A stretch of 64,000 nt of DNA from Thermoplasmatales archaeon E-plasma (lineage in GTDB: Archaea > Thermoplasmatota > Thermoplasmata > Thermoplasmatales > Thermoplasmataceae), in the NCBI GenBank assembly GCA_000496135.1, contig KI542674.1:372001-436000 (forward strand), in the 5' to 3' direction. The position numbers and the translations under genes are program-made. Shown here piece by piece: positions 1-64,000 of the stretch. The stretch's first letter is position 1. Each line of letters begins with the position of its first letter. The notes beneath the pieces were generated by a model. The model did not search any database, had not been told where the DNA came from, and worked only from the letters and a program-made list of their open reading frames with translations.

Positions 1-26
1 ATAAAAAAAATGAAGGTGCAAAAAGA

Positions 27-440
27 ATGCATAAAGAAATTGAAGGCTTTGCAATAACTATAGACCTGGCTTCATCTGAGCCGATCTACAGGCAGATTAT
101 GAATAATATAATTGAGAATATAGCAAGTGGTATATTGGAGGAAAATGATAAACTGCCTTCGTCCCGTGAGCTTTCAGGAATTCTTGGTATCAATTACCAT
201 ACGGTAAACAAGGCGTATAGTTATCTTGAACAGGAAAAATACATATATATGGATAGACGAAAGAGAGTACTTGTAGGCCGAATCACAAACAAGAGTGATA
301 ACAACCTTGACGTTGTCTGGGAAACTCAGATGAGAAATCTTCTTTCTGAGTCAATATCCAAGGGATTCTCCATAATTCAAATTAAGAACAGGATAGACCA
401 GATTTTAGATGACATACTTGGAAAGAGGGGATTTAATTGA
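27..440 (+). CDS. GntR-family transcriptional regulator, short YtrA type
   Basis: DNA-binding repressor of the GntR superfamily, 137 residues. Residues about 12-85 form the winged helix-turn-helix: the opening 'EPIYRQIMNNI' and 'DKLPSSRELSGILGINYHTV' region are typical GntR signatures. The remaining 50 residues are helical and too short for a FadR or UTRA effector domain, which matches the YtrA subfamily that usually controls a neighbouring membrane protein. The stop overlaps the TTG start of the DUF1648 membrane gene (TTGA), so the two are probably co-transcribed and the regulator may act on its own operon. The effector is unknown. The start ATG lies 26 bases from the window edge, so its promoter is not visible. 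Confidence 0.88.
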   Translation: MHKEIEGFAITIDLASSEPIYRQIMNNIIENIASGILEENDKLPSSRELSGILGINYHTVNKAYSYLEQEKYIYMDRRKRVLVGRITNKSDNNLDVVWETQMRNLLSESISKGFSIIQIKNRIDQILDDILGKRGFN

Positions 441-1534
441 TATCACTTTTAATTTTGTTGAGTATTATTCCTGCTACACTTTTCATAGGGATAATATTCG
501 GGCTTATTCCTTATTTCATTAACCCGGAACTTATCTTTGGGCTAAGAGTTCCAGACTACGAATCCCTTGAACCTGAAATAAGCAAAATGAAAAGAGAGAA
601 TTTTGTATATGATCTGGCAATTTCAATATTCCTAGTTATATTATTTATTGTTACTTATACATATAATCAGTTAATTCTCATCGAGTTTATACCATTGCTC
701 GAAATATTTTTGATGATTGCCGTCTATTTTTATTTCAGATCAAAAACACGGAAATTGAAAGGTAAAAACATTTCCTCTGAACAACAGCACAAAATATCGG
801 CTTTCATTCCAGCGAAATCTACAAATTTAAATTCAGTCTGGTATCTTATTCCCTGGATAGAACTAATAATTTTCATAATAGTTGGAGCATTATACTACCC
901 AAATATACCATCCACTTTTGCCACCCATTATGGAGCCAATGGAAAGCCAGATGCTTATGCTACAAAATCCATATTTTCAGTTTTCACACTGTTAGTTTTC
1001 ATAGCAATTCCATTAACAGTATTTTTTGATGTCATAATTTTTGCCATACGCAGGGTCAGGTCTAATGTGAATGTTTCAACCAGCAAAAAAGCTTCATTAC
1101 AACTAAAAGGATTTAATTCAAAATTAATTCTGTTCATAATTCTCGTTAACACTATCATTACCTTTACTATGTTTCTAGGCTCTCTTTTAACCTGGGGAAT
1201 TATTCCAAACGCCTATTCTTTTGTTGTCGTTCTTCCACCCATACTTATCCTCCCTCTTGTTCTAATATTCTCAGCAAAGATTGGGCAGGGCGGTTGGAAA
1301 TTGTATCCCAATATTAAGGTTGATAAGGAAAGTGATACAATAAGAAATGATGACAATGAGTGGGCAGGAGGTCTTGTCTATCATAACAGGAAAGACAGTT
1401 CAATTTTTGTACCCAAGAGATATGGTGTTGGATATACATTGAATTTTGGAAACAAATGGAGTTTCGTTATTTTGGGAATCATCCTCGCAGTGCCCATAAT
1501 AACAATTATTTTCATTGTTATATTACACAGTTAA
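437..1534 (+). CDS. Polytopic membrane protein with DUF1648 and DUF5808-like domains
   Basis: Integral membrane protein of 365 residues with about seven hydrophobic segments. A DUF1648-type motif (YPNIPSTFATHYGANGKPD) lies near residues 153-171. The C-terminal part, 'EWAGGLVYHNRKDSS' followed by 'FVPKRYGVGYTLNFG', matches the DUF5808 pattern found in SdpI-like proteins. In Bacillus, DUF1648 proteins such as SdpI act as immunity or signalling membrane proteins; that role is not demonstrated here. The gene begins with TTG overlapping the GntR stop (TTGA), indicating translational coupling. The likely function is a membrane sensor or protective protein controlled by the upstream regulator; this is inference from gene order. 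Confidence 0.8.
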   Translation: MISLLILLSIIPATLFIGIIFGLIPYFINPELIFGLRVPDYESLEPEISKMKRENFVYDLAISIFLVILFIVTYTYNQLILIEFIPLLEIFLMIAVYFYFRSKTRKLKGKNISSEQQHKISAFIPAKSTNLNSVWYLIPWIELIIFIIVGALYYPNIPSTFATHYGANGKPDAYATKSIFSVFTLLVFIAIPLTVFFDVIIFAIRRVRSNVNVSTSKKASLQLKGFNSKLILFIILVNTIITFTMFLGSLLTWGIIPNAYSFVVVLPPILILPLVLIFSAKIGQGGWKLYPNIKVDKESDTIRNDDNEWAGGLVYHNRKDSSIFVPKRYGVGYTLNFGNKWSFVILGIILAVPIITIIFIVILHS

Positions 1535-1781
1535 TTATTATAAATAAATTCATTTTTCATTTTTGTATCAAATGTCAAAATAAAATAATGTGGAATTATA
1601 GTGCCTAAAATTGGAGGAGATTAAGTTTATGTCTGAGAAATTACTCTTTTCAGATCCATTTCCCTTTCACTAAAAACAAACGCAAACTGTGCAAGGGGAG
1701 CTTTGAATGTGTTAGGAATGGATTATACAGAATATAGAGTTACTTCCAAAATATTTTTAACCTATTGCTTGTTGTGATTCA

Positions 1782-2249
1782 ATGATAGAACTTGTTCCAA
1801 TGAACGAGCAGGATTTCCAGAAATATTTTGAATTCTCAGTTAAGAATTACGCTGACGAAAAAGTAAAATCAGGAAACTGGCCCCAGGAAGGATCTTTGGA
1901 AAGATCTGAAATAGAATTCAAAAGACTGCTTCCAGATGGCATTAACACTGCTGATAATTACATATTTTCTGCAATAGAAGGTAAGACCAGTGTGGGTATG
2001 ATATGGATAGCAAAAAGGAAAGAAGATGGAATTAATGATATAATCTGGATTTACGATATTATGGTTAACCCGGAAGAGAGAGGAAAGGGGTATGGCTATG
2101 AAATTATGAAGGCTCTTGAAACAAAAACAAAAGAACTCCAGCAGTCAACGATTAAGTTACACGTTTTTGGACATAATGCCCCTGCGATCGCTCTTTATAA
2201 AAAAATGGGTTATTCCGTAACAAATATGATCATGGAGAAGAAGTTATGA
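1782..2249 (+). CDS. GNAT-family N-acetyltransferase
   Basis: Acetyl-CoA-dependent N-acyltransferase of 155 residues. The acetyl-CoA pyrophosphate-binding motif A is clear in 'MVNPEERGKGYGYEIMKAL' (R/Q-x-x-G-x-G/A form, about residues 93-111), and the C-terminal 'NAPAIALYKKMGYSV' is the usual motif B. The substrate cannot be deduced. A TATA-like run (TTTTTAAC, about 1754-1761) sits 25 bp before the ATG, consistent with a leaderless transcript. It is monocistronic, with about 100 bp to the next gene. Confidence 0.88.
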   Translation: MIELVPMNEQDFQKYFEFSVKNYADEKVKSGNWPQEGSLERSEIEFKRLLPDGINTADNYIFSAIEGKTSVGMIWIAKRKEDGINDIIWIYDIMVNPEERGKGYGYEIMKALETKTKELQQSTIKLHVFGHNAPAIALYKKMGYSVTNMIMEKKL

Positions 2250-2346
2250 ATTGATGAAATGTGACAAAACTGAGACTTAATTTGCTCCCCTTCGAATTTG
2301 AGATTTTCAAGTAACCCTTTAATATTGTGGTAAGATATACATATGT

Positions 2347-3213
2347 ATGAGCGGACTAGAAATATTTCTGATATTCATTCTGATAATCGTGATCCTGATC
2401 CTGCTATCGGGACTTCATATATTGAAGGAATGGGAAAGGGCACCGGTTTTGACATTGGGAAGATTCAGCGGAATCAAAGGACCAGGAATAATTTATGTGA
2501 CCCCCATAATCAGTAAAATACCTGTTGTGATATCCACGAGGATACAGGCTGTGGCTTTCAAAACGGAAGCAACATTTACAAAGGATAATGTTCCTATCAA
2601 TGCAGATTCCGTTATGTATTACCAGGTCATAGACCCACAGAAGGCTGTCCTGAATATTGAAAATTTTGCAGGTTCAACCAGTTTATCGGCACAGACAACA
2701 CTCAGAGAAGTACTTGGAAAATATGCTTTTGATGAGATCCTTTCGGAAAGAGAGAAGATAGGAGAAAGCGCAAGGGAAATTATTGATGAGAAAACAGAAC
2801 ACTGGGGAGTAAAAGTTTCAGCAGTGGAGATAAGAGATGTTATTGTTCCACAGGCTCTACAGGAGGCAATGTCCAGACAAGCCTCGGCAGAGAGAGAAAG
2901 AAGATCAAGGGTAACACTTGCTCTGGCTGAAGTTGAGGCAGCCCAGAAGATGGTTGAAGCAGCCCAGCAATATACAAACGATCCAACCGCACTCCAGTTG
3001 AGATGGATGAACATACTTTATGAAATTGGTCTGGAAGGAAAGGGAACTCTGATGATGATGCCTATGAATGTCATAACTGCAGGAGTTACCGGCCCACAGA
3101 TGCTCGGCTTATCAGAATTTGCAATGAATCAGGCACAGGGAAAATCACAAAACCCAAGAGCAAATGTCAGCAGGAGCGGAACTTCTCAGGATACAGGGAA
3201 TAGCACATCCTGA
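2347..3213 (+). CDS. SPFH/stomatin-like membrane-anchored protein
   Basis: Member of the SPFH (stomatin, prohibitin, flotillin, HflK/C) family, 288 residues. One N-terminal membrane helix (about residues 3-25) is followed by 'EWERAPVLTLGRFSGIKGPG', the start of the SPFH domain. A coiled-coil rich in Ala and Glu follows ('AEVEAAQKMVEAAQQY', about residues 197-212), then a Gly/Ser/Asn-rich tail. These proteins form oligomeric membrane scaffolds and in archaea often pair with an NfeD-type protein or protease; no NfeD gene is beside it here. The last 47 bp of the gene overlap, on the opposite strand, the 3' end of ksgA. A TTTAATAT box about 25 bp upstream suggests a leaderless mRNA. Confidence 0.9.
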   Translation: MSGLEIFLIFILIIVILILLSGLHILKEWERAPVLTLGRFSGIKGPGIIYVTPIISKIPVVISTRIQAVAFKTEATFTKDNVPINADSVMYYQVIDPQKAVLNIENFAGSTSLSAQTTLREVLGKYAFDEILSEREKIGESAREIIDEKTEHWGVKVSAVEIRDVIVPQALQEAMSRQASAERERRSRVTLALAEVEAAQKMVEAAQQYTNDPTALQLRWMNILYEIGLEGKGTLMMMPMNVITAGVTGPQMLGLSEFAMNQAQGKSQNPRANVSRSGTSQDTGNSTS

Positions 3214-3925
3214 TAATTTCATCAGGACTTAATTCCTCAACCCTTTTTTGAGAGTATTCAAAATCATTCTTTCCAATTACATTTGATATTTTTTTTCTCC
3301 TTTGTGAAAACAGTTTTTTTGTCACTTCACTTACTGTTTCATAGTCAATGCCATAATCCCATGGTTTCGGGTTCAGTGAAACTATGACAGAATCCACCTT
3401 TGGAACCGGCGAAAAATTCTTCCTTGAAACTTTTCTTTCAAGCTTGCAATCAAAACTTAGAGATGTCATTACTGATAATCTGGAATAAGATTCCATTCCC
3501 TGTTTAGCACACAGTCTTTCTCCGAATTCTTCCTGAACCATGAGTATTGCCTTTCTGAAAGACATCGTACGAAGTTTTTCAATAATAGGCGATGATATTT
3601 GATACGGTACATTGCCAGCAATATAATCGGCTGATTTCAGTTCAGATTTTAAAAAATCATCCTTTATGATCTGCAGCTGCCCCTCTCTTACTTCCTCTGT
3701 AAAATGATATTCAAGGTCGTCAACAAATCTGTGGTCCGATTCAATGGCTATTACCCTGTAATTGGCTTTGAGAAGCTCTCCTGTGAGCATTCCATGACCA
3801 GGCCCGATTTCAATGACAGATGATCCAGCCTTCCCGTTGATTAATGAGACTTCATATGCTGCTATGTTTCTGTTTTTAAGAAAAACCTGCCCGTACTTCT
3901 TTGAATAGCCCTGGTTCTGGCTCAT
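3167..3925 (-). CDS. ksgA: 16S rRNA dimethyladenosine transferase KsgA/RsmA (Dim1 family)
   Basis: SAM-dependent methyltransferase, 252 residues, which dimethylates two adjacent adenosines in the 3' terminal helix of 16S rRNA during small-subunit assembly. Visible motifs are the N-terminal 'KKYGQVFLKN', the SAM loop 'VIEIGPGHGMLTGEL' (about residues 38-52), 'AIESD', and the catalytic 'AGNVPYQISSPI' (N-x-P-Y motif, about residues 103-114). The C-terminal domain contains 'FSQRRKKISN'. The start overlaps the stop of the DUF655 gene by 4 bp, the conserved archaeal pairing DUF655-ksgA. This is the last gene of the superoperon, and its 3' end overlaps the convergent SPFH gene. Confidence 0.96.
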   Translation of the reverse strand: MSQNQGYSKKYGQVFLKNRNIAAYEVSLINGKAGSSVIEIGPGHGMLTGELLKANYRVIAIESDHRFVDDLEYHFTEEVREGQLQIIKDDFLKSELKSADYIAGNVPYQISSPIIEKLRTMSFRKAILMVQEEFGERLCAKQGMESYSRLSVMTSLSFDCKLERKVSRKNFSPVPKVDSVIVSLNPKPWDYGIDYETVSEVTKKLFSQRRKKISNVIGKNDFEYSQKRVEELSPDEIIRMCYSLYPEKFRSC

Positions 3926-4482
3926 CTGGCCACGAATATTTTGTATTTTTCGTTTCTCTCCTCAAGTTCCTGAACAACTCTTCCTGCGATCATTTTCGCA
4001 GGGTTATGAATGGTCTTTACCCTCTCGGAAAGGTCCGCGAATGAATCAAAGGGTTTCTTCTTTCTCTCATCAAGTATATTCCACATACTCTTGTTTCCAA
4101 GACCTGGAAGTAGCTCAAGACTATGGAGTCTCGTATTTATTGAATCGGCAGTGTTGAAGAATTTAATGTATCTCTGTTCGTCCTGTTTTACTGCTGCCTC
4201 GATCACATATGGAAGTTCATTCTGTGCTGCATTTGTCAGTTCAGAATATGATATCCTCCTTCTTACGGAAATGATCTTGTCCCTCTTGCCCTGATCTTTG
4301 CCAATGTAGACTTTCTCTCCGACCGCTATGACCACGTTATTCTTTGGGATAAGTTCAAGGAGTTTAAATTCAGTTTCACCCATGGCAAGAACCAGTGGCT
4401 CCTTCCTGTAGTTTCGATCTTCCGATCTCCCCTGCGGCAGGTAATCCAGAACAATTGCAAATTCTTCCATAAGTGTTATCAA
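3922..4482 (-). CDS. DUF655 protein, predicted OB-fold/HhH nucleic-acid-binding protein
   Basis: Conserved archaeal protein of 186 residues, family DUF655. The N-terminal half looks like an OB-fold ('IVLDYLPQGRSEDRNY' then 'VIAVGEKVYIGK'). The C-terminal half carries a helix-hairpin-helix ('LELLPGLGNKSMWNIL', about residues 123-138) that would contact nucleic acid. It sits between rpo4 and ksgA, as in many Euryarchaeota, which points to an RNA or ribosome-related role, but no biochemical function is established. The start lies 11 bp downstream of the rpo4 stop. Confidence 0.85.
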   Translation of the reverse strand: MITLMEEFAIVLDYLPQGRSEDRNYRKEPLVLAMGETEFKLLELIPKNNVVIAVGEKVYIGKDQGKRDKIISVRRRISYSELTNAAQNELPYVIEAAVKQDEQRYIKFFNTADSINTRLHSLELLPGLGNKSMWNILDERKKKPFDSFADLSERVKTIHNPAKMIAGRVVQELEERNEKYKIFVAR

Positions 4483-4493
4483 CTCCTTCCTAT

Positions 4494-4799
4494 TTATAAG
4501 TCACTGAAAGAATTAATAACTATATTTAAATCTTTTTCGTCAAGTAAAATTCCAAATGTATTTAATACGGGAGTAATCTCTTCAACTGATGTTGGTTTCA
4601 TATCAATAAGTTTTGATATTGATTCCTCATTTAGTTTCTTAATAGCTGAAAGTTCCTTCCTTATCTTGTCAAGTTTTTTCTTGTCTAACTTCTTGAAATG
4701 TTCCAGAAATAAAAGCTCGTTTTCCTCAAACTGAGTTTTTACTTTTTTCTTTGAGATGATATCAATTGCTTCTGATTGTGTAACTGGCTTGGAATTCAT
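4494..4799 (-). CDS. rpo4: DNA-directed RNA polymerase subunit Rpo4 (RpoF)
   Basis: Small stalk subunit of archaeal RNA polymerase, 101 residues, homologue of eukaryotic Rpb4; with Rpo7 it forms the stalk used in promoter opening and RNA binding. The protein is rich in Lys and Glu with the family's helical N-terminal tip ('VTQSEAIDIISKKK') and the HRDC-like C-terminal bundle ('EITPVLNTFGILLDEKDL'). Position between L21e and DUF655 is the classical archaeal order. The start codon overlaps the L21e stop by 4 bp (ATGA). Confidence 0.93.
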   Translation of the reverse strand: MNSKPVTQSEAIDIISKKKVKTQFEENELLFLEHFKKLDKKKLDKIRKELSAIKKLNEESISKLIDMKPTSVEEITPVLNTFGILLDEKDLNIVINSFSDL

Positions 4800-5107
4800 G
4801 AAACACCGCTTATTTTCTTCAGGTGCACCGGATCAGCTATAATCTTTTTTACAACGCTTCCAACACTGATTGTGAGTATGTAGCATCTTCCCTGTTTCCC
4901 TGTGATTCTTCCGGTTCTGCCCTGAAAATTATGGCAGGGCATCCCTGCATGTGTTGAAGGTTCTATGCTTACTGCAGCAAGATCTCCGATCTCAAACTGC
5001 TTAAGGTATTCGTTTACCTTTGGCATACCCTTATCCTTTATTCTCTTTGTTAGTTTCATTCTTGATCCAGCTCTGGACCCATGCGACATTCTTGTCAATT
5101 TATGCAC
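4796..5107 (-). CDS. rpl21e: 50S ribosomal protein L21e
   Basis: Large-subunit ribosomal protein eL21, 103 residues, close to the usual archaeal length of 95-105. The conserved N-terminus 'GSRAGSRMKLTKRIKDKG' and the SH3-like core 'DLAAVSIEPSTHAGMPC' followed by 'FQGRTGRITGKQGRCY' are diagnostic. It overlaps pus10 upstream by 8 bp and rpo4 downstream by 4 bp, so translation of the three is probably coupled. N-terminal residues MHKLTRMS precede the second Met, which is a possible alternative start. Confidence 0.96.
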   Translation of the reverse strand: MHKLTRMSHGSRAGSRMKLTKRIKDKGMPKVNEYLKQFEIGDLAAVSIEPSTHAGMPCHNFQGRTGRITGKQGRCYILTISVGSVVKKIIADPVHLKKISGVS

Positions 5108-6257
5108 CTCTGTGTATCTTAATTACATCAAGTTCCAGTACATCAAGATTGTTTCCATACACTTCCGACAGGCTTCCCTTTGTTCTTCCCCCATCTCCGT
5201 TTATGAATTCCTTGATATATGTACCTGCTTCTGCTGTTATTTCAACAGTTGCTTCACTGCCGTTTACATACAGAAGCACTGCCTCCAGTATCCTTCTATC
5301 ACGGATGGCATCAGATCTTGACTCTGCTACTCGTAATGGAGTTCTTTGATATATAGCTTTCCCGGTTACTGATTCCAGTGATCTTTCAAGCAATTTTCTG
5401 TCGAAGATGGAATCTCCATTTCTGATTCTGGCCACATATGTTTTGTTATTTCTTTCGCTTTTAACTTCAACTACCTTTTGCTTGTCAGCGAATGATAAAT
5501 CATGCACTTCCACTCCCTTTCCCAGGTTGTTGATTGTTTCTTCAGCATATTTCAAATCTATTGTTCTCTTATGCGGATCGGTGATTTCAATGACAAATTC
5601 TCTTCCGTTTCCAAGCATTCTTACATCTATGTCTTCCCTTCCTGCCCCGTGAAGGAAAAATTCATGACCGGATGACATGGGACAGATCACATTTCCTATT
5701 ATGGATTCAACTGAATCAGTAATTTCGCTGTATTTTATCCATCGTGTTTGTGGTATATTTCTTATGAGCTTTCTATATGTACCATAAATAAAGAGTGATT
5801 TTACCTGCAGCTTTATACTGTCAAAATTTGTGTCAATGATAAATGTTATCTCGGGAGAATTGAAATTTGTAGATTTTGGTGAATAACTTTCAAAGGCCTT
5901 TCCCAGTTCCCTGTTAAATTCCTTCCTTATGCTCTCCCCGTTACTTCCCTCTATCGACTGCTGAATTTGCTCTTCTAACTTCAGAATCTCTTCCGGAAAT
6001 CTCGACCCTATGAGAAAGCTGTTAAACTCATAATCCTTTGACATCAATGACAACTGTTCACAATAGTCCATAAGCCTTAGAAATATTCCACTGCAGATAC
6101 TGCAATTTGATTCCTCCACAATTTCGAAATTTTGATTTTTGTTTTCAAATTTTGTAAGGGCGATGTTACCGCGTTCTATGTTGGTGGTACCGCTGCCAAT
6201 CATGGCAAAGGCTCTGCCTAGACATCTTCTACATATTCCGGGCAAATCCTGCCTCAT
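5100..6257 (-). CDS. pus10: tRNA pseudouridine synthase Pus10 (positions 54/55)
   Basis: Archaeal Pus10, 385 residues, makes pseudouridine 54 and 55 in the T loop of tRNA. N-terminal zinc-binding pairs are visible as 'CRRCLGRAF' (residues about 9-17) and 'CSICSGIF' (about 52-59). A THUMP-containing accessory region follows. The catalytic-domain signature with the active-site Asp is 'HGAGREDIDVRMLGNGR' (about residues 203-219), and the C-terminus has 'EAGTYIKEFINGDGGRT'. Length is in the normal archaeal range (about 380-430). It lies 12 bp after the rpo12 stop and overlaps L21e by 8 bp. Confidence 0.95.
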   Translation of the reverse strand: MRQDLPGICRRCLGRAFAMIGSGTTNIERGNIALTKFENKNQNFEIVEESNCSICSGIFLRLMDYCEQLSLMSKDYEFNSFLIGSRFPEEILKLEEQIQQSIEGSNGESIRKEFNRELGKAFESYSPKSTNFNSPEITFIIDTNFDSIKLQVKSLFIYGTYRKLIRNIPQTRWIKYSEITDSVESIIGNVICPMSSGHEFFLHGAGREDIDVRMLGNGREFVIEITDPHKRTIDLKYAEETINNLGKGVEVHDLSFADKQKVVEVKSERNNKTYVARIRNGDSIFDRKLLERSLESVTGKAIYQRTPLRVAESRSDAIRDRRILEAVLLYVNGSEATVEITAEAGTYIKEFINGDGGRTKGSLSEVYGNNLDVLELDVIKIHRGA

Positions 6258-6269
6258 AAATATCCAGCC

Positions 6270-6404
6270 CTATTTGGAATAAACAACTTTTTCGATATTA
6301 GGACGCTCCTTAAGAAAAACTCTTGAACCGCATTCGCATTCTATTTCAGATGTTCCAAAAGATTTCTCAAGTGGCCTTCCGCATCTGATGCACTTATACG
6401 CCAT
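6270..6404 (-). CDS. rpo12: DNA-directed RNA polymerase subunit Rpo12 (RpoP), 44 aa
   Basis: Translating the minus strand from the ATG at 6404 gives a 44-residue protein starting [14 protein letters not shown] and ending NIEKVVYSK. This is the zinc-ribbon subunit Rpo12/RpoP, homologue of Rpb12, which stabilises the Rpo3-Rpo10-Rpo11-Rpo12 assembly platform. Zinc ligands are Cys5, Cys8, Cys23 and Cys25; the second pair is C-x-C rather than the more usual C-x2-C, a small oddity. The gene overlaps the end of L37Ae by 11 bp in another frame and precedes pus10 by 12 bp. The neighbourhood L37Ae-rpoP is conserved in archaea, which strongly supports it. Confidence 0.94.
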
Positions 6405-6651
6405 CGGCTACTTCCTCTTTCATTCTTGCGCTAAGGTCAGGAGTGTATGATCCACCGGCAAATTTAAATTTGCAATGTCTGCACTGCCAGATTCCAGTTG
6501 CAACCCTGGTAACCTTTTTCTGATTGCATGACGGACACTGATAATGTTCCTTTTTCTGTTGATATATCTCTGTCCAGACCTTTCTTATTGTAACTCCGTA
6601 TCTTGGTCCAAATCTTCCTGCTGCTCCGACTTTTAAGGTTCTTCTTGACAT
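6394..6651 (-). CDS. rpl37ae: 50S ribosomal protein L37Ae (eL43)
   Basis: Zinc-ribbon ribosomal protein of 85 residues. The N-terminal '[17 protein letters not shown]' is the family signature, and the zinc-binding pairs are 'CPSCNQKK' (about residues 38-45) and '[11 protein letters not shown]' (about 56-66). It sits 4 bp downstream of the rrp42 stop and its 3' end overlaps rpo12. The association of L37Ae with exosome genes is typical of archaea. Confidence 0.96.
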
Positions 6652-6655
6652 TTCA

Positions 6656-7441
6656 TCACCGTATATAGGTTTCCCTTAGGGCTGATCCAACTTTCAGGGA
6701 TATGCTGATCGCATTTTTAATCTCATCGATCGACAGTGAACCTACCTTTCCTTTCTGCATTGCCCTGATATGCCCATCCTCAGTGGTAGAAACAGTGATT
6801 CTAGCTTCTGCCATCTGCTCCTCTTCAACGCTTGGATCGCAAAGAAGAGTGTTGCCTATTTTTACCATTGTAACTGATATGGGAAGATTGTCAACCGGAA
6901 GCTTGAATTCGTCCATGCCTTCAGCCTTAACCACCGCAGTCTTCAGGGCAGTCAGTGCACCAAGCGTACACGCATCTATGAGATTGCCGTCAAAGTCAAT
7001 TACATCGATATCTATGAATACAATCCATACTTTTTTTCCCGGTTCAATAACAAGTTTTTTAAGATCGACTGTTTTGGCCTCTCTGATTCCCCTGTCAACA
7101 ACCCTGGCTATTTCAATTGTGTCTTCATTTGGAGGACCCGGCTCAAACGTGGGAAAAGCCATTGGAAGCATTTCAACGTTTGTTGTAAGAACACCCTGAT
7201 TTGGAGTGTCAGGGAAAGGTTCCCCCTGCTCAATCTTGATACCTGCAATGATTTTTGTATCACCAAGCATGACATATGCGGAACCCTGAGCTCTTTTTAC
7301 ATAATCAGGGATAATTGTTATTTTCCTGAATTCTTCCGGGCTTCTTCCGTCGCCCCTCTTTCCATTCTTTAACTGGTTTATGATATATCCTTTCTTTATT
7401 TCAGAAAGTATTCCTGAAGCGTCTTTAGGCATTTTACTCAC
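6656..7441 (-). CDS. rrp42: Exosome complex component Rrp42
   Basis: Non-catalytic RNase PH-like subunit, 261 residues, that alternates with Rrp41 in the hexameric ring of the archaeal exosome (3'-5' RNA degradation and tailing). Visible features are the N-terminal '[20 protein letters not shown]', 'PEEFRKITI', the conserved '[17 protein letters not shown]', and '[14 protein letters not shown]' (about residues 100-113). It lacks the catalytic Asp arrangement present in Rrp41. The start overlaps rrp41 by 8 bp. Confidence 0.96.
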
Positions 7442-8180
7442 CTCCCTGAGTTTCTACTGAATATCTTGCAACTAGCGCATCCCGCTGAATCTGGGCAATT
7501 CTCTTTGTGGCATCAAGAATCATATCTGTTGCATGATTAAATTCCTCAACGGAAAGATCTCCATCCATTTGTACAAGGACGACCTCACCGGATCTTGACA
7601 GAACTGCCATTGGAAGGTCGGCCTGACCGAAATTATCCTCTTCTTTTGAAAGATCGAGAACAATTTTACCATCTACTTTCCCTGCGGTGCATCCCACAAC
7701 CATGTCCCTCATGGGTATTCCAGCTGCTGCCAGAGCAACCGATGCTGCAGTTAAACCAGCGATTCTTGTGCCTGCATCTGCCTGTATAACCTCTATGAAT
7801 ACGTCAACCTGGGTTCTTGGAAATTGCTCTACCATAACCGCAGAACTCAATGCTTCTGAGATTACCTTTGAAATTTCAACTGAACGCCTGTCAGGTCCTG
7901 GCCTTTTTCTCTCATCCACTGAAAAAGCTGCCATGTTATATCTGGCTTTAATCACTGCCTTGTCAATGTCCTGAGTGTGCTTTGGATAGGCTTCTCTTGG
8001 ACCATAAACTGATACTATGATTTTGTTGCCTCCCCATTCTATAAATGCCGAGCCATCGGCTCTCTCCAAAACATTCGTTTCTATTTTGATAGGCCTGAGT
8101 TCCATTTCATTTCTTCCATCGAGTCTAAGACCGTTTTCATCCAATAATTTTATATTGCTTTCAGTTCCCATTTTTTGCAT
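7434..8180 (-). CDS. rrp41: Exosome complex exonuclease Rrp41
   Basis: Catalytic RNase PH subunit of the exosome, 248 residues; phosphorolytic 3'-5' exonuclease active in the heterohexamer with Rrp42. Recognisable motifs are '[19 protein letters not shown]', '[17 protein letters not shown]' (RNA-binding Arg cluster, about residues 91-107), '[18 protein letters not shown]' (phosphate-binding region, about 134-151) and the acidic active-site stretch '[19 protein letters not shown]' (about 175-193). The start overlaps rrp4 by 20 bp, indicating tight coupling. An alternative start is the internal Met4. Confidence 0.96.
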
Positions 8181-8838
8181 CTCCCTTAAGATATTCTGTC
8201 ATTCTGTCAGTGAGCCCCGTAGTGTGGGCTTCTCTCTCAATTTTTTTGATTGCTGCTGTAGCTCTCAATATATTCTCAGGCGTACCTTCAATCCAAATAA
8301 GCCCATTCTGTCCAATAACAATTCTTGTGTCTGTATACTCCTTTATGAGGTTTACCATTGAACCCCCTTTCCCTATTATTCTGGGAACCTTTGGAGCCGG
8401 GACAGAAATTATATGACCTCCTTCTAATTTTCTGAGGCCAACGTCCTTTATTGTGAGCCAGCTTTCCTTGATCTCATTGAGTGTCATAACCTTTGCATAT
8501 ATGTATTCTCCAATACCAAGATATCTCTTGATATCCCCTGATGACATCTTCCATGGAGTGTCATTCATGTGCATCAGGTTCAGATATGGTGAATTGATGT
8601 CAATAGTCCACATCGATGGTCCTATCTCGATAACTTTACCTATTACCTTATCTCCCCTTCTTGGAAAATAATGTCCTGTAAACGGAACTACATCTATGTA
8701 GTCATCTCCTTTCTGGACTGTTCCAAAGTATTCTGAACAATACTTTCCCTCTTTGTTTTTATAAACCCCGTTTCTGGGCTTAATTTCCGAAATTTCCAAT
8801 ACTTCTCCCGGAAAAACAATTTGCTTAGTTTCTGCCAT
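8161..8838 (-). CDS. rrp4: Exosome complex RNA-binding subunit Rrp4
   Basis: RNA-binding cap protein of the exosome, 225 residues. It has an N-terminal lobe ('IVFPGEVLE'), a central S1 domain ('[20 protein letters not shown]', about residues 60-79) and a C-terminal KH domain with the G-x-x-G loop in '[14 protein letters not shown]' (about residues 152-165). With Csl4 it gates substrate entry into the hexamer. A Shine-Dalgarno run complementary to 16S rRNA (AGGAGG on the minus strand, 8847-8852) lies 8 bp upstream of the ATG, unlike the leaderless genes of this window. Confidence 0.96.
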
Positions 8839-8846
8839 TTCTATTT

Positions 8847-8970
8847 CCTCCTGTTATGTATTCCATGATTAAAAGTGTAATCCTGTGACCCGGGCTCTTT
8901 ATATTCCCTTGTCCGTATACACATCAACCTTTTCTCTACCCCTACTGATTAAATATTTATATATATTGTT
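8847..8970 (-). promoter_or_regulatory. Internal promoter and leader of the exosome part of the superoperon
   Basis: The 143-bp gap between SBDS and rrp4 holds two TATA-like boxes on the minus strand: a strong AT run at 8951-8970 (AATATATATAAATATT), and AATATAAAG at 8897-8905 followed by a GC-rich stretch. Transcription starts about 25 bp downstream of these would give leaders of roughly 95 and 37 nt ending in the AGGAGG site at 8847-8852. This is seen in the sequence; actual start sites are inferred. Confidence 0.5.
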
Positions 8971-8981
8971 TGCCAATTGAA

Positions 8982-9674
8982 TCATTTTAAGAGTTTTATC
9001 TCTATTTCATCCTTCGCTTTTTTACTCAGATGAGATATAATTTCTCCTGATATTCCTGCTGGAACTTCTATTACACCTATCCACGATCCATCGGGTGCCC
9101 ATTCTTCCTTTGTGAGTGTACCGCTCCTGGTTATATCGCCATAAAGCTTCCCATATGCATCACCCTTCACTTTTATAGCGAGTTTCGCTTTTTCCATTCT
9201 TATTGGGATAATTGGCCTTATGGCTTTTAGCACCAGCTGAATCTGTTCATTTACACTCTTGAATGGATCGATATGGATCTTTGCCTCTTCCATTGCATTT
9301 TCAATTCTGTTTGGGGGGTTTGGCGCATTGGTCTGAGGATTGATCCCTTCACGGGAAATTGTATCAATTATGATTCTCTTCTTCTTTTCCTGAAGTTTAT
9401 GTCTCTGCTCAGTTGTAAGCTGTATCTGTCCTTTCAGGACAATTTCCGTGACTATCTTTTCGATGTCTGTTGTACCGAATACCTCATTGATAGGTTCATC
9501 GCCGATCTTGTCACCCTTTCTGGCGTCTTTAAAAACATCCTCACTTGCGATATCGTTTTCAATGTCAATCTTGCCTTCCTTTATTCGGTCAACTGCATCC
9601 GGGTCTATGAGAACCTCAAATTTATGTCCGTGCGATTCCAGCCTTGCCACTATGGCATCCTCAAGACTAACCAT
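8982..9674 (-). CDS. sbds: Ribosome maturation protein SBDS (Sdo1)
   Basis: Archaeal homologue of the Shwachman-Bodian-Diamond protein, 230 residues, which releases the anti-association factor aIF6 from 60S-like subunits in concert with an EF-2-type GTPase. The FYSH domain at the N-terminus is recognisable in 'VARLESHGHKFEVLIDPD' (about residues 10-27) and 'IASEDVFKDARKGD' (about 42-55); the middle helical domain contains 'LTTEQRHKLQEKKKR', and the C-terminal ferredoxin-like domain ends 'IEIKLLK'. It starts the conserved SBDS-rrp4-rrp41-rrp42 order. Confidence 0.96.
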   Translation of the reverse strand: MVSLEDAIVARLESHGHKFEVLIDPDAVDRIKEGKIDIENDIASEDVFKDARKGDKIGDEPINEVFGTTDIEKIVTEIVLKGQIQLTTEQRHKLQEKKKRIIIDTISREGINPQTNAPNPPNRIENAMEEAKIHIDPFKSVNEQIQLVLKAIRPIIPIRMEKAKLAIKVKGDAYGKLYGDITRSGTLTKEEWAPDGSWIGVIEVPAGISGEIISHLSKKAKDEIEIKLLK

Positions 9675-9710
9675 AAGGGATTATGAGATATTAGGATAAA
9701 AATTGATCAA

Positions 9711-10631
9711 TCAATTTGCATGTGCTAATGAGAAAAGTTTCTCCTTTCTCAGTGCTAGAATTATTGCAATGTTTGGAGCTATGAATATAATAAGTGCTAT
9801 TATTGAAATCAGGAGATCCACAGAATTGAAACCTGTCAGGTTAAATGAATAGAGCTTTGATGAACTGTTTGACGGTGAACCCGGAGTAAGTGAAGTTGAT
9901 GGGAATATTGCATAGCTCAGGGAACCAAGACCGGCTGATATTATTACATCTACAAGAAACAGAATGAAAGCTATGAAAAAATAATAATTCTGGAATTCTC
10001 TTGCCAGTCTTACTGTTCCAACGTAAAGATATGGAATTGTACCAAGAAACAGCAGGAACAATGCAAATACAGCCAGACCTCCCGCAAGGAAAAGGACATC
10101 GTAATCAGTTGATGATATGGAAAACTGGTAGGAGGAACCATTGACATTTATAAAAAAAGATGAAAAAAGACTTCCTGAAACTGCTGCAATCATTAGAAGG
10201 GCAGGAATCATTGAAAACAAACCCATTAGGGCAAGTGTTCCCCCCGCCATTGGAGGATTAAATCTCCTGTTCCTCCTAGCCAGTATTTTGTAACCTTTTC
10301 TGAGCTTGAATACGCCTAGCGCATAGAAAAAAACGCTAACAGATATAAGAAGAAGATAGATTGAAATGAGCTCCGAAAAATGCGCCTTTAAGCTGCTGAC
10401 CTGTGTTACTGTTAAATTGTTCAGTACTGTAAATGAGGATGATAACCCTGATTCAAGATAAATATTTCCGGTGATGAGAATTATTGCGCTGATAATTGAA
10501 AATATTGGGAAAAATGACATGTCTGTTTTAAAGTTTACAAACTGGTCAGAATCTATAAGAGGCATTCTGCAATGAGCGCAGTATCTTAAATTATCTTCAT
10601 TCTCAAATGAACATCTAACGCATTTAATCAA
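9711..10631 (-). CDS. Zinc-ribbon membrane protein, DUF973-like
   Basis: 306-residue protein with an N-terminal double-CxxC zinc ribbon ('CVRCSFENEDNLRYCAHC', residues 4-21), then about six hydrophobic membrane segments with the loops carrying Ser/Asn-rich sequence and N-glycosylation sequons ('NGSSYQ', 'NSSSK'). The layout resembles the DUF973 proteins frequent in Thermoplasmatales and Sulfolobales, but the family assignment is tentative and the function unknown. It interrupts the otherwise conserved psmA-SBDS adjacency and is on the same strand with short gaps (36 and 44 bp), so it may be carried by the same mRNA. Confidence 0.7.
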   Translation of the reverse strand: MIKCVRCSFENEDNLRYCAHCRMPLIDSDQFVNFKTDMSFFPIFSIISAIILITGNIYLESGLSSSFTVLNNLTVTQVSSLKAHFSELISIYLLLISVSVFFYALGVFKLRKGYKILARRNRRFNPPMAGGTLALMGLFSMIPALLMIAAVSGSLFSSFFINVNGSSYQFSISSTDYDVLFLAGGLAVFALFLLFLGTIPYLYVGTVRLAREFQNYYFFIAFILFLVDVIISAGLGSLSYAIFPSTSLTPGSPSNSSSKLYSFNLTGFNSVDLLISIIALIIFIAPNIAIILALRKEKLFSLAHAN

Positions 10632-10675
10632 ATTTTACAGGCCTCAAAAAATAAAAAGTAATTGGTAAAGGTTGT

Positions 10676-11377
10676 TTAAACTAGTTCTTCTACTTCCTTT
10701 GAGGTATAAATTTTAAATTTACCGCCTTTTACTATGGTTGCAACCTCTGGATTCTTGAATTCAGCGCCATCATCTATGGATGCCCTTATTGCCTTTATAC
10801 CAAGCTTTACTGCGTCTTTTTCATTCAGATTCTCCTTGTATTCCTTTTCGAGGAATGAGGTTACCTGTTCTTTTCCAGAACCAATTGATACTGCCTTATA
10901 TTCGTTTATTGTTCCGGAGGGATCGCAATCAAATAGTCTTGGCCCAATTGTGTCAAAACCAGCGAAAATCATTGATACCCCGTATGGTCTTACTCCTCCA
11001 TACTGTGTATATTGCTGCATCTGATCTGCAACTCTCTTAACAAGGTTTTCAATATTTACAAGTGATCCGTATGTAATTTTTTCCTGCTGGGATGCTATCC
11101 TTGCAAAGTCAATAAGAACTCTGGCGTCTGCAACCAGTCCTGAAGTTACACATCCCACGAGATCATCAACGAGCTGTATTTTTTCAAGTGAATTCTGTTC
11201 CACCAGTCTGCTCCTAACTCGCTTTTCTGATATGAGGGCAACGCCTCCGTCAAATCTTATACCGAGTGCTGTTGAGCCTCTTTTTACTGCTTCCCTTGCA
11301 TATTCCACCTGGAATAATCTTCCATCGGGCGAGAATACCGTTATCGCCCTGTCATAAGCCATTTGTCCTTGCTGCAT
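10676..11377 (-). CDS. psmA: Proteasome subunit alpha
   Basis: Alpha subunit of the archaeal 20S proteasome, 233 residues; it forms the outer heptameric rings and the gate. The signature '[27 protein letters not shown]' region (residues about 5-31; the YDxx and [12 protein letters not shown] motif) is unmistakable, and the expected pore-lining N-terminus and '[15 protein letters not shown]' (about 125-139) are present. A GGTGA Shine-Dalgarno run stands 6 bp before the ATG. It heads the large minus-strand operon that continues with SBDS and the exosome. Confidence 0.97.
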
Positions 11378-11403
11378 AATTTCACCGTGCCAACCTTAAT
11401 CTG

Positions 11404-11417
11404 TTTAAATAATAAAT
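11404..11417 (-). promoter_or_regulatory. TATA box of psmA
   Basis: On the minus strand the run ATTTATTATTTAAA lies 27-40 bp before the psmA ATG. A start about 25 bp downstream would leave a leader of roughly ten bases containing the GGTGA ribosome-binding site. Seen as sequence pattern only. Confidence 0.5.
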
Positions 11418-12080
11418 CTTTTCTAATACATTTTAGCTTCATTTTGTGATTGCCTTATTATCCAGATAATTTGATTCGTCCTTTGGAAAAAAGCGGTTTT
11501 GAATCTTGATTTTCTGAAGATAATACTAATATTGTTACTCCAAAATCCCATCTCAGTGAAAATGTTAAACCTACTTCTCTCCTATACATAATATGAATCC
11601 TGCATAATTGTTTTAAATTAGCTCCATGGTTACTCATAGATAATTTCAAAGGGATTGGAAAGCGGGATCGTTGGCTTTTCATCAAAATGTTCCGGCATCG
11701 ATCCTAGTTATATACCCATGTTAAGGATTTAAACATATTAAAATGGAATGCGATTTCCATACTGTTAAGATTCAGGATATACCCTTTAGAAGCACCGGAT
11801 ATTATTGGTGAAATCCAAAAATCAATGTAAGTTGCAAAAAAAAGTGAGATAAGTCTCTTATATTAACTAAGAAATTATTACTAAATAGTCGATAAAACAA
11901 TCCGCTTTATTTATGCGAACAGATACTGTTCCGTGTATTTCCTGATAAGCATGATGAAATATAAGATTCCTTTTCATTGGTAACTTTGATCATTGAATAA
12001 AACAGCCACCGGTTTATTCTTGATAGAATGCTGAATAATAGAAAGTTCATAATGTTAATAGTCAACCAGTTCATGACTAA
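11418..12080. other. Intergenic region between psmA and nreA, no recognisable gene
   Basis: About 660 bp of AT-rich sequence with stops in all frames at short intervals. The only longer open stretches (a 75-codon one on the minus strand at 11458-11685, and one antisense to nreA) show no family resemblance and unusual composition. I see no tRNA-like or CRISPR-like structure. Its length and lack of genes fit a decayed region, consistent with the damaged nreA that follows. Confidence 0.5.
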
Positions 12081-13269
12081 ATGTTGTTTCCATACTGCAG
12101 CAAGTGCAAAGCAAAGAAGAATCTTTGCGGGCTTGGATATTGCCCTATACTGAAAAATATAGGAGATTATATTGGAAATTTTCAACTGAGTGCAGGTGAT
12201 GTTGACACACAGACGCCACCCGGAGTTTTCATTGGGGAATATAATTACCCGGGTGTTTATGCCGGGGCCAATGGCAGTTTTAGATACCAATAAACCATTT
12301 TTTTTCAGAAAAATTGTATGGAAAATCCAGGGATGGGGTTACTGAAATTAAATGCCAACAGATATAGAACGTCAAAGACAGTCAGGGTAACTGCTTTAGA
12401 TTCTCCATTTATCTTTGAACTTCAGGAAGCAGCAATGGCCCACAAATAATGTGGAAATGAACTTCAGAAATGAAAAATTCATCAAAAAGGATACAGGAAG
12501 AGAATCTTTTGAAACACCGGTTGGTCCCATGGCTATTGTATCTTCCCTGAAAATCATAGAGAATCCCAAAATACCGGCAAAGGTTGATTATATAAGGGAA
12601 GATATTCATCTTAAAAGCAGACCTGCCATGGTAAAGCTTTATGAATCAGGCTATGAACTATCATATATTCAGGGAATTCTCTCCGCAGGTATTCTTGGTA
12701 TTAAAAAAAATAGAAAGCTGGTTCCAACAAGATGGTCAATAACTGCAGTGGATGAGACAGTAAACGAACACCTGAAAGATCAGATAGGAAAGTTCCCTCA
12801 GCTGAGCGAAATTATGATGTTTTCTGGAGAATATTTGGGAAACCGATTTCAGGTTATACTTATTCCCGGGCCGTACTCCTTTGAAATGTTTGAGAAATGG
12901 GGAAGCGGTTCCGTGTGGGGTGAAGGAGATGTTGCTCATGAATGGGAATGGATCAATGGAAGAAAAGAATATGCCGATGAAATTGGCGGTGCATATTATG
13001 CAGCAAGGCTTTCAGCATCCGAATTTCTCCATAAGATAAGGAGACAGGCATCAATAGTGGTCTTAAGGAGAATCGGAGGAGAATACCACTCCCCAATGGG
13101 AGTATGGGTTATCAGAGAAACAATAAGAAACATACTTCAGGGAACCCCAGGTAAATATACAGATAGGGAACTCTTATGCCGTGAAAACAAATTTATAATA
13201 GAAAATTGGGTCAGTCTGTCAAATATATGGAAACTTACACTTACACAGAGATATCTATGGCAATTTTAA
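12081..13269 (+). pseudogene. nreA: nreA, archaeal DNA repair protein, interrupted by a stop and a frameshift
   Basis: Homologue of NreA, an archaeal PCNA-associated DNA-repair protein. The first part (12081-12290) has the zinc-finger start 'YCSKCKAKKNLCGLGYCP' and 'GVFIGEYNYPGVYAG'. An in-frame TAA occurs at 12291-12293, after which the same frame continues with NreA-like sequence ('RTSKTVRV', 'FELQEAAMAHK') to a TAA at 12447. The rest is in the +1 frame and runs uninterrupted for about 270 codons, with 'ETPVGPMAIV', 'VPTRWSITAVDE' and 'GEYHSPMGVWVIRE'. The protein would end in QRYLWQF, matching the PCNA-binding Q-x-x-L-x-x-F box. A 2-base loss just after 12446 would explain the shift. The second part alone could start at a TTG at 12415 and remain expressed. 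Either true decay or sequencing error is possible. Confidence 0.82.
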
Positions 13270-13300
13270 GATGGCGAAAAATGAGAAGGTGCTTTAGGAG

Positions 13301-14140
13301 GTGACAATTGAAAATTTCCGCATTCTCGACAATCATTTTCATTTGAGAACAGATGGTTTATATCTGGATGCCGTGAAAGCATTTAAAAAAGCCGGCGGAG
13401 ACATTATTAATCTGGTGAATCTCCCTGATTATACAATTCCAACGTCTGAATACTACGAGCACATATATGAGCGAACGTTAAAAATGGCCGAGTTTATAAG
13501 GACAAATTCTGAGGTAAAGGTAATGGTAACTCTTGGGCCATATCCTCTGGACTATTTTTACTTCAGGCAGGCTTCAGTTAATCCAGTGAAAAAAATGGCA
13601 GATGGCATTATGCTCCTGGAAAAATATGCAGAAGATAAAACAATATGTGCAATTGGGGAAATAGGTCGTCCCCATTTTGATGTTGATCCGAAGGTGAGAG
13701 AGGAATCAAATCAGATACTGCTCAGGGGTTTGCATCTGGCAGCCGATTACCATATTCCTGCAATACTTCACACAGAGGATCTGGATGAAGCGGCACTATT
13801 CGAATTGCAGGTCATGGGTAATAAGTCAGGTATTTCACCACACATGATAATCAAACATCATGCAACCGTTTCAAACCTGATGTCTGAATCTGCATTGAGC
13901 ATGTCAGTTCTTGCAACGAGACCAAATCTCCGTGGTTCAATTGAAACAGGAAAGAGTTTCCTTCTGGAAACTGATTATGTTGATGATCCTTTAAAACCTG
14001 GAAAGGTCATAGCTCCTGACTCAGTGCCAAAAAGAGCCCTGATGATCAGGGGAGAATACACAAATTATGAAAAAATTATGTCTGATGTGTTTCTTAAGCT
14101 TCCTTCAAAAATCTACGGAAAGGAACTCTTTGAAATCTGA
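13301..14140 (+). CDS. TatD-related metal-dependent hydrolase
   Basis: 279-residue TIM-barrel hydrolase of the TatD-like amidohydrolase group. Metal-ligand motifs are visible: 'LDNHFHL' near the N-terminus (H-x-H type, residues about 9-15), 'IGEIGRPHFD' (Glu, about 122-131), 'AILHTED' (His, about 157-163) and 'IIKHHA' (His, about 183-188). Archaeal members are usually annotated as predicted nucleases or hydrolases without a defined substrate. The GTG start is embedded in a strong AGGAGGTGA run, 31 bp after nreA, so it is probably co-transcribed with nreA; a repair-related role is possible but unproven. Confidence 0.8.
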   Translation: MTIENFRILDNHFHLRTDGLYLDAVKAFKKAGGDIINLVNLPDYTIPTSEYYEHIYERTLKMAEFIRTNSEVKVMVTLGPYPLDYFYFRQASVNPVKKMADGIMLLEKYAEDKTICAIGEIGRPHFDVDPKVREESNQILLRGLHLAADYHIPAILHTEDLDEAALFELQVMGNKSGISPHMIIKHHATVSNLMSESALSMSVLATRPNLRGSIETGKSFLLETDYVDDPLKPGKVIAPDSVPKRALMIRGEYTNYEKIMSDVFLKLPSKIYGKELFEI

Positions 14141-14203
14141 TAAAAAATTTACAGGATGAATCGTTAATCTTTGGCATTTTTGAACCGATATTTCCAGCAT
14201 AAC

Positions 14204-14210
14204 TTTATAA
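14204..14210 (+). promoter_or_regulatory. TATA box of gapdh-radA
   Basis: TTTATAA followed by an A-run, centred 26 bp before the ATG at 14233. The distance predicts that transcription begins at the start codon (leaderless mRNA). Confidence 0.6.
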
Positions 14211-14232
14211 AAAGGCTAAAAATCAGTAACCA

Positions 14233-15249
14233 ATGATCAAAGTTGGGATAAACGGCTATGGAACCATTGGAAGGAGAGTTGCAGATGCAGTGAAACTTCA
14301 GAAAGATATGACGGTAATTGGAATTGTAAAAACCAAACCAGATTATGTTGCAGTGGAGGCAGCAAGGAGCTTCAATGTATATGCAAGCAGTGATGAAACT
14401 CTAAAGGCTTTTGAGAGTTCGGGGGTTAAGGCAAAAGGAACTCTAAATGATATTATCCAATCCGTGGATGTTATGGTTGACTGCACACCGGAAGGAATGG
14501 GAGAAACAAATAAAGAACTGTACAGGAAGAACAGGATAAAGGCAATTTTTCAGGGCGGAGAAGAAGCACAAATTGCAGAACAAAGCTTCAATGCCTATTC
14601 CAGCTATGATAAAAGTGTGGGAAAGGAATTTCTCAGAGTAGTTTCCTGCAATACCACAGGACTTGCCCGTACAATATTTCCAATAATGAAGAAATTTGGA
14701 GTAAAATCTGTGGATGCAACGCTTATCAGAAGAGCAACTGATCCAAATGACAGTAGGAAGGGACCGATTAATGCCATTGAACCAAGTCTTAAGTTCCCTT
14801 CCCATCATGGCCCGGATCTAAAAACGGTTCTGGATGTAAAAGAAGTTGGAACTGTTGCCATTAAGGTTCCAACGACATTGATGCATGTTCATTCAATATC
14901 ATTAAAAACTGAATCAGATGTTTCAAAGGATAGATTAATTGAAGAATGGGAAAAATTCAACAGAATAATACCCCTTTCCGGAAAGAGCGGCTTATCTTCC
15001 ACATCACAGGTAATGGATCTGGCAAGAGAATTTGGAAGAAAGAGAGGAGATCTCTTTGAGATAGCCGTGTGGAAAGAGAGCATCTTCGCATCAGGGAATA
15101 CTGTAAGATATATCCAGGCAGTGCACCAGGAGAGCGATGTAGTTCCTGAAAACATAGATGCCATCAGGGCTATAATGGGTTACTCAGATAGGGAAAAGTC
15201 CATTACCGATACGGATAATACCATGGGAATATTCAGGAGGGATTTGTAA
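14233..15249 (+). CDS. gap: Glyceraldehyde-3-phosphate dehydrogenase, archaeal type II
   Basis: NAD(P)-dependent phosphorylating GAPDH, 338 residues, the archaeal form with no close similarity to bacterial enzymes. The Rossmann start '[17 protein letters not shown]' (residues 3-19), the catalytic Cys in '[11 protein letters not shown]' (about 136-146) and 'HHGPDLKTV' (about 191-199) are characteristic. In Thermoplasmatales sugar catabolism runs through a non-phosphorylated Entner-Doudoroff route, so this enzyme more likely serves gluconeogenesis; that is inference. Its stop TAA shares one base with the radA ATG, so it heads a gapdh-radA operon. Confidence 0.95.
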
Positions 15250-16220
15250 TGGTTGAGTCAAAGAAAGCAGAAACAGACAAAATGTCAATTGAGGATATAC
15301 CTGGCGTAGGAGAGGCAACAGCAGAAAAACTAAGGGACAGCGGTTATGATGATGTAATGGCAATAGCTGTAGCTGCTCCAAAGGATCTCTCTGAAATAAC
15401 TGGAATAGGAGAAGGGGCAATAATCAAGATTATAGCAGCAGCCAGAAAATTGGCAGATGTTGGAAATTATGAAACTGGTGAAGAGATTTTAAACCGCAGG
15501 AAGAATGTCCTTAAGCTTACCACGGGAAGTAAGAATCTTGATAATCTGCTGGGAGGAGGATTAGAAACCCAGACAATAACAGAATTTTTTGGAGAATTTG
15601 GTTCAGGAAAAACTCAGATTATGCATCAGATAGCCGTCAATGCAACTACACCTGAAAGTGATGGCGGTTTCAACTCTGATGTCCTCATAATAGATACAGA
15701 AAACACTTTCAGACCGGAAAGAATAGTCCAAATGTCCAGGGCAAAAAACCTTGATTCGGATGAGGTTCTGAAAAGGATTCACGTTGCAAGGGCTTTTAAC
15801 TCACATCATCAGATATTGCTGGCTGAAAAGGCTTCTCAAATGGCTAAAGACTTCAACATAAGACTTCTCATTGTAGATTCCCTCACATCACATTTTAGAT
15901 CAGAATATATGGGTAGAGGATCTCTATCAGAAAGACAACAGCTGCTCAACCGGCATATGCACGATCTCCTTAGATTCGGAATGCTTCAGAATGCAGTCAT
16001 TGCAGTGACAAATCAGGTGGCCGCAAGACCTGATGTTTTCTTTGGTGATCCTACGGCACCAATTGGAGGAAACATCGTTGGACATACGGCAACATTCAGA
16101 ATTTATCTTAGAAAAGGAAAAGCTGGAAAGAGGATAGCCAGGCTCATAGACTCACCCTATCTTCCAGAAGGTGAAACGGTAATCCAGCTATCAGAAGAAG
16201 GTATACTGGACGGAATCTGA
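15249..16220 (+). CDS. radA: DNA repair and recombination protein RadA
   Basis: Archaeal RecA/Rad51 recombinase, 323 residues, forms filaments on single-stranded DNA and promotes strand exchange. N-terminal helix-hairpin-helix region '[19 protein letters not shown]' (about residues 15-33) and '[12 protein letters not shown]'; Walker A 'GEFGSGKTQ' (about 117-125); Walker B '[12 protein letters not shown]' (about 206-217); '[10 protein letters not shown]' and '[12 protein letters not shown]' near the C-terminus as in all RadA proteins. Coupled to gapdh by a one-base overlap. A T-rich terminator-like run follows. Confidence 0.97.
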
Positions 16221-16240
16221 GAACGTATTTTTAAAAACCA

Positions 16241-16258
16241 TTTATTCTTTTATTTTTT
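16241..16258 (+). terminator. T-rich transcription terminator after radA
   Basis: Run TTTATTCTTTTATTTTTT starting about 20 bp after the radA stop. Archaeal RNA polymerase terminates on such T tracts without a hairpin; function here is inferred. Confidence 0.5.
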
Positions 16259-16352
16259 GTAAATATTATTTGTTTGAAATTGAAAATCTGATTTTTCTGA
16301 AACTATGAAAAAATGCACTAAGTTATTTAACTCATAATACATATATCGCTTG

Positions 16353-16871
16353 ATGTGGGATCAAATCACGACCAAATTTGGAAAGAATCCTTCACAGATG
16401 AAGGTAGTTAGATATTTCGTAACCTATGGACTATCTGTTAACGAGAAATTCCCGGAGGAACCTTCAGTTTTTTGTGCAAACATTGAAGTAAGACCAAATG
16501 CAATAGCTCTGGCCATTGGCGTTGACAGAAGAGTTGTGCAGAGCGTGGTAAATAAAATATTTGCAGATAAGGAGCTCTTGAACTTTTTCAAGGAGATGAG
16601 ACCCATAGCTGATATGGGACAGTTATCGTCAAAGATATTACGCCTTGGAGTAATTGAGGTTATTCCGGAAGACCCGTCCAAACCCGGCATCATTTCAGGA
16701 ATAGTTAAGGTAATTGCAGATTACAATATAGGGATAAGACAGGTAATGGTTGACGATCCGATAATTTCTGATTCGCCAAGAGCAAGGATCGTTACAGATT
16801 CTCCTCTGCCGGGCGAAGCAGTTCCTCTTATGAAGAAAGTGCCTGGAGTAAAAGGAATAATTGTCCTTTGA
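16353..16871 (+). CDS. HTH and ACT-domain regulator of amino acid metabolism (COG2061-like)
   Basis: About 173 residues. The N-terminal half reads as a helix-turn-helix ('VRPNAIALAIGVDRRVVQSV', about residues 48-67) and the C-terminal half as an ACT-like ligand-binding domain ('EDPSKPGIISGIVKVIADYN', about 109-128). It resembles the archaeal family annotated as regulator of amino acid metabolism. The start was set at the ATG at 16353, since a TTATTTAA box at 16323-16330 is 26 bp upstream; a TTG one codon earlier is also open. It stands alone, so its targets cannot be read from context. Confidence 0.78.
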   Translation: MWDQITTKFGKNPSQMKVVRYFVTYGLSVNEKFPEEPSVFCANIEVRPNAIALAIGVDRRVVQSVVNKIFADKELLNFFKEMRPIADMGQLSSKILRLGVIEVIPEDPSKPGIISGIVKVIADYNIGIRQVMVDDPIISDSPRARIVTDSPLPGEAVPLMKKVPGVKGIIVL

Positions 16872-17063
16872 ATTTGTAACAATATTTTGTTATTGAAGAT
16901 ATTACAGGTTGTCATTTGAATATACTTTGCTTAACAGATGAAATATCACAGGAAAAGTCAATATGATATCTGAACATAATTTATCAGTTGAAAATAGCAA
17001 TAAATTTATTGCTAATCTAATCATATCATTCATAGCCAAAATATATGGAGGTAAAAACCTGTC

Positions 17064-17429
17064 ATGCCAATATTAAGACCGAGAGGAAGAAAAAATTCAG
17101 AAGATGATGGCCCTGTTAAGTTTCTTGATCTGGCAGAATACAAATTCTTCGAGGAGGATGAACCGGAAAAGAATTCACTCAGGGTTGCTGAAATTTCCAA
17201 GTATGAAGATATACGCAAAATAGCCGATTACCTTTACAATGGCGATATCATCATTCTGGACTGCAGCTATGCCCAGAGGGATGACCTTAACATGCGAAAG
17301 ATAATCGAAGAGATAAAAGGCATGGGAAAGGACGTTGGGGGCGACTATGCTGCGCTTTCCAAGACCCTCTATGCAATTACACCCAAGGGCATTACAATCG
17401 ATCGGAGAAAGATCAAATCGTCGTTTTAA
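17064..17429 (+). CDS. sepF: SepF-like cell division protein (DUF552)
   Basis: 121-residue protein of the SepF/DUF552 family, which in archaea with FtsZ anchors the division ring to the membrane. The core domain begins at 'SLRVAEISKYEDIRKIADYL' (about residues 38-57) and continues with 'GDIIILDCSYAQRDD' and 'GDYAALSKTLYAITPKGI', the usual SepF fold signature. Unlike bacterial SepF it has a basic Pro-Arg N-terminus ('MPILRPRGRKN') rather than an obvious amphipathic helix. A GGAGGTA Shine-Dalgarno run lies 10 bp before the ATG. Convergent with the following glycosyltransferase (25 bp gap). Confidence 0.86.
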   Translation: MPILRPRGRKNSEDDGPVKFLDLAEYKFFEEDEPEKNSLRVAEISKYEDIRKIADYLYNGDIIILDCSYAQRDDLNMRKIIEEIKGMGKDVGGDYAALSKTLYAITPKGITIDRRKIKSSF

Positions 17430-17454
17430 ATTTCATGATAAATGTAGAAAATAC

Positions 17455-18126
17455 CTATCTCCTGTTGACCATGCTTGTGAATATTGCAAACAGATTCGCG
17501 AAACCATCGTGCCATGTATTAAGTTTAGGTTTTGTCATTCTTACTCCATATCTGATTGGAACCTCTATAATAGTTCCGTGAATGAACGCTTCTATTTTTA
17601 TGTCCTGTGAAAATGACATTCCATCACTGAGTCTGACCATTTTTTTGAAAATTTTATTTCTGAAAAGCCACATTCCACTTTGCGAATCTATTATTCTAAA
17701 TCCATAGAATAGAAATATGGCAAGGTTTAGTACGCTATTTCCAATAAAATGAAGGTTAGTATAAGAATTCTGGTTTCTCAAGGTCATTCTGTCACATGAA
17801 ATAAAATCAACATCGTTAATTTTCAATAATTCTATGAGTGTACCGGCTACTTCTGAAGGATATGTCCCGTCTCCATCGAGACATAATACAAGGTCACCCT
17901 TACAATTTGAAATTCCTGTTTTATAGGCGACTCCGTATCCTCTTCGGGGTTCCTGAATAACCCTGGCACCCTTTTTCTCTGCAATCTCCCTTGTTCGATC
18001 CTTTGAATCTGTATCAACTACTATAATTTCCATGGGGGACAGATACCTGAGGCTGTCGATAACGTCGCCAATTGTCTTTTCTTCATTCATTGTTGGAATA
18101 ACCACACTCAGAGTATCTTTTTCCAA
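17455..18126 (-). CDS. GT2 family glycosyltransferase (dolichyl-phosphate mannose synthase-like)
   Basis: GT-A glycosyltransferase of 223 residues. Motifs: 'VVIPTMNEEKTIGDVI' at the N-terminus, 'EIIVVDTDSKDRTREIA' (about residues 33-49, nucleotide-sugar site) and the D-x-D-like 'LCLDGDGTYPSE' (about 81-92). No transmembrane tail is evident, as in soluble DPM1-type enzymes, which transfer sugar to a polyprenyl phosphate for cell-surface glycans. No ATG precedes the conserved part; the TTG at 18126 is the most likely start. A perfect palindrome GTTGACTCAAC (18211-18221) lies about 20 bp upstream of a TATAAATA box in its promoter region. Confidence 0.88.
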   Translation of the reverse strand: MEKDTLSVVIPTMNEEKTIGDVIDSLRYLSPMEIIVVDTDSKDRTREIAEKKGARVIQEPRRGYGVAYKTGISNCKGDLVLCLDGDGTYPSEVAGTLIELLKINDVDFISCDRMTLRNQNSYTNLHFIGNSVLNLAIFLFYGFRIIDSQSGMWLFRNKIFKKMVRLSDGMSFSQDIKIEAFIHGTIIEVPIRYGVRMTKPKLNTWHDGFANLFAIFTSMVNRR

Positions 18127-18306
18127 TTTTCTTCAATCTTGAGATATATTTCAGCATAAAATATCTTCCATGCTGTTTATTGTGTATTTATACCAAATTT
18201 TAACAACCCGGTTGACTCAACTTCACCCTTCGCCACATCATACATAATTTTGTGATTTTATTTTCTTTAGACTGCGTTTTCATATATTTACATTGAATGT
18301 GGCAGT

Positions 18307-20994
18307 TCAGGTCGGTATAATCCGGGAAATACCATTTTTGCTTTCAACCGTATAGGAAATATCTGCTGCACTGTTAAGCTCAGAATGATGAGTTATTACA
18401 ATCAGTTGCGGTATTATGCCTTCATCCCTCAATGAATATGTAATGATTTCTTTTAGATCATTCCTTCTTTCTTCATCCAGAAAATTTGTCGGTTCGTCCA
18501 TGAGCATGACGCTGATACTTGAAAGAAGATATTTTGCCATAGCCATTCGCAAAGCAATTGCAACCGCAGTCCGTTCTCCGCCGCTTAGCTGTTGAAGCTC
18601 CTTAACCGAACCGTTCTGATATACCTCAATATCAAGGTCTTCCGTTACTTTGACCCCTTCCACGGAAAGGTTGAAATGAGTCATAAGTTCCGTTGTCATA
18701 TCCGTTATGAACTGGGAAGACCTGACACGTATAAGTCCCGGCAATCCATCTCTCCTGAATGCAGGCATGAGTTTACCTAGAACAATTAATGCTTTCCTGA
18801 TTGTGTTAAGCAATGAAATATTGCTGTGAATTTCTTTCAGATGAGTTTCCAGCCTTTTAAGTTCGTCTTCTGCCGATACTATTCTTTGTCTTAGCCCTAT
18901 TATTTCACTATTTAAAGAATCAAAATCTCTTCTTTTTGATTCCAGATTACTGTCAACTTCCTTCAAAGATTCAAGTTTTTCAGCTATGACTGACATTTCT
19001 TTCGTTTTGCTTTCTATCTGGCTATCTATTATGGATAATTCTCTTCTTTTATCCTCCAGGAACTTCCGTTTCAAATCTGTTCCTCCCACTCTTTTCCTGA
19101 GAACATCGATGTTTCTTTCAATAGATTCAACATCCACTAAATGCGATTTATCCGGTCTGAATCCGGATTCTTTCTCTATCTGTTTATTTTCACTTTCAAG
19201 TTCTGATAATAAGTGCGATTGCTCTTCATACTTCTTTTCAATTTCAGGCAGATTTATTGAGTCGTTTACCGCCTTAAGCCTTTTATATTCATCCCATTTT
19301 GGCTCTATTTCCCTGAGGCGTTTTGTTGCAGTTTCAATTGACAATTCTGTTTCTTTGTATTCAGTTTCAAAATCTTTATAACTGGAGATTTCTGTGGCGA
19401 GTTTATCCATTTGCACCTTGAGTTCAGTTTCCCTTTTTTGCAGGGATGAAAGTTCCCCGACTACACTATTATTAATGAAATCAAGCTGATTCTTGAGTTT
19501 TAATATTTTAATATCGGCTGCCTTTATCAATCTCTCTGAACCTTCAATTCCAGTGATCAACCCGTTTTTTTCAGATTCATATTGATCCATGATTTCTTTT
19601 CTATGGGTTTCACTGAGATCCTGCCTGCAAACAGGGCACTGGTTCATGTCCCTGAGCTTAAGTATGTTCTCTTCTATTTCCTTTATTTTCTCCTTTGAGG
19701 AGCCAATGAGACCTCTGGCATTTGATTTTTCCTGTGATATCCTTTCAAGTTCATCTTGTGCGAATTTTTTCATATCATTGATCTTTTCTAAATCTGGATT
19801 GTCAAGTGATAACCTTTGTTTCACAGTTTCTGAAAATTCATTTAATTTTTTTAATAATTCAGAATGTTCTCTCTCCCTTGTTTTAAGCATTGTCGTATTG
19901 CCTGAAATTTCCATGAATCTTTGATTGTTCTGTTTAATCCATGAGGATTGAACGGATGTCTCTTTGATTATCCTCTCATACTCATCAAAAGATGGTTTAA
20001 TTGCTTCCATTTGATCATTGCGCCTTTTGGTCAAATCTATTGAATGTAATAGTTCCTGCAGATCATGCTGTATTTGCTCGATCTTCTCCCCATTCTGAAA
20101 AAACTTTTGTATCATTGCCCTGAATTTATATCTTTTATCCTCTTCAAGTGCCTTCAGCTTCCTTTCTTCCTCAGCGTCCTGTTCTATTTGCCCTGTTAAA
20201 TCATGAATGGTTTTGTTAATTTCATTTTGTGACTTCTGGAAACCTGCAATTTCCGCTTCCACTGCAGCCTTCTTCGTTCTCTGCATGTTAGCCTCATTTT
20301 GCTGTTTTTCCAGTTGCTCTATTAATCTTCCAATAATTTCTAATTTTTCACTACCCTGCTTTTCTGTTATTTTTAAAGATTCCATGTTTTTATTTATTTC
20401 CTCTTCCCTTTGTTTTTCTGAATTATAGATCAATTCAACAGGTTCAAGTCCTTTTATGTCGGATTCCATCCCCTTCTTCATTTCATTAAGTCTGTCGAAA
20501 ACCTTTTGAAGATTGTGCAGACCAAGGATCTCGTTAAAAAGGTCAAGCCTCTTGCTCTTCTGTTTTGTTATAAGTGAATCTATCTGCCCCTGTTCAATGA
20601 AAACAGAATTCATGAAGACCTCATCCGAAACACCAATGATCTTTGATATAACCGCATTAACTGCGGTTGCACCTTCCGCCAGAATCTGATCACCTGAAGA
20701 TATCACTGCACCCTTTGTATCGATCCGAGTGCCTGTCCTTTCAAGGAGCCTTTCCACAGAATATTCATTTCCTTCCTGATTGAATGTAAGTTTTACTCTT
20801 CCGTGTTTTTTTCCATATTGAAGGAGATCCCTGTTGCTCCTCTGCATACCGAACAGTGCAAACTTTATTGCCTCGAATATGGAAGATTTTCCCGCACCGT
20901 TTTTCCCCACAATGATATTTACCCCGCTGTCGAAGTCCATTGAAGTTTCGCTGTGCGAAAGAAATGATTCCATCCTGATAGATCGTATAATCAT
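18307..20994 (-). CDS. rad50: DNA double-strand break repair ATPase Rad50
   Basis: SMC-like ATPase, 895 residues, partner of Mre11 in break processing. Walker A 'IIVGKNGAGKSSIFEAI' is at residues about 27-43, followed by the long coiled coils and a central zinc hook 'QCPVCRQDL' (C-x2-C, about residues 450-458). The C-terminal ABC signature 'QLSGGERTAVAIALRMA' and Walker B 'VMLMDEPTNFLDEE' (about 838-851) complete the head. The ATG overlaps the mre11 stop by 4 bp. It is the last gene of nurA-herA-mre11-rad50. Confidence 0.97.
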   Translation of the reverse strand: MIIRSIRMESFLSHSETSMDFDSGVNIIVGKNGAGKSSIFEAIKFALFGMQRSNRDLLQYGKKHGRVKLTFNQEGNEYSVERLLERTGTRIDTKGAVISSGDQILAEGATAVNAVISKIIGVSDEVFMNSVFIEQGQIDSLITKQKSKRLDLFNEILGLHNLQKVFDRLNEMKKGMESDIKGLEPVELIYNSEKQREEEINKNMESLKITEKQGSEKLEIIGRLIEQLEKQQNEANMQRTKKAAVEAEIAGFQKSQNEINKTIHDLTGQIEQDAEEERKLKALEEDKRYKFRAMIQKFFQNGEKIEQIQHDLQELLHSIDLTKRRNDQMEAIKPSFDEYERIIKETSVQSSWIKQNNQRFMEISGNTTMLKTREREHSELLKKLNEFSETVKQRLSLDNPDLEKINDMKKFAQDELERISQEKSNARGLIGSSKEKIKEIEENILKLRDMNQCPVCRQDLSETHRKEIMDQYESEKNGLITGIEGSERLIKAADIKILKLKNQLDFINNSVVGELSSLQKRETELKVQMDKLATEISSYKDFETEYKETELSIETATKRLREIEPKWDEYKRLKAVNDSINLPEIEKKYEEQSHLLSELESENKQIEKESGFRPDKSHLVDVESIERNIDVLRKRVGGTDLKRKFLEDKRRELSIIDSQIESKTKEMSVIAEKLESLKEVDSNLESKRRDFDSLNSEIIGLRQRIVSAEDELKRLETHLKEIHSNISLLNTIRKALIVLGKLMPAFRRDGLPGLIRVRSSQFITDMTTELMTHFNLSVEGVKVTEDLDIEVYQNGSVKELQQLSGGERTAVAIALRMAMAKYLLSSISVMLMDEPTNFLDEERRNDLKEIITYSLRDEGIIPQLIVITHHSELNSAADISYTVESKNGISRIIPT

Positions 20995-22142
20995 AACTTC
21001 CCCTCTATGCCAAGCCTTTTTTCAATGCTTTTAACTGCATCTTCAGGATCGTTGTCCATGACATCACGATATATTTCATAGGCCATTTTCCCTGTATCCT
21101 CATCGCCTGAAAAATATTCAAGGAACATATCTTTCAGGGAATCTGTCATGGCAGAAACATTATGTTTTTCCCCTTCCTGCGCCTTAATTACTGGCGTTCT
21201 GATCAGGAATAAATCCTCGTATTGAGAGACGGCCTCCATGACATCAATTGCCTTTATTTTTTCCTGAATTTCCATTGTAAGGATTCCTTTCTTCACCTCA
21301 AGGCGTTCCCTGTTTTTTGATACAAATGTTTCAATGGATTTCAGGACACCTTCAAGTGTACCCTGAACCATTGCCTGAGGCCGCACTGATTTTAGACTTA
21401 TTTTTTCAACAGTAGTTTGGTCATTTTCCACTGATACCATGTTAATGCTCTTTCCATGACGCATATAGAAATCTATTTCGTTGGTTGATTTAATCTCTGT
21501 TGAGCCAGCATAAGAAAATATTGAATTTCCTATTCTTTTTTCAAGACGGTTGTGAATATGGCCGAAGGCCATGTAATTGAAATTCACAGGTAATTCCTCA
21601 GATGTAGCCTCACACTGTTCGCTTATGAAGTATGGTGATATTGCCTGATGCGAAATGAGAATTGCCATTTTGTTATCAGCGGCCTCATAATTGGCTCTTT
21701 CATATTGGCTCTTCAGTCTTTCCCTTCTCATTCCCTTCATGTTTGATATGCCGCCAATAAGTATGCTCTCTGATCCATTTCCATGCAGAACGGATTCATA
21801 TTCCTCCAGTCCAAGTACCTTCACTCCAAGAAAATCAAATATATTTGCGGCAGCGATGTCATCCTTCTTCGGCCGATCATGATCACCCATTATCATGTAA
21901 AAGGGGATTTTTCTAGCCTGAAGTTTGATGATATTGTCTCTGAAAACTGACAGAGCTCTATTATCAGGTCTGTGCTCATCAAAGAGATCACCGGAATGTA
22001 TCACAAAATCAACTTCATGATCAAGCGCTATCTGAACGGCCTCTGTAAATGCATCGTAGAAATCATCCTCCCTTTCCTTTATGGAATATTGCCTGCTCCC
22101 AAGGTGAGTGTCCGAGATGTGCACGAACCTGAATATATTCAT
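20991..22142 (-). CDS. mre11: DNA double-strand break repair nuclease Mre11
   Basis: Mn-dependent nuclease of 383 residues that with Rad50 opens DNA ends. The calcineurin-type phosphoesterase motifs are all visible in order: 'VHISDTHLGSRQYS' (residues 7-20), 'VIHSGDLFDEHRPDN' (about 47-61), 'MIMGDHDRPK' (about 83-92, where the usual N-H-D is replaced by D-H-D), 'LISHQAIS' and 'AFGHIHNR' (about 193-200). Its 4-bp overlaps with herA and rad50 indicate coupled translation. Confidence 0.96.
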   Translation of the reverse strand: MNIFRFVHISDTHLGSRQYSIKEREDDFYDAFTEAVQIALDHEVDFVIHSGDLFDEHRPDNRALSVFRDNIIKLQARKIPFYMIMGDHDRPKKDDIAAANIFDFLGVKVLGLEEYESVLHGNGSESILIGGISNMKGMRRERLKSQYERANYEAADNKMAILISHQAISPYFISEQCEATSEELPVNFNYMAFGHIHNRLEKRIGNSIFSYAGSTEIKSTNEIDFYMRHGKSINMVSVENDQTTVEKISLKSVRPQAMVQGTLEGVLKSIETFVSKNRERLEVKKGILTMEIQEKIKAIDVMEAVSQYEDLFLIRTPVIKAQEGEKHNVSAMTDSLKDMFLEYFSGDEDTGKMAYEIYRDVMDNDPEDAVKSIEKRLGIEGKL

Positions 22143-23683
22143 CCCTCCATTAGTTTAGAGATTCTATCCTTCTCAAATTTTGGATCTTTCAGTTTATTTC
22201 TCATCTCCCTTGCTTCCCTTAACAAAGAGAGAAGATCGATATCGCCTCCCCCTTCCATGGTCTCCCTCCTTCTGATTTTCACAACGGTGGGAAATCTTAC
22301 TATTTGACCTGTTATAACCGCTTCACCAGTATTTAATGAAGGCAGATCATCGATAATCGCCTGACTTACGAATTCACAGCTCTCGGCTATTGCTCTCTGA
22401 TCAATGGGGTTGGTTATACGCAGTATAATTTGAGAATTGCACTGACTGAGGACATCCTGATCTATCTTACCCGGTCTTTGTGTTATAACAACAAGAAATA
22501 CACCAAATTTTCTGCCCTCCCCGGCAATCTTCTTAATAAGAACCGGTAGTTTGCCAAATGATTCCAGTCCCACAAAGTTATGCGCTTCCTCTATGAATAC
22601 GAAAACCGGCAGTTTGAATTCTCCGGATACCTTCTTATCGTAAATCTCCTCCAGTACCCTGAGTGTGAAATATGCTGTGACATCCTGGTCAAGTCCTGAA
22701 AGATCGAGTACTGATAACTGTCCAGGGCCTAGATACTCTGAAATGTCCGTCGTTCTCTGGCTGAAAATATCCTTTATGGATCTCAGGAGAGCGATTCTCC
22801 CTGAAATTTTCCCTCTTTTATCAGGAGTCAGTCTATCTACACTTTCAAGAAAGTCCTTGAGGTCTCTCTTTCCTCCAGTCTTTTGAAGCGCTTCCCGAAC
22901 TATATCTCTCAACGTTGTCCATTTTTCATTTATTCTCATGATATCGAAAAGATCGTCCTCGTCCAGATCCTGAAAACGCAATGTGAACCTTTCAGTAATT
23001 GCAGACATTTCAGCGCTGTAACGACCTGTGCTCATGGGCGTTCTGAACACCTTTGTGTTCTCTGAAAATATTTTTCCGGAACTGCTTCTCTTCATGAGAA
23101 CATAATCTGCATGTGGATCAAGAACAACAATGGTTCCACCCTTTTTCAGGATCTCCTCTATGAGAACTGCTGCGGTATTGCTTTTTCCTGCACCAGTCTG
23201 AGAAAGGATAGCTAGATGTCTTCTGAGTCCGGATAAACTTACTCCAATGGGAATATCCTCATGATCTGCAAGATTGCCAATATAGATTGAATCCTCCTCA
23301 GGAAACCCGAACAATTTTTTAAGTAATCTGGTTTCTGCAATTCTGACAACTGTTCCAGGCCTTATTATTTCCCTTCCACTCTTAAATACTTCATCATCCT
23401 TTATAGTGCCTGTTGTTTTGGCAATGGCAACCGTGACGGATTCATTAATATCAGCATTGACAAATTTCTCCACACTGTTATAATCGATACCTTCCTTGAG
23501 TAGATCGCTTCTGGAAACGATTCTCTCTACCCTTGCTATTACCTTTGAATTTCTATTGTCAACAGAAACATATTCCCATCTCTTCAGATCAACATCAGGC
23601 CTGACGACAAATCTGACCGATTCCGGCATATTATCTCCAACGGTATATCCAATCTCAGATCCTGATTCTTGCACGTCTCTCAC
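22139..23683 (-). CDS. herA: DNA helicase/translocase HerA
   Basis: Bipolar hexameric DNA translocase, 514 residues, working with NurA to resect double-strand breaks. An N-terminal HAS-barrel-like domain is followed by Walker A 'SQTGAGKSNTAAVLIEE' (about residues 159-175), 'GGTIVVLDPHADYVLM', Walker B-type 'VFIEEAHNFVGL' (about 368-379) and the arginine region 'ITQRPGKIDQDVLSQCNSQI'. Length matches archaeal HerA (about 500). The N-terminus overlaps the nurA 3' end by 29 bp. Confidence 0.96.
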   Translation of the reverse strand: MRDVQESGSEIGYTVGDNMPESVRFVVRPDVDLKRWEYVSVDNRNSKVIARVERIVSRSDLLKEGIDYNSVEKFVNADINESVTVAIAKTTGTIKDDEVFKSGREIIRPGTVVRIAETRLLKKLFGFPEEDSIYIGNLADHEDIPIGVSLSGLRRHLAILSQTGAGKSNTAAVLIEEILKKGGTIVVLDPHADYVLMKRSSSGKIFSENTKVFRTPMSTGRYSAEMSAITERFTLRFQDLDEDDLFDIMRINEKWTTLRDIVREALQKTGGKRDLKDFLESVDRLTPDKRGKISGRIALLRSIKDIFSQRTTDISEYLGPGQLSVLDLSGLDQDVTAYFTLRVLEEIYDKKVSGEFKLPVFVFIEEAHNFVGLESFGKLPVLIKKIAGEGRKFGVFLVVITQRPGKIDQDVLSQCNSQIILRITNPIDQRAIAESCEFVSQAIIDDLPSLNTGEAVITGQIVRFPTVVKIRRRETMEGGGDIDLLSLLREAREMRNKLKDPKFEKDRISKLMEG

Positions 23684-24686
23684 CCCTGGTTTCCGGCATG
23701 ATAACCCCTGTTTCCTTCTCGAATGCTTTCATTAATACCTCCTCTGATTCCTCCCTGGTGAATTTGATTCTTCTATCAACATCTGATAACCAGACATTAT
23801 GCACTTTAAGCCCAGAATATGCCCAAATCACCATTCTGACAATCTGTTCTGTGATATCATCGATGTTTCCTTCTCCATCCATAAATATGACGTCGATCCT
23901 CATGGGGGTGTCGCTCAGTGCTGGCAATATGTGCGTCGTAACTATCCTTAGATTTTCTCCCCTGTAGCTCCGATCAATAGTTATTGGGGTAGAATAACCG
24001 GGGAATTTAGCAAGCGACTTAATTATTGTGTGATCTGTAACAGAATTCGAATATTCTTTTTTTCTTGTAGAATCATCAAGGTCTGATCCATCAAGCATTT
24101 CTTTCTTAAAGACCTTGGAATCTGAGCTTTTAGAAATAAATACAAGACGTGTCTCTTTTTCTCTGGCTTTTTTTAGAAGATTTTCCATTGTTTCCATATA
24201 CAGTTCTGGAAATTTTTCCAGATTGTCCCCTTCCACCCTTTCTATTTTTTCATTGATTCTACCAGATGCCGAGCCATCCAGGAGTGCAATTCCGATCTTT
24301 TTCTCTGAAAGGCACTTTATGAGGGATTGGTGCTCTCTTATTTCCATGCTTCGCGTTACATAAGTTTGCAGTGAATATCTGTTTACGACCTTTATTGAAA
24401 TTTCAGAGGACAGAAATTCATCCTGCCCTGAGATAGTCATTGCCCTTGTGAGTATAATCTTCATGCCATTGTATAATTCCCTTATGAATTCTGATCCATC
24501 CGTGGCAGATATGATCGCCTCAGGTTTCAAACCCTCCGGCAAAGGCAGGAAATTCTTTTCCATTTCCCGTGCATAGATCGCACCTCTCTGTGAGTTGGGG
24601 GGAATAACAAGAGCCTCCCTGATCTTCTCCCTGTTTTCTTTCAGGTAATTTATGTAATCTGAATAGTAATTTGTCAATAATATCAA
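23655..24686 (-). CDS. nurA: 5'-3' nuclease NurA
   Basis: RNase H-like nuclease, 343 residues, partner of HerA. Active-site Asp motifs appear as 'ISATDGSEFIRELY' (about residues 59-72) and 'IALLDGSASGRI' (about 132-143), with a conserved acidic C-terminal segment ('VWLSDVDRRIKF', about 299-310). There is no ATG near the start: the candidate starts are TTG at 24686 or the in-frame TTG at 24677. A TTTAAGG box about 24706 lies 20-29 bp upstream, favouring a near-leaderless transcript for the whole resection operon. Confidence 0.93.
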   Translation of the reverse strand: MILLTNYYSDYINYLKENREKIREALVIPPNSQRGAIYAREMEKNFLPLPEGLKPEAIISATDGSEFIRELYNGMKIILTRAMTISGQDEFLSSEISIKVVNRYSLQTYVTRSMEIREHQSLIKCLSEKKIGIALLDGSASGRINEKIERVEGDNLEKFPELYMETMENLLKKAREKETRLVFISKSSDSKVFKKEMLDGSDLDDSTRKKEYSNSVTDHTIIKSLAKFPGYSTPITIDRSYRGENLRIVTTHILPALSDTPMRIDVIFMDGEGNIDDITEQIVRMVIWAYSGLKVHNVWLSDVDRRIKFTREESEEVLMKAFEKETGVIMPETRGERRARIRI

Positions 24687-24741
24687 TAGGCAGAACTATC
24701 CTTAAAGCTTTAGTGCTTTTCTCGTGCTTAAATATTTACAA

Positions 24742-25842
24742 TCAGGGGAACACGAATGGATTTGCCGTAAAGCAAAGAATGAACATGGCTATGGCAGCAA
24801 CACCTATGACTATATCCTTTTTTGAAAGCTTACTGTAATCGTCAAGTGCCGGAGGATGTGTGATTCCTAGAAATATTATGAGCATGGCAAGAAGGAGCCA
24901 CCCAAGATAGTTGTAATACAGTCCAAGGAATATCATTACCATAAAGAAGAAGTAACTGGCGTATCTTGCTTTGCTTCCAAGCAATCCTCTTATTACATGT
25001 CCCCCGTCAAGCTGGCCCACGGGCATCAGGTTTATTGCTGTGGCAAATATCCCAACCCATACGGATATGACCATGGGAAACAGCACAGGATGCCCTGATG
25101 CTGGAATATTCAATGAGAATATGTTGTAAATAAATGGAAAATTCAGATAAAACGGAATTATGTGTCTCAATGGAATATAAGTAACCTGAAAGTAATTAGC
25201 CAAAAAAAGGAGTGGAAGGGCTGTGAGAAATCCTGCAATAGGGCCTGCAGCACCAATTTCTGTCATGGCTCTCTTGTTTGGAATTGGATCCCTCAGGGAA
25301 ATAAATGCACCAAATGTTCCTATGGAAGCCCCAATGGGAACAAACGGTATAAAAAATGGAAGTGATGCTTTGACTTTCAATTTACGTGCCACAAGAAAGT
25401 GTCCAAGTTCATGAACACCCAGGATTGTGAGAAGCGGCATGGAAAAGAAAACAAGGCTAAAAAGAATCGTTCTTCCAAAAAAATCCGGTCCGCTTGTGAC
25501 AAAGTTCTGGGAGTAGAGATAACCGGCGTAAACTGTGGAAAGTATGGTTAATACTAACATTATAATGTTTATATATACGGGGGCATACTTTCGTTTTTCG
25601 GTGAATGTTACTCCAATGAAATTTTCCTGTCCCTTCTCTATGAAGGGTATATATCCCTCTGGAACCAATACAAGACGAAGACTGTCAAAGGCTTTTCCGA
25701 AATCAGGGTTGTCTGAATCAAGAAAGTAAAATCTCAGGAGATTGGACTCTACCAGTACCTCATAGATGTTAAATCTGGATTTGACCTCATCCAGAATGTG
25801 TCGAATCCTCTCATCAAGCTGCGGCGATTGCGTACTATCCAT
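24742..25842 (-). CDS. Site-2 protease-like membrane metalloprotease (M50 family)
   Basis: 366-residue intramembrane zinc protease with about seven transmembrane segments. The zinc site is 'GVHELGHFLVARK' (H-E-x-x-H, about residues 142-154) and the third-ligand motif is 'LMPVGQLDGGHVIRGL' (about 270-285). A cytosolic N-terminal domain of about 100 residues precedes the membrane part. Such proteases cleave membrane-bound regulators or lipoproteins; no substrate is evident. An unusual structured and GC-rich leader of about 130 nt precedes the ATG, which suggests post-transcriptional control. Confidence 0.92.
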   Translation of the reverse strand: MDSTQSPQLDERIRHILDEVKSRFNIYEVLVESNLLRFYFLDSDNPDFGKAFDSLRLVLVPEGYIPFIEKGQENFIGVTFTEKRKYAPVYINIIMLVLTILSTVYAGYLYSQNFVTSGPDFFGRTILFSLVFFSMPLLTILGVHELGHFLVARKLKVKASLPFFIPFVPIGASIGTFGAFISLRDPIPNKRAMTEIGAAGPIAGFLTALPLLFLANYFQVTYIPLRHIIPFYLNFPFIYNIFSLNIPASGHPVLFPMVISVWVGIFATAINLMPVGQLDGGHVIRGLLGSKARYASYFFFMVMIFLGLYYNYLGWLLLAMLIIFLGITHPPALDDYSKLSKKDIVIGVAAIAMFILCFTANPFVFP

Positions 25843-25859
25843 GATATTACCTTTGTATT

Positions 25860-25971
25860 TTCCCCAGTCTAACGGGAATCATTCATTTTCCTGATTCCTC
25901 TGACCCTGCTGGGGAACTCTTTGCCCTCCTCTGATCAGCGCATCATTGCAGGATGACACATCCTCTACTCG
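25860..25971 (-). ncRNA. Putative structured leader RNA or small RNA upstream of the site-2 protease
   Basis: Between a TATAAA box and the protease ATG the minus strand is clearly richer in G+C than the surrounding DNA and forms nested inverted repeats. The outer arms TTCCCCAG/CTGGGGAA (25860-25867 and 25909-25916) are perfect over 8 bp. They enclose an asymmetric internal loop and an inner 7-bp stem (25875-25881 with 25892-25898). Upstream is a third hairpin (25950-25955 with 25959-25964, 6 bp, 3-base loop). An ACA follows the outer stem by three bases, reminiscent of an H/ACA guide, but the pocket-to-ACA distance (about 18) is longer than the usual 14-16. The outer stem ends 17 bases before the ATG, just upstream of the AAAGG ribosome site. 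It could equally be a regulatory 5' UTR. Confidence 0.45.
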
Positions 25972-25994
25972 TGCTGGAGCCCATGGATAGGCAA

Positions 25995-26000
25995 TTTATA
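25995..26000 (-). promoter_or_regulatory. TATA box for the leader RNA/site-2 protease
   Basis: CTATAAATT on the minus strand; a start about 25 bp downstream would fall near 25971, leaving a leader of about 130 nt before the protease ATG. Confidence 0.45.
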
Positions 26001-26004
26001 GCCC

Positions 26005-26424
26005 TAAGTCGTCATATGCAATCATGAATCATGCATACTATATTTCAGGGCATTTGATAATACAAGAATCCCTTAATAAACTTATGAGAAAAATTGGTCG
26101 CATACTTAAATTATTGTAATTTCAAAAATATCATAGACAACATTTACCTGTCTTCCTTCTCTAACAATTTTCTGGGAATCCGCTCTTCATTGCCATAAAT
26201 CATTGTGCCATAGAAAGGATGCAAAGAGACCAAACAGAAGGAAATTCTGATTTATTTTTTAATCTTTCAATGAATTCTGGATAACCTCTATCAAGAACTT
26301 TTTTTCTTTTACCTACCCGTTTGTTGTTTTGAAAGTGAAATTCAGTATGAAATAGATCAATTTCTGAAAAACATTGTAATTGGTGTGACATAGATAGACA
26401 CAAAACATTTTTAGATAATGAGTT
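26005..26424. other. Intergenic region, no convincing gene
   Basis: AT-rich, with frequent stops. A minus-strand open stretch at 26200-26430 includes 'KKVLDRGYPEFIERLKNK', vaguely like a transposase fragment, but too short to call. A TTTTTAGA box at 26408-26415 may serve the small gene that follows. No tRNA or repeat array seen. Confidence 0.45.
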
Positions 26425-26760
26425 ATGCAATACCTGTTGAAAATCACAGAATCTAAGATATATGCTATCTTGGAGGCATTGAGTAAAATGGATATGATAG
26501 AAATAAAAAAAGGTGGAAAATACACAGTAATTTCTCAGAGTGGCAAAGAAGAACCGATGACAACTGTTGGAGAGTTTGTCGGTTACACCATACTTGGGGA
26601 AGAAGGTGCAATATGCTTCAGAGTAACTGGTGAAAACAAGAAGAATCTTCTTAGACTGATTCCCGTTTCAGGACTCATAGCAATAGAGTTTGACGATGAG
26701 GATTTACTTAGTCCAAAGAAAAAAGAAGAGAGTCAGGACAAAACAACCTACTTCAACTGA
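26425..26760 (+). CDS. Small conserved-looking protein of unknown function
   Basis: Up to 111 residues, no family recognised. The N-terminal 35 residues ('ESKIYAILEALSKMDMIEIK') could form a helix-turn-helix or winged-helix start, the middle is beta-rich ('VGEFVGYTILGEEGAICFRV'), and the C-terminus is charged and low in complexity. A TTTTTAGA box 26 bp upstream points to the in-frame TTG at 26437 as an alternative leaderless start; the ATG at 26425 is kept. Convergent with thpR, with a 13-bp overlap of the 3' ends. Confidence 0.5.
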   Translation: MQYLLKITESKIYAILEALSKMDMIEIKKGGKYTVISQSGKEEPMTTVGEFVGYTILGEEGAICFRVTGENKKNLLRLIPVSGLIAIEFDDEDLLSPKKKEESQDKTTYFN

Positions 26761-27281
26761 ATTTCTTTTATAATCTCGTAATGAGGGCCACCTGAGGTAA
26801 GTTCGCTTTTAAAGAATATTAACCTCTTACATACCTCATCTGTGAATTTCTCATTTCCAAATCTTACCATAATATTTTTTAAATCTGCAGGTTTTCTGAA
26901 TCTTGAAATAGTTATGTGGGGAACAAATGGCTTCTTTTCCTCAGGAATTCCCTCAAGAGAAAGTGCCTTACTGACTGTTTTCTCCAGAACGTATATCTCT
27001 GGAGAGTAAACCTTTATGTAGAGAACATTGGCCAGCCCCCTGGAAGGAAATTGTCCAACGGATTCTGCACGAAGCCTGAATGGTTGAAAATTGATCTTTT
27101 CCATTGCCTGGGTGATTCTTGATGCGGTAATGTCGTCTATATTCCCAAAAAACCTCAAAGTGATGTGTATCTGTTCAGGAGAAACAGATTTTGCCGTCCT
27201 CTCATATTCCCTGTTAATCTGTTCCAAAACTGGAAACATTTTATCCAGGGATCCAAGAGGAACAGCTAGAAATCCTCTCAT
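26748..27281 (-). CDS. thpR: RNA 2',3'-cyclic phosphodiesterase (ThpR, 2H family)
   Basis: 2H phosphoesterase of 177 residues that opens 2',3'-cyclic phosphates on RNA, historically called 2'-5' RNA ligase. Both catalytic tetrapeptides are present: 'HITLRFFGN' (about residues 42-50) and 'HITISRFRKP' (about 126-135), H-x-T-x type. Start 'MRGFLAVPL' is typical. It is divergent from gcvH with about 50 bp between starts, a shared promoter region. Confidence 0.92.
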   Translation of the reverse strand: MRGFLAVPLGSLDKMFPVLEQINREYERTAKSVSPEQIHITLRFFGNIDDITASRITQAMEKINFQPFRLRAESVGQFPSRGLANVLYIKVYSPEIYVLEKTVSKALSLEGIPEEKKPFVPHITISRFRKPADLKNIMVRFGNEKFTDEVCKRLIFFKSELTSGGPHYEIIKEIQLK

Positions 27282-27298
27282 TCCTAATGATCAGCTAC

Positions 27299-27308
27299 AC
27301 TATATATA
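27299..27308 (+). promoter_or_regulatory. TATA box of gcvH-rlmE
   Basis: CTATATATAC run centred about 27 bp before the ATG at 27331. It fixes that ATG as the start of a leaderless mRNA and rules out the longer open frame that begins upstream at 27091. Confidence 0.6.
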
Positions 27309-27330
27309 CCTTTTTTATCTTACTGCAAAC

Positions 27331-27705
27331 ATGCACGAAGTTCCTGAGAATTTGAGTTATACCAAAACGCACGAGTGGGTTAAGCAGGAAGGTAACATTT
27401 GTATTGTCGGAATAACAGATTATGCCCAGAGCCAGCTCACAGATATCGTATATGTTGATCTTCCAAAGGTGGGAAAAAAATTGAAGAAGGGTGAGGTTTT
27501 ACTCACTGTTGAATCAGTCAAATCCGCTGAAGATGTCTTTTCACCAATTGATGGGGAAGTTGTGGAAATAAACAAGGATCTGGAAGACAAACCGGAAGTC
27601 CTGAACCAGAAACCATACGAAAGCTGGATGGCAAAAATCAAGACCTCAGGTGGAATTCTTTCATTGATGAAACCAGAGGAATATAAAAAATTCATTGGAG
27701 AATAG
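27331..27705 (+). CDS. gcvH: Glycine cleavage system H protein (lipoyl carrier)
   Basis: Lipoylated shuttle protein of 124 residues. The start 'MHEVPENLSYTKTHEWVK' is typical of GcvH, and the lipoyl-accepting Lys64 lies in 'TVESVKSAEDVFSP'. The C-terminal helix 'GGILSLMKPEEYKKFI' is also standard. The frame is open further upstream, but the family start and the TATA spacing agree on 27331. No other glycine-cleavage genes lie nearby. The rlmE ATG begins immediately after the gcvH stop. Confidence 0.95.
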   Translation: MHEVPENLSYTKTHEWVKQEGNICIVGITDYAQSQLTDIVYVDLPKVGKKLKKGEVLLTVESVKSAEDVFSPIDGEVVEINKDLEDKPEVLNQKPYESWMAKIKTSGGILSLMKPEEYKKFIGE

Positions 27706-28293
27706 ATGCCTGATCGCAGGGATTCATACTACTGGAAGGCAAAGGAAAATAATTTCAGTAGCAGGGCCGCTTTCAAGCTGATTGATATCCTAAATAAGTT
27801 TTATTTATCCATTGAAGACTGTAGTGTTCTTGAAATAGGCTCCAATCCCGGGGGTTGGGCCGAAGTAATTTCCATGAATAACCCATCTTTTCATATTGCA
27901 GTTGATATCAAGAAGGAACAGTCAGAACCACAATATATTTTCATCAGAGGTGATATTTCAAGGGATTCCACATGGGACAGCATCGTATCCACAATGGATG
28001 AAAATGGAATACGTACTTTCGACCTTGTTCTTTCTGATGCCATGACGAATACTTCCGGCAACAGCGATGTGGATCATTCCTCATCATATCTCATCTGCAA
28101 CAAAATAATGGAAAAGGGTATTCCGTTGCTAAGCAGAGGGGGGAGTATAATTGTAAAGCAGTTCCAGGGTGATCTGACTCAGTCCTTCATTGAGAACTGG
28201 TCTCATTATTTCAGGAGGGCAAGCATAACAAAACCTGCTTCTTCACGACAGGCCAGTAGAGAAATTTACATTGTTTTCAAATCGCTTATTTAG
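27706..28293 (+). CDS. rlmE: 23S rRNA 2'-O-methyltransferase RlmE (FtsJ/RrmJ family)
   Basis: 195-residue SAM methyltransferase that methylates the ribose of a uridine in the 23S rRNA A loop. The K-D-K-E catalytic tetrad is present: Lys24 in 'SSRAAFKL', Asp in 'DLVLSDAMTN', Lys in 'IIVKQFQGD' and Glu in 'ASREIYIVF'. The SAM loop reads 'EIGSNPGGWAEVI', with Asn-Pro where the family has Ala-Pro. Directly abuts gcvH (TAG ATG); its 3' end overlaps the convergent following gene by 8 bp. Confidence 0.93.
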   Translation: MPDRRDSYYWKAKENNFSSRAAFKLIDILNKFYLSIEDCSVLEIGSNPGGWAEVISMNNPSFHIAVDIKKEQSEPQYIFIRGDISRDSTWDSIVSTMDENGIRTFDLVLSDAMTNTSGNSDVDHSSSYLICNKIMEKGIPLLSRGGSIIVKQFQGDLTQSFIENWSHYFRRASITKPASSRQASREIYIVFKSLI

Positions 28294-28933
28294 AAACAAA
28301 TCCTAACTCTGTCAGTTTTTGTAAGGTCTGTCCATAAAATTCATATTCTATAATGATTGCTATTCTTGAATCCTTGATATCGTTGACTTCTTTTGCGATG
28401 TTTTCCAGTATGGTCTCTATTCGGAAATCGTCCATTTTCTTGTTTCCCTTGTTTTTATCCATCTCATTCTTCCATGACAGGACAAAATCCTCCGGATTAT
28501 CTTCATTGAAGGATTTTTTCATGATACGCTTTTTTCTCATGATATAACTGACCATGTTTCCGGTTGTAAATGTCTCTGAATATTTGCTTCCAAAATCATC
28601 CTCGTCCGCATCCACGCCCTTTGCAGGAATTTCTCTGCTCACCGAATACCTTATGGCTTCTATATAGATTGGAGGTGGTACCATTACCTCGCCAAATCTT
28701 GAGAGAAGTGTGCCGTAGATAATTTCATAATCGTTAAGATCCAGTTCAAATGGATCTTTAATAAATTTTGTAAGTCCCTCCACTTCGCCCGGGCTGATGC
28801 CAATCAGCATAATTTGTGGAATGAATTCATAGAGCTTATCTTTAAGCTCATCTCCATCTGAAATTAAACCCTTAATGCCTCCAATGAGAAGCACTTCACT
28901 TTTATCTTTATTTGTTAAATTCACATATTTCAT
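28286..28933 (-). CDS. Conserved archaeal protein of unknown function, partner of the COG1395-type regulator
   Basis: 215 residues, not confidently assigned. The N-terminal 'SEVLLIGGIKGLISDGD' and 'QIMLIGISPGEVEGL' resemble the first strands of a TraB/GumN-like fold, a weak likeness only. The middle contains 'VPPPIYIEAIRYS' and a charged linker; the C-terminus 'IIEYEFYGQTLQKLTELGF' is helical. Its start overlaps the stop of the upstream HTH regulator by 4 bp, so the two are translated together and probably act in one process. Confidence 0.6.
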   Translation of the reverse strand: MKYVNLTNKDKSEVLLIGGIKGLISDGDELKDKLYEFIPQIMLIGISPGEVEGLTKFIKDPFELDLNDYEIIYGTLLSRFGEVMVPPPIYIEAIRYSVSREIPAKGVDADEDDFGSKYSETFTTGNMVSYIMRKKRIMKKSFNEDNPEDFVLSWKNEMDKNKGNKKMDDFRIETILENIAKEVNDIKDSRIAIIIEYEFYGQTLQKLTELGFVSK

Positions 28934-29880
28934 GAATGAATCCTTGTTCTGCTAACAACTCTTAAAAATTCATCATGATCTGAAATTTCAGAAAGTTTTT
29001 TTGCCGTTATGACTGAGCATCCTCCAACTGTTTCTTTTGTTGTATCCTGTCTGCTTACCAGAAGAGGGAATTTTTCCATAAGATCTGAAATGTTTTTAAT
29101 GGCAAGAATTCTTTCCCTGTTCATCGCCAAATCCTCAAACAGACCCATCAAAAAAAGACTTTCTTTTATATTGTCCCTGGCAAGTGCATTGAATGGAGCT
29201 TTCCGTATCAGATTCATATCCAGTCCGATTTTAATCATATTTGTGTAAATATCGAATAAGAATTCATCTTCCGGCTTCTCCGGTTCATCTTCCTTTGTGT
29301 TGGTATATTCTGAAATGTCTATTCTCCTGCTGATATCTTCTTTTAGAATTCTAGTTAATTTTTGAAAGACTTCAAGTGTAGCGGAATTCCCTGATTCATA
29401 TAAGGAGATGGATCTGCGTGAAGTACCAATACTCATGGAAACATTACCAATAGACAGCCTCGAGCGGGATCTTGCCTCCTGCATTTTCTTACCATCAAGA
29501 GAGACATAATAACCTCCTGGTCCAGCGTAAACCAGTGGCTTTTCGCCATTTACATAATTGTGGAATGTCTCTGTTGACATAATTGGAATTGAATGCCTGA
29601 AATAAACGATACCATCCTCAAGAAAACCGTTTCCGGCTCTTTCACCAATTAGCAGCACTGCTGAACCCAGCATTTTACCGATTCTTGAAATTTCAATGGC
29701 ATTCTCTATTCTGAATGGATCCACATTGTAAAGGACTTTAATGACATATGACTCATTCTCCCTTCTCGCAATAAGATCAAAGGAGGATAATCCGTCCAGA
29801 TCACAGGCTGATAAGGAGAAACCAGATTCCCTGAGGAATCTGCCCGTATACTCAATCATTCCTTTCCTGTAATCATCCAT
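28930..29880 (-). CDS. Putative HTH-type transcriptional regulator (COG1395 family)
   Basis: About 316 residues. An N-terminal domain of about 130 residues with a restriction-enzyme-like look ('FDLIARRENESYVIKVL') is followed by a Cro/C1 helix-turn-helix: 'GGYYVSLDGKKMQEARSRS' then 'LSIGNVSMSIGTSRRSISLYESG' region (about residues 145-180), diagnostic of the archaeal COG1395 family. The C-terminal third is helical. The frame is open to a TTG at 29895, but a GATATAAT box at 29904-29911 sits about 26 bp before the ATG at 29880, so the shorter start is used. Confidence 0.85.
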   Translation of the reverse strand: MDDYRKGMIEYTGRFLRESGFSLSACDLDGLSSFDLIARRENESYVIKVLYNVDPFRIENAIEISRIGKMLGSAVLLIGERAGNGFLEDGIVYFRHSIPIMSTETFHNYVNGEKPLVYAGPGGYYVSLDGKKMQEARSRSRLSIGNVSMSIGTSRRSISLYESGNSATLEVFQKLTRILKEDISRRIDISEYTNTKEDEPEKPEDEFLFDIYTNMIKIGLDMNLIRKAPFNALARDNIKESLFLMGLFEDLAMNRERILAIKNISDLMEKFPLLVSRQDTTKETVGGCSVITAKKLSEISDHDEFLRVVSRTRIHS

Positions 29881-29917
29881 ATTCCATACAAACAATTACA
29901 TAGATATAATCGTTTCG

Positions 29918-31684
29918 CTATCCTTTTATGAGCTTTTCCTTGAATTTCATCCGGTTCTCATCGCTCTCCGGATCGTTTATAACCTCATAGTTATCGTAGG
30001 GAGCTTTGGCAAGAGTTACTTCGAAATTCATCAATATACCAGATCTGAATGCATGAATAATTGCTTTTTCACCAGGTTTCATTTCGATCAAGTTATCGAC
30101 TTTTCTCGCTTTTATATCCGATCTGATATTTTTAAGAAATCTCTCTGAGAATCTGAATTTGTTAAGTGCAATTAATTCATCTCCAGGATAAATTCCTGCC
30201 TTCTGAGCTGGAGAATTCTCAATGACACCTTCAACATTTATTTTAGAATTATTTACACCACACACGATTCCTAAATATGCCTTTTCCTTTACCTCGTCAT
30301 CCTCATTTTTGGCGTAGGACCTTACGATCTTAAAACCAATTCGCTTCAGTTCATTATCAAAATCAATGGGTTCTACACCACGTACATATTTAGAGAAGAA
30401 TGGAGTGAAATCTAGCCCCGACACCTCATGAAGACTTGCAAGCAAATCCTTTTCCGTAAAACCTTTGCCATCTCTATTGTACTTTTCAAACAATAGCCGG
30501 AAAAGATCATCCAGACTCTTCTGCCCGTTTGTATGCTCAATTATACGTGCATCGATCATGAACCCGAGAATTTCCCCCTTCAGGTAATATGACACATAGC
30601 TGTTTATATTGTTTGGAGATGGCCGATACAATTTTGTCCATGAATCAAATGATGAATCTGACGCTGATTCATACTTGCTCCCCGGAAGAAATTCATAAAA
30701 TCTAATGTATTCCATAAGGTGTTTAAAATATTCATCTTCCTTTATGATACCAGTTCTGTAGAGGTGTATCCACTCATAGAATGAAGTAATACCTTCTGAA
30801 ACCCACAGTAGAGTGGTATAATTTTCCTCTTTGTAATTAAAAGGCATCAGTTCTGTTGGCCTGATCCTTTTTACATTCCAAAGGTGGAAATATTCGTGTG
30901 ATACTGTTGACAGAAATTCAATATATTTTTTTCTGGGTGAAAACTGATATCTGTCAGTCTCAATAGTGGTTGAGTTAAGATGTTCGAGACCACCTCCCTG
31001 ATTGTCGAGAATGTGAATAATGAAAACATAACGCTTGTAGGGAAGGTTTCCAAACTGGGCCTTATAACTTTCAACAATCTTTTTTGTATCCTGAAGCAAC
31101 TGGTCTGGATCTTCATTGCCTCTTCCATAGAGAGCTATCTCATGCTCCTTTCCGTCCACAGAAAATGTCAGGGAGCGGTGTGTTCCTATTTCCATCGGGG
31201 AATCAACAAGTATATCATAATTGGTTGCCCTGTATTTGTTGTCACCTGTTTTTTCCAGACCTGTGGATATTTTCCATTCTCCAAATGGTTTAACCATTAA
31301 TTCCAGAGACTGATCCTTATACCCTTCAATGTACATGAACACACTTGTACCGTTTAAATACCCATGTGTGGAATCCAGATGGCTAGTGTGAACACTTAAT
31401 TCGCCAGCATAAACTTCATATGAAATAATGAAGTTCTTATAATTTCCATTGAGTATTTTCCACGATGATTTGTCCTTTCTCTGAATATCAATAGGTTCGT
31501 TATCCTTACTCCTCGCCCTGAGCAGTCTAACGTGTCTGGCGAAGTCCAGGATATGATATGACCCTGGTGTCCATGACGGCATTGTGACAAGCACTGAGTC
31601 TTCAGAAACCCCTTCCACGTCCATTGTGACCTGGAAAAATCCATTCTGAGGTTCCTTCATTTCAAGAATATAACTTAACTTCAT
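29918..31684 (-). CDS. M61-family glycyl aminopeptidase-like protease with PDZ domain
   Basis: 588-residue metallopeptidase. The zinc motif 'VSHEYFHLWNVKRIRP' (H-E-x-x-H, about residues 262-277) followed by the Glu in 'LLWVSEGITSFYEW' (about 291-304) is the M61 signature. A C-terminal PDZ domain is visible from 'YLGIVCGVNNSKINVEGVIE' through 'SPAQKAGIYPGDELIALN' (about 470-520). No signal peptide is evident, suggesting an intracellular protein. Thermoplasmatales rely on peptide catabolism, so a peptidase role fits. GGAAGG before the ATG may serve as the ribosome site. Confidence 0.92.
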   Translation of the reverse strand: MKLSYILEMKEPQNGFFQVTMDVEGVSEDSVLVTMPSWTPGSYHILDFARHVRLLRARSKDNEPIDIQRKDKSSWKILNGNYKNFIISYEVYAGELSVHTSHLDSTHGYLNGTSVFMYIEGYKDQSLELMVKPFGEWKISTGLEKTGDNKYRATNYDILVDSPMEIGTHRSLTFSVDGKEHEIALYGRGNEDPDQLLQDTKKIVESYKAQFGNLPYKRYVFIIHILDNQGGGLEHLNSTTIETDRYQFSPRKKYIEFLSTVSHEYFHLWNVKRIRPTELMPFNYKEENYTTLLWVSEGITSFYEWIHLYRTGIIKEDEYFKHLMEYIRFYEFLPGSKYESASDSSFDSWTKLYRPSPNNINSYVSYYLKGEILGFMIDARIIEHTNGQKSLDDLFRLLFEKYNRDGKGFTEKDLLASLHEVSGLDFTPFFSKYVRGVEPIDFDNELKRIGFKIVRSYAKNEDDEVKEKAYLGIVCGVNNSKINVEGVIENSPAQKAGIYPGDELIALNKFRFSERFLKNIRSDIKARKVDNLIEMKPGEKAIIHAFRSGILMNFEVTLAKAPYDNYEVINDPESDENRMKFKEKLIKG

Positions 31685-31781
31685 TGAACCTTCCCATCTA
31701 CAGATTTCCTTACGATTTAAATTTTATCACTAAAATTTACTGGAACCTGTATGTGTTTATGCACCTTTAATTTTGCAGGCA

Positions 31782-32753
31782 TTAATCGCTTCTTTTTTTC
31801 CGTTCCTCTGCCATATGTTCAGTGAAATAGCTTATTACAATATCTGCACCTGCTCTGAAAATGCTCAGCGTACTTTCTTCAATGACCGATTCATTGAGAA
31901 ACTTTCTGTCAATTGCGTTCTTCAGCATCTGATATTCTCCACTTACGCTGTAAGCAACAAGCGGATGATCAAACCTTTCTCTTGCCTGTCTTATGATATC
32001 CAGATAGAAAAGTGCAGGTTTTATCATTATCATATCTGCACCTTCCTCCACATCCATTGTTATCTCTCTCATAGCTTCCCTTCCGTTTGCAGGATTCATC
32101 TGATAAGTTCTTCTATCACCAAATGAAGGTGCCGATTTTGCAGCTTCCCTGAATGGACCGTATAAACTTGAACTGTATTTGGCACTGTATGCCATAACAG
32201 GAACATTTTCGAATCCGGATTTATCAAGATATTCCCGTATCTTTTTAACCTGACCGTCCATCATACCTGAAGGTGCTATTATGTCGGCCCCGCTCTGAGC
32301 CTGGGAGACCGCAATTCTTCCATAAGTATTCACTGTGAAATCGTTATCAACATAGTTTCCCTTCAGGATTCCACAGTGACCGTGACTGGTATATTCGCAC
32401 ATGCACAGATCTGTTATAACACCGATTCCTCTTTCCCTGAATATTGGAACTGCTCTCTGGATGATCCCATCCTCATTGTAAGCCTCGCTCCCCTCTGCAT
32501 CCTTTATCTTAGGTATCCCGAATAGAAGGACCCATTTTATCCCAAGTTCCTTTAAGTGAGCTGCATAAGCCTCGGCAGAATTCAATGAATGCTGATAAAT
32601 ACCTGACATTGATTCAATTTTCCTTTTATCGCTTAAAGATTCGTCTATGAATACTGGCATTACCATATGGCTTATGCCAATGGAAGTTTCTGAAACAAGT
32701 TCTCTCATATTCTCGTTTAAACGTAAACGCCTTAACCTCATGTTCGGATACAT
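31782..32753 (-). CDS. hemB: Porphobilinogen synthase (delta-aminolevulinic acid dehydratase) HemB
   Basis: Condenses two aminolevulinates to porphobilinogen in tetrapyrrole synthesis; 323 residues. Zinc-site cysteines are in 'CMCEYTSHGHCGI' (about residues 117-129), and the two active-site lysines in 'SAKYSSSLYGPFREA' (about 194-208) and 'MIMIKPALFYLDI' (about 242-254, Schiff-base Lys). The start 'MYPNMRLRRLR' allows Met1 or Met5. No other heme genes are adjacent. Confidence 0.96.
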   Translation of the reverse strand: MYPNMRLRRLRLNENMRELVSETSIGISHMVMPVFIDESLSDKRKIESMSGIYQHSLNSAEAYAAHLKELGIKWVLLFGIPKIKDAEGSEAYNEDGIIQRAVPIFRERGIGVITDLCMCEYTSHGHCGILKGNYVDNDFTVNTYGRIAVSQAQSGADIIAPSGMMDGQVKKIREYLDKSGFENVPVMAYSAKYSSSLYGPFREAAKSAPSFGDRRTYQMNPANGREAMREITMDVEEGADMIMIKPALFYLDIIRQARERFDHPLVAYSVSGEYQMLKNAIDRKFLNESVIEESTLSIFRAGADIVISYFTEHMAEERKKRSD

Positions 32754-32807
32754 AACATAGCAGTGAAAGCTGGAAATTAAGGTTTACCACATTGAAATGA
32801 AAACCGG

Positions 32808-34253
32808 TTAATTTATCTCTGTCAGTTTGATGATTGGCCACCCTTCCTTGTCCTTTTCAATATTCATTACAAAAAGTTTGTTTGTACCTGAGGAAACCAG
32901 AATAGATCCTGACACTTCAGAAAAGTGTATGGTGAGTCCGGAATAATGACTTAATTTCTCATAATATTCATTATCAGCCACTATGACAACTATACCAGTA
33001 ATTCTAATTTCATTAATTATATTGATAAGCTCTCCTATGAAATTTGGTCCATATGTAAATGATAGAAAATCTGTTGAAAAAATGTATATGTTAGGCCTTA
33101 CCGAGGAGGACATGAAAAAATCTATGACCTCGTTTGGGAAATCGGCAAACATACTCTTACCCTCCAGATTAATAACATATGGATTTGAACGTTTTGTCCT
33201 TTCAGCGGTGATGTAATGCTTCAATAAATCTGATTCCACCACTGAGACAAGCATCCTGGATGTTTCATAGCTGCTGGAAGTAACATCTATAACACCCCTG
33301 CCCTCAGAAATGGTTTGTTTTATGAGATTGTTTTTGAAAAGATTTACTGCATTATCCATAATCTCAGATATATTTTTCCTGTGTAAAATAACAACTGTTC
33401 CCAGAGGTACTTCATCTGCTTTTCCACCTGTTAGTGGTGTAAATTCCTTGTTTCCCAAAGGTACTTCATACTGCTTGATTTGCTTTATTTCCTGTTTTTT
33501 CAGTATCTTCTTTGGATACTCAAATTCAGGTTGCGGGAAAACGTTGAACCTCCCATCTTTTAGAGAATAAAGAAATGTTGGATTGGAGCCTATGGGGAGA
33601 CCTCTGAATTTTTCAATTCTCATGGTTCTCACCAGGTAGTCATTCATGATTTTGTAGTCTAGACTCATTACTCCATCAGCGTAATACTCCAACTGTGCAT
33701 TTCCGGTGTTTTCCAAAATGACCACAAGCCCTACTCCTGAATGTTCAACAAGATCATTCTGAAGCACTGAGAATAAGATACCCTCATCAATGCCATATTT
33801 CTGAGCAAGGGCCTCAATGGAGTCAAGAATTATAATTGGATTTGTACCTGCATTCTCTTCCACAAAGGAATAAATCGCATTAATTTCCGGGATAACCTCC
33901 TGAATATTGAATATGAGACCACTTGAGGATGAATTAACACGTTTTTCCTCAATCATCAGCTCCAGTTTTTTCAGTGAATCGGTGGTGACTTTCGAAAAAT
34001 CTTCTTTGAATTCTATAGAATCCTTGTTAGATCTATATGATACTTCATCAATAAAACCGAAAACCTCCTTCAGGGGATCGTCGCTGAACCTTGAGGAGAG
34101 ATAGTGAACTGGATTTTCTTTGTAGACCATTCCAGTAAATTCAAGAGCAAAAGTTGTTTTTCCAGAACCTGGTTTTCCTTTTACCACAAGAGATTTTCCG
34201 TATTTCTGATTGAAAAATTCAGAAAATAAACCAAAAACTTTGTTATCTGACAT
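32808..34253 (-). CDS. GvpD-like RecA-superfamily ATPase
   Basis: 481 residues. Residues about 1-240 form a RecA/KaiC-like ATPase: Walker A 'VKGKPGSGKTTFALEF' (about 24-39) and a Walker-B-like 'PIIILDSIEALAQKYG' (about 140-155). The second half resembles a degenerate ATPase domain without Walker motifs ('GTVVILHRKNISEIMDNAV', 'PNIYIFSTDFLSFTYGP'), the layout of GvpD-family proteins. No gas-vesicle genes are present, so a gas-vesicle role is unlikely; in other archaea such ATPases act in regulation. The DUF835 gene upstream ends 7 bp before its start, so the two form an operon. Confidence 0.75.
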   Translation of the reverse strand: MSDNKVFGLFSEFFNQKYGKSLVVKGKPGSGKTTFALEFTGMVYKENPVHYLSSRFSDDPLKEVFGFIDEVSYRSNKDSIEFKEDFSKVTTDSLKKLELMIEEKRVNSSSSGLIFNIQEVIPEINAIYSFVEENAGTNPIIILDSIEALAQKYGIDEGILFSVLQNDLVEHSGVGLVVILENTGNAQLEYYADGVMSLDYKIMNDYLVRTMRIEKFRGLPIGSNPTFLYSLKDGRFNVFPQPEFEYPKKILKKQEIKQIKQYEVPLGNKEFTPLTGGKADEVPLGTVVILHRKNISEIMDNAVNLFKNNLIKQTISEGRGVIDVTSSSYETSRMLVSVVESDLLKHYITAERTKRSNPYVINLEGKSMFADFPNEVIDFFMSSSVRPNIYIFSTDFLSFTYGPNFIGELINIINEIRITGIVVIVADNEYYEKLSHYSGLTIHFSEVSGSILVSSGTNKLFVMNIEKDKEGWPIIKLTEIN

Positions 34254-34260
34254 TAGGCAC

Positions 34261-35133
34261 CTATTTGTTTAGATCTCTCACCGTTTCGATTTTCCATTCT
34301 TCGGAGAATCTCGTAATCATACCATATTGAATCTTTTCCATTGCGTTCTTGTCTAATACCATTATCAAATATAGATTTCTTTCTATAATCGCACTCTTCA
34401 ACTGCTCAAATGTCCTTGCTACCTCAAAGAATGAATGATAGATCATAAGAAGATCGAAAATATCTATAAATATTATATTTGCCCCATCATCCGTTATTTT
34501 TTTCTGAATCGTCTCAGTTATAAAGGAGAGATTTGCTGGCCTGTTTCTTCCAGCTCCTATACTGTCTGTGACCCAGATGAAGTTTTCAATATTGAGGACT
34601 TCCGGTATTTCCATTCTGAAATTATTCCTTGAAACAACCAGAATTTTTTCTTTGTTTATATTGTCTGAAAATAAAAGAGAAAGGAAAAGCTTGGTCTTTT
34701 CCGGCTCCGTATTGTATATAACGCCTGGATACAGTCCATTCTTTGCAAGAAATATGCTTGTATTGTTAATAGCCCGAAGCTTCCTTACATTACTATCGGT
34801 TAAAGCGAGCCGAAGTGTTGTTCTCATCTCTTCGAGATCCTTAGTTTTAAGGACAATGTTTTCTGAGCTGTACTTAATGTAATCCTCCAGTTCAATTTCT
34901 TTATCCATGAAAATTATGAGATGATAACTTCTTTGATCAAGAATCAGAAAATCTTTAAGATCAGCATCAACAGGCTTTGTTAAATATATTATTAATGTGG
35001 TAGCCTTTCCATCTATGATTGCGGACTCATCAAATTCCTTTGTGACCTTGTATGGAATGCCCAATGGTTTCATGAGTTCATCCAAAATAGTACCATGGCT
35101 CCCATCTTGATCATACAAAATTATCATTTTCAC
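34261..35133 (-). CDS. DUF835-domain protein with receiver-like N-terminus
   Basis: 290 residues. The N-terminal 115 residues have a receiver-like alternating pattern ('MIILYDQDGSHGTILDELM', 'YHLIIFMDKEIELEDYI'), but the phosphoacceptor Asp is not certain. The C-terminal half matches DUF835: 'LYPGVIYNTEPEKTKLF', 'ILVVSRNNF', 'NIIFIDIFDLLMIYHSF' and 'LYLIMVLDKNAMEKIQ', a RecA-like fold without a P-loop. DUF835 proteins in Thermoplasmata and methanogens commonly accompany signalling domains. It is the first gene of a two-gene operon with the GvpD-like ATPase; a TTTAAATA box lies about 25 bp before the ATG. Confidence 0.72.
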   Translation of the reverse strand: MKMIILYDQDGSHGTILDELMKPLGIPYKVTKEFDESAIIDGKATTLIIYLTKPVDADLKDFLILDQRSYHLIIFMDKEIELEDYIKYSSENIVLKTKDLEEMRTTLRLALTDSNVRKLRAINNTSIFLAKNGLYPGVIYNTEPEKTKLFLSLLFSDNINKEKILVVSRNNFRMEIPEVLNIENFIWVTDSIGAGRNRPANLSFITETIQKKITDDGANIIFIDIFDLLMIYHSFFEVARTFEQLKSAIIERNLYLIMVLDKNAMEKIQYGMITRFSEEWKIETVRDLNK

Positions 35134-35319
35134 TTAAAGTATTAAGTTATTATTTAAATTTTCTTCCATAGAATTTGATCTTTTCTTCGTATGTACATTT
35201 TCCTGCAAGTTTTTCGAATTAATTGTTCCCATTCATTAAGGCTGGATTCTATTCAAATTTAGCTAAAGCAACGATTTACGATGACAAACTATTATAATTG
35301 TGCAAATATAATCCTCATA

Positions 35320-35766
35320 ATGAACGCACTTCTTCAAAGTATTACAGGTGGATATTCAAAAATAAAATTTCTCAGATTTACAATTCTAAGTTTTGCAATC
35401 ATAGACGCAGCCGCGCACTTGTATGCTTCACCCTCTTCATATCCATACGTTACATTCTGGCTGGAGATTGAAGTTGCCGCGTTCATAGTTATAGGAATAG
35501 TATTCCTTTTAGGATTGAAAATTTGGTATCTTCCCTCTGTATTGTTCACGGCGTTTAACCTGATGATCTATCTTCTGTCAGGGATAGTTGCCCTTCCACC
35601 CATCTCTCCGACTGCACTATCGGGCCATATTCAGTTTAGCAGTTATTCCTTCGGAAGGGCCTTCTCGATGATCGCATGGATATATATTATTGTGGTAGGT
35701 TCAGTTTCAATTAAAATAGATAAGGGCTCAAGATTGAACGATTTACTGAAAGATGACAAAACTTGA
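35320..35766 (+). CDS. Small four-helix membrane protein of unknown function
   Basis: About 148 residues with four hydrophobic segments ('FTILSFAIIDAAAHLYA', 'AAFIVIGIVFLLGLKIWYL', 'LFTAFNLMIYLLSGIVAL', 'MIAWIYIIVVGSVSI'). No family recognised. The frame is open from an ATG at 35281, but a TATAAT box at 35293-35298 lies inside that extension and is 25 bp before the ATG at 35320, which is therefore preferred as a leaderless start. Stands alone between divergent and downstream genes. Confidence 0.6.
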   Translation: MNALLQSITGGYSKIKFLRFTILSFAIIDAAAHLYASPSSYPYVTFWLEIEVAAFIVIGIVFLLGLKIWYLPSVLFTAFNLMIYLLSGIVALPPISPTALSGHIQFSSYSFGRAFSMIAWIYIIVVGSVSIKIDKGSRLNDLLKDDKT

Positions 35767-35893
35767 AAGTTAAAAGTACTTCGCAGTGAAGTGTTCTCAC
35801 ATTATTCAAAGATATAGTGGATAAAATAGAAATATTTGTGACCGGAAAATAATTTTTCAATAGATATAAGAATTGAGAATACATCATTGAATT

Positions 35894-36364
35894 ATGAAAA
35901 TCTACATAGATGGATGGAAGGCGAATCTAAGATTTGCCGCAGCTCATTTCATCCCTGAACATGATAAATGCTCAAGACTCCATGGCCATGATTATGCAAT
36001 AATGGTTAGCGTTGAGGGAACTGTTGAAGACGGAATCATGGCTGATTTTGGCCTCATTAAAAAGAATATCAGGGGTATCCTTGAATCACTTGATCATAAG
36101 CTGCTTCTACCCTCTTCTCAAAAATATTCTAAATATGAGATAAATAATGGGTATGTTCATATTTCATATATGGATGTTAAAATGGTTATACCAGAGCAGT
36201 TCGTAGCGTTTATAGGTACAAACACAAGCTCCAGTGAGGAATTGTCAGGTTACCTTGGTAAGAAACTATTATCTGTATTAAAAGGTCAACCAAACATAGC
36301 TGAAATTACTCTATCCGTTCAGGAAGGCCCCGGGCAGGGTGCCGAATGGAGAGGTAAGCTGTGA
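35894..36364 (+). CDS. queD: 6-carboxytetrahydropterin synthase QueD (PTPS family)
   Basis: 156-residue enzyme of the preQ0/archaeosine route. Zinc ligands His18, His30 and His32 are visible in 'FAAAHFI' and 'CSRLHGHDY', with the catalytic Cys26 just before, and the substrate Glu in 'LSVQEGPGQGAEW' near the C-terminus. The family pattern C-x3-H-G-H is intact. The next gene, queC, overlaps by 4 bp, so the two are coupled; in archaea the product preQ0 goes to tRNA position 15 (archaeosine). A GATATAAG box lies 27 bp upstream of the ATG. Confidence 0.93.
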   Translation: MKIYIDGWKANLRFAAAHFIPEHDKCSRLHGHDYAIMVSVEGTVEDGIMADFGLIKKNIRGILESLDHKLLLPSSQKYSKYEINNGYVHISYMDVKMVIPEQFVAFIGTNTSSSEELSGYLGKKLLSVLKGQPNIAEITLSVQEGPGQGAEWRGKL

Positions 36365-37071
36365 TGGTTCACGAAAAGAAAGGTATAGTTCTAATGTCGG
36401 GTGGCCTTGACTCGGCCACTGTAACAGGTATAGCATTAAACGAAGGTTATGAGCTCCTTGCACTTTCCTTTGACTATGGACAAAGGCACAAAATTGAGAT
36501 TGAGAAGGCAAAGGAGATAGCAGGTCACTATTCTCTTGAACACAAAATATTCCGAATTGACCTTACTCAGGTTGGAGGGAGTTCACTGACATCTGACATA
36601 GATGTTGAATCTGGTTCCTTGAGCAGAGCTCATAATTATATACCAAATACATACGTTCCTTCCAGAAATATAATATTCATCACCATTGCTTCGTCCATTG
36701 CAGAGGTAAGAGGAATTGAAACAATTTTTATAGGAGCAAATGCCTTGGACTATTCTGGTTATCCCGACTGCAGACCGGAGTTTTTCAATTCCATGAGAGA
36801 TACCCTTAACAAAGGAACTAAGTTCGGAACATTAAATGGGTTTAATCTTGAGGTTCCCCTGCAGTATCTAAAAAAATCAGAAATTATAAAACTTGGAACC
36901 TCAATTGGAGTGCCCTATGAATTGACCCATTCCTGTTATCTCGGTAAAGAAAAAGCCTGTGGTAAATGTGATTCCTGCCTGTTGAGACTTAGAGGGTTCA
37001 TGGAAGCAGGTATTGATGATCCTGTGGAATATGAATTTCTTCCTGAATTTTATAAAAAGAAATGGAAATAA
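36361..37071 (+). CDS. queC: 7-cyano-7-deazaguanine synthase QueC
   Basis: ATP-dependent preQ0 synthase, 236 residues. The PP-loop 'MSGGLDSATVTGIA' (about residues 12-25), 'SFDYGQRHKIEIEKA' and the zinc motif 'CYLGKEKACGKCDSC' (C-x8-C-x2-C-x2-C, about 197-211) are diagnostic. Coupled to queD by ATGA-type overlap. Downstream mdh is convergent with a 2-bp gap. An alternative start is Met2 (MVHEKK), since the frame opens with ATG ATG. Confidence 0.95.
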   Translation: MMVHEKKGIVLMSGGLDSATVTGIALNEGYELLALSFDYGQRHKIEIEKAKEIAGHYSLEHKIFRIDLTQVGGSSLTSDIDVESGSLSRAHNYIPNTYVPSRNIIFITIASSIAEVRGIETIFIGANALDYSGYPDCRPEFFNSMRDTLNKGTKFGTLNGFNLEVPLQYLKKSEIIKLGTSIGVPYELTHSCYLGKEKACGKCDSCLLRLRGFMEAGIDDPVEYEFLPEFYKKKWK

Positions 37072-37073
37072 AT

Positions 37074-38045
37074 TTAATTTCCCTTGGCCAAAAACTGATC
37101 TACTTTTGAAGCGTTTTCTGCAACCGACTTTACAGTTTTCATCCAGAGTTCCCTTTCTTCGGAGGTAAAATCAATCCTGTAAATCTCTTCAACACAGTTT
37201 TTTCCTATTTTTATCGGGACTCCTATAAAAAGACCCTTTGCATCATAATGCTTTGAGAACTTTTCATCTATATAAGCAGCACAGGGGATAACTCTCTTCT
37301 TGTCCCTGATTATGGATTCAACCATTGCTGTTATTGATGCACCAGGGGCATAATATGCACTTCCAGTCTTCAGATAGTTGACAATTTCTCCGCCCCCGAA
37401 TCTTGTTCTTTTAACTATTTCATCAATTTTTTCCTTTGATAGCAGATTCGAAATTGGAATGCCGGAAACACTGGAATATCTAATGAAGGGAACCATATCA
37501 TCCCCATGCCCGCCAATAACAAATGCGTTTATATCTTCTACAGAAACTCCCAATTCCATTGAGAGGAATGTTCTGAACCTGGAACTGTCAAGAGAACCTC
37601 CAAGACCTATAATTTTGGAAGGCGAAATACCACTTACTTTCTGGAATGCGTAAGCCATGGTGTCTGCCGGGTTTGAAACGATAACAATGTTTGAGTTTGG
37701 AGAATATTTTTTTACGTTTCTTGCTACCGAGGAAATAATCTGCACATTTTTTTCCAGGAGATCATCCCTGCTCATTCCGGGTTTTCTGGCAAGACCCGCA
37801 GTTACAATAATAACATCAGAATTTTCCATGTTCTTATATGCAGTTTCGTCAATGGTTGTGAATCCCTTTACCTCTGAATCCACCCCCCAGTGAGGGTTTC
37901 CCTCTGCAATGTCAAGCGCCTTTCCTTCAGGTACTCCATCAACAACATCAAAGAGATAAACATCTCCAAGTTCCTTCAAAACGAGGAACTGCGCCAGACT
38001 CGCTCCCACATTTCCCGCACCTATAACTGAAATCTTAGGTTTCAT
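37074..38045 (-). CDS. mdh: Malate dehydrogenase (LDH-like type)
   Basis: NAD-dependent malate dehydrogenase of 323 residues. The Rossmann motif 'ISVIGAGNVGASLAQFL' (residues 5-21) ends in an acidic 'LFDVVDG', indicating NAD. Also seen are 'AGLARKPGMSRDDLLEKN' (substrate Arg loop, about 84-101), 'NPADTMAY', and the catalytic His in 'VIGGHGDDMVPFIR' (about 176-189). The Arg in the mobile loop supports malate rather than lactate. The inverted repeat AGCCTTATT/AATAAGGCT overlaps its promoter. Confidence 0.93.
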   Translation of the reverse strand: MKPKISVIGAGNVGASLAQFLVLKELGDVYLFDVVDGVPEGKALDIAEGNPHWGVDSEVKGFTTIDETAYKNMENSDVIIVTAGLARKPGMSRDDLLEKNVQIISSVARNVKKYSPNSNIVIVSNPADTMAYAFQKVSGISPSKIIGLGGSLDSSRFRTFLSMELGVSVEDINAFVIGGHGDDMVPFIRYSSVSGIPISNLLSKEKIDEIVKRTRFGGGEIVNYLKTGSAYYAPGASITAMVESIIRDKKRVIPCAAYIDEKFSKHYDAKGLFIGVPIKIGKNCVEEIYRIDFTSEERELWMKTVKSVAENASKVDQFLAKGN

Positions 38046-38070
38046 TCTTCGTTATTGTCTTAAATAATAA

Positions 38071-38096
38071 AGCCTTATTCGTTTGCAAATAAGGCT
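38071..38096. repeat. Perfect 9-bp inverted repeat at the mdh promoter
   Basis: AGCCTTATT (38071-38079) and AATAAGGCT (38088-38096), separated by 8 bases, adjoin an AT-rich TATA region (38060-38071) read toward mdh. The left arm lies where a BRE/TFB element would be, the geometry expected of a repressor operator. No regulator is assigned. Confidence 0.55.
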
Positions 38097-38214
38097 CCAA
38101 ACTTACCTGAATAATCTGCCGCTGTGGCTGAGCGGATTTGTAAAAACAGTAAACCGTTCTAGAAGAGTCTATAGAAATCCACAAATTAATGAATTATCCT
38201 TACATTGTGTAAAT

Positions 38215-38592
38215 ATGTATAGCTTTGAAAAAGATTATGAATATGATGCTGAAAAGCTCTTTGGGATAATAATGAAAAAGATGAAGGAAAATGGCTTTGT
38301 CACACTTTCCTACATAGATTTAAAGCAGATACTTGAAAATAATTTTCAGGAAAAGTTCAAAACCTATTATATAATGAATGTTTGTAAGCCTCAGGCTGCG
38401 AAGGAACTTATAGCTGAAAACGAATCAATGGGTTTATTCCTTCCCTGCAAGATTACCATCTATAAGACTGATAAGGGAGCCCATGTGAGCCTGTTAAGGG
38501 TATCATCACTCGCTGAACAGTATTTGAAAATAAAAAGTGGCGCCGTAAAATATGAAAATGAGATGATAGAAGTGCTAGAAAATCTTTTCTAA
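38215..38592 (+). CDS. DUF302-domain protein
   Basis: 125 residues from the ATG at 38215; matches the DUF302 beta-alpha fold: 'DAEKLFGIIMKKMKENGF' at the start, the central 'KTYYIMNVCKPQAAKELI' (N-V-C-x-P motif, about residues 56-73) and 'GLFLPCKITIYKTDKGAHVSL' region (about 81-101). Function unknown; some DUF302 proteins bind heme or metals. The frame remains open to 38083, but that extension overlaps a promoter-like region and has no family similarity. A T-rich tail follows the stop. Confidence 0.8.
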   Translation: MYSFEKDYEYDAEKLFGIIMKKMKENGFVTLSYIDLKQILENNFQEKFKTYYIMNVCKPQAAKELIAENESMGLFLPCKITIYKTDKGAHVSLLRVSSLAEQYLKIKSGAVKYENEMIEVLENLF

Positions 38593-38597
38593 ATTTT

Positions 38598-38957
38598 TTA
38601 TTTTTTAAATTCGTCAATGGCTTTCTTCAATGGTATTAAATGCATCAACGCCGGGGAACCATCCATTAGTACAGAAACCATCCCTGCCTCAAGGATTTCC
38701 TCTTCTGTTGCCCCGGCATCTAAAGCCATCTTCGAGTGGTATGTTATGCACCATTCACATTGAGAGCTTATGGACAATGCAATTGAGATCAATTCCTTTA
38801 TCTTCAACGATAATTTTCCATTCTTCAGCACTGCCTTGATGAATGAATCATATGCCCCCATGATCTCACCCTGCTCTTTGGAAAGATATTTCATCACGTT
38901 TTGAATTTCACCCAATCTCTCTATTTCCGTATTCTTCTCTGACATACATACAATCAT
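38598..38957 (-). CDS. Carboxymuconolactone decarboxylase/AhpD-like protein
   Basis: 119-residue helical protein with the AhpD redox signature 'SQCEWCITYHSKMALDAGA' (C-x2-C...H, about residues 67-85) and 'EEILEAGMV' following. Members act as alkylhydroperoxidase-type antioxidants or in related thiol chemistry; the CMD label is by fold only. It lies between DUF302 (convergent) and an SDR gene on the same strand, 79 bp downstream of the SDR stop. Confidence 0.85.
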   Translation of the reverse strand: MIVCMSEKNTEIERLGEIQNVMKYLSKEQGEIMGAYDSFIKAVLKNGKLSLKIKELISIALSISSQCEWCITYHSKMALDAGATEEEILEAGMVSVLMDGSPALMHLIPLKKAIDEFKK

Positions 38958-39036
38958 ATTAACAAGGGATTAAATGTCTATTATAAGGGCTCATTTTCTC
39001 ACATATAAATACCCTTATATAGTCAATGTTCTGAGT

Positions 39037-39891
39037 TCAGTTTGACTGAATTTTCTTTCTTGATTCTTTCAAACTTTCCCAAAATTCGTCAGGAAGAGTA
39101 CTTAACTGATTGAACTGCCCGCCGCCATAAATCCACTCACCGCCATCTATGGTCACAACATCACCGTTAATATATCCTGAATAATCTGAAAGAAGATATG
39201 CTGCAAGTTCAGATATTTCCTCAGGATTACCAAGTCGCCCCAGCGGAACTCTTTTCGTCATTTCCTTCTCTATCACTTCAGAAGGAACCAGTCTCTTCCA
39301 TGCCCCTTCCGTTTTAAAGGGCCCGGGAGCTATGGCATTTACCCTGATCCCCCTGGAACCCCATTCCGATGCCAGGGATCTCGTGAAGGCTGTTACCCCT
39401 CCTTTTGCAGCAGCTGAAGGTGTCACATAACCTGATCCTGTCCATGAATATGTAGTAGTAATGTTCAGAATGCTTCCCTTTATCTGCTCCTTAATCCACA
39501 TCTTTCCAACAGAAAGGCTGAGATGTATTGTTCCCATCAAAACTATTCCTATGACAGTTTCAAATGCCTTTACACTGAGGTCTTCTGTCCTGCTGATGAA
39601 ATTACCTGCAGCATTGTTTATAAGACAGTTTATTGGACCCAGACCGTTCCATATCTCCTGAACGGTTTCATCTACCTTTACATGATCCCTTACATCACAT
39701 ACATAGTAGTGAGCATTTATTCCCTCCTTCTTCAGGGATTCAACGGCATCATTAAGCCGCTCCTCGTTTCTGCTTAGAATCACTATGGTGGCTCCATAGG
39801 AACCGATTTTCTTTGCCATTTCAAGGCCTAACCCTGTTGCTCCACCGGATATCACGACAATTTTATTGGCGAACGGTTTTCCATTCATCAT
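39037..39891 (-). CDS. SDR oxidoreductase, 2,4-dienoyl-CoA reductase-like
   Basis: Short-chain dehydrogenase of 284 residues. Coenzyme motif 'VVISGGATGLGLEMAKK' (about residues 12-28), 'NNAAGNF' (about 92-98). The canonical Y-x3-K is absent; instead 'TTTYSWTGSGYVTPSAAAK' carries Tyr148, Ser159 and Lys163, the arrangement of 2,4-dienoyl-CoA reductases such as mitochondrial DECR1. The 'WGSRGIRVNAIAPGPFKTEG' stretch also fits. This would reduce dienoyl-CoA in unsaturated fatty acid breakdown; the substrate is inferred from motif likeness only. The frame starts ATGATG; TATA-like GATATAAAT is upstream. Confidence 0.82.
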   Translation of the reverse strand: MMNGKPFANKIVVISGGATGLGLEMAKKIGSYGATIVILSRNEERLNDAVESLKKEGINAHYYVCDVRDHVKVDETVQEIWNGLGPINCLINNAAGNFISRTEDLSVKAFETVIGIVLMGTIHLSLSVGKMWIKEQIKGSILNITTTYSWTGSGYVTPSAAAKGGVTAFTRSLASEWGSRGIRVNAIAPGPFKTEGAWKRLVPSEVIEKEMTKRVPLGRLGNPEEISELAAYLLSDYSGYINGDVVTIDGGEWIYGGGQFNQLSTLPDEFWESLKESRKKIQSN

Positions 39892-40221
39892 GCATTTGCA
39901 ATAATCAGCTTATACAATAATCTTAACATTTATATCGCTTTGAAGCAATTGAACTGTTGTGAATCCTGATAAAATATGTACCTCAATATATACTGATTTT
40001 TTGAATTGGATGTATATTCAGCCCTTCAACGAACATTATATCATGACACTGCAATCTTTTTGAAAATACCGGATTTGAAATGAATTATGACGCACACCCT
40101 CTTTAACATGTCTTCGGAGAAAGTTACTTGCCTGTATGCACCAAAGGATCGAAATTTTGCAGCTTCCCTGGAAATCCTAACGACAATGTAAAATATGCGT
40201 AAATTATTTCAGGTTTACACT
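39892..40221. other. Intergenic region before tRNA-Arg
   Basis: 330 bp holding the divergent promoters of the SDR gene (minus strand, GATATAAAT near 39928) and of tRNA-Arg (plus strand, TAAATTATTTC about 40198-40208, 19 bp or so before the tRNA). No open frame with family likeness and no repeat structure is seen. Confidence 0.5.
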
Positions 40222-40296
40222 GGGCGCGTGGCCAAGCATGGATATGGCAACAGCCTCCTAAGCTGTAGATCGGGGGTCCAAATCCCCCCGCGCCCG
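40222..40296 (+). tRNA. tRNA-Arg (anticodon CCU)
   Basis: Folds fully: acceptor GGGCGCG/CGCGCCC, D arm GCC...GGC, anticodon stem ACAGC/GCTGT with loop CTCCTAA (anticodon CCU, reading AGG), and T arm GGGGG-TCCAAAT-CCCCC. The discriminator base is G and no CCA is encoded. No intron. The 3' end lies 3 bp from the stop of the convergent PCNA gene. Confidence 0.95.
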
Positions 40297-40299
40297 TTT

Positions 40300-41040
40300 T
40301 TAATGTTCCATTCTTGGAGCTAAGAGGAAAAAGCCTGATACCCCTTCAACTGCATCCTTTGAGGTTTTAAACTCTATTGAAAGAGGGTAGTCATCCTTGA
40401 AACTCAATTTTAATTCTTCTGCATTACCAAGAGATTTTACAAGTCTCAGAAGATAATCAAGTGGATATGAACTTTTTACCTCCGTGCTGCAGTTTAATTC
40501 GATTAAGTCAGTCTTTTGAAGAACCATTTCTGAATCCTCTGATTCCGATGCGGACCTTGCCCTGAATTCGTCTGGTTTCATTATAAGTTTTATGGCATCG
40601 GATACATCTTCTGCTGCCTTCAATCCTCTTTCCAGTTCTCCCTTTCTCAAAATTACATAGCTTTCACTGTGAATTGCCGGAACCTTTGGCGTGAGGACAG
40701 AGCTATTGTCAAGCAGAGGGATACTCTTGCTGATTGAACCAAGTTTAAACTTCAACCTTTCGTTTTCCTTTATCATAACTATATTATCATTTGAAGTTGC
40801 CAGTTTTATGATACCTTTTAACTTGTCAACGTCAACTGCCAGTTCATCCTCCTGATCAACGTCGTAATCAATGAAAGATTCCCTATTCATATGGATATCT
40901 ATCATTGCAACATGAGCACTGTCAACAGCTTTCACGTTCAACCCATTGGAATCGAGTTTGAGCTTTGCCTCTGATACGACCGTATTCAGCAGATCTATTA
41001 TTTCTCTTAGATTTTTTATTGAAATGGATAGTTTTGTCAT
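40300..41040 (-). CDS. pcn: DNA polymerase sliding clamp PCNA
   Basis: Homotrimeric clamp subunit, 246 residues, which tethers polymerases and repair proteins. Typical features: 'LNVKAVDSAHVAMIDIHM' (about residues 34-51), 'DVDKLKGIIKLAT' and the C-terminal 'GVSGFFLLAPRMEH'. The interdomain connector region ('SVLTPKVPAIHSESY', about 115-129) is the site where PIP-box partners bind; the interrupted nreA in this window ends in such a box. A GGAGTGATGA run precedes the ATG. Confidence 0.96.
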   Translation of the reverse strand: MTKLSISIKNLREIIDLLNTVVSEAKLKLDSNGLNVKAVDSAHVAMIDIHMNRESFIDYDVDQEDELAVDVDKLKGIIKLATSNDNIVMIKENERLKFKLGSISKSIPLLDNSSVLTPKVPAIHSESYVILRKGELERGLKAAEDVSDAIKLIMKPDEFRARSASESEDSEMVLQKTDLIELNCSTEVKSSYPLDYLLRLVKSLGNAEELKLSFKDDYPLSIEFKTSKDAVEGVSGFFLLAPRMEH

Positions 41041-41193
41041 TTCATCACTCCTATTTTTGGTATAAGTGTGTTATACAAGTGGGTATTAATTATTTTTCCT
41101 TTTTGATCTATAATTCTGTATCAGAGTTGATCAATTACGAAATTGTGATTTAAGAGCATAAGTTATAAATCAAACGTCTTAATGGATTATGAA

Positions 41194-42105
41194 ATGATTG
41201 ACACTAAAAAACTCGACGAAAGAGGGAGACAAATTATTATAACCCTCAACTCAGACTATCCCATATTCAAGACTATGGCTAAACTCAATGTTAGCCTTTT
41301 TGGAGGTGTCCTTTTTGACGGGGACAATGTTTCATTGATTATGTATCTGGAAAAGCCCGCTGACATGAAACGTGAGGATTCCATTTTTCTTTCAAAAGTT
41401 CCACATAAAGATCTTGGAGATTTTGTTGTGATTAAAGATTCTTCAAAGGAATTCTCAGAACTTCTGGCATTGGGGCAAGCTCTCAGAGTATATTCTGTAA
41501 TTCTTGATACAATTCACTTCAATAACGGGAAGGTTGTAATATACCTAAGATATCTAATGGCCGATGAGGCTATGATAACAAAGATGATAACATTTTCAAA
41601 CAGGAATATTCCAGGATTTTCTTTAGAATATCTTGGGAAATCTGAGCAATTTGAAAATTTAATCAGGAGATTGAGCAAATTTGCTGGTATTTCCGTAGTC
41701 TCTCTGACATTTTCTCCTTTGTCAAAAGAGAAAAATCCTGATTCCAAATTAAAAGATTATATCATGGAGGTAAAGTATGCAGAGCAGGAAAAGATCGTTT
41801 GCGTTTACAATTCTAGTACAGACATTTCAGGTGAAAAAATACATAGATTAAAGAAAGAACCAGATTTTTATTCAGGAGAAATAATTGATGATGAATTGAG
41901 TAAGCTTCTTTCTTTTCTAACTGTGGAAGAGATCCTGACCTTCAGGAGAGTTGTAAAATATGAGAACAGCAATTATAATATTGATTTCTATTTGCTGAAA
42001 TCAGCTCAGAAAATATTCCTGAAACGGGTTTCAGATTATGTTCAGAAACATCCGGATAATAAATTATCAATTACAGAAATACAGGAACTAAAAGGTGAGG
42101 GATAA
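41194..42105 (+). CDS. Uncharacterised protein
   Basis: About 303 residues, no family recognised. A beta-rich first half ('VSLFGGVLFDGDNVSLIMYL', 'KVVIYLRYLMADEAMITKMI') suggests a ligand-binding or regulatory fold, and the C-terminal 70 residues are helical ('VEEILTFRRVVKYEN', 'KIFLKRVSDYVQKHPDN'). A bacterio-opsin-activator-like arrangement was considered but not supported. A TTATAAAT box at 41163-41170 is 27 bp before the ATG at 41194, so this is used instead of the in-frame ATG at 41182. Downstream gene starts 30 bp later on the same strand. Confidence 0.55.
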   Translation: MIDTKKLDERGRQIIITLNSDYPIFKTMAKLNVSLFGGVLFDGDNVSLIMYLEKPADMKREDSIFLSKVPHKDLGDFVVIKDSSKEFSELLALGQALRVYSVILDTIHFNNGKVVIYLRYLMADEAMITKMITFSNRNIPGFSLEYLGKSEQFENLIRRLSKFAGISVVSLTFSPLSKEKNPDSKLKDYIMEVKYAEQEKIVCVYNSSTDISGEKIHRLKKEPDFYSGEIIDDELSKLLSFLTVEEILTFRRVVKYENSNYNIDFYLLKSAQKIFLKRVSDYVQKHPDNKLSITEIQELKGEG

Positions 42106-42135
42106 CCTTTTTTATTCTTTAATCGTTAACCCTTT

Positions 42136-42975
42136 GTGAAAGCATTATTTATTGGGGGTTCTGGGTATCTTGGAAAAGAGTTGATGCAGAGATTGGGATA
42201 CGATGAAGTTTCTTATCTTTCCAGGAACCAAATAAAAGACAAAAATTTTTCCAGATTTAATTGGATTGAAGGCGATATAACAAAGATTGACAATGTACAG
42301 GATATAGTGAAGGATTTTGATGAAATCTTATATCTTGCAGGGTCAGATTCTCAGAAAGATGCAGATCTTTTTGACCTGAATGTGAAAGGGATAAAGAATG
42401 TGGCGGCCGCTGTTAAGAAAATAGATAAAAACCAAAGGCTGGTCTACTTTTCCTCAATCAATGTCCATTATGGACAGAATGAGTATTTCAGAACCAAGAG
42501 AACTGGTGAAGATAATGCAAGTTTAGTAAAAAACCACTTGATAGTGAGGATGTCCTTTGCCTTTGGTGGAAATGAAGATAAATTCGTAAAGATGATAAAA
42601 GATCTTTTAGGAAAAGGTGTCAGGAGTTTCCCGGATGGCGGACCAATATGCCCGGTTCATGTGGAAGATCTGGCAAAAACTTTAAAATCGGCAGCATCAA
42701 TCACAGGAGCCATTGAGGCAAATTCCAGAGATATGATCAATTTTGTTGACTGCATGAACATAGTTGCGAAAAGGGAAAATATGCCATTGGTTGCCGCGAA
42801 ATCTGGATTCTTTTCAAGAAATCTCGGAGATAAGATCTCTGAGGGCGGTCTTCTTGATCCCCTTATGTTACACAGACTTACTCTGAATTATTACAGGGAA
42901 ACCAGTTCTGTTATGAGGTTTGTGAAGGAACCAATTAAATTTGAAAACTACGTTAATGCCGGTTATGCTCCTTAG
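42136..42975 (+). CDS. NAD-dependent epimerase/dehydratase-like (atypical SDR)
   Basis: 279-residue Rossmann protein with GTG start: 'KALFIGGSGYLGKELM' (residues 2-17) is the G-x-x-G-x-x-G motif, 'DEILYLAGSDSQKDADLF' resembles the NAD loop of extended SDRs and 'GPICPVHVEDLAKTL' (about residues 173-187) the late-domain motif. The Tyr of Y-x3-K is not obvious ('HYGQNEYFRTKRTGE' holds Tyr-x3-Lys), so this may be a catalytic or a chaperone-like NDUFA9-type protein. Substrate unknown. Confidence 0.78.
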   Translation: MKALFIGGSGYLGKELMQRLGYDEVSYLSRNQIKDKNFSRFNWIEGDITKIDNVQDIVKDFDEILYLAGSDSQKDADLFDLNVKGIKNVAAAVKKIDKNQRLVYFSSINVHYGQNEYFRTKRTGEDNASLVKNHLIVRMSFAFGGNEDKFVKMIKDLLGKGVRSFPDGGPICPVHVEDLAKTLKSAASITGAIEANSRDMINFVDCMNIVAKRENMPLVAAKSGFFSRNLGDKISEGGLLDPLMLHRLTLNYYRETSSVMRFVKEPIKFENYVNAGYAP

Positions 42976-43043
42976 TGGTTAGGGTACAAAGGATTTTGTG
43001 GCTTTCCACTAAAAATCCATAATTATTAACGAAAAATGAAAAA

Positions 43044-44354
43044 CTATTCACCAGAGAGTACCTCCAATGATTTTCCCTTTGTTTCCACGCCTAAGATAAT
43101 CGTAGCAATCAATCCAATTAAAGATAATACTACCAGATATGTTAATCCAAGGGCAATTGTATGGAAAATTGCAAATGTGAATATTCCAAATAAAGCGCCT
43201 ATTCTGCTGATAGTTGTTCCAAAACCCTGAGCAGTTGACCTGATTTCAGTGGGATATAATTCCTGCGGGTATATGGAATTTGTAATTCCAGGCCCAACCT
43301 CCTGACTGATTTCGAATATTACAAACAGAATTATCACAAATAGAAGATTTGGAAAAAATTCAAAAACTAAAGCTGCTACAAATAATGGAACGACCATTCC
43401 CGCAAACCCTGCAACAGTTAAATTCTTTCTGCCCGTTCTATCAATAAAAATAATGGCCACAACAGCTCCAATGATGGCAAAAGCAGCTATGATTGCTGCA
43501 TATCCGGATGCAACATCAGATGAAAGACTGAAATTAGCTGCTAAAATAGATGGTCCGTTAAGGGCAATTACATAAGTAACGGCATCGAGTACAAACCAGA
43601 AGATAGAGATGAAAACAGTTGCAGCAATATATTTTTTGCTGAACAGGACACCGATTCTTGTTTTCTTTCTTCTTGGATGCACAGAGATTTCTGCATCCCT
43701 GCTAATTGTTCTCATTGACTTTTCTGCTCTGGTGTATTCACCCTGAGCCACTAGCCATCTGGGTGATTCAGGTATGTCCCTTCTTAAAATCAAAACAATA
43801 ACCGCAGGTATGATACCTACGCCGAACATTAATCTCCATGCCTCCGATACCGGAAAAAACAGTGGCATCAAATAACCGACTCCGTAAGCAGCAAAAGCAC
43901 CGATAAACCATGCCCCCCCGGAAAAACTAAGCAATTTGCCCCTGTGTTTGGCAGGGGCGAATTCAGCGATTATTGTCGGGGTAATTGCATAATCTGCTCC
44001 TATGGCTACCCCAAGCAGAAGTCTGAAGATTAATAGCTGCGTATAATTTAATGAAATAGCTGTTAAAAAGGTGAACAGGATGAAAATAACCATATCCCAA
44101 AGAAACACAAATTTCCTACCCTTAATATCAGTTAAATAACCAATGCTCAACCCTCCAAAAACCATTCCCAGTAGAGTGGAACCAAGTAGAAGGGTCTGTT
44201 CTGTTGTGGTTAAAGAATATAAAGACGTAATTGTCAGTATGGCAACTGAAATTATTGAGATATCAAATCCATCAAGAAAACTACCAGCAGAAGAAAGTGT
44301 TGTTATTTTCATATGGATTCTTTTTATTTTACTATCATCCATCGCTTTAAACAT
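43044..44354 (-). CDS. MFS transporter, sugar porter family
   Basis: Twelve-segment transporter of about 436 residues. Signature loops of the sugar-porter family are present: 'GYLTDIKGRKFVFLWDM' after TM2-3, 'RLLLGVAIGADYAITPT' in TM4-5, 'DIPESPRWLVAQGE' after TM6, and 'IDRTGRKNL' between TM8 and TM9. The substrate may be a sugar or an organic acid. The frame is open 21 codons further upstream; the ATG at 44354 was chosen since TATAAATA at 44375-44382 is 24-25 bp away and the conserved protein starts just after. Confidence 0.9.
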   Translation of the reverse strand: MFKAMDDSKIKRIHMKITTLSSAGSFLDGFDISIISVAILTITSLYSLTTTEQTLLLGSTLLGMVFGGLSIGYLTDIKGRKFVFLWDMVIFILFTFLTAISLNYTQLLIFRLLLGVAIGADYAITPTIIAEFAPAKHRGKLLSFSGGAWFIGAFAAYGVGYLMPLFFPVSEAWRLMFGVGIIPAVIVLILRRDIPESPRWLVAQGEYTRAEKSMRTISRDAEISVHPRRKKTRIGVLFSKKYIAATVFISIFWFVLDAVTYVIALNGPSILAANFSLSSDVASGYAAIIAAFAIIGAVVAIIFIDRTGRKNLTVAGFAGMVVPLFVAALVFEFFPNLLFVIILFVIFEISQEVGPGITNSIYPQELYPTEIRSTAQGFGTTISRIGALFGIFTFAIFHTIALGLTYLVVLSLIGLIATIILGVETKGKSLEVLSGE

Positions 44355-44374
44355 AGTTGACACATGACAAATAA

Positions 44375-44382
44375 TATTTATA
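44375..44382 (-). promoter_or_regulatory. TATA box of the MFS gene
   Basis: TATAAATA on the minus strand, 24-25 bp before the ATG at 44354; supports a leaderless start and excludes the longer upstream open frame. Confidence 0.55.
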
Positions 44383-44561
44383 GATTCTGGATATAGTCTA
44401 TATATATCTTTATACAAACACTATATCTCAATGAAAAACCTCTTTTAGAATCATTTAAGCAAATGATCCAATTTTAGATTAAACTTTGAGAAATTTCAGT
44501 TCGCCTGTTCTAATCCTTGAAAATATTTAAGAATATATATTCAATTCTGTAACTGAAGAAA

Positions 44562-45248
44562 ATGTTTGTTATTGGGCACAGAGGAGGCGGTGATCTATTT
44601 CCGGAGAATACACTGAAAGCGTTTAGAGGTGCAGAAAAAATTGGCTGTAATGCCGTTGAATGTGATGTTCATCTGAGTCTGGATGGCAGTCTGATTGTCA
44701 ATCATGATGCAGACCTGAATAGAGTGGCAGGAATAAATAAAAGGATATCAGATATGAAGCTTCAGGAAATCCTTGCAATAAAACTAAAAAGTGGTGAAAA
44801 AATACCCATCCTTGAAGATGTCTATAAAAGCATATCTATACCTGTAATTGTTGAACTTAAGGACGTAAACACTGTTAAGGCAATGATTAAGCTTTTCAAT
44901 GAGAAACCAGAGATCATAAAAAGAACAATTGTAATCTCTTTTTACCATGAGATTCTCCTTGAAATAAAGAAACACATTCCAACTTTAGAAAGTGGTGCGC
45001 TTCTTGGGGGGTTTCCGGTTGATCCGGTTACAGTGGCAAAAAGCTGTAAAAGCAATACTCTTTCTCTATATTTTGAGGGGATCAACAGGAGTTACGTTGA
45101 CTTATGCCACAAAGGAGGCATAAATGTAAGTGTTTGGACACCGAATAGCGAGGAGGAGATTCTGAGTTGCATTAACGCAGGAGTTGATTCCATAGGAACC
45201 GATAGACCTGATCTGGCCATAAAACTATTCAAGGAAACGGCCAAATAG
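44562..45248 (+). CDS. Glycerophosphodiester phosphodiesterase (GDPD, UgpQ-like)
   Basis: 228-residue enzyme that hydrolyses glycerophosphodiesters to glycerol 3-phosphate and an alcohol. Catalytic motifs: 'VIGHRGGGDLFPENTLKAF' (His-Arg, Glu; residues 3-21), 'GCNAVECDVHLSLDGSL' (Glu-x-Asp, about 28-44) and 'VNHDADLNR' (His). The fold is the PI-PLC-like TIM barrel. A TATATAT box (44534-44540) is about 25 bp before the ATG, implying a leaderless mRNA. The substrate could be an archaeal lipid headgroup product. Confidence 0.93.
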   Translation: MFVIGHRGGGDLFPENTLKAFRGAEKIGCNAVECDVHLSLDGSLIVNHDADLNRVAGINKRISDMKLQEILAIKLKSGEKIPILEDVYKSISIPVIVELKDVNTVKAMIKLFNEKPEIIKRTIVISFYHEILLEIKKHIPTLESGALLGGFPVDPVTVAKSCKSNTLSLYFEGINRSYVDLCHKGGINVSVWTPNSEEEILSCINAGVDSIGTDRPDLAIKLFKETAK

Positions 45249-45284
45249 AATAGAGGCTTGAGAACTATATATTCAGGTTAAACG

Positions 45285-45344
45285 ATGCGATAGAATGCAG
45301 GCTGTTTTATCGCATAAATTATTATATGATTTAAATAGAATGCA
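45285..45344. repeat. Inverted repeat plus 10-bp direct repeat upstream of the alpha/beta hydrolase
   Basis: ATGCGATA (45285-45292) and TATCGCAT (45308-45315) form a perfect 8-bp inverted repeat with a 15-base spacer. The decamer ATAGAATGCA occurs at 45290-45299 and again at 45335-45344, the second just before the promoter-like TGTATAAG. The set lies between the GDPD stop and the hydrolase start, so it could be an operator or a GDPD 3' hairpin. Confidence 0.5.
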
Positions 45345-45383
45345 ATTGTATAAGATGAAGGCAGTTTGGAGGATGTTGGACGT

Positions 45384-46256
45384 ATGAGTGATAAAAACGA
45401 TGAGGATCTGTATATTAGAACCGATAATAGAGTGATAAGGTATAGGAAGAGGGGTAAAGGTGACAACCCTTTGATCTTTATTCATGGTCTTGGAGCTTTC
45501 ATTGAAGTATGGAACCCTCTAATGGATTCACTTGACGAAAAGAAATTCAGCATGTTTGCCATAGATCTTCCCGGACACGGAAAGACTAAATTCCCTAAAA
45601 GTGAGATGAAGGAATTCTATTCAGAGAACGGCCCCTTTATTAAAGCCATTGATTTATTAATTGAGCAGGAAAATATATCAAACCCAATTCTTGTGGGAAA
45701 TTCCATGGGGGGAGGAATTTCAATGCTGTATTCCATATTCAGAAGCAAAAAAATTTCGGGATGTGTTCTGATTGATCCCTTTGGTGGAAACAACAGTATC
45801 GGGGTTATGTATCGGTTGATGTCAGCAAGGCCAGTTAATTGGTACTATAAGAGGCAGAAACCAACCCGGGAAACAATTTTATTGGGTTGGAGAAACTCTT
45901 TTAGCGCTTCTGAACCACCTGAATGGTTAATTCAAGAGTCACAGAAATATTACAATGACAGGGAAAACTGGGAATCCTATTTTAACCTGGTAAAATATGC
46001 TGTTAGCATATTTGGTTTAAGAAAGAAAAATCTTATTAAAATTCAGGAAGAATTCTCTAAATCTCAAATTCCTAAAATTGTTATTTGGGGAGAAATGGAT
46101 AAAGTGTTAAGCATATCTGAAGGTCAGAAATATTTTAGTGACGTTAAAAACGCAGGCTTCATAGTAATAAAGAATGCAGGGCATGTCCCAATGATTGAAT
46201 TTCCTCAAATTGTTGCTGACAATATCGATCAATTCGTTGAGTCTCTGATAGCCTGA
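45384..46256 (+). CDS. Alpha/beta hydrolase
   Basis: About 290 residues, alpha/beta-hydrolase fold. The nucleophile elbow 'LVGNSMGGGISML' (G-x-S-x-G, about residues 109-121), 'DLPGHGKTK' (about 65-73), the acid in 'WGEMDKVLSISEG' and the His in 'NAGHVPMIEFP' near the C-terminus give a complete triad. The substrate cannot be inferred. The ATG at 45384 is preceded by GGAGGA about 10 bp upstream; an in-frame TTG at 45366 would lie before that site. Repeats upstream may regulate it. Confidence 0.88.
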   Translation: MSDKNDEDLYIRTDNRVIRYRKRGKGDNPLIFIHGLGAFIEVWNPLMDSLDEKKFSMFAIDLPGHGKTKFPKSEMKEFYSENGPFIKAIDLLIEQENISNPILVGNSMGGGISMLYSIFRSKKISGCVLIDPFGGNNSIGVMYRLMSARPVNWYYKRQKPTRETILLGWRNSFSASEPPEWLIQESQKYYNDRENWESYFNLVKYAVSIFGLRKKNLIKIQEEFSKSQIPKIVIWGEMDKVLSISEGQKYFSDVKNAGFIVIKNAGHVPMIEFPQIVADNIDQFVESLIA

Positions 46257-46267
46257 GCCTTAAATGG

Positions 46268-46750
46268 TCATAGCATTACATGACCTATTGCTTCCCTGTA
46301 GATGAATACGCTTAACTTTTCAAGATAATTAACCAGATAATCAGTTATTATATCCTTGAACATTTCGTCTTTTTTACAGGCAACAAGGTGTACAACAGCT
46401 TTTTCCATAAATGCGTGGGCACTAAGCAGACTGGCCGCTCTCTGATCTCCTTTACTCATTTTATCTTTCATATCAAGCCAGACCTCTTCTGCATGATTTA
46501 ACTTTTTTCTCTGATTGTCCGGAAGTGTGGAATCAGGGTCCGTAATGTTCTGATACAGTGTATCGGCCATATCCAGGATTTCTCTTGTTGCCTGAAGTCT
46601 GATACCGGAGGCAACAGCCATCCCCAGTGAAGCTATGGCAAGCTTCATTTCTGATATATATAGAAAATAATCATGTGCTGCATCGATTTCAGCATCCAAT
46701 GCCTGGCAATATCTTCTGCTTAAATCCTGAGTCTCGCTTTCATCTCCCAC
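46268..46750 (-). CDS. Helical protein of unknown function
   Basis: 160 residues, almost entirely alpha-helical and acidic, with a Cys/His-poor core. 'RRYCQALDAEIDAAHDYFLYI' and 'RAASLLSAHAFMEKAVVHLVA' (about residues 12-32 and 103-123) look like long helices of a four-helix bundle. No family recognised; ferritin-like metal motifs (E-x-x-H) are not clearly in place. Convergent with the hydrolase (11 bp gap). Confidence 0.5.
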   Translation of the reverse strand: MGDESETQDLSRRYCQALDAEIDAAHDYFLYISEMKLAIASLGMAVASGIRLQATREILDMADTLYQNITDPDSTLPDNQRKKLNHAEEVWLDMKDKMSKGDQRAASLLSAHAFMEKAVVHLVACKKDEMFKDIITDYLVNYLEKLSVFIYREAIGHVML

Positions 46751-46833
46751 AAGCCTTCAACGTGCCTTAGAACTTAAGATTTTTGTGTTTTCTATTGTAA
46801 AAACTGCTTGTTGAACCAATTTAACCATGAAAA

Positions 46834-46906
46834 TAGCCCTGGGCAGATTCGAACTGCCGTCGACAGGTCCAGAGCCTGCAATGCTTGGCCACTACACCAC
46901 AGGGCT
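46834..46906 (-). tRNA. tRNA-Gln (anticodon CUG)
   Basis: On the minus strand: acceptor AGCCCTG/CAGGGCT, anticodon stem GCAGG/CCTGT with loop CTCTGGA (anticodon CUG), and T arm GGCAG-TTCGAAT-CTGCC. Discriminator A; no CCA encoded; no intron visible. The loop TTCGAAT and the D arm are canonical. Confidence 0.95.
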
Positions 46907-47111
46907 ATTGTTGGTACATTCACCACAGGTACTTTATCAGAGCACGTCATGGCTATAGACAGGAAATGAATACACTAATCTACTGTAACATTCCGCCTTT
47001 ACAGTGCCCTCATTTCTTTCCAACATAAAAAACCTTTTCAATTTCAGAAACACTGGACAAACTTTCATTAGAGATTGGCGTTAATTCTAAAATAAAAAAG
47101 AAAATAAATTA

Positions 47112-47519
47112 ATGAGAAATATATACCATGCTGTGAAGAACTTAAGCGGACACATTTTTTTTGAAGAATCCTTTGAGTGGAAATCCCTCGAAAAGGTCTT
47201 CCCCTCAGTATTTGATGAAATCGCGGAAAAGGGTAAACAGACACAGGAAGAACTGCAGCATGACCAGGTTAGGTTAGAGCTGAATATGCGAGAAATAAGA
47301 CAGGGGAAAAAACCACTGGGTTATAATTCAGAAAATTCAAGGCTTAAACTTATTTTTCCCATTGGAAAAAAGGAAATGATAATTTTGAGAAACTACCCTT
47401 CTGAGGACATTGCTGAAATAACAGACAAAATTGCCAAGATACTGAAGGCAAAGAAAATTAAATTTAAAAGCGACCTCGATAAAACCGTTCTTTCTGAGAT
47501 TATTAAGAAGAGAAAATAA
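47112..47519 (+). CDS. Small basic protein of unknown function
   Basis: 135 residues, lysine-rich, no family identified. The N-terminal half is helical ('QTQEELQHDQVRLELNMREI', about residues 43-62); the C-terminal half alternates short strands and helices ('LKLIFPIGKKEMIILRNY') ending in a strongly basic tail ('EIIKKRK'). It stands alone 58 bp before the TauE gene on the same strand. Nucleic-acid binding would be a guess from charge alone. Confidence 0.45.
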   Translation: MRNIYHAVKNLSGHIFFEESFEWKSLEKVFPSVFDEIAEKGKQTQEELQHDQVRLELNMREIRQGKKPLGYNSENSRLKLIFPIGKKEMIILRNYPSEDIAEITDKIAKILKAKKIKFKSDLDKTVLSEIIKKRK

Positions 47520-47576
47520 AATTTTAATGCATCATCCGATCGAGAACCAATAAATAACATCCTGTAATTACATCCC

Positions 47577-48557
47577 ATGACTGAGGTGATGACCCTCCTG
47601 AAGTTCATAGAAATAGTTGCAGGAGGAATAATTGCAGGTATCATAGGATCTGTTACCGGCCTTGGTGGGGGGTCAGTCCTTGTTCCAATACTGACTCTAT
47701 TTTATGGAGTTCCGATTATTTTTGCAACCGGTGCAAGCTTGATTTCAACTATCGCAACATCTGCAGGTTCAGCGGGCACTTATACGAAAAAGAAGATTGC
47801 CAACGTGAAGATAGGAGTGGGACTCGAGGTTGCAACAACATTGGGTGCTATCGTTGGTTCTCTCACTGTGACAGTTGTTTATAAATATAGTCTGGAATGG
47901 GTTTTATACCTTCTTTTTGGAATCGTTATTCTCACATCCATAGTTCCCACCATAAACAGGGGAAAATATGAGGGAACCAAGGTTGTCAAACCTGATTTCA
48001 CCAGCAGGATATTTCAGCTTCAGGGAAAATATTATGACCAGAATCAGAAGAAAAGCGTAGAATACATAGGAATCAGGTGGTGGCTTGGCGAAATAATTAT
48101 GTTTTTTGCCGGTATGCTATCAGGGCTTCTCGGAATAGGAAGTGGAGCTTTAAAGGTTCTGGGTATGGACTGGGCAATGAATCTGCCAATGAAGGTAACC
48201 ACGACGACAAGCAATTTTATGATTGGTATTACTGCTGCAACCAGCAGTTCAATTTACTGGTATAACGGTTTTATTCAGTTTTACCTCGCTGCGGCCACGG
48301 CAATCGGTGTTTTAATAGGTGCGATTATAGGATCCAAGATACTTCTAAAGATATCCAACAAAGATGTCAGATGGGTTTTTTTTGCAATACTTAGCTATCT
48401 TGGAGTTGAAATGGCTCTTGAGGGGTTGAGAAAGGGAACCTTTATAAGTTTGTCTGGACTTGATCGATTCTATATTGCCATTGTAATTTCTGCAATTTTG
48501 ATTGTTTCCCTGTATGTAATTTTCCGGATAGGTGAGAGAAATGGACAAAGACAATGA
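47577..48557 (+). CDS. Sulfite exporter TauE/SafE family permease
   Basis: 326-residue membrane protein with about eight hydrophobic segments and two related halves, each with a glycine-rich turn: 'GSVTGLGGGSVLVPILTL' (about residues 25-42) and 'LSGLLGIGSGALKVLG' (about 181-196). The family exports organosulfur or sulfite anions; the substrate here is inferred. TAAATAA 24 bp before the ATG suggests a leaderless mRNA. The DUF1634 gene overlaps its 3' end by 17 bp and is probably a functional partner. Confidence 0.88.
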   Translation: MTEVMTLLKFIEIVAGGIIAGIIGSVTGLGGGSVLVPILTLFYGVPIIFATGASLISTIATSAGSAGTYTKKKIANVKIGVGLEVATTLGAIVGSLTVTVVYKYSLEWVLYLLFGIVILTSIVPTINRGKYEGTKVVKPDFTSRIFQLQGKYYDQNQKKSVEYIGIRWWLGEIIMFFAGMLSGLLGIGSGALKVLGMDWAMNLPMKVTTTTSNFMIGITAATSSSIYWYNGFIQFYLAAATAIGVLIGAIIGSKILLKISNKDVRWVFFAILSYLGVEMALEGLRKGTFISLSGLDRFYIAIVISAILIVSLYVIFRIGERNGQRQ

Positions 48558-48957
48558 AGATTTGACGAAAGTTATAAGCATTACGTTGCGAACGGCAGTA
48601 GTTGTTAGCATGTTCTTCATAGTATCAGGCGTAGTTCTGATGATGATTAAGGGAGGCGGAGATGGATATACGATTGCACAAATTAGCAGCTATAACACAA
48701 CTGCTCCAACCACATTAAGATCGAATCTAGTTCCTCTTTCCAATATACCATCCGGAATAATGAATCTCGATGGGATATATTTCATTTCTTTGGGCTTGTG
48801 GGTACTAATTTTCACTCCAGTTATAGTTTTGATCAGTGCTGTCATTGATTTTGTGGTAAGCAAGAATTATCTATATGTTCTGTTGTCTGCAATTGTTCTT
48901 ACTAACCTCACTGTGGCAATTTTCTACATTGGTCCTTACCTCCATTTAGCATCCTGA
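48541..48957 (+). CDS. DUF1634 membrane protein, TauE partner
   Basis: 138-residue integral membrane protein with three hydrophobic segments, the pattern of DUF1634, a family that typically sits next to TauE/SafE genes. The ATG at 48541 is preceded by AGGTGA 5 bp upstream inside the TauE gene; an in-frame GTG at 48532 is less likely. Overlap of 17 bp with the permease supports a joint complex. Confidence 0.8.
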   Translation: MDKDNEDLTKVISITLRTAVVVSMFFIVSGVVLMMIKGGGDGYTIAQISSYNTTAPTTLRSNLVPLSNIPSGIMNLDGIYFISLGLWVLIFTPVIVLISAVIDFVVSKNYLYVLLSAIVLTNLTVAIFYIGPYLHLAS

Positions 48958-49052
48958 AATGTTATCCGGTTATTCAAATAGAGAATTGTTGCCCTTTAAC
49001 TATATTTCAATGTTACAAAAATGTTATAATATTTGCGAAAATTACAGGAAGA

Positions 49053-50513
49053 ATGTCTATGCTCAAATTTGAAAGGGTTAAGATTAAATCAGAAGACCCG
49101 GAAGAAAGAGTTAAGACCTTCGATGTGGAGCCTGTTATAGGTTACACAGATAATGAAGCTTATGCGGAGGGTTCGAGATGCATTGGGTGCAATATCTGTA
49201 CACAGGCATGCCCGGCTTCCCTCGATATAGGAGGATATGTTAACAGCACTGCCGTTCATGATCCTGCTCAAACTGTAAAAATAGTTTTTGAAAATTTGCC
49301 TTTTCCAGCAATAATAGGAAGGGTTTGTACCCATCTGTGCGAAGATATATGCGTTCTTTATGATACTGGAGGACCCATAGCAATCAGACACATTAAGCGA
49401 TATGCAGCAGATAAATTTCAGGATTACGGAGAAGTAATACACCTTCCCAGGAAGAAATTTATTGGGAAAACTGTAGCCATCATAGGAGGTGGTCCTTCTG
49501 GTTTAAGCGCTGCTTATTATTTATCCATTCAGGGTGTAAAGGTTACCCTTTACGAATCACTTCCAGTTTTGGGCGGGTTTATGAGGGTTGGCATTCCAAA
49601 GTACAGATTACCGCATGATGTAATTGAGAAAGAAGTTGACTTTATAACATCTCAGGGGGTGGATGTTTATCTGAACACAAAGGTAGGTCAGGACGTTCAA
49701 TTTGAGGAGATATTGAAATCGCATGATGCCGTATATCTGGGCATAGGTAACCATAAACCAAGGATGACAGGAACCCCGGGCAGTGATGCCAGCAATATTA
49801 TGCACGCAACCGAGTTTCTCAGAAGAACTTCTCTGGGGGAAATTATAAACGTGGGAAAAAATGTAGTTGTTATTGGCGGTGGTTTCACAGCAAATGATGC
49901 TTCAAGAACATCCATCAGGCTAGGCGCCGAGAATGTTTATATTATGTACAGAAGAAGAGACGTTGACAGACCTGGTTATCCTTCAATGAATGCCGATGAG
50001 GAGATGGAAGAAACCATGGAAGAGAAAGTAACCTACGTCTGGGAGGTAACTCCATTCGAATATGCGAAGGAAGGGGATCGCATAGTTGAGGTAAAATACT
50101 GGCAGAATGAAATGGTTTCAGAGGGTAGGGGAAGAGCAAAGCCAGTTCCGAAGAAAGATAAGATTTTGAGCATAAATGTAGATTTTGTCATAGAGGCAAC
50201 CGGTCAGGAATCTGATTATTCGTTCCTTGGAGACCAATACATGAGGATGCTTAAACTTACACCACAAGGGCAAACTATAACTGACCAGAACGGAATGACA
50301 TCAATACCGGGAGTCTTCTCAGGTGGAGATTCAACTAATTTTTCACGTGACCTCATATCTGCCGTTAGAGATGCTGACACAGCCGTCCTTGGAATTTTAA
50401 GATACCTTAATGTTATGGATCAGGTGAATGAAGAGGTACTTCCATTCTTAGACAGATGGAAAAAATTCTCTCCAATGTCTGCAAAAATGGCATATGCAGA
50501 AAGACAGAAGTAG
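49053..50513 (+). CDS. GltD-like NAD(P)H oxidoreductase (glutamate synthase small-subunit family)
   Basis: 486-residue FAD/Fe-S flavoprotein. N-terminal cluster 'CIGCNICTQACP' (about residues 43-54), with further cysteines 'CTHLCEDIC' (about 91-99); FAD site 'GGGPSGLSAAYYLS' (about 149-162) and NADPH site 'GGGFTANDASR' (about 275-285); C-terminal 'GGDSTNFSRDLISA'. It lacks a large-subunit partner nearby and may act as a ferredoxin- or thioredoxin-linked electron-bifurcating or NADPH-supplying enzyme. A TTATAATA box is 26 bp from the ATG. Confidence 0.9.
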   Translation: MSMLKFERVKIKSEDPEERVKTFDVEPVIGYTDNEAYAEGSRCIGCNICTQACPASLDIGGYVNSTAVHDPAQTVKIVFENLPFPAIIGRVCTHLCEDICVLYDTGGPIAIRHIKRYAADKFQDYGEVIHLPRKKFIGKTVAIIGGGPSGLSAAYYLSIQGVKVTLYESLPVLGGFMRVGIPKYRLPHDVIEKEVDFITSQGVDVYLNTKVGQDVQFEEILKSHDAVYLGIGNHKPRMTGTPGSDASNIMHATEFLRRTSLGEIINVGKNVVVIGGGFTANDASRTSIRLGAENVYIMYRRRDVDRPGYPSMNADEEMEETMEEKVTYVWEVTPFEYAKEGDRIVEVKYWQNEMVSEGRGRAKPVPKKDKILSINVDFVIEATGQESDYSFLGDQYMRMLKLTPQGQTITDQNGMTSIPGVFSGGDSTNFSRDLISAVRDADTAVLGILRYLNVMDQVNEEVLPFLDRWKKFSPMSAKMAYAERQK

Positions 50514-50550
50514 ATTTTAAAAAGTACTTTTAAAATAAAATTTTGAGGAA

Positions 50551-51882
50551 CTAATCCTGATTCAGTTCAATGTGATCAAAGCCCGCGTATGGTATGAGTA
50601 CCTTTGGTACTTCAATAATTCCTTTATTCTGGAAATTCTCCATAATTGCCACCAAAGTTCTTGTTGATGCAACAGCAGTACCGTTTAAAGTATGGGCATA
50701 TTTCAATTCCCCTTTTTCTCTGTACCTGATGTTCAATGATCTTGCCTGATAATCCGTATCGTTGGAAATTGATGCCAGTTCCCTGAATTTTCCCTGAACC
50801 GGAAACCATCCTTCAATATCATATTTTTTGGCTGCCAGAGATCCTATGTCTCCAGTGCATACGTTAATTACCCGATATGGAATTTCAAGACTTCCCAAAA
50901 GGTCTTCAGTGTTTCTCAGAAGTTCCTCGTGGAAATCCCATGAATCCTCTTCCTTCGAAAAGATGAACTGCTCAACTTTCTTGAAATTATGAACCCTGAA
51001 AATTCCTTTGCTGTCTTTTCCATGTGCGCCCGCTTCTTTCCTGAAACATGCTGAATATCCTGCGATTCTCACTGGAAGCTCCTCAGATTCAATAATTTCA
51101 TCCATAAACATAGCAGCTACTGGATGTTCAGAGGTGGATATTAGGTAAAGATCTTCATCTTCGATCTTGTATACCGCTTCGTTAAATGTTTCCATATCTG
51201 TTGCCCCCCAGATTGCCCTTTTGTTTATCATTGGTGGTGGTTCCATAACGGTAAATTGCCTCTGTGAGAGAAAATCGATGGCATAGTTTACCAGTGCCAT
51301 CTCCAACTTGAACAGCCTTTCTTTCAGAAAATAGAATCTTGCACCTGATATTTTTCCTGCCCTTGCTATGTCGGCAATATTAAGCATTTCCATTAAATCC
51401 ACATGAGATATTCTTTCAACATCATCGTCTTCGAATATCCCCTGGTTTTCAGTTGCTTTCCTGAACTCGGCTATGTTTGTACCGGTTACTTTCGCTTTGC
51501 CGGCAAATTTAACGAATTTATTGTCCTCATCGGATGCCCCCGATGGGACAGATGGATGGAGAATATTTGGTATCCTGCTGACTATGGACAACCTATCTTC
51601 TTCTATCTTTCCCTGTTCTTCACTGATCTTTTTCAGCTCCTCGTTGATTTCCCTGACTCTATCTTTATTATGAGTTGTGTCAAGGCCCTGCTTCATGAGT
51701 TTTGAAATTTCTATGCTCAGCGCATTCTTTTCCTTTCTGAGATCGTTCTCCTTTCTTACATTGCTTTTCCACTGATTGTCTATATTAAAAAATTCCCTGA
51801 TTAATGAGTCATCGCGACTTCTCCGTTTCATATCCTCATAGAATAATTCCGGCTTTTCGCGAAGAAGTTTGATATCAATCAT
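50551..51882 (-). CDS. serS: Seryl-tRNA synthetase
   Basis: Class II aminoacyl-tRNA synthetase, 443 residues. An N-terminal tRNA-binding coiled coil (residues about 25-105) is followed by motif 2 'CFRKEAGAHGKDSKGIFR' and motif 3 'LNGTAVASTRTLVAIMEN' (about residues 401-418). This is the common bacterial/eukaryotic type rather than the rare methanogen type. Monocistronic; convergent with the GltD-like gene (37 bp). Confidence 0.97.
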   Translation of the reverse strand: MIDIKLLREKPELFYEDMKRRSRDDSLIREFFNIDNQWKSNVRKENDLRKEKNALSIEISKLMKQGLDTTHNKDRVREINEELKKISEEQGKIEEDRLSIVSRIPNILHPSVPSGASDEDNKFVKFAGKAKVTGTNIAEFRKATENQGIFEDDDVERISHVDLMEMLNIADIARAGKISGARFYFLKERLFKLEMALVNYAIDFLSQRQFTVMEPPPMINKRAIWGATDMETFNEAVYKIEDEDLYLISTSEHPVAAMFMDEIIESEELPVRIAGYSACFRKEAGAHGKDSKGIFRVHNFKKVEQFIFSKEEDSWDFHEELLRNTEDLLGSLEIPYRVINVCTGDIGSLAAKKYDIEGWFPVQGKFRELASISNDTDYQARSLNIRYREKGELKYAHTLNGTAVASTRTLVAIMENFQNKGIIEVPKVLIPYAGFDHIELNQD

Positions 51883-52097
51883 AAAAGGTCATAAGATAAC
51901 TGCTTAAAAATTTTTAACATCTGCGAACAGGAATTCAAATTTCCTGAGGTACTGAATAAAAGCAATTGGAATGCTTATATTCTGATGATAAATTATAATA
52001 CTGTTCTCTGACAGACAAAGTGAGACTGGTAGAATTGCAAATTACATCTTGCTTGTTTATGTTTGTAAAGTCACAAGGCTTACCATGAATATTCAAA

Positions 52098-52844
52098 TTA
52101 TTCAATGTAAGACCATCCCTGGTCCCTGTTATCATAATCATCCTCATACCTTGTATCAAACCTTGGTCTTGAGCCTGATGATCTTCCTCTGGAACTCCCC
52201 ATTTGGCCTATCAAAGGACTCCTTTCATATTCCAGGTCCTGAAACACTGGAATCGTCCTTCTGTCCGGTTCCATTCTGTACATTTCCTGTTCCCGCTGTC
52301 TGGTCGATGGCAGGTCATATATTGGTGAATACCCTCTTTCATTCTTTATTAAACTGCTCTGGAAACCGCCTGCATAACTGAAGAAGTTCATGATAATGAG
52401 CGAGCTCGGAAGAATGACCGCAAAGGTTTCAATTAACCCAAAGGTGCTCTGTGTGTAGAAAACCAAGTTTGAAGCTGCTGACAGCGGTGAGTTTGAAAAC
52501 GCAAAAATTCCCTGTTTAAGATAATACCCAAACAAACTGGGAGCAGCTGCCACGAATGATATCAGATACATTGACAGGAGAACTATTACTGCAGAAGTAA
52601 TCAGTGATGCCTTTATTGCATCTCCTGTTGAACCGCTTTTTCTCCCGGAGAGGTATCCTGCAGTTGCAGGGCCGACAATGGGTATCCACCAGAGCATCAT
52701 GGATAATAAAATGCAATACCCAATTGCAAGATTTGGAGAATAGTGTGGTCCAACTGTACCAGAGTTGTTGGATATACTTCTTTCCATTCTCCACCCGCCG
52801 AATTTCTTTCGCCTGTCTTCAAACATGGATCTTTGATATGACAT
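52098..52844 (-). CDS. Membrane protein, DUF5518-like
   Basis: 248 residues with about four membrane segments ('GYCILLSMMLWWIPIVGPATAGYL' region, 'SLITSAVIVLLSMYLISFVAA', 'FGLIETFAVILPSSLIIMNFF'). The 'GPATAGYLSGRKSGSTGDA' turn (about residues 58-76) is characteristic of DUF5518-type proteins that occur widely in archaea. The hydrophilic C-terminus is rich in Arg, Ser and Asp, looking disordered. Function unknown. Confidence 0.68.
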   Translation of the reverse strand: MSYQRSMFEDRRKKFGGWRMERSISNNSGTVGPHYSPNLAIGYCILLSMMLWWIPIVGPATAGYLSGRKSGSTGDAIKASLITSAVIVLLSMYLISFVAAAPSLFGYYLKQGIFAFSNSPLSAASNLVFYTQSTFGLIETFAVILPSSLIIMNFFSYAGGFQSSLIKNERGYSPIYDLPSTRQREQEMYRMEPDRRTIPVFQDLEYERSPLIGQMGSSRGRSSGSRPRFDTRYEDDYDNRDQGWSYIE

Positions 52845-53019
52845 ACAACGTCAGACATACTAAACGAAAATCATATAAAAACATTTGCTTATTTCAATAC
52901 TACATGAAAATTCCGTTTAATAATGGATAAAATTTGAAGTATAGTTCTGCCAATATTCGTGACTATGCCTTAATAGTTCAATTTTTTTATTTTTGAATTA
53001 AAGCCAATTGTCTGACATA

Positions 53020-54240
53020 TCATGCCCCATATTTCTCTGCCCTGTCAGAGAGTTGCAATGCATACTGCATTACATTCCTGCTGTAAATTCTGAAAGAGCT
53101 AATCCCGGAGTTCTTTTCATCGAACCTTGTGCAACCGTTCGTCCTGATTCCGTTACTGGCTATGGCAATTGGAACCGGATCACCGGTATGTTCACCAATC
53201 TCGGAAGATGTACTGTGATCCCCTGTCATTACAATTACGGTATCTTCCATAATGTCGAGCAAAGGAGCCATTGCCTCATCAACTCGTTCAAGCACTTCTC
53301 TTTTAAGAATAGGGTTTTTATCATGGGCTGCTACGTCTGGAGCCTTTACATTTACAAGAACAAAATCCCTCTTTGCCAGACCTTCCACTGCCCCTTTTAT
53401 TTTCCCTTTATAATTTGTATCTACGCTTCCGGTTATTCCCTGGATCTTGATCTCCTCCAATCCAATGAGATTAGCCAGTCCTCTGATCATCGGAATTCCA
53501 ACAGCATATGCACCGGACATGCCAAACATACTTTGAAATGAGTTGATGTCAGGCGTTATTCCTGCTCCTCTCAAAAGAAGTTCGTTAGCTGGCAGTTTTC
53601 CCTCCGAAATCCTCTTCTCATTGAAAGGGTGATTTTCAAGTATTACCCTTGATTTCGCAAGGAATTTGTTTAGGACGTCGGCAGTAAATTTACCTTCGGG
53701 AGCCGTAGGAACAATAGTTCCAGGAGCCTTGCCAACGGAATGTGGATCTGAGTCTGAAATTTTATCACTCAGTTTATTTCCCCTCATTACAAGTGCTGCT
53801 CTGTGTTCAACACCGTTTTTCACTATAAACTCTATACCGTCAATCTCCATTGAGAGGGCCTTGCATAGATCACTGGGATCCTCATCAAGCCTGCCTGCTC
53901 TTCTGTCTATTATAATATTGTGTTCGTTACGTGTTGCAAAATTGGCCCTGAATGATACATCGCTCTGTCTGACCATAATTCCAAGTCCCATGGCTTCGAA
54001 TGGGCCTCTTCCGGTATAATATTTAACCGGGTCGTAACCAAGTATTGACAGATGTGAGGTGTCTGATCCACAGACTGTTCCCTGATCAACAGAATACATC
54101 ATCCCGCCAATACCATTCTCAACCAGCCTGTTCATGTTTGGAATGTATGCTGATTCAAGTGGCGTCTTTCCGCCAAGCTTATTGTTAGGCCTGTCTCCAA
54201 GCCCGTCCATAATTATCAACATTATTTTTTTCACTGCCAC
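53020..54240 (-). CDS. apgM: 2,3-bisphosphoglycerate-independent phosphoglycerate mutase (ApgM)
   Basis: Archaeal phosphoglycerate mutase of 406 residues from the alkaline-phosphatase-like superfamily. Metal and Ser sites are 'MDGLGDRPNNKLGGKTPLE' (about residues 10-28), 'GSDTSHLSILGYDP' (nucleophile Ser, about 58-71), 'VKAPDVAAHDKNP' and 'VIVMTGDHSTSSEIGEHTG' (about 335-353). Interconverts 3- and 2-phosphoglycerate. It follows ahcY by 27 bp on the same strand. Confidence 0.95.
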   Translation of the reverse strand: MAVKKIMLIIMDGLGDRPNNKLGGKTPLESAYIPNMNRLVENGIGGMMYSVDQGTVCGSDTSHLSILGYDPVKYYTGRGPFEAMGLGIMVRQSDVSFRANFATRNEHNIIIDRRAGRLDEDPSDLCKALSMEIDGIEFIVKNGVEHRAALVMRGNKLSDKISDSDPHSVGKAPGTIVPTAPEGKFTADVLNKFLAKSRVILENHPFNEKRISEGKLPANELLLRGAGITPDINSFQSMFGMSGAYAVGIPMIRGLANLIGLEEIKIQGITGSVDTNYKGKIKGAVEGLAKRDFVLVNVKAPDVAAHDKNPILKREVLERVDEAMAPLLDIMEDTVIVMTGDHSTSSEIGEHTGDPVPIAIASNGIRTNGCTRFDEKNSGISSFRIYSRNVMQYALQLSDRAEKYGA

Positions 54241-54267
54241 CCACCTTATTTCTTACAGATCAATTGA

Positions 54268-55497
54268 TCACGTACCTTCCTGCCAGTCATCCGAGTAGTC
54301 TATCTGTTCCTTTGAAAGGGAATCTATGGAAAGACCAAGGCCCTTTAACTCAAGCACAGCAACCTCTCTGTCTATCTCTGCCGGGACTTTGTACACCTTC
54401 TTTTCGAGTTTGCTATGATTTTTTGCAAGGTACTCTGCTGTAAGGGCCTGAATTGCAAAGCTCATATCCATGATTTCCACAGGATGCCCCTGCCCTGAAG
54501 CCAGATTTACCAGCCTTCCTTCTGATATGAGAAATACTTCACTTCCATCAGGCAACCGATATGACATCACATTATCTCTTGCCATATGTTTTTCTACGGA
54601 CTTTTCAGAAAGAGCACTTGTCTCAATCTCATTATTAAAATGCCCCGAATTGGAAAGGATAATGCCATTTTTTGCGGATTTCATATCCTCATATGAAATC
54701 ACATTCTTCATTCCGGTTGCGGTAACAGCCATATCTGATACCTTGAGTGCTTCTCTCATTGGCATAACTCTGAACCCGTCCATATATGCTTCAACAGCCT
54801 TCACTGGATCCACTTCTGTTACAATGACATTGGCACCCATACCCTTCATTCTCATGGCTATTCCTTTTCCGCAAAAACCGTATCCGCCAACGGTGACGGT
54901 CTTTCCGCCTATGAGGATGTTCGTTGCATGCATTATACCATCAAGGGTGCTCTGACCGGTACCGTATCTGTTGTCGAAAAGATGTTTCATATCAGCATCA
55001 TTTACATCAAACATTGGAAATTCGAGCTTTCTCTGCTTTTCCATGGCCCTGAGCCTGTTTACTCCAGTGGTTGTTTCCTCGTTACCGCCAATAATTTCAG
55101 AAAGAAGATCTCTCCTCTCCGTGTGAACAATCCTTACAAGATCACCGCCATCATCTATGATGATGTTCGGCTTCATATCCAGCACCTTGTTCAGATATTC
55201 ATAATATTCCTGATTTGATTCTCCCTTTCGCGCATATACATCCATGCCATGATCCTTCTTCAGCGAATCCACTACATCATCGTCAGAACTCAGCGGATTG
55301 CATGAAGACATCTTTACCTGTGCTCCCCCTTCCTTGAGGAGTATGGAAAATACCCCGGTCTTAGCCTCAACGTGAAGAGCCATTCCTATCCTGAATCCTT
55401 TCAACGGTTTTTCCTTAAGGAATTTCTTCCTGATTTCTGCAGAAACAAGCATATGCGTACGAGCCCACTCTATCTTCATTCTTCCTGAGTCTGTCAT
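54268..55497 (-). CDS. ahcY: S-adenosylhomocysteine hydrolase (adenosylhomocysteinase)
   Basis: 409-residue NAD-dependent enzyme that recycles S-adenosylhomocysteine from methylation. Visible motifs: 'GMALHVEAKTGVFSILL' (about residues 37-53), 'DDGGDLVRIVH' (about 115-125) and the NAD Rossmann 'VTVGGYGFCGKGIAMRM' (about 197-213). The protein is shorter than eukaryotic homologues, as usual in archaea. Its ATG immediately follows the arfC stop (TAAATG), so these genes are coupled. Confidence 0.96.
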   Translation of the reverse strand: MTDSGRMKIEWARTHMLVSAEIRKKFLKEKPLKGFRIGMALHVEAKTGVFSILLKEGGAQVKMSSCNPLSSDDDVVDSLKKDHGMDVYARKGESNQEYYEYLNKVLDMKPNIIIDDGGDLVRIVHTERRDLLSEIIGGNEETTTGVNRLRAMEKQRKLEFPMFDVNDADMKHLFDNRYGTGQSTLDGIMHATNILIGGKTVTVGGYGFCGKGIAMRMKGMGANVIVTEVDPVKAVEAYMDGFRVMPMREALKVSDMAVTATGMKNVISYEDMKSAKNGIILSNSGHFNNEIETSALSEKSVEKHMARDNVMSYRLPDGSEVFLISEGRLVNLASGQGHPVEIMDMSFAIQALTAEYLAKNHSKLEKKVYKVPAEIDREVAVLELKGLGLSIDSLSKEQIDYSDDWQEGT

Positions 55498-56118
55498 TTA
55501 TAAACCCTCCAAACTGGAAATGTCTATCTGGAAAAGAGCACCATTGCCTATTAACTTGATCTGGAGAAACTTGATCTCCCTTTCTCCATGAACTGAAAAC
55601 AACCTCACACCACCGCTTCCCATTATAACCGGACCAACGTAAACAAAGAATTGATCGACCCTGCATGATCGAAGTATGGAAATTATTGTCATTGCTCCCC
55701 CTTCAACAAGCACTTTTCTTATTCCAAAATCATAAAGAGCCTGCATTATTGACGGCATATTGAATTCCTTTGGATTCACATAGGACAGTTTTTTTATCTT
55801 TTTGCCATCCGTTCTTGATGTGATTATAATGGTTGGATAGCTTCCATCGTAAATGTTATGGGTCATGGGGATTCCAAGTTCTCTGTCTATAATTATTCTG
55901 AATTTTCTGTCATCTGAAGAATCGCTTTTTAGATTTGGATTATCAAATAACGCCGTGTTTTTACCCACCATCACACCATCGCATTGCTTTCTCAAGTTGG
56001 CAACCCGCTTCATATCTTCATTGCAGGATATTTGAATCCGTTTGCCATTGTGCCCTGAAATATATCCATCAAGGCTCTGAGCAACATTGATAATTATTGT
56101 TGGCTGTTCCATACGCAT
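55498..56118 (-). CDS. arfC: Diaminohydroxyphosphoribosylaminopyrimidine reductase ArfC (RibD C-terminal family)
   Basis: 206-residue NADPH-dependent reductase of the riboflavin/F420 precursor route, reducing 2,5-diamino-6-ribosylamino-4-pyrimidinone 5'-phosphate. 'PTIIINVAQSLDGYISG' at the N-terminus, 'CDGVMVGKNTALFDNPNL' (about residues 45-62) and 'VLVEGGAMTIISILRS' (about 136-151) are RibD-C signatures. Single domain, as in archaea. First gene of the arfC-ahcY-apgM operon. An AGGTGA site stands upstream of the ATG. Confidence 0.93.
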   Translation of the reverse strand: MRMEQPTIIINVAQSLDGYISGHNGKRIQISCNEDMKRVANLRKQCDGVMVGKNTALFDNPNLKSDSSDDRKFRIIIDRELGIPMTHNIYDGSYPTIIITSRTDGKKIKKLSYVNPKEFNMPSIMQALYDFGIRKVLVEGGAMTIISILRSCRVDQFFVYVGPVIMGSGGVRLFSVHGEREIKFLQIKLIGNGALFQIDISSLEGL

Positions 56119-56437
56119 ATTCCATTTAATTCACCTTATTGTTTTTTCCCATACTCAAAATGTCGACAGTCTTTCCATATAACCCATTGATCTTTCCGTT
56201 TCAATGACCGGTGTTGACATTGACAAGGCTTTAACCCTAATGACTATAAAATTTGAATGCTTCCCCCTTTATTTGCAATATCTTTTTTATGTAATAAGTT
56301 TTATGTGCTTCCAACAATAAAATATCTAACATTAATATTGTTGAGCCTGAAAATCATAGTAAAGATTGACAGTATTGGTCTTGTTAAAAATTGAAAAATT
56401 AATAAAATTAAAAAAATATGTTTGGAAACTATTTCAT
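56119..56437. other. Intergenic region with T-rich terminator of the surface protein
   Basis: 319 bp between the divergent-facing arfC start and the surface protein stop (both minus strand). Read on the minus strand, 56385-56417 is a series of T-rich runs that follow the surface-protein stop by about 20 bp and likely terminate it. The arfC promoter must lie in the remaining AT-rich part; no unambiguous TATA box was fixed. No gene or repeat seen. Confidence 0.5.
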
Positions 56438-58258
56438 TCATGAAACCGGAACATATGAGAAATAGTCCATTGGTACATTGAAACTGTAAGTGTTGTAATT
56501 ACTGCTATCCGTGAAGAATATGGGTGTGGAACCTGCTGACTGATAAATACTGTAAGTAACGTTTGATCCCCCACCGATACGAAGTTCATTGTTGACGGTA
56601 AATTCACTGAAATGAACTTGCGATGATGTATAAATTGAAATTGATGACATGTCTGATATTATTGCCGATGAAAGACCAACCTCTGAACTAGCAAGTGTTA
56701 TCCCACTAACAACATCTTCTGCATCAGCACCTCCTGGAATTATACCTGTGGCTGCATTTATTGCTAATGCCACACCCAAAGCTGCTGTAAATGTTCCCAT
56801 TGCATTGTTTACCTGTGCCATTTCTGATTTTGCATTGTTATATTCTTTAACATAGTTGTTATATTGAAAATCAGATAAAGTATCTCCAGCGTCAATTGTC
56901 CCGGAATCTACCTTTACCATACCCAGAGAATTTAAAACCGCTGACCAGTCTGCTGCAGTGGTTTGATTTGAATCTGGTCCATTGTAACTGGCCTGGTGAT
57001 ACAAGCTTTCCTCTTTCGCGAGGTCGTTGGACATTGAGGTAATGCTAAGTACCGTATAGGGTGCACCGAAGGTAGAACCACAGTAATATTTCCCACCAAT
57101 GAATACGAGTTGAGGGTATACATCATGGTATTCATATGCCGTAAATGTCACGCTTGGCAAGTATACCATGGACATGTTATTTTGAACAGTATATGAGGAT
57201 CCTAAATCTCCTGAAACTGATGTAATTTTTCCTTCACTGAATGAACCTGTTGTGGAATCCATAACCTGAGAACTTGCGGAATCTACCTGACATGCTTCAG
57301 CAGTATTGAAACTCATTCCGGATGCGCTGGACATATCTGCGAAAGAAGTATCTATTGTTGAATCCGAAGGTAACTGCTGTGTCGATATTGCCAGTGGAAG
57401 TGGTCCAGTCCATGATTTTCCACTCAAAGGCTGTGCTATTGTGGTACCGCAATCAGGTATACAATGAGGATCACACACACTTCCGGGAGGACCAAGAATT
57501 CCGCCGGTGTGAATCTTTGCCTGATGCAACCCATGCAGATCCGATATTTTAAATGGCCCAACATAAGATGGATGTGAGAGATTGAAGAATATGTGCGATT
57601 GCAGTGAAATAGATGGAGCATTTGGATTGGTTACATATGTCTGCATATCATTGAACACTTCGCTGAATGGAGAATACTGTATATTGTTGTAATATCTGTA
57701 TTCGTATATGGTTCCATTTATAACAAATGAATATCCAGCCTGAAGCATAACTGAAACATTACTGCTGTTTGATATTCCGCTTGCTCTCCACTGCCTTGCA
57801 ATATTATAGAAGTTGTTTCCGAGTATACCGGAAAACTGACCGTTTGATGATAATCTTCCGTTGAGTATGGAAACATCATAGGGATTGTTTGACATGTTCA
57901 TTCCTGACATGTTGACAAATTTTCCTTCCGGTGTTGTGTTGAGATTCATGGGTATTACGGATAGAAGTGAGAAGAATACATTCTCATTATTGTAATATTT
58001 TGATGCGTTTTTTGACACCATTGCAAATGGTGATACACCTGGCGGTGCACCTGTGAACTTCACAGACAGATCTACCGGAACACCCTTTTGCAGTTCACTG
58101 GAATGTATGTATACAACATATAATCCCACTGATCCAACCATGATCAGGGCAGCAATAATTGCAAACGTCGTCTTCTTCCTTGCCTTTGCTTTTTCTATGA
58201 GTGAACCCATTTTTCCGTTTATGGATTCCCCATTAAAGTATTCTTTTATTCGTTTCAT
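56438..58258 (-). CDS. Large surface-exposed, single-pass membrane protein of unknown function
   Basis: 606 residues. An N-terminal cytoplasmic stretch with basic residues ('EKAKARKKTTF') precedes one hydrophobic helix ('AIIAALIMVGSVGLYVVYI', about residues 33-51); the remaining 550 residues face outside and hold many N-glycosylation sequons (NAS, NMS, NSS, NGT, NLS, NQT, NVT). A short Cys/His cluster 'CDPHCIPDCGTT' lies near the middle and further Cys residues occur as single positions. The last third has a hydrophobic patch ('FTAALGVALAINAAT'). No family found; Ser/Thr/Asn richness resembles S-layer or adhesin proteins. The open frame extends to 58315, but TATATATAT at 58279-58288 lies 26 bp before ATG 58258, which is used. 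Confidence 0.6.
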   Translation of the reverse strand: MKRIKEYFNGESINGKMGSLIEKAKARKKTTFAIIAALIMVGSVGLYVVYIHSSELQKGVPVDLSVKFTGAPPGVSPFAMVSKNASKYYNNENVFFSLLSVIPMNLNTTPEGKFVNMSGMNMSNNPYDVSILNGRLSSNGQFSGILGNNFYNIARQWRASGISNSSNVSVMLQAGYSFVINGTIYEYRYYNNIQYSPFSEVFNDMQTYVTNPNAPSISLQSHIFFNLSHPSYVGPFKISDLHGLHQAKIHTGGILGPPGSVCDPHCIPDCGTTIAQPLSGKSWTGPLPLAISTQQLPSDSTIDTSFADMSSASGMSFNTAEACQVDSASSQVMDSTTGSFSEGKITSVSGDLGSSYTVQNNMSMVYLPSVTFTAYEYHDVYPQLVFIGGKYYCGSTFGAPYTVLSITSMSNDLAKEESLYHQASYNGPDSNQTTAADWSAVLNSLGMVKVDSGTIDAGDTLSDFQYNNYVKEYNNAKSEMAQVNNAMGTFTAALGVALAINAATGIIPGGADAEDVVSGITLASSEVGLSSAIISDMSSISIYTSSQVHFSEFTVNNELRIGGGSNVTYSIYQSAGSTPIFFTDSSNYNTYSFNVPMDYFSYVPVS

Positions 58259-58278
58259 CAGGGCACGAATGAAGATTG

Positions 58279-58288
58279 ATATATATAT
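58279..58288 (-). promoter_or_regulatory. TATA box of the surface protein gene
   Basis: AT-alternating TATA run on the minus strand centred 26 bp from the ATG at 58258. The 19-codon extension upstream of that ATG would translate this box, an argument against it. Confidence 0.55.
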
Positions 58289-58451
58289 CGTGATAGTAAT
58301 TGTCGTTGTAAACATTATGGCAATTACATGACTCTCCTCCGATTTCTCTATTAGAAATGCTATGAGTTAGAAGTGATCATAAACGCTATACAGATTCCTT
58401 AGTTTATAAACAGCAAATTTTTAACTATGGATTCATGATTCAAAATGATAA

Positions 58452-60501
58452 ATGAAGGCCAGCGAAATTTCCATATTTGACGGTGTTCCTGATTTCAGGG
58501 ATTTTGAACTCTATCCTCATCAGGAGGAGGCTATACGTATAGTGGAACAGGGTTCCAGTGTAATGGTTTCTGTTCCAACTGCTTCCGGTAAATCACTTAT
58601 TGCTTACTATTCCATTTATCGAACCATAAAAAGAGGTTCAAAGGCTATCTATATAGCTCCATTGAAAGCACTGGGCCAAGGAAAAATATGATGAGATGAG
58701 GGAACTATTTGGCAGGGAATTCAGAATTGGATTATCCCTTGGAGATTATGATTCCGGACCTGAAATAATCAGAGGCTATGATATTATAGTGTGCACATCT
58801 GAAAAAGCAGATTCCTTTGTCCATCATGACCCGGACTTTTTAATGGATATAGGTACAATGGTCATAGATGAGGTTCATAACATTGGTGACCCCACCAGAG
58901 GACCTGCCCTTGAGATGATAATCACCGCTGCAAGGACTGTAAATCCCAGTGTACAGATAGTTGCACTTTCAGCTACTGTGAGCAATTACGAGGAGATTGG
59001 AGAATGGATGGGTGCCAGAGTGGTATATAGCCAGTTCAGGCCAGTTCCTTTAAAAAAATACATTATGCATAAAGGGAGAATATTCCCTGAGGATGAACAG
59101 GAAGATCCAAGAGACGGGGAAATGGCAGATGTGATCCTTGAAAACATAAAGTCAGGAGGGCAGGTACTTCTTTTCTTTAACACCAGAAAGAGGGCAGAAA
59201 AGTTTGCCGAAGAGTTATCGGAAAACCTTGCCGATTACCTTCCATTACCTCAGATCGATCTTGGGGATAATGATTCAGACAGATACTACGAAAAATTAAA
59301 GATCACTATGAAACATGGCGTTGCATTTCATCATGCCGGATTATCTTACAGATTGAGAGAAATAGTTGAATCATCGTTCAAGGAAGGAAAGATTAAATTG
59401 ATCACTGCAACACCAACGCTTGCAGCAGGGATCAATCTTCCTGCAAGGACTGTTATTGTGAGAGATCTCACAAGATTTTCTGACGGATATTCTTCGTATA
59501 TATCCACTATGGAGGTGGAACAGATGATGGGAAGAGCCGGAAGACCGAAATACGATAAAGAAGGTTTTGCCTATATTTACTGTTCCACAAAAACCGCCTT
59601 CGAAAAAGGGCACGAATACTTCAGAGGCGAACTTGAACCCATCAAATCCTCCATGGGGCAGAAAAAATTAATGAGGTTCAATATTCTGGCATTGATAACA
59701 ACAAGATTAGCCAACGATTTAAAGAGCATCATAAAGTTTCTGGATTCAACTTTGTTTGGAAGACAGAATATGACTCTTGATATTGAAGAATCCGTGACAG
59801 ATGTCATAGAATTTCTCAGGGATAACGGATTTGTTGCCGAATCTTCTGGAAAATACTCACCGAGCTCGTTCGGACAGCTTGTGTGCAATCTCTATATAGA
59901 TCCGGAAAGCGCGATTATATTGAAAGAACTCCTTGAAGGCGATTTTTCTGTGGAGAAAGCCATATTCAATATTTGTATGACCCCGGATATGACCGGATTC
60001 TATGTATCTCAGAACGATATAATCGAAGTTTCTGCCTTTCTCGATGCCATGGATGTGCATCAATACGATGATGATACTCTGAAGGCTGCAAAAACTGCAA
60101 TGATCCTCATTGACTGGGTCAATGAAATACCCATAATGGAGATCAGTCAGAAATATGATATTGGCGCAGGTGATCTTGAAGGGAAGGTTTCCTCTGCAGA
60201 CTGGCTTTCATTTGCCCTTTCGAGACTTTCTCAAAAATTCAAGCGGGATAAAATGCACGATTTTGAGATCCTGAATCTTCGCATAAAGGAGGGTATAGGT
60301 TCAGAGATTATTCCGCTGGTCGCAATTCCCGGCATAGGAAGGGTCAGGGCCAGAAGACTCTATAACAGCGGTTTGAAAAGTCTTTCCCAGATTTCTGAGA
60401 CCAGTGTTTCCAGAATATCATCCATTCCTGGATTTTCAACAAAATTAGCAGAGACCACAATCAGTGGGGCAAGGAGGCTGATTAAATCTGGACTCGCCTA
60501 G
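58452..60501 (+). pseudogene. hel308: hel308 (Ski2-type DNA helicase) with one-base frameshift
   Basis: ATP-dependent superfamily 2 helicase implicated in processing stalled replication forks. The first 79 codons carry 'FELYPHQEEAIRIVE' (Q-motif region) and Walker A 'VPTASGKS'; the next 601 codons carry 'MVIDEVHNIGD' (DEVH), 'VALSATVSNYEE', 'QMMGRAGRPKYD' and the C-terminal HhH 'LVAIPGIGRVRARRLYNSG'. The two parts are in different frames; the G run at 58673-58675 (CTGGGCC) has one G more than needed to read 'ALAKEKYDEMRELF' through the junction. All else is intact, so this is either a very recent mutation or a sequence error. Confidence 0.9.
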
Positions 60502-60568
60502 AACCTTTGCAAAGGTAAAAAAATCCAAAGCCCAGGAATTTATAAAGTCCATAAACGGCAAAAACCTT

Positions 60569-61444
60569 ATGGATAACAATTACAAAATTATTCATAATGG
60601 CGATTTTGTTTATTTTCCACTTCTGGAAGGTGTTGAGGTTGAGGAAGAGACCGTCTCACTTATTCCTGAGAAAAATGAGAGAAAACCAACCCCAAGAGGG
60701 CATTCCGGAGCTTTTGATGTTATTGGAGATATTGCAATAATCAGGGAGAGAAAAGACGGAAACATTACAAAGATCATCGAATTTATTAAAAATACGAGAA
60801 AGAATATCAGAGCAATATACATTGATCATGGTGTCGAGGGCGAATTTCGTTTGAGAAATCTTGAATTTGTCCATGGAGAGGACAATCCTGAAACTATTCA
60901 TCGCGAAAATGGCATTATGCTCTGGCTCAATGTAAAGAGCGTTTATTTTTCACCCAGGCTTGCAACAGAAAGAATGATTATTGCCGGAAAGGTTAGTGAA
61001 AAAGAGAACATTCTTGACATGTTCTGTGGAGTCGGCCCGTTTACCATAACCATAATGAAGAACCACAATGTTAGCGTGTTGGCCCTTGATAAAAACCCCG
61101 ACGCTATACAGGCTTTGGAAAAGAATTATTCCCTGAACAAAATTAAGGGAAATCTGAAAACAAAGGTTTGCGACTCATGGACAGAGATTGAGAATATTCG
61201 CAATATGGACCGAATCATAATGAATAATCCCACATCACAAAAAATTGATTTTGAATTGATCAGAAATTCACTTAAAATGAATGGCACAGTAAACTTTTAT
61301 GAGATAAATTCCACTGAGGGGATTGCTGAAAGAATGGAATCTTTCAGGAGAGAAGGTTTCATGCCTGTTGACAAGAGAATAGTTCATGGTTATTCCAAAA
61401 AATCTTCCATGGTTTCAATGGAGTTCAGGAGGGATAAGCAGTGA
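60569..61444 (+). CDS. Trm5/Tyw2-like SAM-dependent tRNA methyltransferase
   Basis: 291-residue class I methyltransferase of the Trm5 family (m1G37 or wyosine-related transferase in archaea). The SAM site is 'ILDMFCGVGPFTITIM' (about residues 148-163), followed by 'VLALDKNPDAIQALEKN' and the catalytic-site 'IMNNPTSQKIDF' (about 222-233), where the family usually has N-L/P-P. It is shorter than Trm5 with its D1 domain (about 330-350 residues). A TTTATAAA box at 60539-60546 is 26 bp before the ATG. First gene of an operon with uppS, tiaS and fap7. Confidence 0.82.
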   Translation: MDNNYKIIHNGDFVYFPLLEGVEVEEETVSLIPEKNERKPTPRGHSGAFDVIGDIAIIRERKDGNITKIIEFIKNTRKNIRAIYIDHGVEGEFRLRNLEFVHGEDNPETIHRENGIMLWLNVKSVYFSPRLATERMIIAGKVSEKENILDMFCGVGPFTITIMKNHNVSVLALDKNPDAIQALEKNYSLNKIKGNLKTKVCDSWTEIENIRNMDRIIMNNPTSQKIDFELIRNSLKMNGTVNFYEINSTEGIAERMESFRREGFMPVDKRIVHGYSKKSSMVSMEFRRDKQ

Positions 61445-62220
61445 GCATATCCAGAAAGATCGGAGATGTCACGGAAGAAGTTTATGAGAAGGTTCTGCTG
61501 AACCAGATCCGGAAATCAGGGGCAGTGCCATCGCATATTGGGATAATAACTGATGGAAACCGCCGTTATGCAAGGGAAAGAGGCATATCTCCAAATGAAG
61601 GTCATGTGAAGGGCAAGGAAAAACTTGAAGAGGTTCTTGAATGGTGCATGGAGATAGGAACTTCGGCAGTTACCATATATGGGTTTTCAACAGAAAATTT
61701 TATGAGAAACCCTGAGGAGGTGGAATTTCTTCTACACCTCATAGATGATTCACTGAATTCCCTGATGAAGGATGAAAGGGTTTCGAAGAACAGGATACGA
61801 GTCAAAGTAATTGGCGAACTGAAGCTTCTTCCTGACTTTCTCAGAAATACCATAGACAGGGTTCAGAAAGGAACCGAAGCTTATGGCGATTTTAAGCTGA
61901 ATCTGGCCATTGGATATGGAGGAAGAGAAGAGATAATCAATGCGGTAAAGAAGATCGCAGATGAAGTAAAAATGGGAAGAATTTCCATTGATGATATCAA
62001 TGAGGATCTTTTCCATAGCTACTTATATGATTCATCTGTGCCTGACCCAGACCTTATTTTCAGAACAAGCGGAGAGGAACGAATTTCTAATTTTCTTCTT
62101 TGGCAGGGGGCATATTCGGAACTTTACTTTTCAGATATCAACTGGCCTGATTTAAGGAAGATTGACTTCCTCAGAGCAGTATATACATATCAGGGAAGGA
62201 AACGAAGGTTCGGGACATAG
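61441..62220 (+). CDS. uppS: Polyprenyl diphosphate synthase (UppS, cis-prenyltransferase)
   Basis: cis-prenyltransferase of 259 residues; makes long-chain polyprenyl diphosphate for lipid-linked sugar carriers. Motifs 'HIGIITDGNRRYARERGI' (D-G-N-R, about residues 26-43), 'TIYGFSTENFMRNPEE' (about 77-92) and 'IRTSGEERISNFLLWQGAYSELYF' region with the R-T-S-G-E pattern near the C-terminus. GTG start overlaps the Trm5-like stop by 4 bp. Directly followed by tiaS. Confidence 0.95.
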   Translation: MSISRKIGDVTEEVYEKVLLNQIRKSGAVPSHIGIITDGNRRYARERGISPNEGHVKGKEKLEEVLEWCMEIGTSAVTIYGFSTENFMRNPEEVEFLLHLIDDSLNSLMKDERVSKNRIRVKVIGELKLLPDFLRNTIDRVQKGTEAYGDFKLNLAIGYGGREEIINAVKKIADEVKMGRISIDDINEDLFHSYLYDSSVPDPDLIFRTSGEERISNFLLWQGAYSELYFSDINWPDLRKIDFLRAVYTYQGRKRRFGT

Positions 62221-63519
62221 ATGTGGGTAGGCGTTGATGATACTGATTCCCGTGACGAAATGTGCACAACTTACATAGGACTGAGAATAGCCTCCTCAAC
62301 AAAGAAACAAATTCTGGGCTATCCAAGACTTGTGAGATTAAATCCCAACATTCCATACAAAACAAGGGGAAATGGGGCCGTTTGTATGAATTTGGGGGAA
62401 GCAAATGGGAAAGGTATTGTCATAGGTCGCTTCGGCGGAAATGATATCATTTCATATGATAAAGGGGTTGAATCATTTCTGGAAGAGGAAATGAAGAAAT
62501 CCATTATATCAATAGTCAATCAATTGTATGTGCACAATAACCCCAATACAAATCCTGGAATCGTATTCATGAAGATTAGACCCGATTTCGACTTCTATAA
62601 ACGCTGCCTGTGTGAGGACGTTCCAATTGATTCGGCAAGGGAGCTCATAGATGATTATGAAGGGGAACGAGTGGAAATCAATAATGGAAGAGGTATAATC
62701 GGTGCAACTGCCTCTATAGCATGGAGACCGGGTTTCCACACATTCGAGCTTATATGCTATCAGGGAGAGAAGAAAATTAAGCTCTCAAAAGAACAGAAAA
62801 TAGCCATTGCAAGATTATGTGATACCTGGAAAGGTACGTTCAACAATATGGATGAAGAAAACGGGACACCAAGCATATTCCCCAAAGAGAGGACACCTGT
62901 TTTTTTCGGAATCAGGGCAGTAGACCCACTTATTCTTATGAAACTCTTTGAGGAAATTAAAACTAAATTTTCCGCTATACCAGAAGACTTTCTGATCTAC
63001 GAGACCAATCAGGGTACAGATGATCACATAAGATTTTCAAATGGAACAATCCGTGAAGGTATGGGCGTTAGGATAGTTGGAAGAATTGATGGAAAAGCTC
63101 AAAGATCCCGTGGTGGGCACTTAAAAGGAAATATAATGTGTGGAAAAGATCAAATAAAGTTCATCGTGTTTGAGCCTTCTAAAAAATTCAGGAACATCTT
63201 TGAAAATTTGTGGGATGGTGACAAAGTTGCCCTTTTTGGTTCAATTTCAAGAGGGGTTGTGAAAGTTGAGAAGCTTGAAGTTCTATCCACATCAGAATCC
63301 TTTAAACGGATTGTACCGGTCTGCCAGTTGTGTGGTGTTAAGGGTAAAAACAGGGGATCTGGAAATTATGTATGCCCTTCCTGTGGCGCTTCCATACTGC
63401 CTGAATATTCATTACTACCCCGTAAAGTGAGCGAGGGAAACTTTCAACCGCCAGTTTCTGCAAGAAGACATCTATCAATGCCATGGGAGATTAAAGATCA
63501 AATAGATGAGGTAAGATGA
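62221..63519 (+). CDS. tiaS: tRNA(Ile2)-agmatinylcytidine synthetase TiaS
   Basis: 432-residue enzyme that adds agmatine to C34 of tRNA-Ile2 so that it reads AUA, an archaea-specific step. The N-terminal kinase domain starts 'MWVGVDDTDSRDEMCTTYI'; the OB-fold and C-terminal zinc ribbon 'CQLCGVKGKNRGSGNYVCPSC' region (C-x2-C...C-x2-C, about residues 365-387) are visible. The ATG follows the uppS stop with no gap. Confidence 0.95.
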   Translation: MWVGVDDTDSRDEMCTTYIGLRIASSTKKQILGYPRLVRLNPNIPYKTRGNGAVCMNLGEANGKGIVIGRFGGNDIISYDKGVESFLEEEMKKSIISIVNQLYVHNNPNTNPGIVFMKIRPDFDFYKRCLCEDVPIDSARELIDDYEGERVEINNGRGIIGATASIAWRPGFHTFELICYQGEKKIKLSKEQKIAIARLCDTWKGTFNNMDEENGTPSIFPKERTPVFFGIRAVDPLILMKLFEEIKTKFSAIPEDFLIYETNQGTDDHIRFSNGTIREGMGVRIVGRIDGKAQRSRGGHLKGNIMCGKDQIKFIVFEPSKKFRNIFENLWDGDKVALFGSISRGVVKVEKLEVLSTSESFKRIVPVCQLCGVKGKNRGSGNYVCPSCGASILPEYSLLPRKVSEGNFQPPVSARRHLSMPWEIKDQIDEVR

Positions 63520-63968
63520 TATCCATCACTGGTGTTCCAGGATCAGGTAAAACATACCTTTCTTCAATGTTGAGAGAAAGGGGCTTTCAGGTCTCTGATC
63601 TCAATGAAATTGCCAGGGTTCACGGATGCCTTGTTGATGATACCGTGGATATTCAATGCATGAAGAGTGTTATTTCTTCACCAAACCCTCAGATTGCTGA
63701 AGCGCACTATTCTCATTTGCTCCCATGTAATGCAATAATTATATTGGTGGCTTCTGAGGATGTTCTCAGAGAAAGACTGGAGAAGAGAGGATATTCAGGT
63801 GTAAAAATAGAGGAAAATATTGATGCTATTCTTTCAGATTCCATTTTCTATGAATCCCTGGACAGATTGCCACGTAACAGGATAATGATTGTAAATACAA
63901 CAAATGGCCTGAGTGCCGAAGATATGGAAAAGATATCAGAATTTATAAAGAGATTTACCATAGGATAG
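63516..63968 (+). CDS. Adenylate kinase-like protein, Fap7/AK6 family
   Basis: 150-residue P-loop NTPase. Walker A 'ITGVPGSGKTYLSSMLRER' (residues about 4-22) and the 'VDDTVDIQCMKS' segment (about 45-56) fit the Fap7/AK6 family, which has a role in the late maturation of small ribosomal subunits. 'LERLEKRGYSGVKIEENIDA'-type lid residues follow. ATGA overlap with tiaS. Confidence 0.88.
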   Translation: MISITGVPGSGKTYLSSMLRERGFQVSDLNEIARVHGCLVDDTVDIQCMKSVISSPNPQIAEAHYSHLLPCNAIIILVASEDVLRERLEKRGYSGVKIEENIDAILSDSIFYESLDRLPRNRIMIVNTTNGLSAEDMEKISEFIKRFTIG

Positions 63969-63970
63969 CC

Positions 63971-64000
63971 ATGGCACTTGACAGTTTGAGGCCAAGAGCA
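63971..64000 (+). CDS. Partial gene at the window edge, possible CDP-alcohol phosphatidyltransferase
   Basis: Only ten codons are in view, encoding MALDSLRPRA. The ATG comes 2 bp after the fap7 stop, in line with continuation of the operon. The start resembles archaetidylinositol phosphate synthase-type enzymes, but ten residues are too few to tell. Confidence 0.3.
   Translation, partial: MALDSLRPRA

Follow-up and report, generated by a model that had tools for sequence, protein, structure and literature searches.

A GvpD-like ATPase and a receiver-like DUF835 protein form a conserved gene pair that co-occurs with pilus and archaellum genes in Thermoplasmatales

In the genome of Thermoplasmatales archaeon E-plasma, a gene for a GvpD-like ATPase (G) is preceded by a gene for a protein that joins a receiver-like and a DUF835 domain (D). 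The pair co-occurs and is co-lost with archaellum and pilus genes, the usual signalling is missing, and in a sister family operon links connect the module to pilus and archaellin genes. Because of this co-occurrence, co-loss and missing signalling, D and G are proposed as a filament control. We lean towards the view that they would form one regulatory unit controlling surface filaments of the type IV pilus type, in which D would specialize the switch for the archaellum. Thermoplasmatales are wall-less acidophiles that make unusual filaments (PMC12448462), and no description of archaellum or pilus control in this group was found in the literature searched.

The gene pair and its two proteins

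The window, that is the whole stretch of 64,000 nucleotides that was analysed, comes from a genome of 1.66 Mb (8 contigs, 96% complete) with one copy of G and one of D; metagenome assemblies have made the source genus known as a lineage of Thermoplasmata. Both open reading frames are on the minus strand, 7 bp apart, with D upstream (window 32808-34253 and 34261-35133). The features are as follows.

32808..34253, minus strand: G, GvpD-like two-domain KaiC-family ATPase of 481 amino acids (Pfam; single copy in the genome)
32814..33350, minus strand: C-terminal domain of G, residues 302-480, no P-loop, GvpD basic region 2 family (Pfam match)
33600..33611, minus strand: K-F-R-G of G, residues 215-218, the KaiC/GvpD K-x-R-G motif (alignment)
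33618..34226, minus strand: N-terminal P-loop domain of G, residues 10-212 (Pfam match)
33819..33836, minus strand: Walker B of G, IIILDS, residues 140-145 (sequence comparison among G proteins)
34089..34097, minus strand: S53-S54-R55 of G, arginine replacing the catalytic glutamate of KaiC (alignments)
34152..34178, minus strand: Walker A of G, GKPGSGKTT, residues 26-34 (G26-T34; conserved among sampled G proteins)
34261..35133, minus strand: D, receiver-like domain plus DUF835, 290 amino acids (open reading frame call, Pfam, alignment)
34309..34674, minus strand: DUF835 (inactivated KaiC/RecA-like) domain of D, residues 154-275 (Pfam)
34798..35133, minus strand: receiver-like domain of D, residues 1-112 (model topology, Foldseek, alignment)
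35150..35159, minus strand: putative TATA-like element, about 25 nt ahead of the D start codon ATG (from sequence only)

The start of D is probably the ATG at 35127 (residue 3) rather than the GTG at 35133, because many orthologues in the family begin there. The sequence-only reading had described a KaiC/GvpD-type ATPase 7 bp from a protein with receiver-like and DUF835 domains, and this is borne out by the coordinates and the Pfam matches, the receiver part being a low-confidence model.

The G protein matches GvpD_P-loop (E 1.1e-27, 97.6 bits, residues 10-212) and GvpD_bR2 (E 2.3e-13, 50.6 bits, residues 302-480), both above the curated cut-offs and in the same order as in GvpD, as well as KaiC (E 1.2e-10). 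The P-loop, Walker B and K-x-R-G motifs of G are all intact, and they are conserved. Where KaiC has its catalytic glutamate, the sampled G proteins of the window type carry an arginine (within S-S-R in the protein of the window). The corresponding residues are S-T-R in Halobacterium GvpD and S-S-Q in the ArlH of E-plasma itself, and in family f5 a second G paralogue, which is more distant, mostly has glutamate or lysine there. Because Arg55 replaces the catalytic glutamate, G is best described as ATP-binding, its hydrolysis being uncertain. G also differs from KaiC clock proteins, which have this glutamate in the P-loop domain and two live ATPase domains, in that its C-terminal domain has no P-loop. 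The earlier description of one live and one degenerate domain is to be qualified accordingly, since with Arg55 a live ATPase is not assured.

GvpD, from the gas-vesicle clusters of haloarchaea, shares with G the Pfam domains and their order, the P-loop, the arginine in place of the catalytic glutamate and a homologous C-terminal domain up to its end (PKITLTEMV versus PIIKLTEIN). GvpD binds and removes the activator GvpE, for which its P-loop is required (PMC4390858). However, the arginine triplet of its basic region 2 (494RRR496 in Hfx. mediterranei), which is important in GvpD, has no counterpart in G, where the matching region, EYYEKLSHYSG, is not basic. The genes predicted within about 6 kb of the pair encode, among others, HemB, an M61 peptidase, QueD/QueC and malate dehydrogenase (Mdh); as the sequence-only reading had observed, no gvp gene is among them, and neither gvpE nor a gas-vesicle cluster is found beside G, in contrast to H. 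salinarum with its gvpDE. A role of the pair in gas vesicles was rejected since both the gvp genes nearby and the RRR motif are absent. G further differs from GvpD in its partner, a receiver-like/DUF835 protein, and in its co-occurrence with pili and archaella. The hemB gene, which often lies downstream, was rejected as a functional operon partner, since a small gene on the opposite strand is frequently found in between and the synteny with mdh, queCD and hemB is general. Two other observations concern the surroundings. A divergent membrane-protein gene at window 35281-35766 (plus strand), seen only in the genus of the window, has its upstream region in common with D. At window 28286-29895 (minus strand) the gene for a 215-aa protein without a Pfam match overlaps that of an HTH_3-type protein by 4 nt; this is another conserved uncharacterized pair, also present in genus g12 and family f5 (L077).

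In D, residues 154-275 match DUF835 (E 8.5e-31; 107 bits versus a curated cut-off of 33.1), and the core of this domain is strongly conserved, e.g. NFIWVTDSIGAQRNRPVNL. Profile comparison revealed no significant similarity of DUF835 to either half of G, so that a descent of D from G is unsupported. No Pfam match was obtained for the N-terminal part of D. The predicted structure gives its 112 residues the beta-alpha topology of a receiver at low confidence (pLDDT 53 for the whole model, about 72 for residues 1-50), and in Foldseek this N-terminal model matches receiver domains, pseudo-receivers included, with a target TM of about 0.6. The full-length model, which is of low confidence, matches KaiC weakly. 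D does not have the properties of a canonical two-component response regulator: the phospho-acceptor aspartate of its receiver-like domain is not conserved among the aligned orthologues, and no canonical receiver domain was detected in the 77 genomes of the window's family (controls positive). CheW was likewise detected in none of these 77 genomes (controls positive). As both CheW and canonical receivers are absent, the archaellated members of the family appear to be without a Che pathway, and the pseudo-receiver of D may be the only receiver-like domain.

Conservation of the pair and co-loss with filament genes

The family of the window (f1) was represented by 77 genomes from 19 genera. DUF835 was found in 24 of the 77 genomes, with exactly one gene in each; in all 24, D and G share a strand, with D immediately upstream, and D never occurs without G. 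G is present without D in seven genera (g2, g3, g5, g10, g12, g14 and g15, among them putative Thermoplasma), and four genera have neither gene. Two sister families that belong to the taxonomic order of f1, namely f5 and f6, have the pair as well, in other gene surroundings. In 23 loci of the main type, sampled from the three families, gene order and strand were constant and the gap was between -34 and +12 nt, which is why the pairing of D and G is not due to chance. In many genera G keeps one syntenic place beside the housekeeping genes mdh, queCD and hemB. Absence of co-occurrence in relatives had been named beforehand as a possible refutation of a two-gene module; for D the outcome was favourable, with G directly downstream in 24/24, but G alone in seven genera implies that the module is not an obligate pair. 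In genus g7 (L070 8226-10399, plus strand) D and G are both split into several frames, which may reflect joint decay or poor assembly of this genome (50% complete). Outside the order (genomes G117-G149), DUF835 resides in open reading frames of 1300-1800 aa, with up to 15 DUF835 genes per genome versus 0-1 in f1.

The distribution of the pair follows that of archaellum or pilus genes, as would apply to a regulator of these filaments. Genes for the T2SSF platform of pili and archaella (TadC/FlaJ/PilC-type) are present in 15 f1 genera, all of which have G; the four without any T2SSF protein (g9, g13, g18 and g19) are the same four that are without G. Among the 35 near-complete genomes, 22 have both G and T2SSF and 13 have neither. 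Archaellins (PF01917) occur in nine f1 genera, and D is present in eight of these and in none of the ten archaellin-negative genera; the archaellin-positive genera of f5 also have the D-G pair. A putative Cuniculiplasma divulgatum genome contains G and pilus genes and is devoid of archaellin and D. This agrees with the filament types seen by cryoEM, which has shown pili in Cuniculiplasma divulgatum and archaella in Oxyplasma (PMC12448462). There are three exceptions: putative Thermoplasma has archaellin and G without D, f6 has the pair with no archaellin detected (genome 80% complete), and genus g21 has pilus genes without G. The pair is about 95 kb or more away from the arl locus in the E-plasma genome and more than 800 kb away in genomes G010 and G013. 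Because of these distances a single deletion cannot explain the co-loss. Within f1 the pair adjoins no pilus gene, the sole exception being genus g4 (G006), where an archaellin gene (L069, G006:C55, 6957-7562, minus strand) lies 4.6 kb upstream of D-G, beyond mdh and queCD.

On an RpoB tree of 60 genomes (a single gene, with traits coded per genus and few events) G and T2SSF were lost together in three separate places, namely the g9/g18/g19 clade, g13 and g20. Of 5 independent contrasts for D, 3-5 showed a joint change with archaellin and none a change in the opposite sense; g1 and g12, which are sister genera, are unlike each other in both traits. The independent events are few, with 3-5 well-supported contrasts and sign tests of p 0.06-0.25. 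In Pagel-type tests with 60 taxa the dependent model was preferred for D and archaellin (LR 22.3, p 1.8e-4) and for G and T2SSF (LR 18.9, p 8e-4). With 55 taxa, after removal of five incomplete or long-branch genomes, the LR was 23.2 and 16.3, respectively, and none of 60 simulations under independence reached either value. The distribution is one of repeated parallel losses on this tree.

Operons of the sister family

In f5 (putatively Aciduliprofundum-like) the operon has the order D-G-wHTH-x-wHTH-divergent DUF835-KaiC. The very divergent DUF835 protein at its end (E 0.0065; L086 8265-9492, plus strand) overlaps the start of the KaiC gene, which means that the pairing of an ATPase with DUF835 occurs twice within one operon. 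Members of the same wHTH family are also encoded as a divergent pair next to an archaellin gene (L185, L186 and L189), and a genome that is more distant has this family in its archaellum locus (L194). The second G paralogue of f5 is followed by a canonical receiver protein. In L080 it is transcribed away from an operon of type IV pilus genes (T2SSE, T2SSF, T2SSF, T2SSE), to which it is divergent, and in L185 and L192 an archaellin-like gene is nearby. Genes for wHTH proteins adjoin G also in f10, f19, f22, f8 and f14. In f1, which gave only weak generic matches, the wHTH family of the f5 operon is absent and has been lost; a wHTH partner for D-G in f1 was accordingly rejected.

A proposed control of surface filaments

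In the mechanism that we propose, G would be an ATP-binding switch of the KaiC/GvpD type, probably a ring, whose state depends on the nucleotide. Like GvpD it would bind a partner and alter the amount or activity of this partner, which would be either a transcription factor or a component of filament assembly. D would serve as an adaptor of which the pseudo-receiver takes an input other than phosphotransfer and the dead RecA-like DUF835 domain docks on G, and the addition of D to G would specialize the switch for the archaellum. What the proposal adds by inference is the physical contact between D and G, the partner that receives the output, the signal, and the direction in which control runs. 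Parts of the scheme have precedents in GvpD, ArlH and CirA. ArlH, a KaiC-like protein, is reported to bind ATP without hydrolysing it (PMC8978795), and the KaiC-like CirA affects motility in Haloferax (PMC13286277); both are, like G, KaiC-like proteins and are tied to the control or assembly of the archaellum. Unlike G, no DUF835 partner has been described for either, and ArlH is encoded within the arl operon, in the E-plasma genome by a separate single-domain gene (L190 8348-9025).

KaiC-like ATPases have been proposed as archaeal signal hubs (Makarova, Galperin and Koonin, 2017, as related in PMC5847659 and PMC8978795) and, as far as these accounts describe them, such systems resemble D-G in that a KaiC-family ATPase is combined with a receiver-type domain and with a KaiC homologue that is inactivated. 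An association of KaiC families with pilus loci has also been noted (PMC4858521), although the published data name other arCOG families than the GvpD-like subfamily of G. REC-DUF835 proteins, which have the domain order of D, are listed for Methanomicrobia and Thermoplasmata as response regulators with an inactivated KaiC (Galperin et al., 2018, PMC5847659). D differs from them in that its receiver is degenerate and below Pfam detection, in a family devoid of canonical receivers. In the literature searched there was no account of a GvpD-like subfamily with a fixed DUF835 partner or of its co-loss with filaments. The best reading is that D-G is a new variant of archaeal KaiC-type signalling. 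The suggestion of an uncharacterized regulatory-type system is upheld as regards the conserved module and the missing link to gas vesicles, whereas it is not wholly new in view of the published REC-DUF835 proteins and KaiC hubs; the association with pili and archaella had not been part of it.

A more far-reaching version of the proposal, which we regard as doubtful, is that in archaellated acidophilic Thermoplasmatales the archaellum would receive its sensory input from D-G, a switch of ATPase and pseudo-ATPase that is fed through a phosphorylation-independent pseudo-receiver and replaces control of the CheA-CheY type. It is similarly doubtful that the pair is a general switch, for stress, growth phase or metabolism, and that its coincidence with filaments reflects lifestyle, lineages that lose filaments also shedding regulators. 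The position of G beside housekeeping genes, the small number of independent losses and the pilus genes of g21 without G would fit such a switch. It is harder to reconcile with D tracking archaellins specifically and not pili generally, with the difference between the sister genera g1 and g12 in both traits, and with the f5 operons, in which pilus and archaellin genes are linked to G paralogues and to the wHTH family.

Alternatively, the G ring together with D might act after assembly on the motor of the archaellum or pilus, like ArlH or CheF/ArlCDE, and replace the missing chemotaxis input. Archaellated members without CheW and canonical receivers, the ATP-binding switch ArlH as the motor's own KaiC-like protein, and the lack of a DNA-binding gene beside the pair in f1 point in this direction. 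We nevertheless consider it improbable, as the f5 module is encoded with winged-helix regulators, the characterized relative GvpD acts via a transcription activator, and G is retained where pili alone, and not archaella, remain. That D and G are merely co-transcribed, with products that do not bind and D a decaying relic, would explain why D is missing from seven genera that keep G. This is very unlikely given that order and gap are kept over three families with different flanks, that the core of D is strongly conserved, and that D never outlives G in f1.

With a control of surface filaments by D-G as the favoured reading, the annotations 'gas vesicle' and 'unknown function' of G and D can be replaced by that of a testable candidate regulator, and DUF835 gains a concrete partner and context. 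The results also suggest that gas-vesicle GvpD may belong, as a single branch, to a broader family of regulators of surface filaments.
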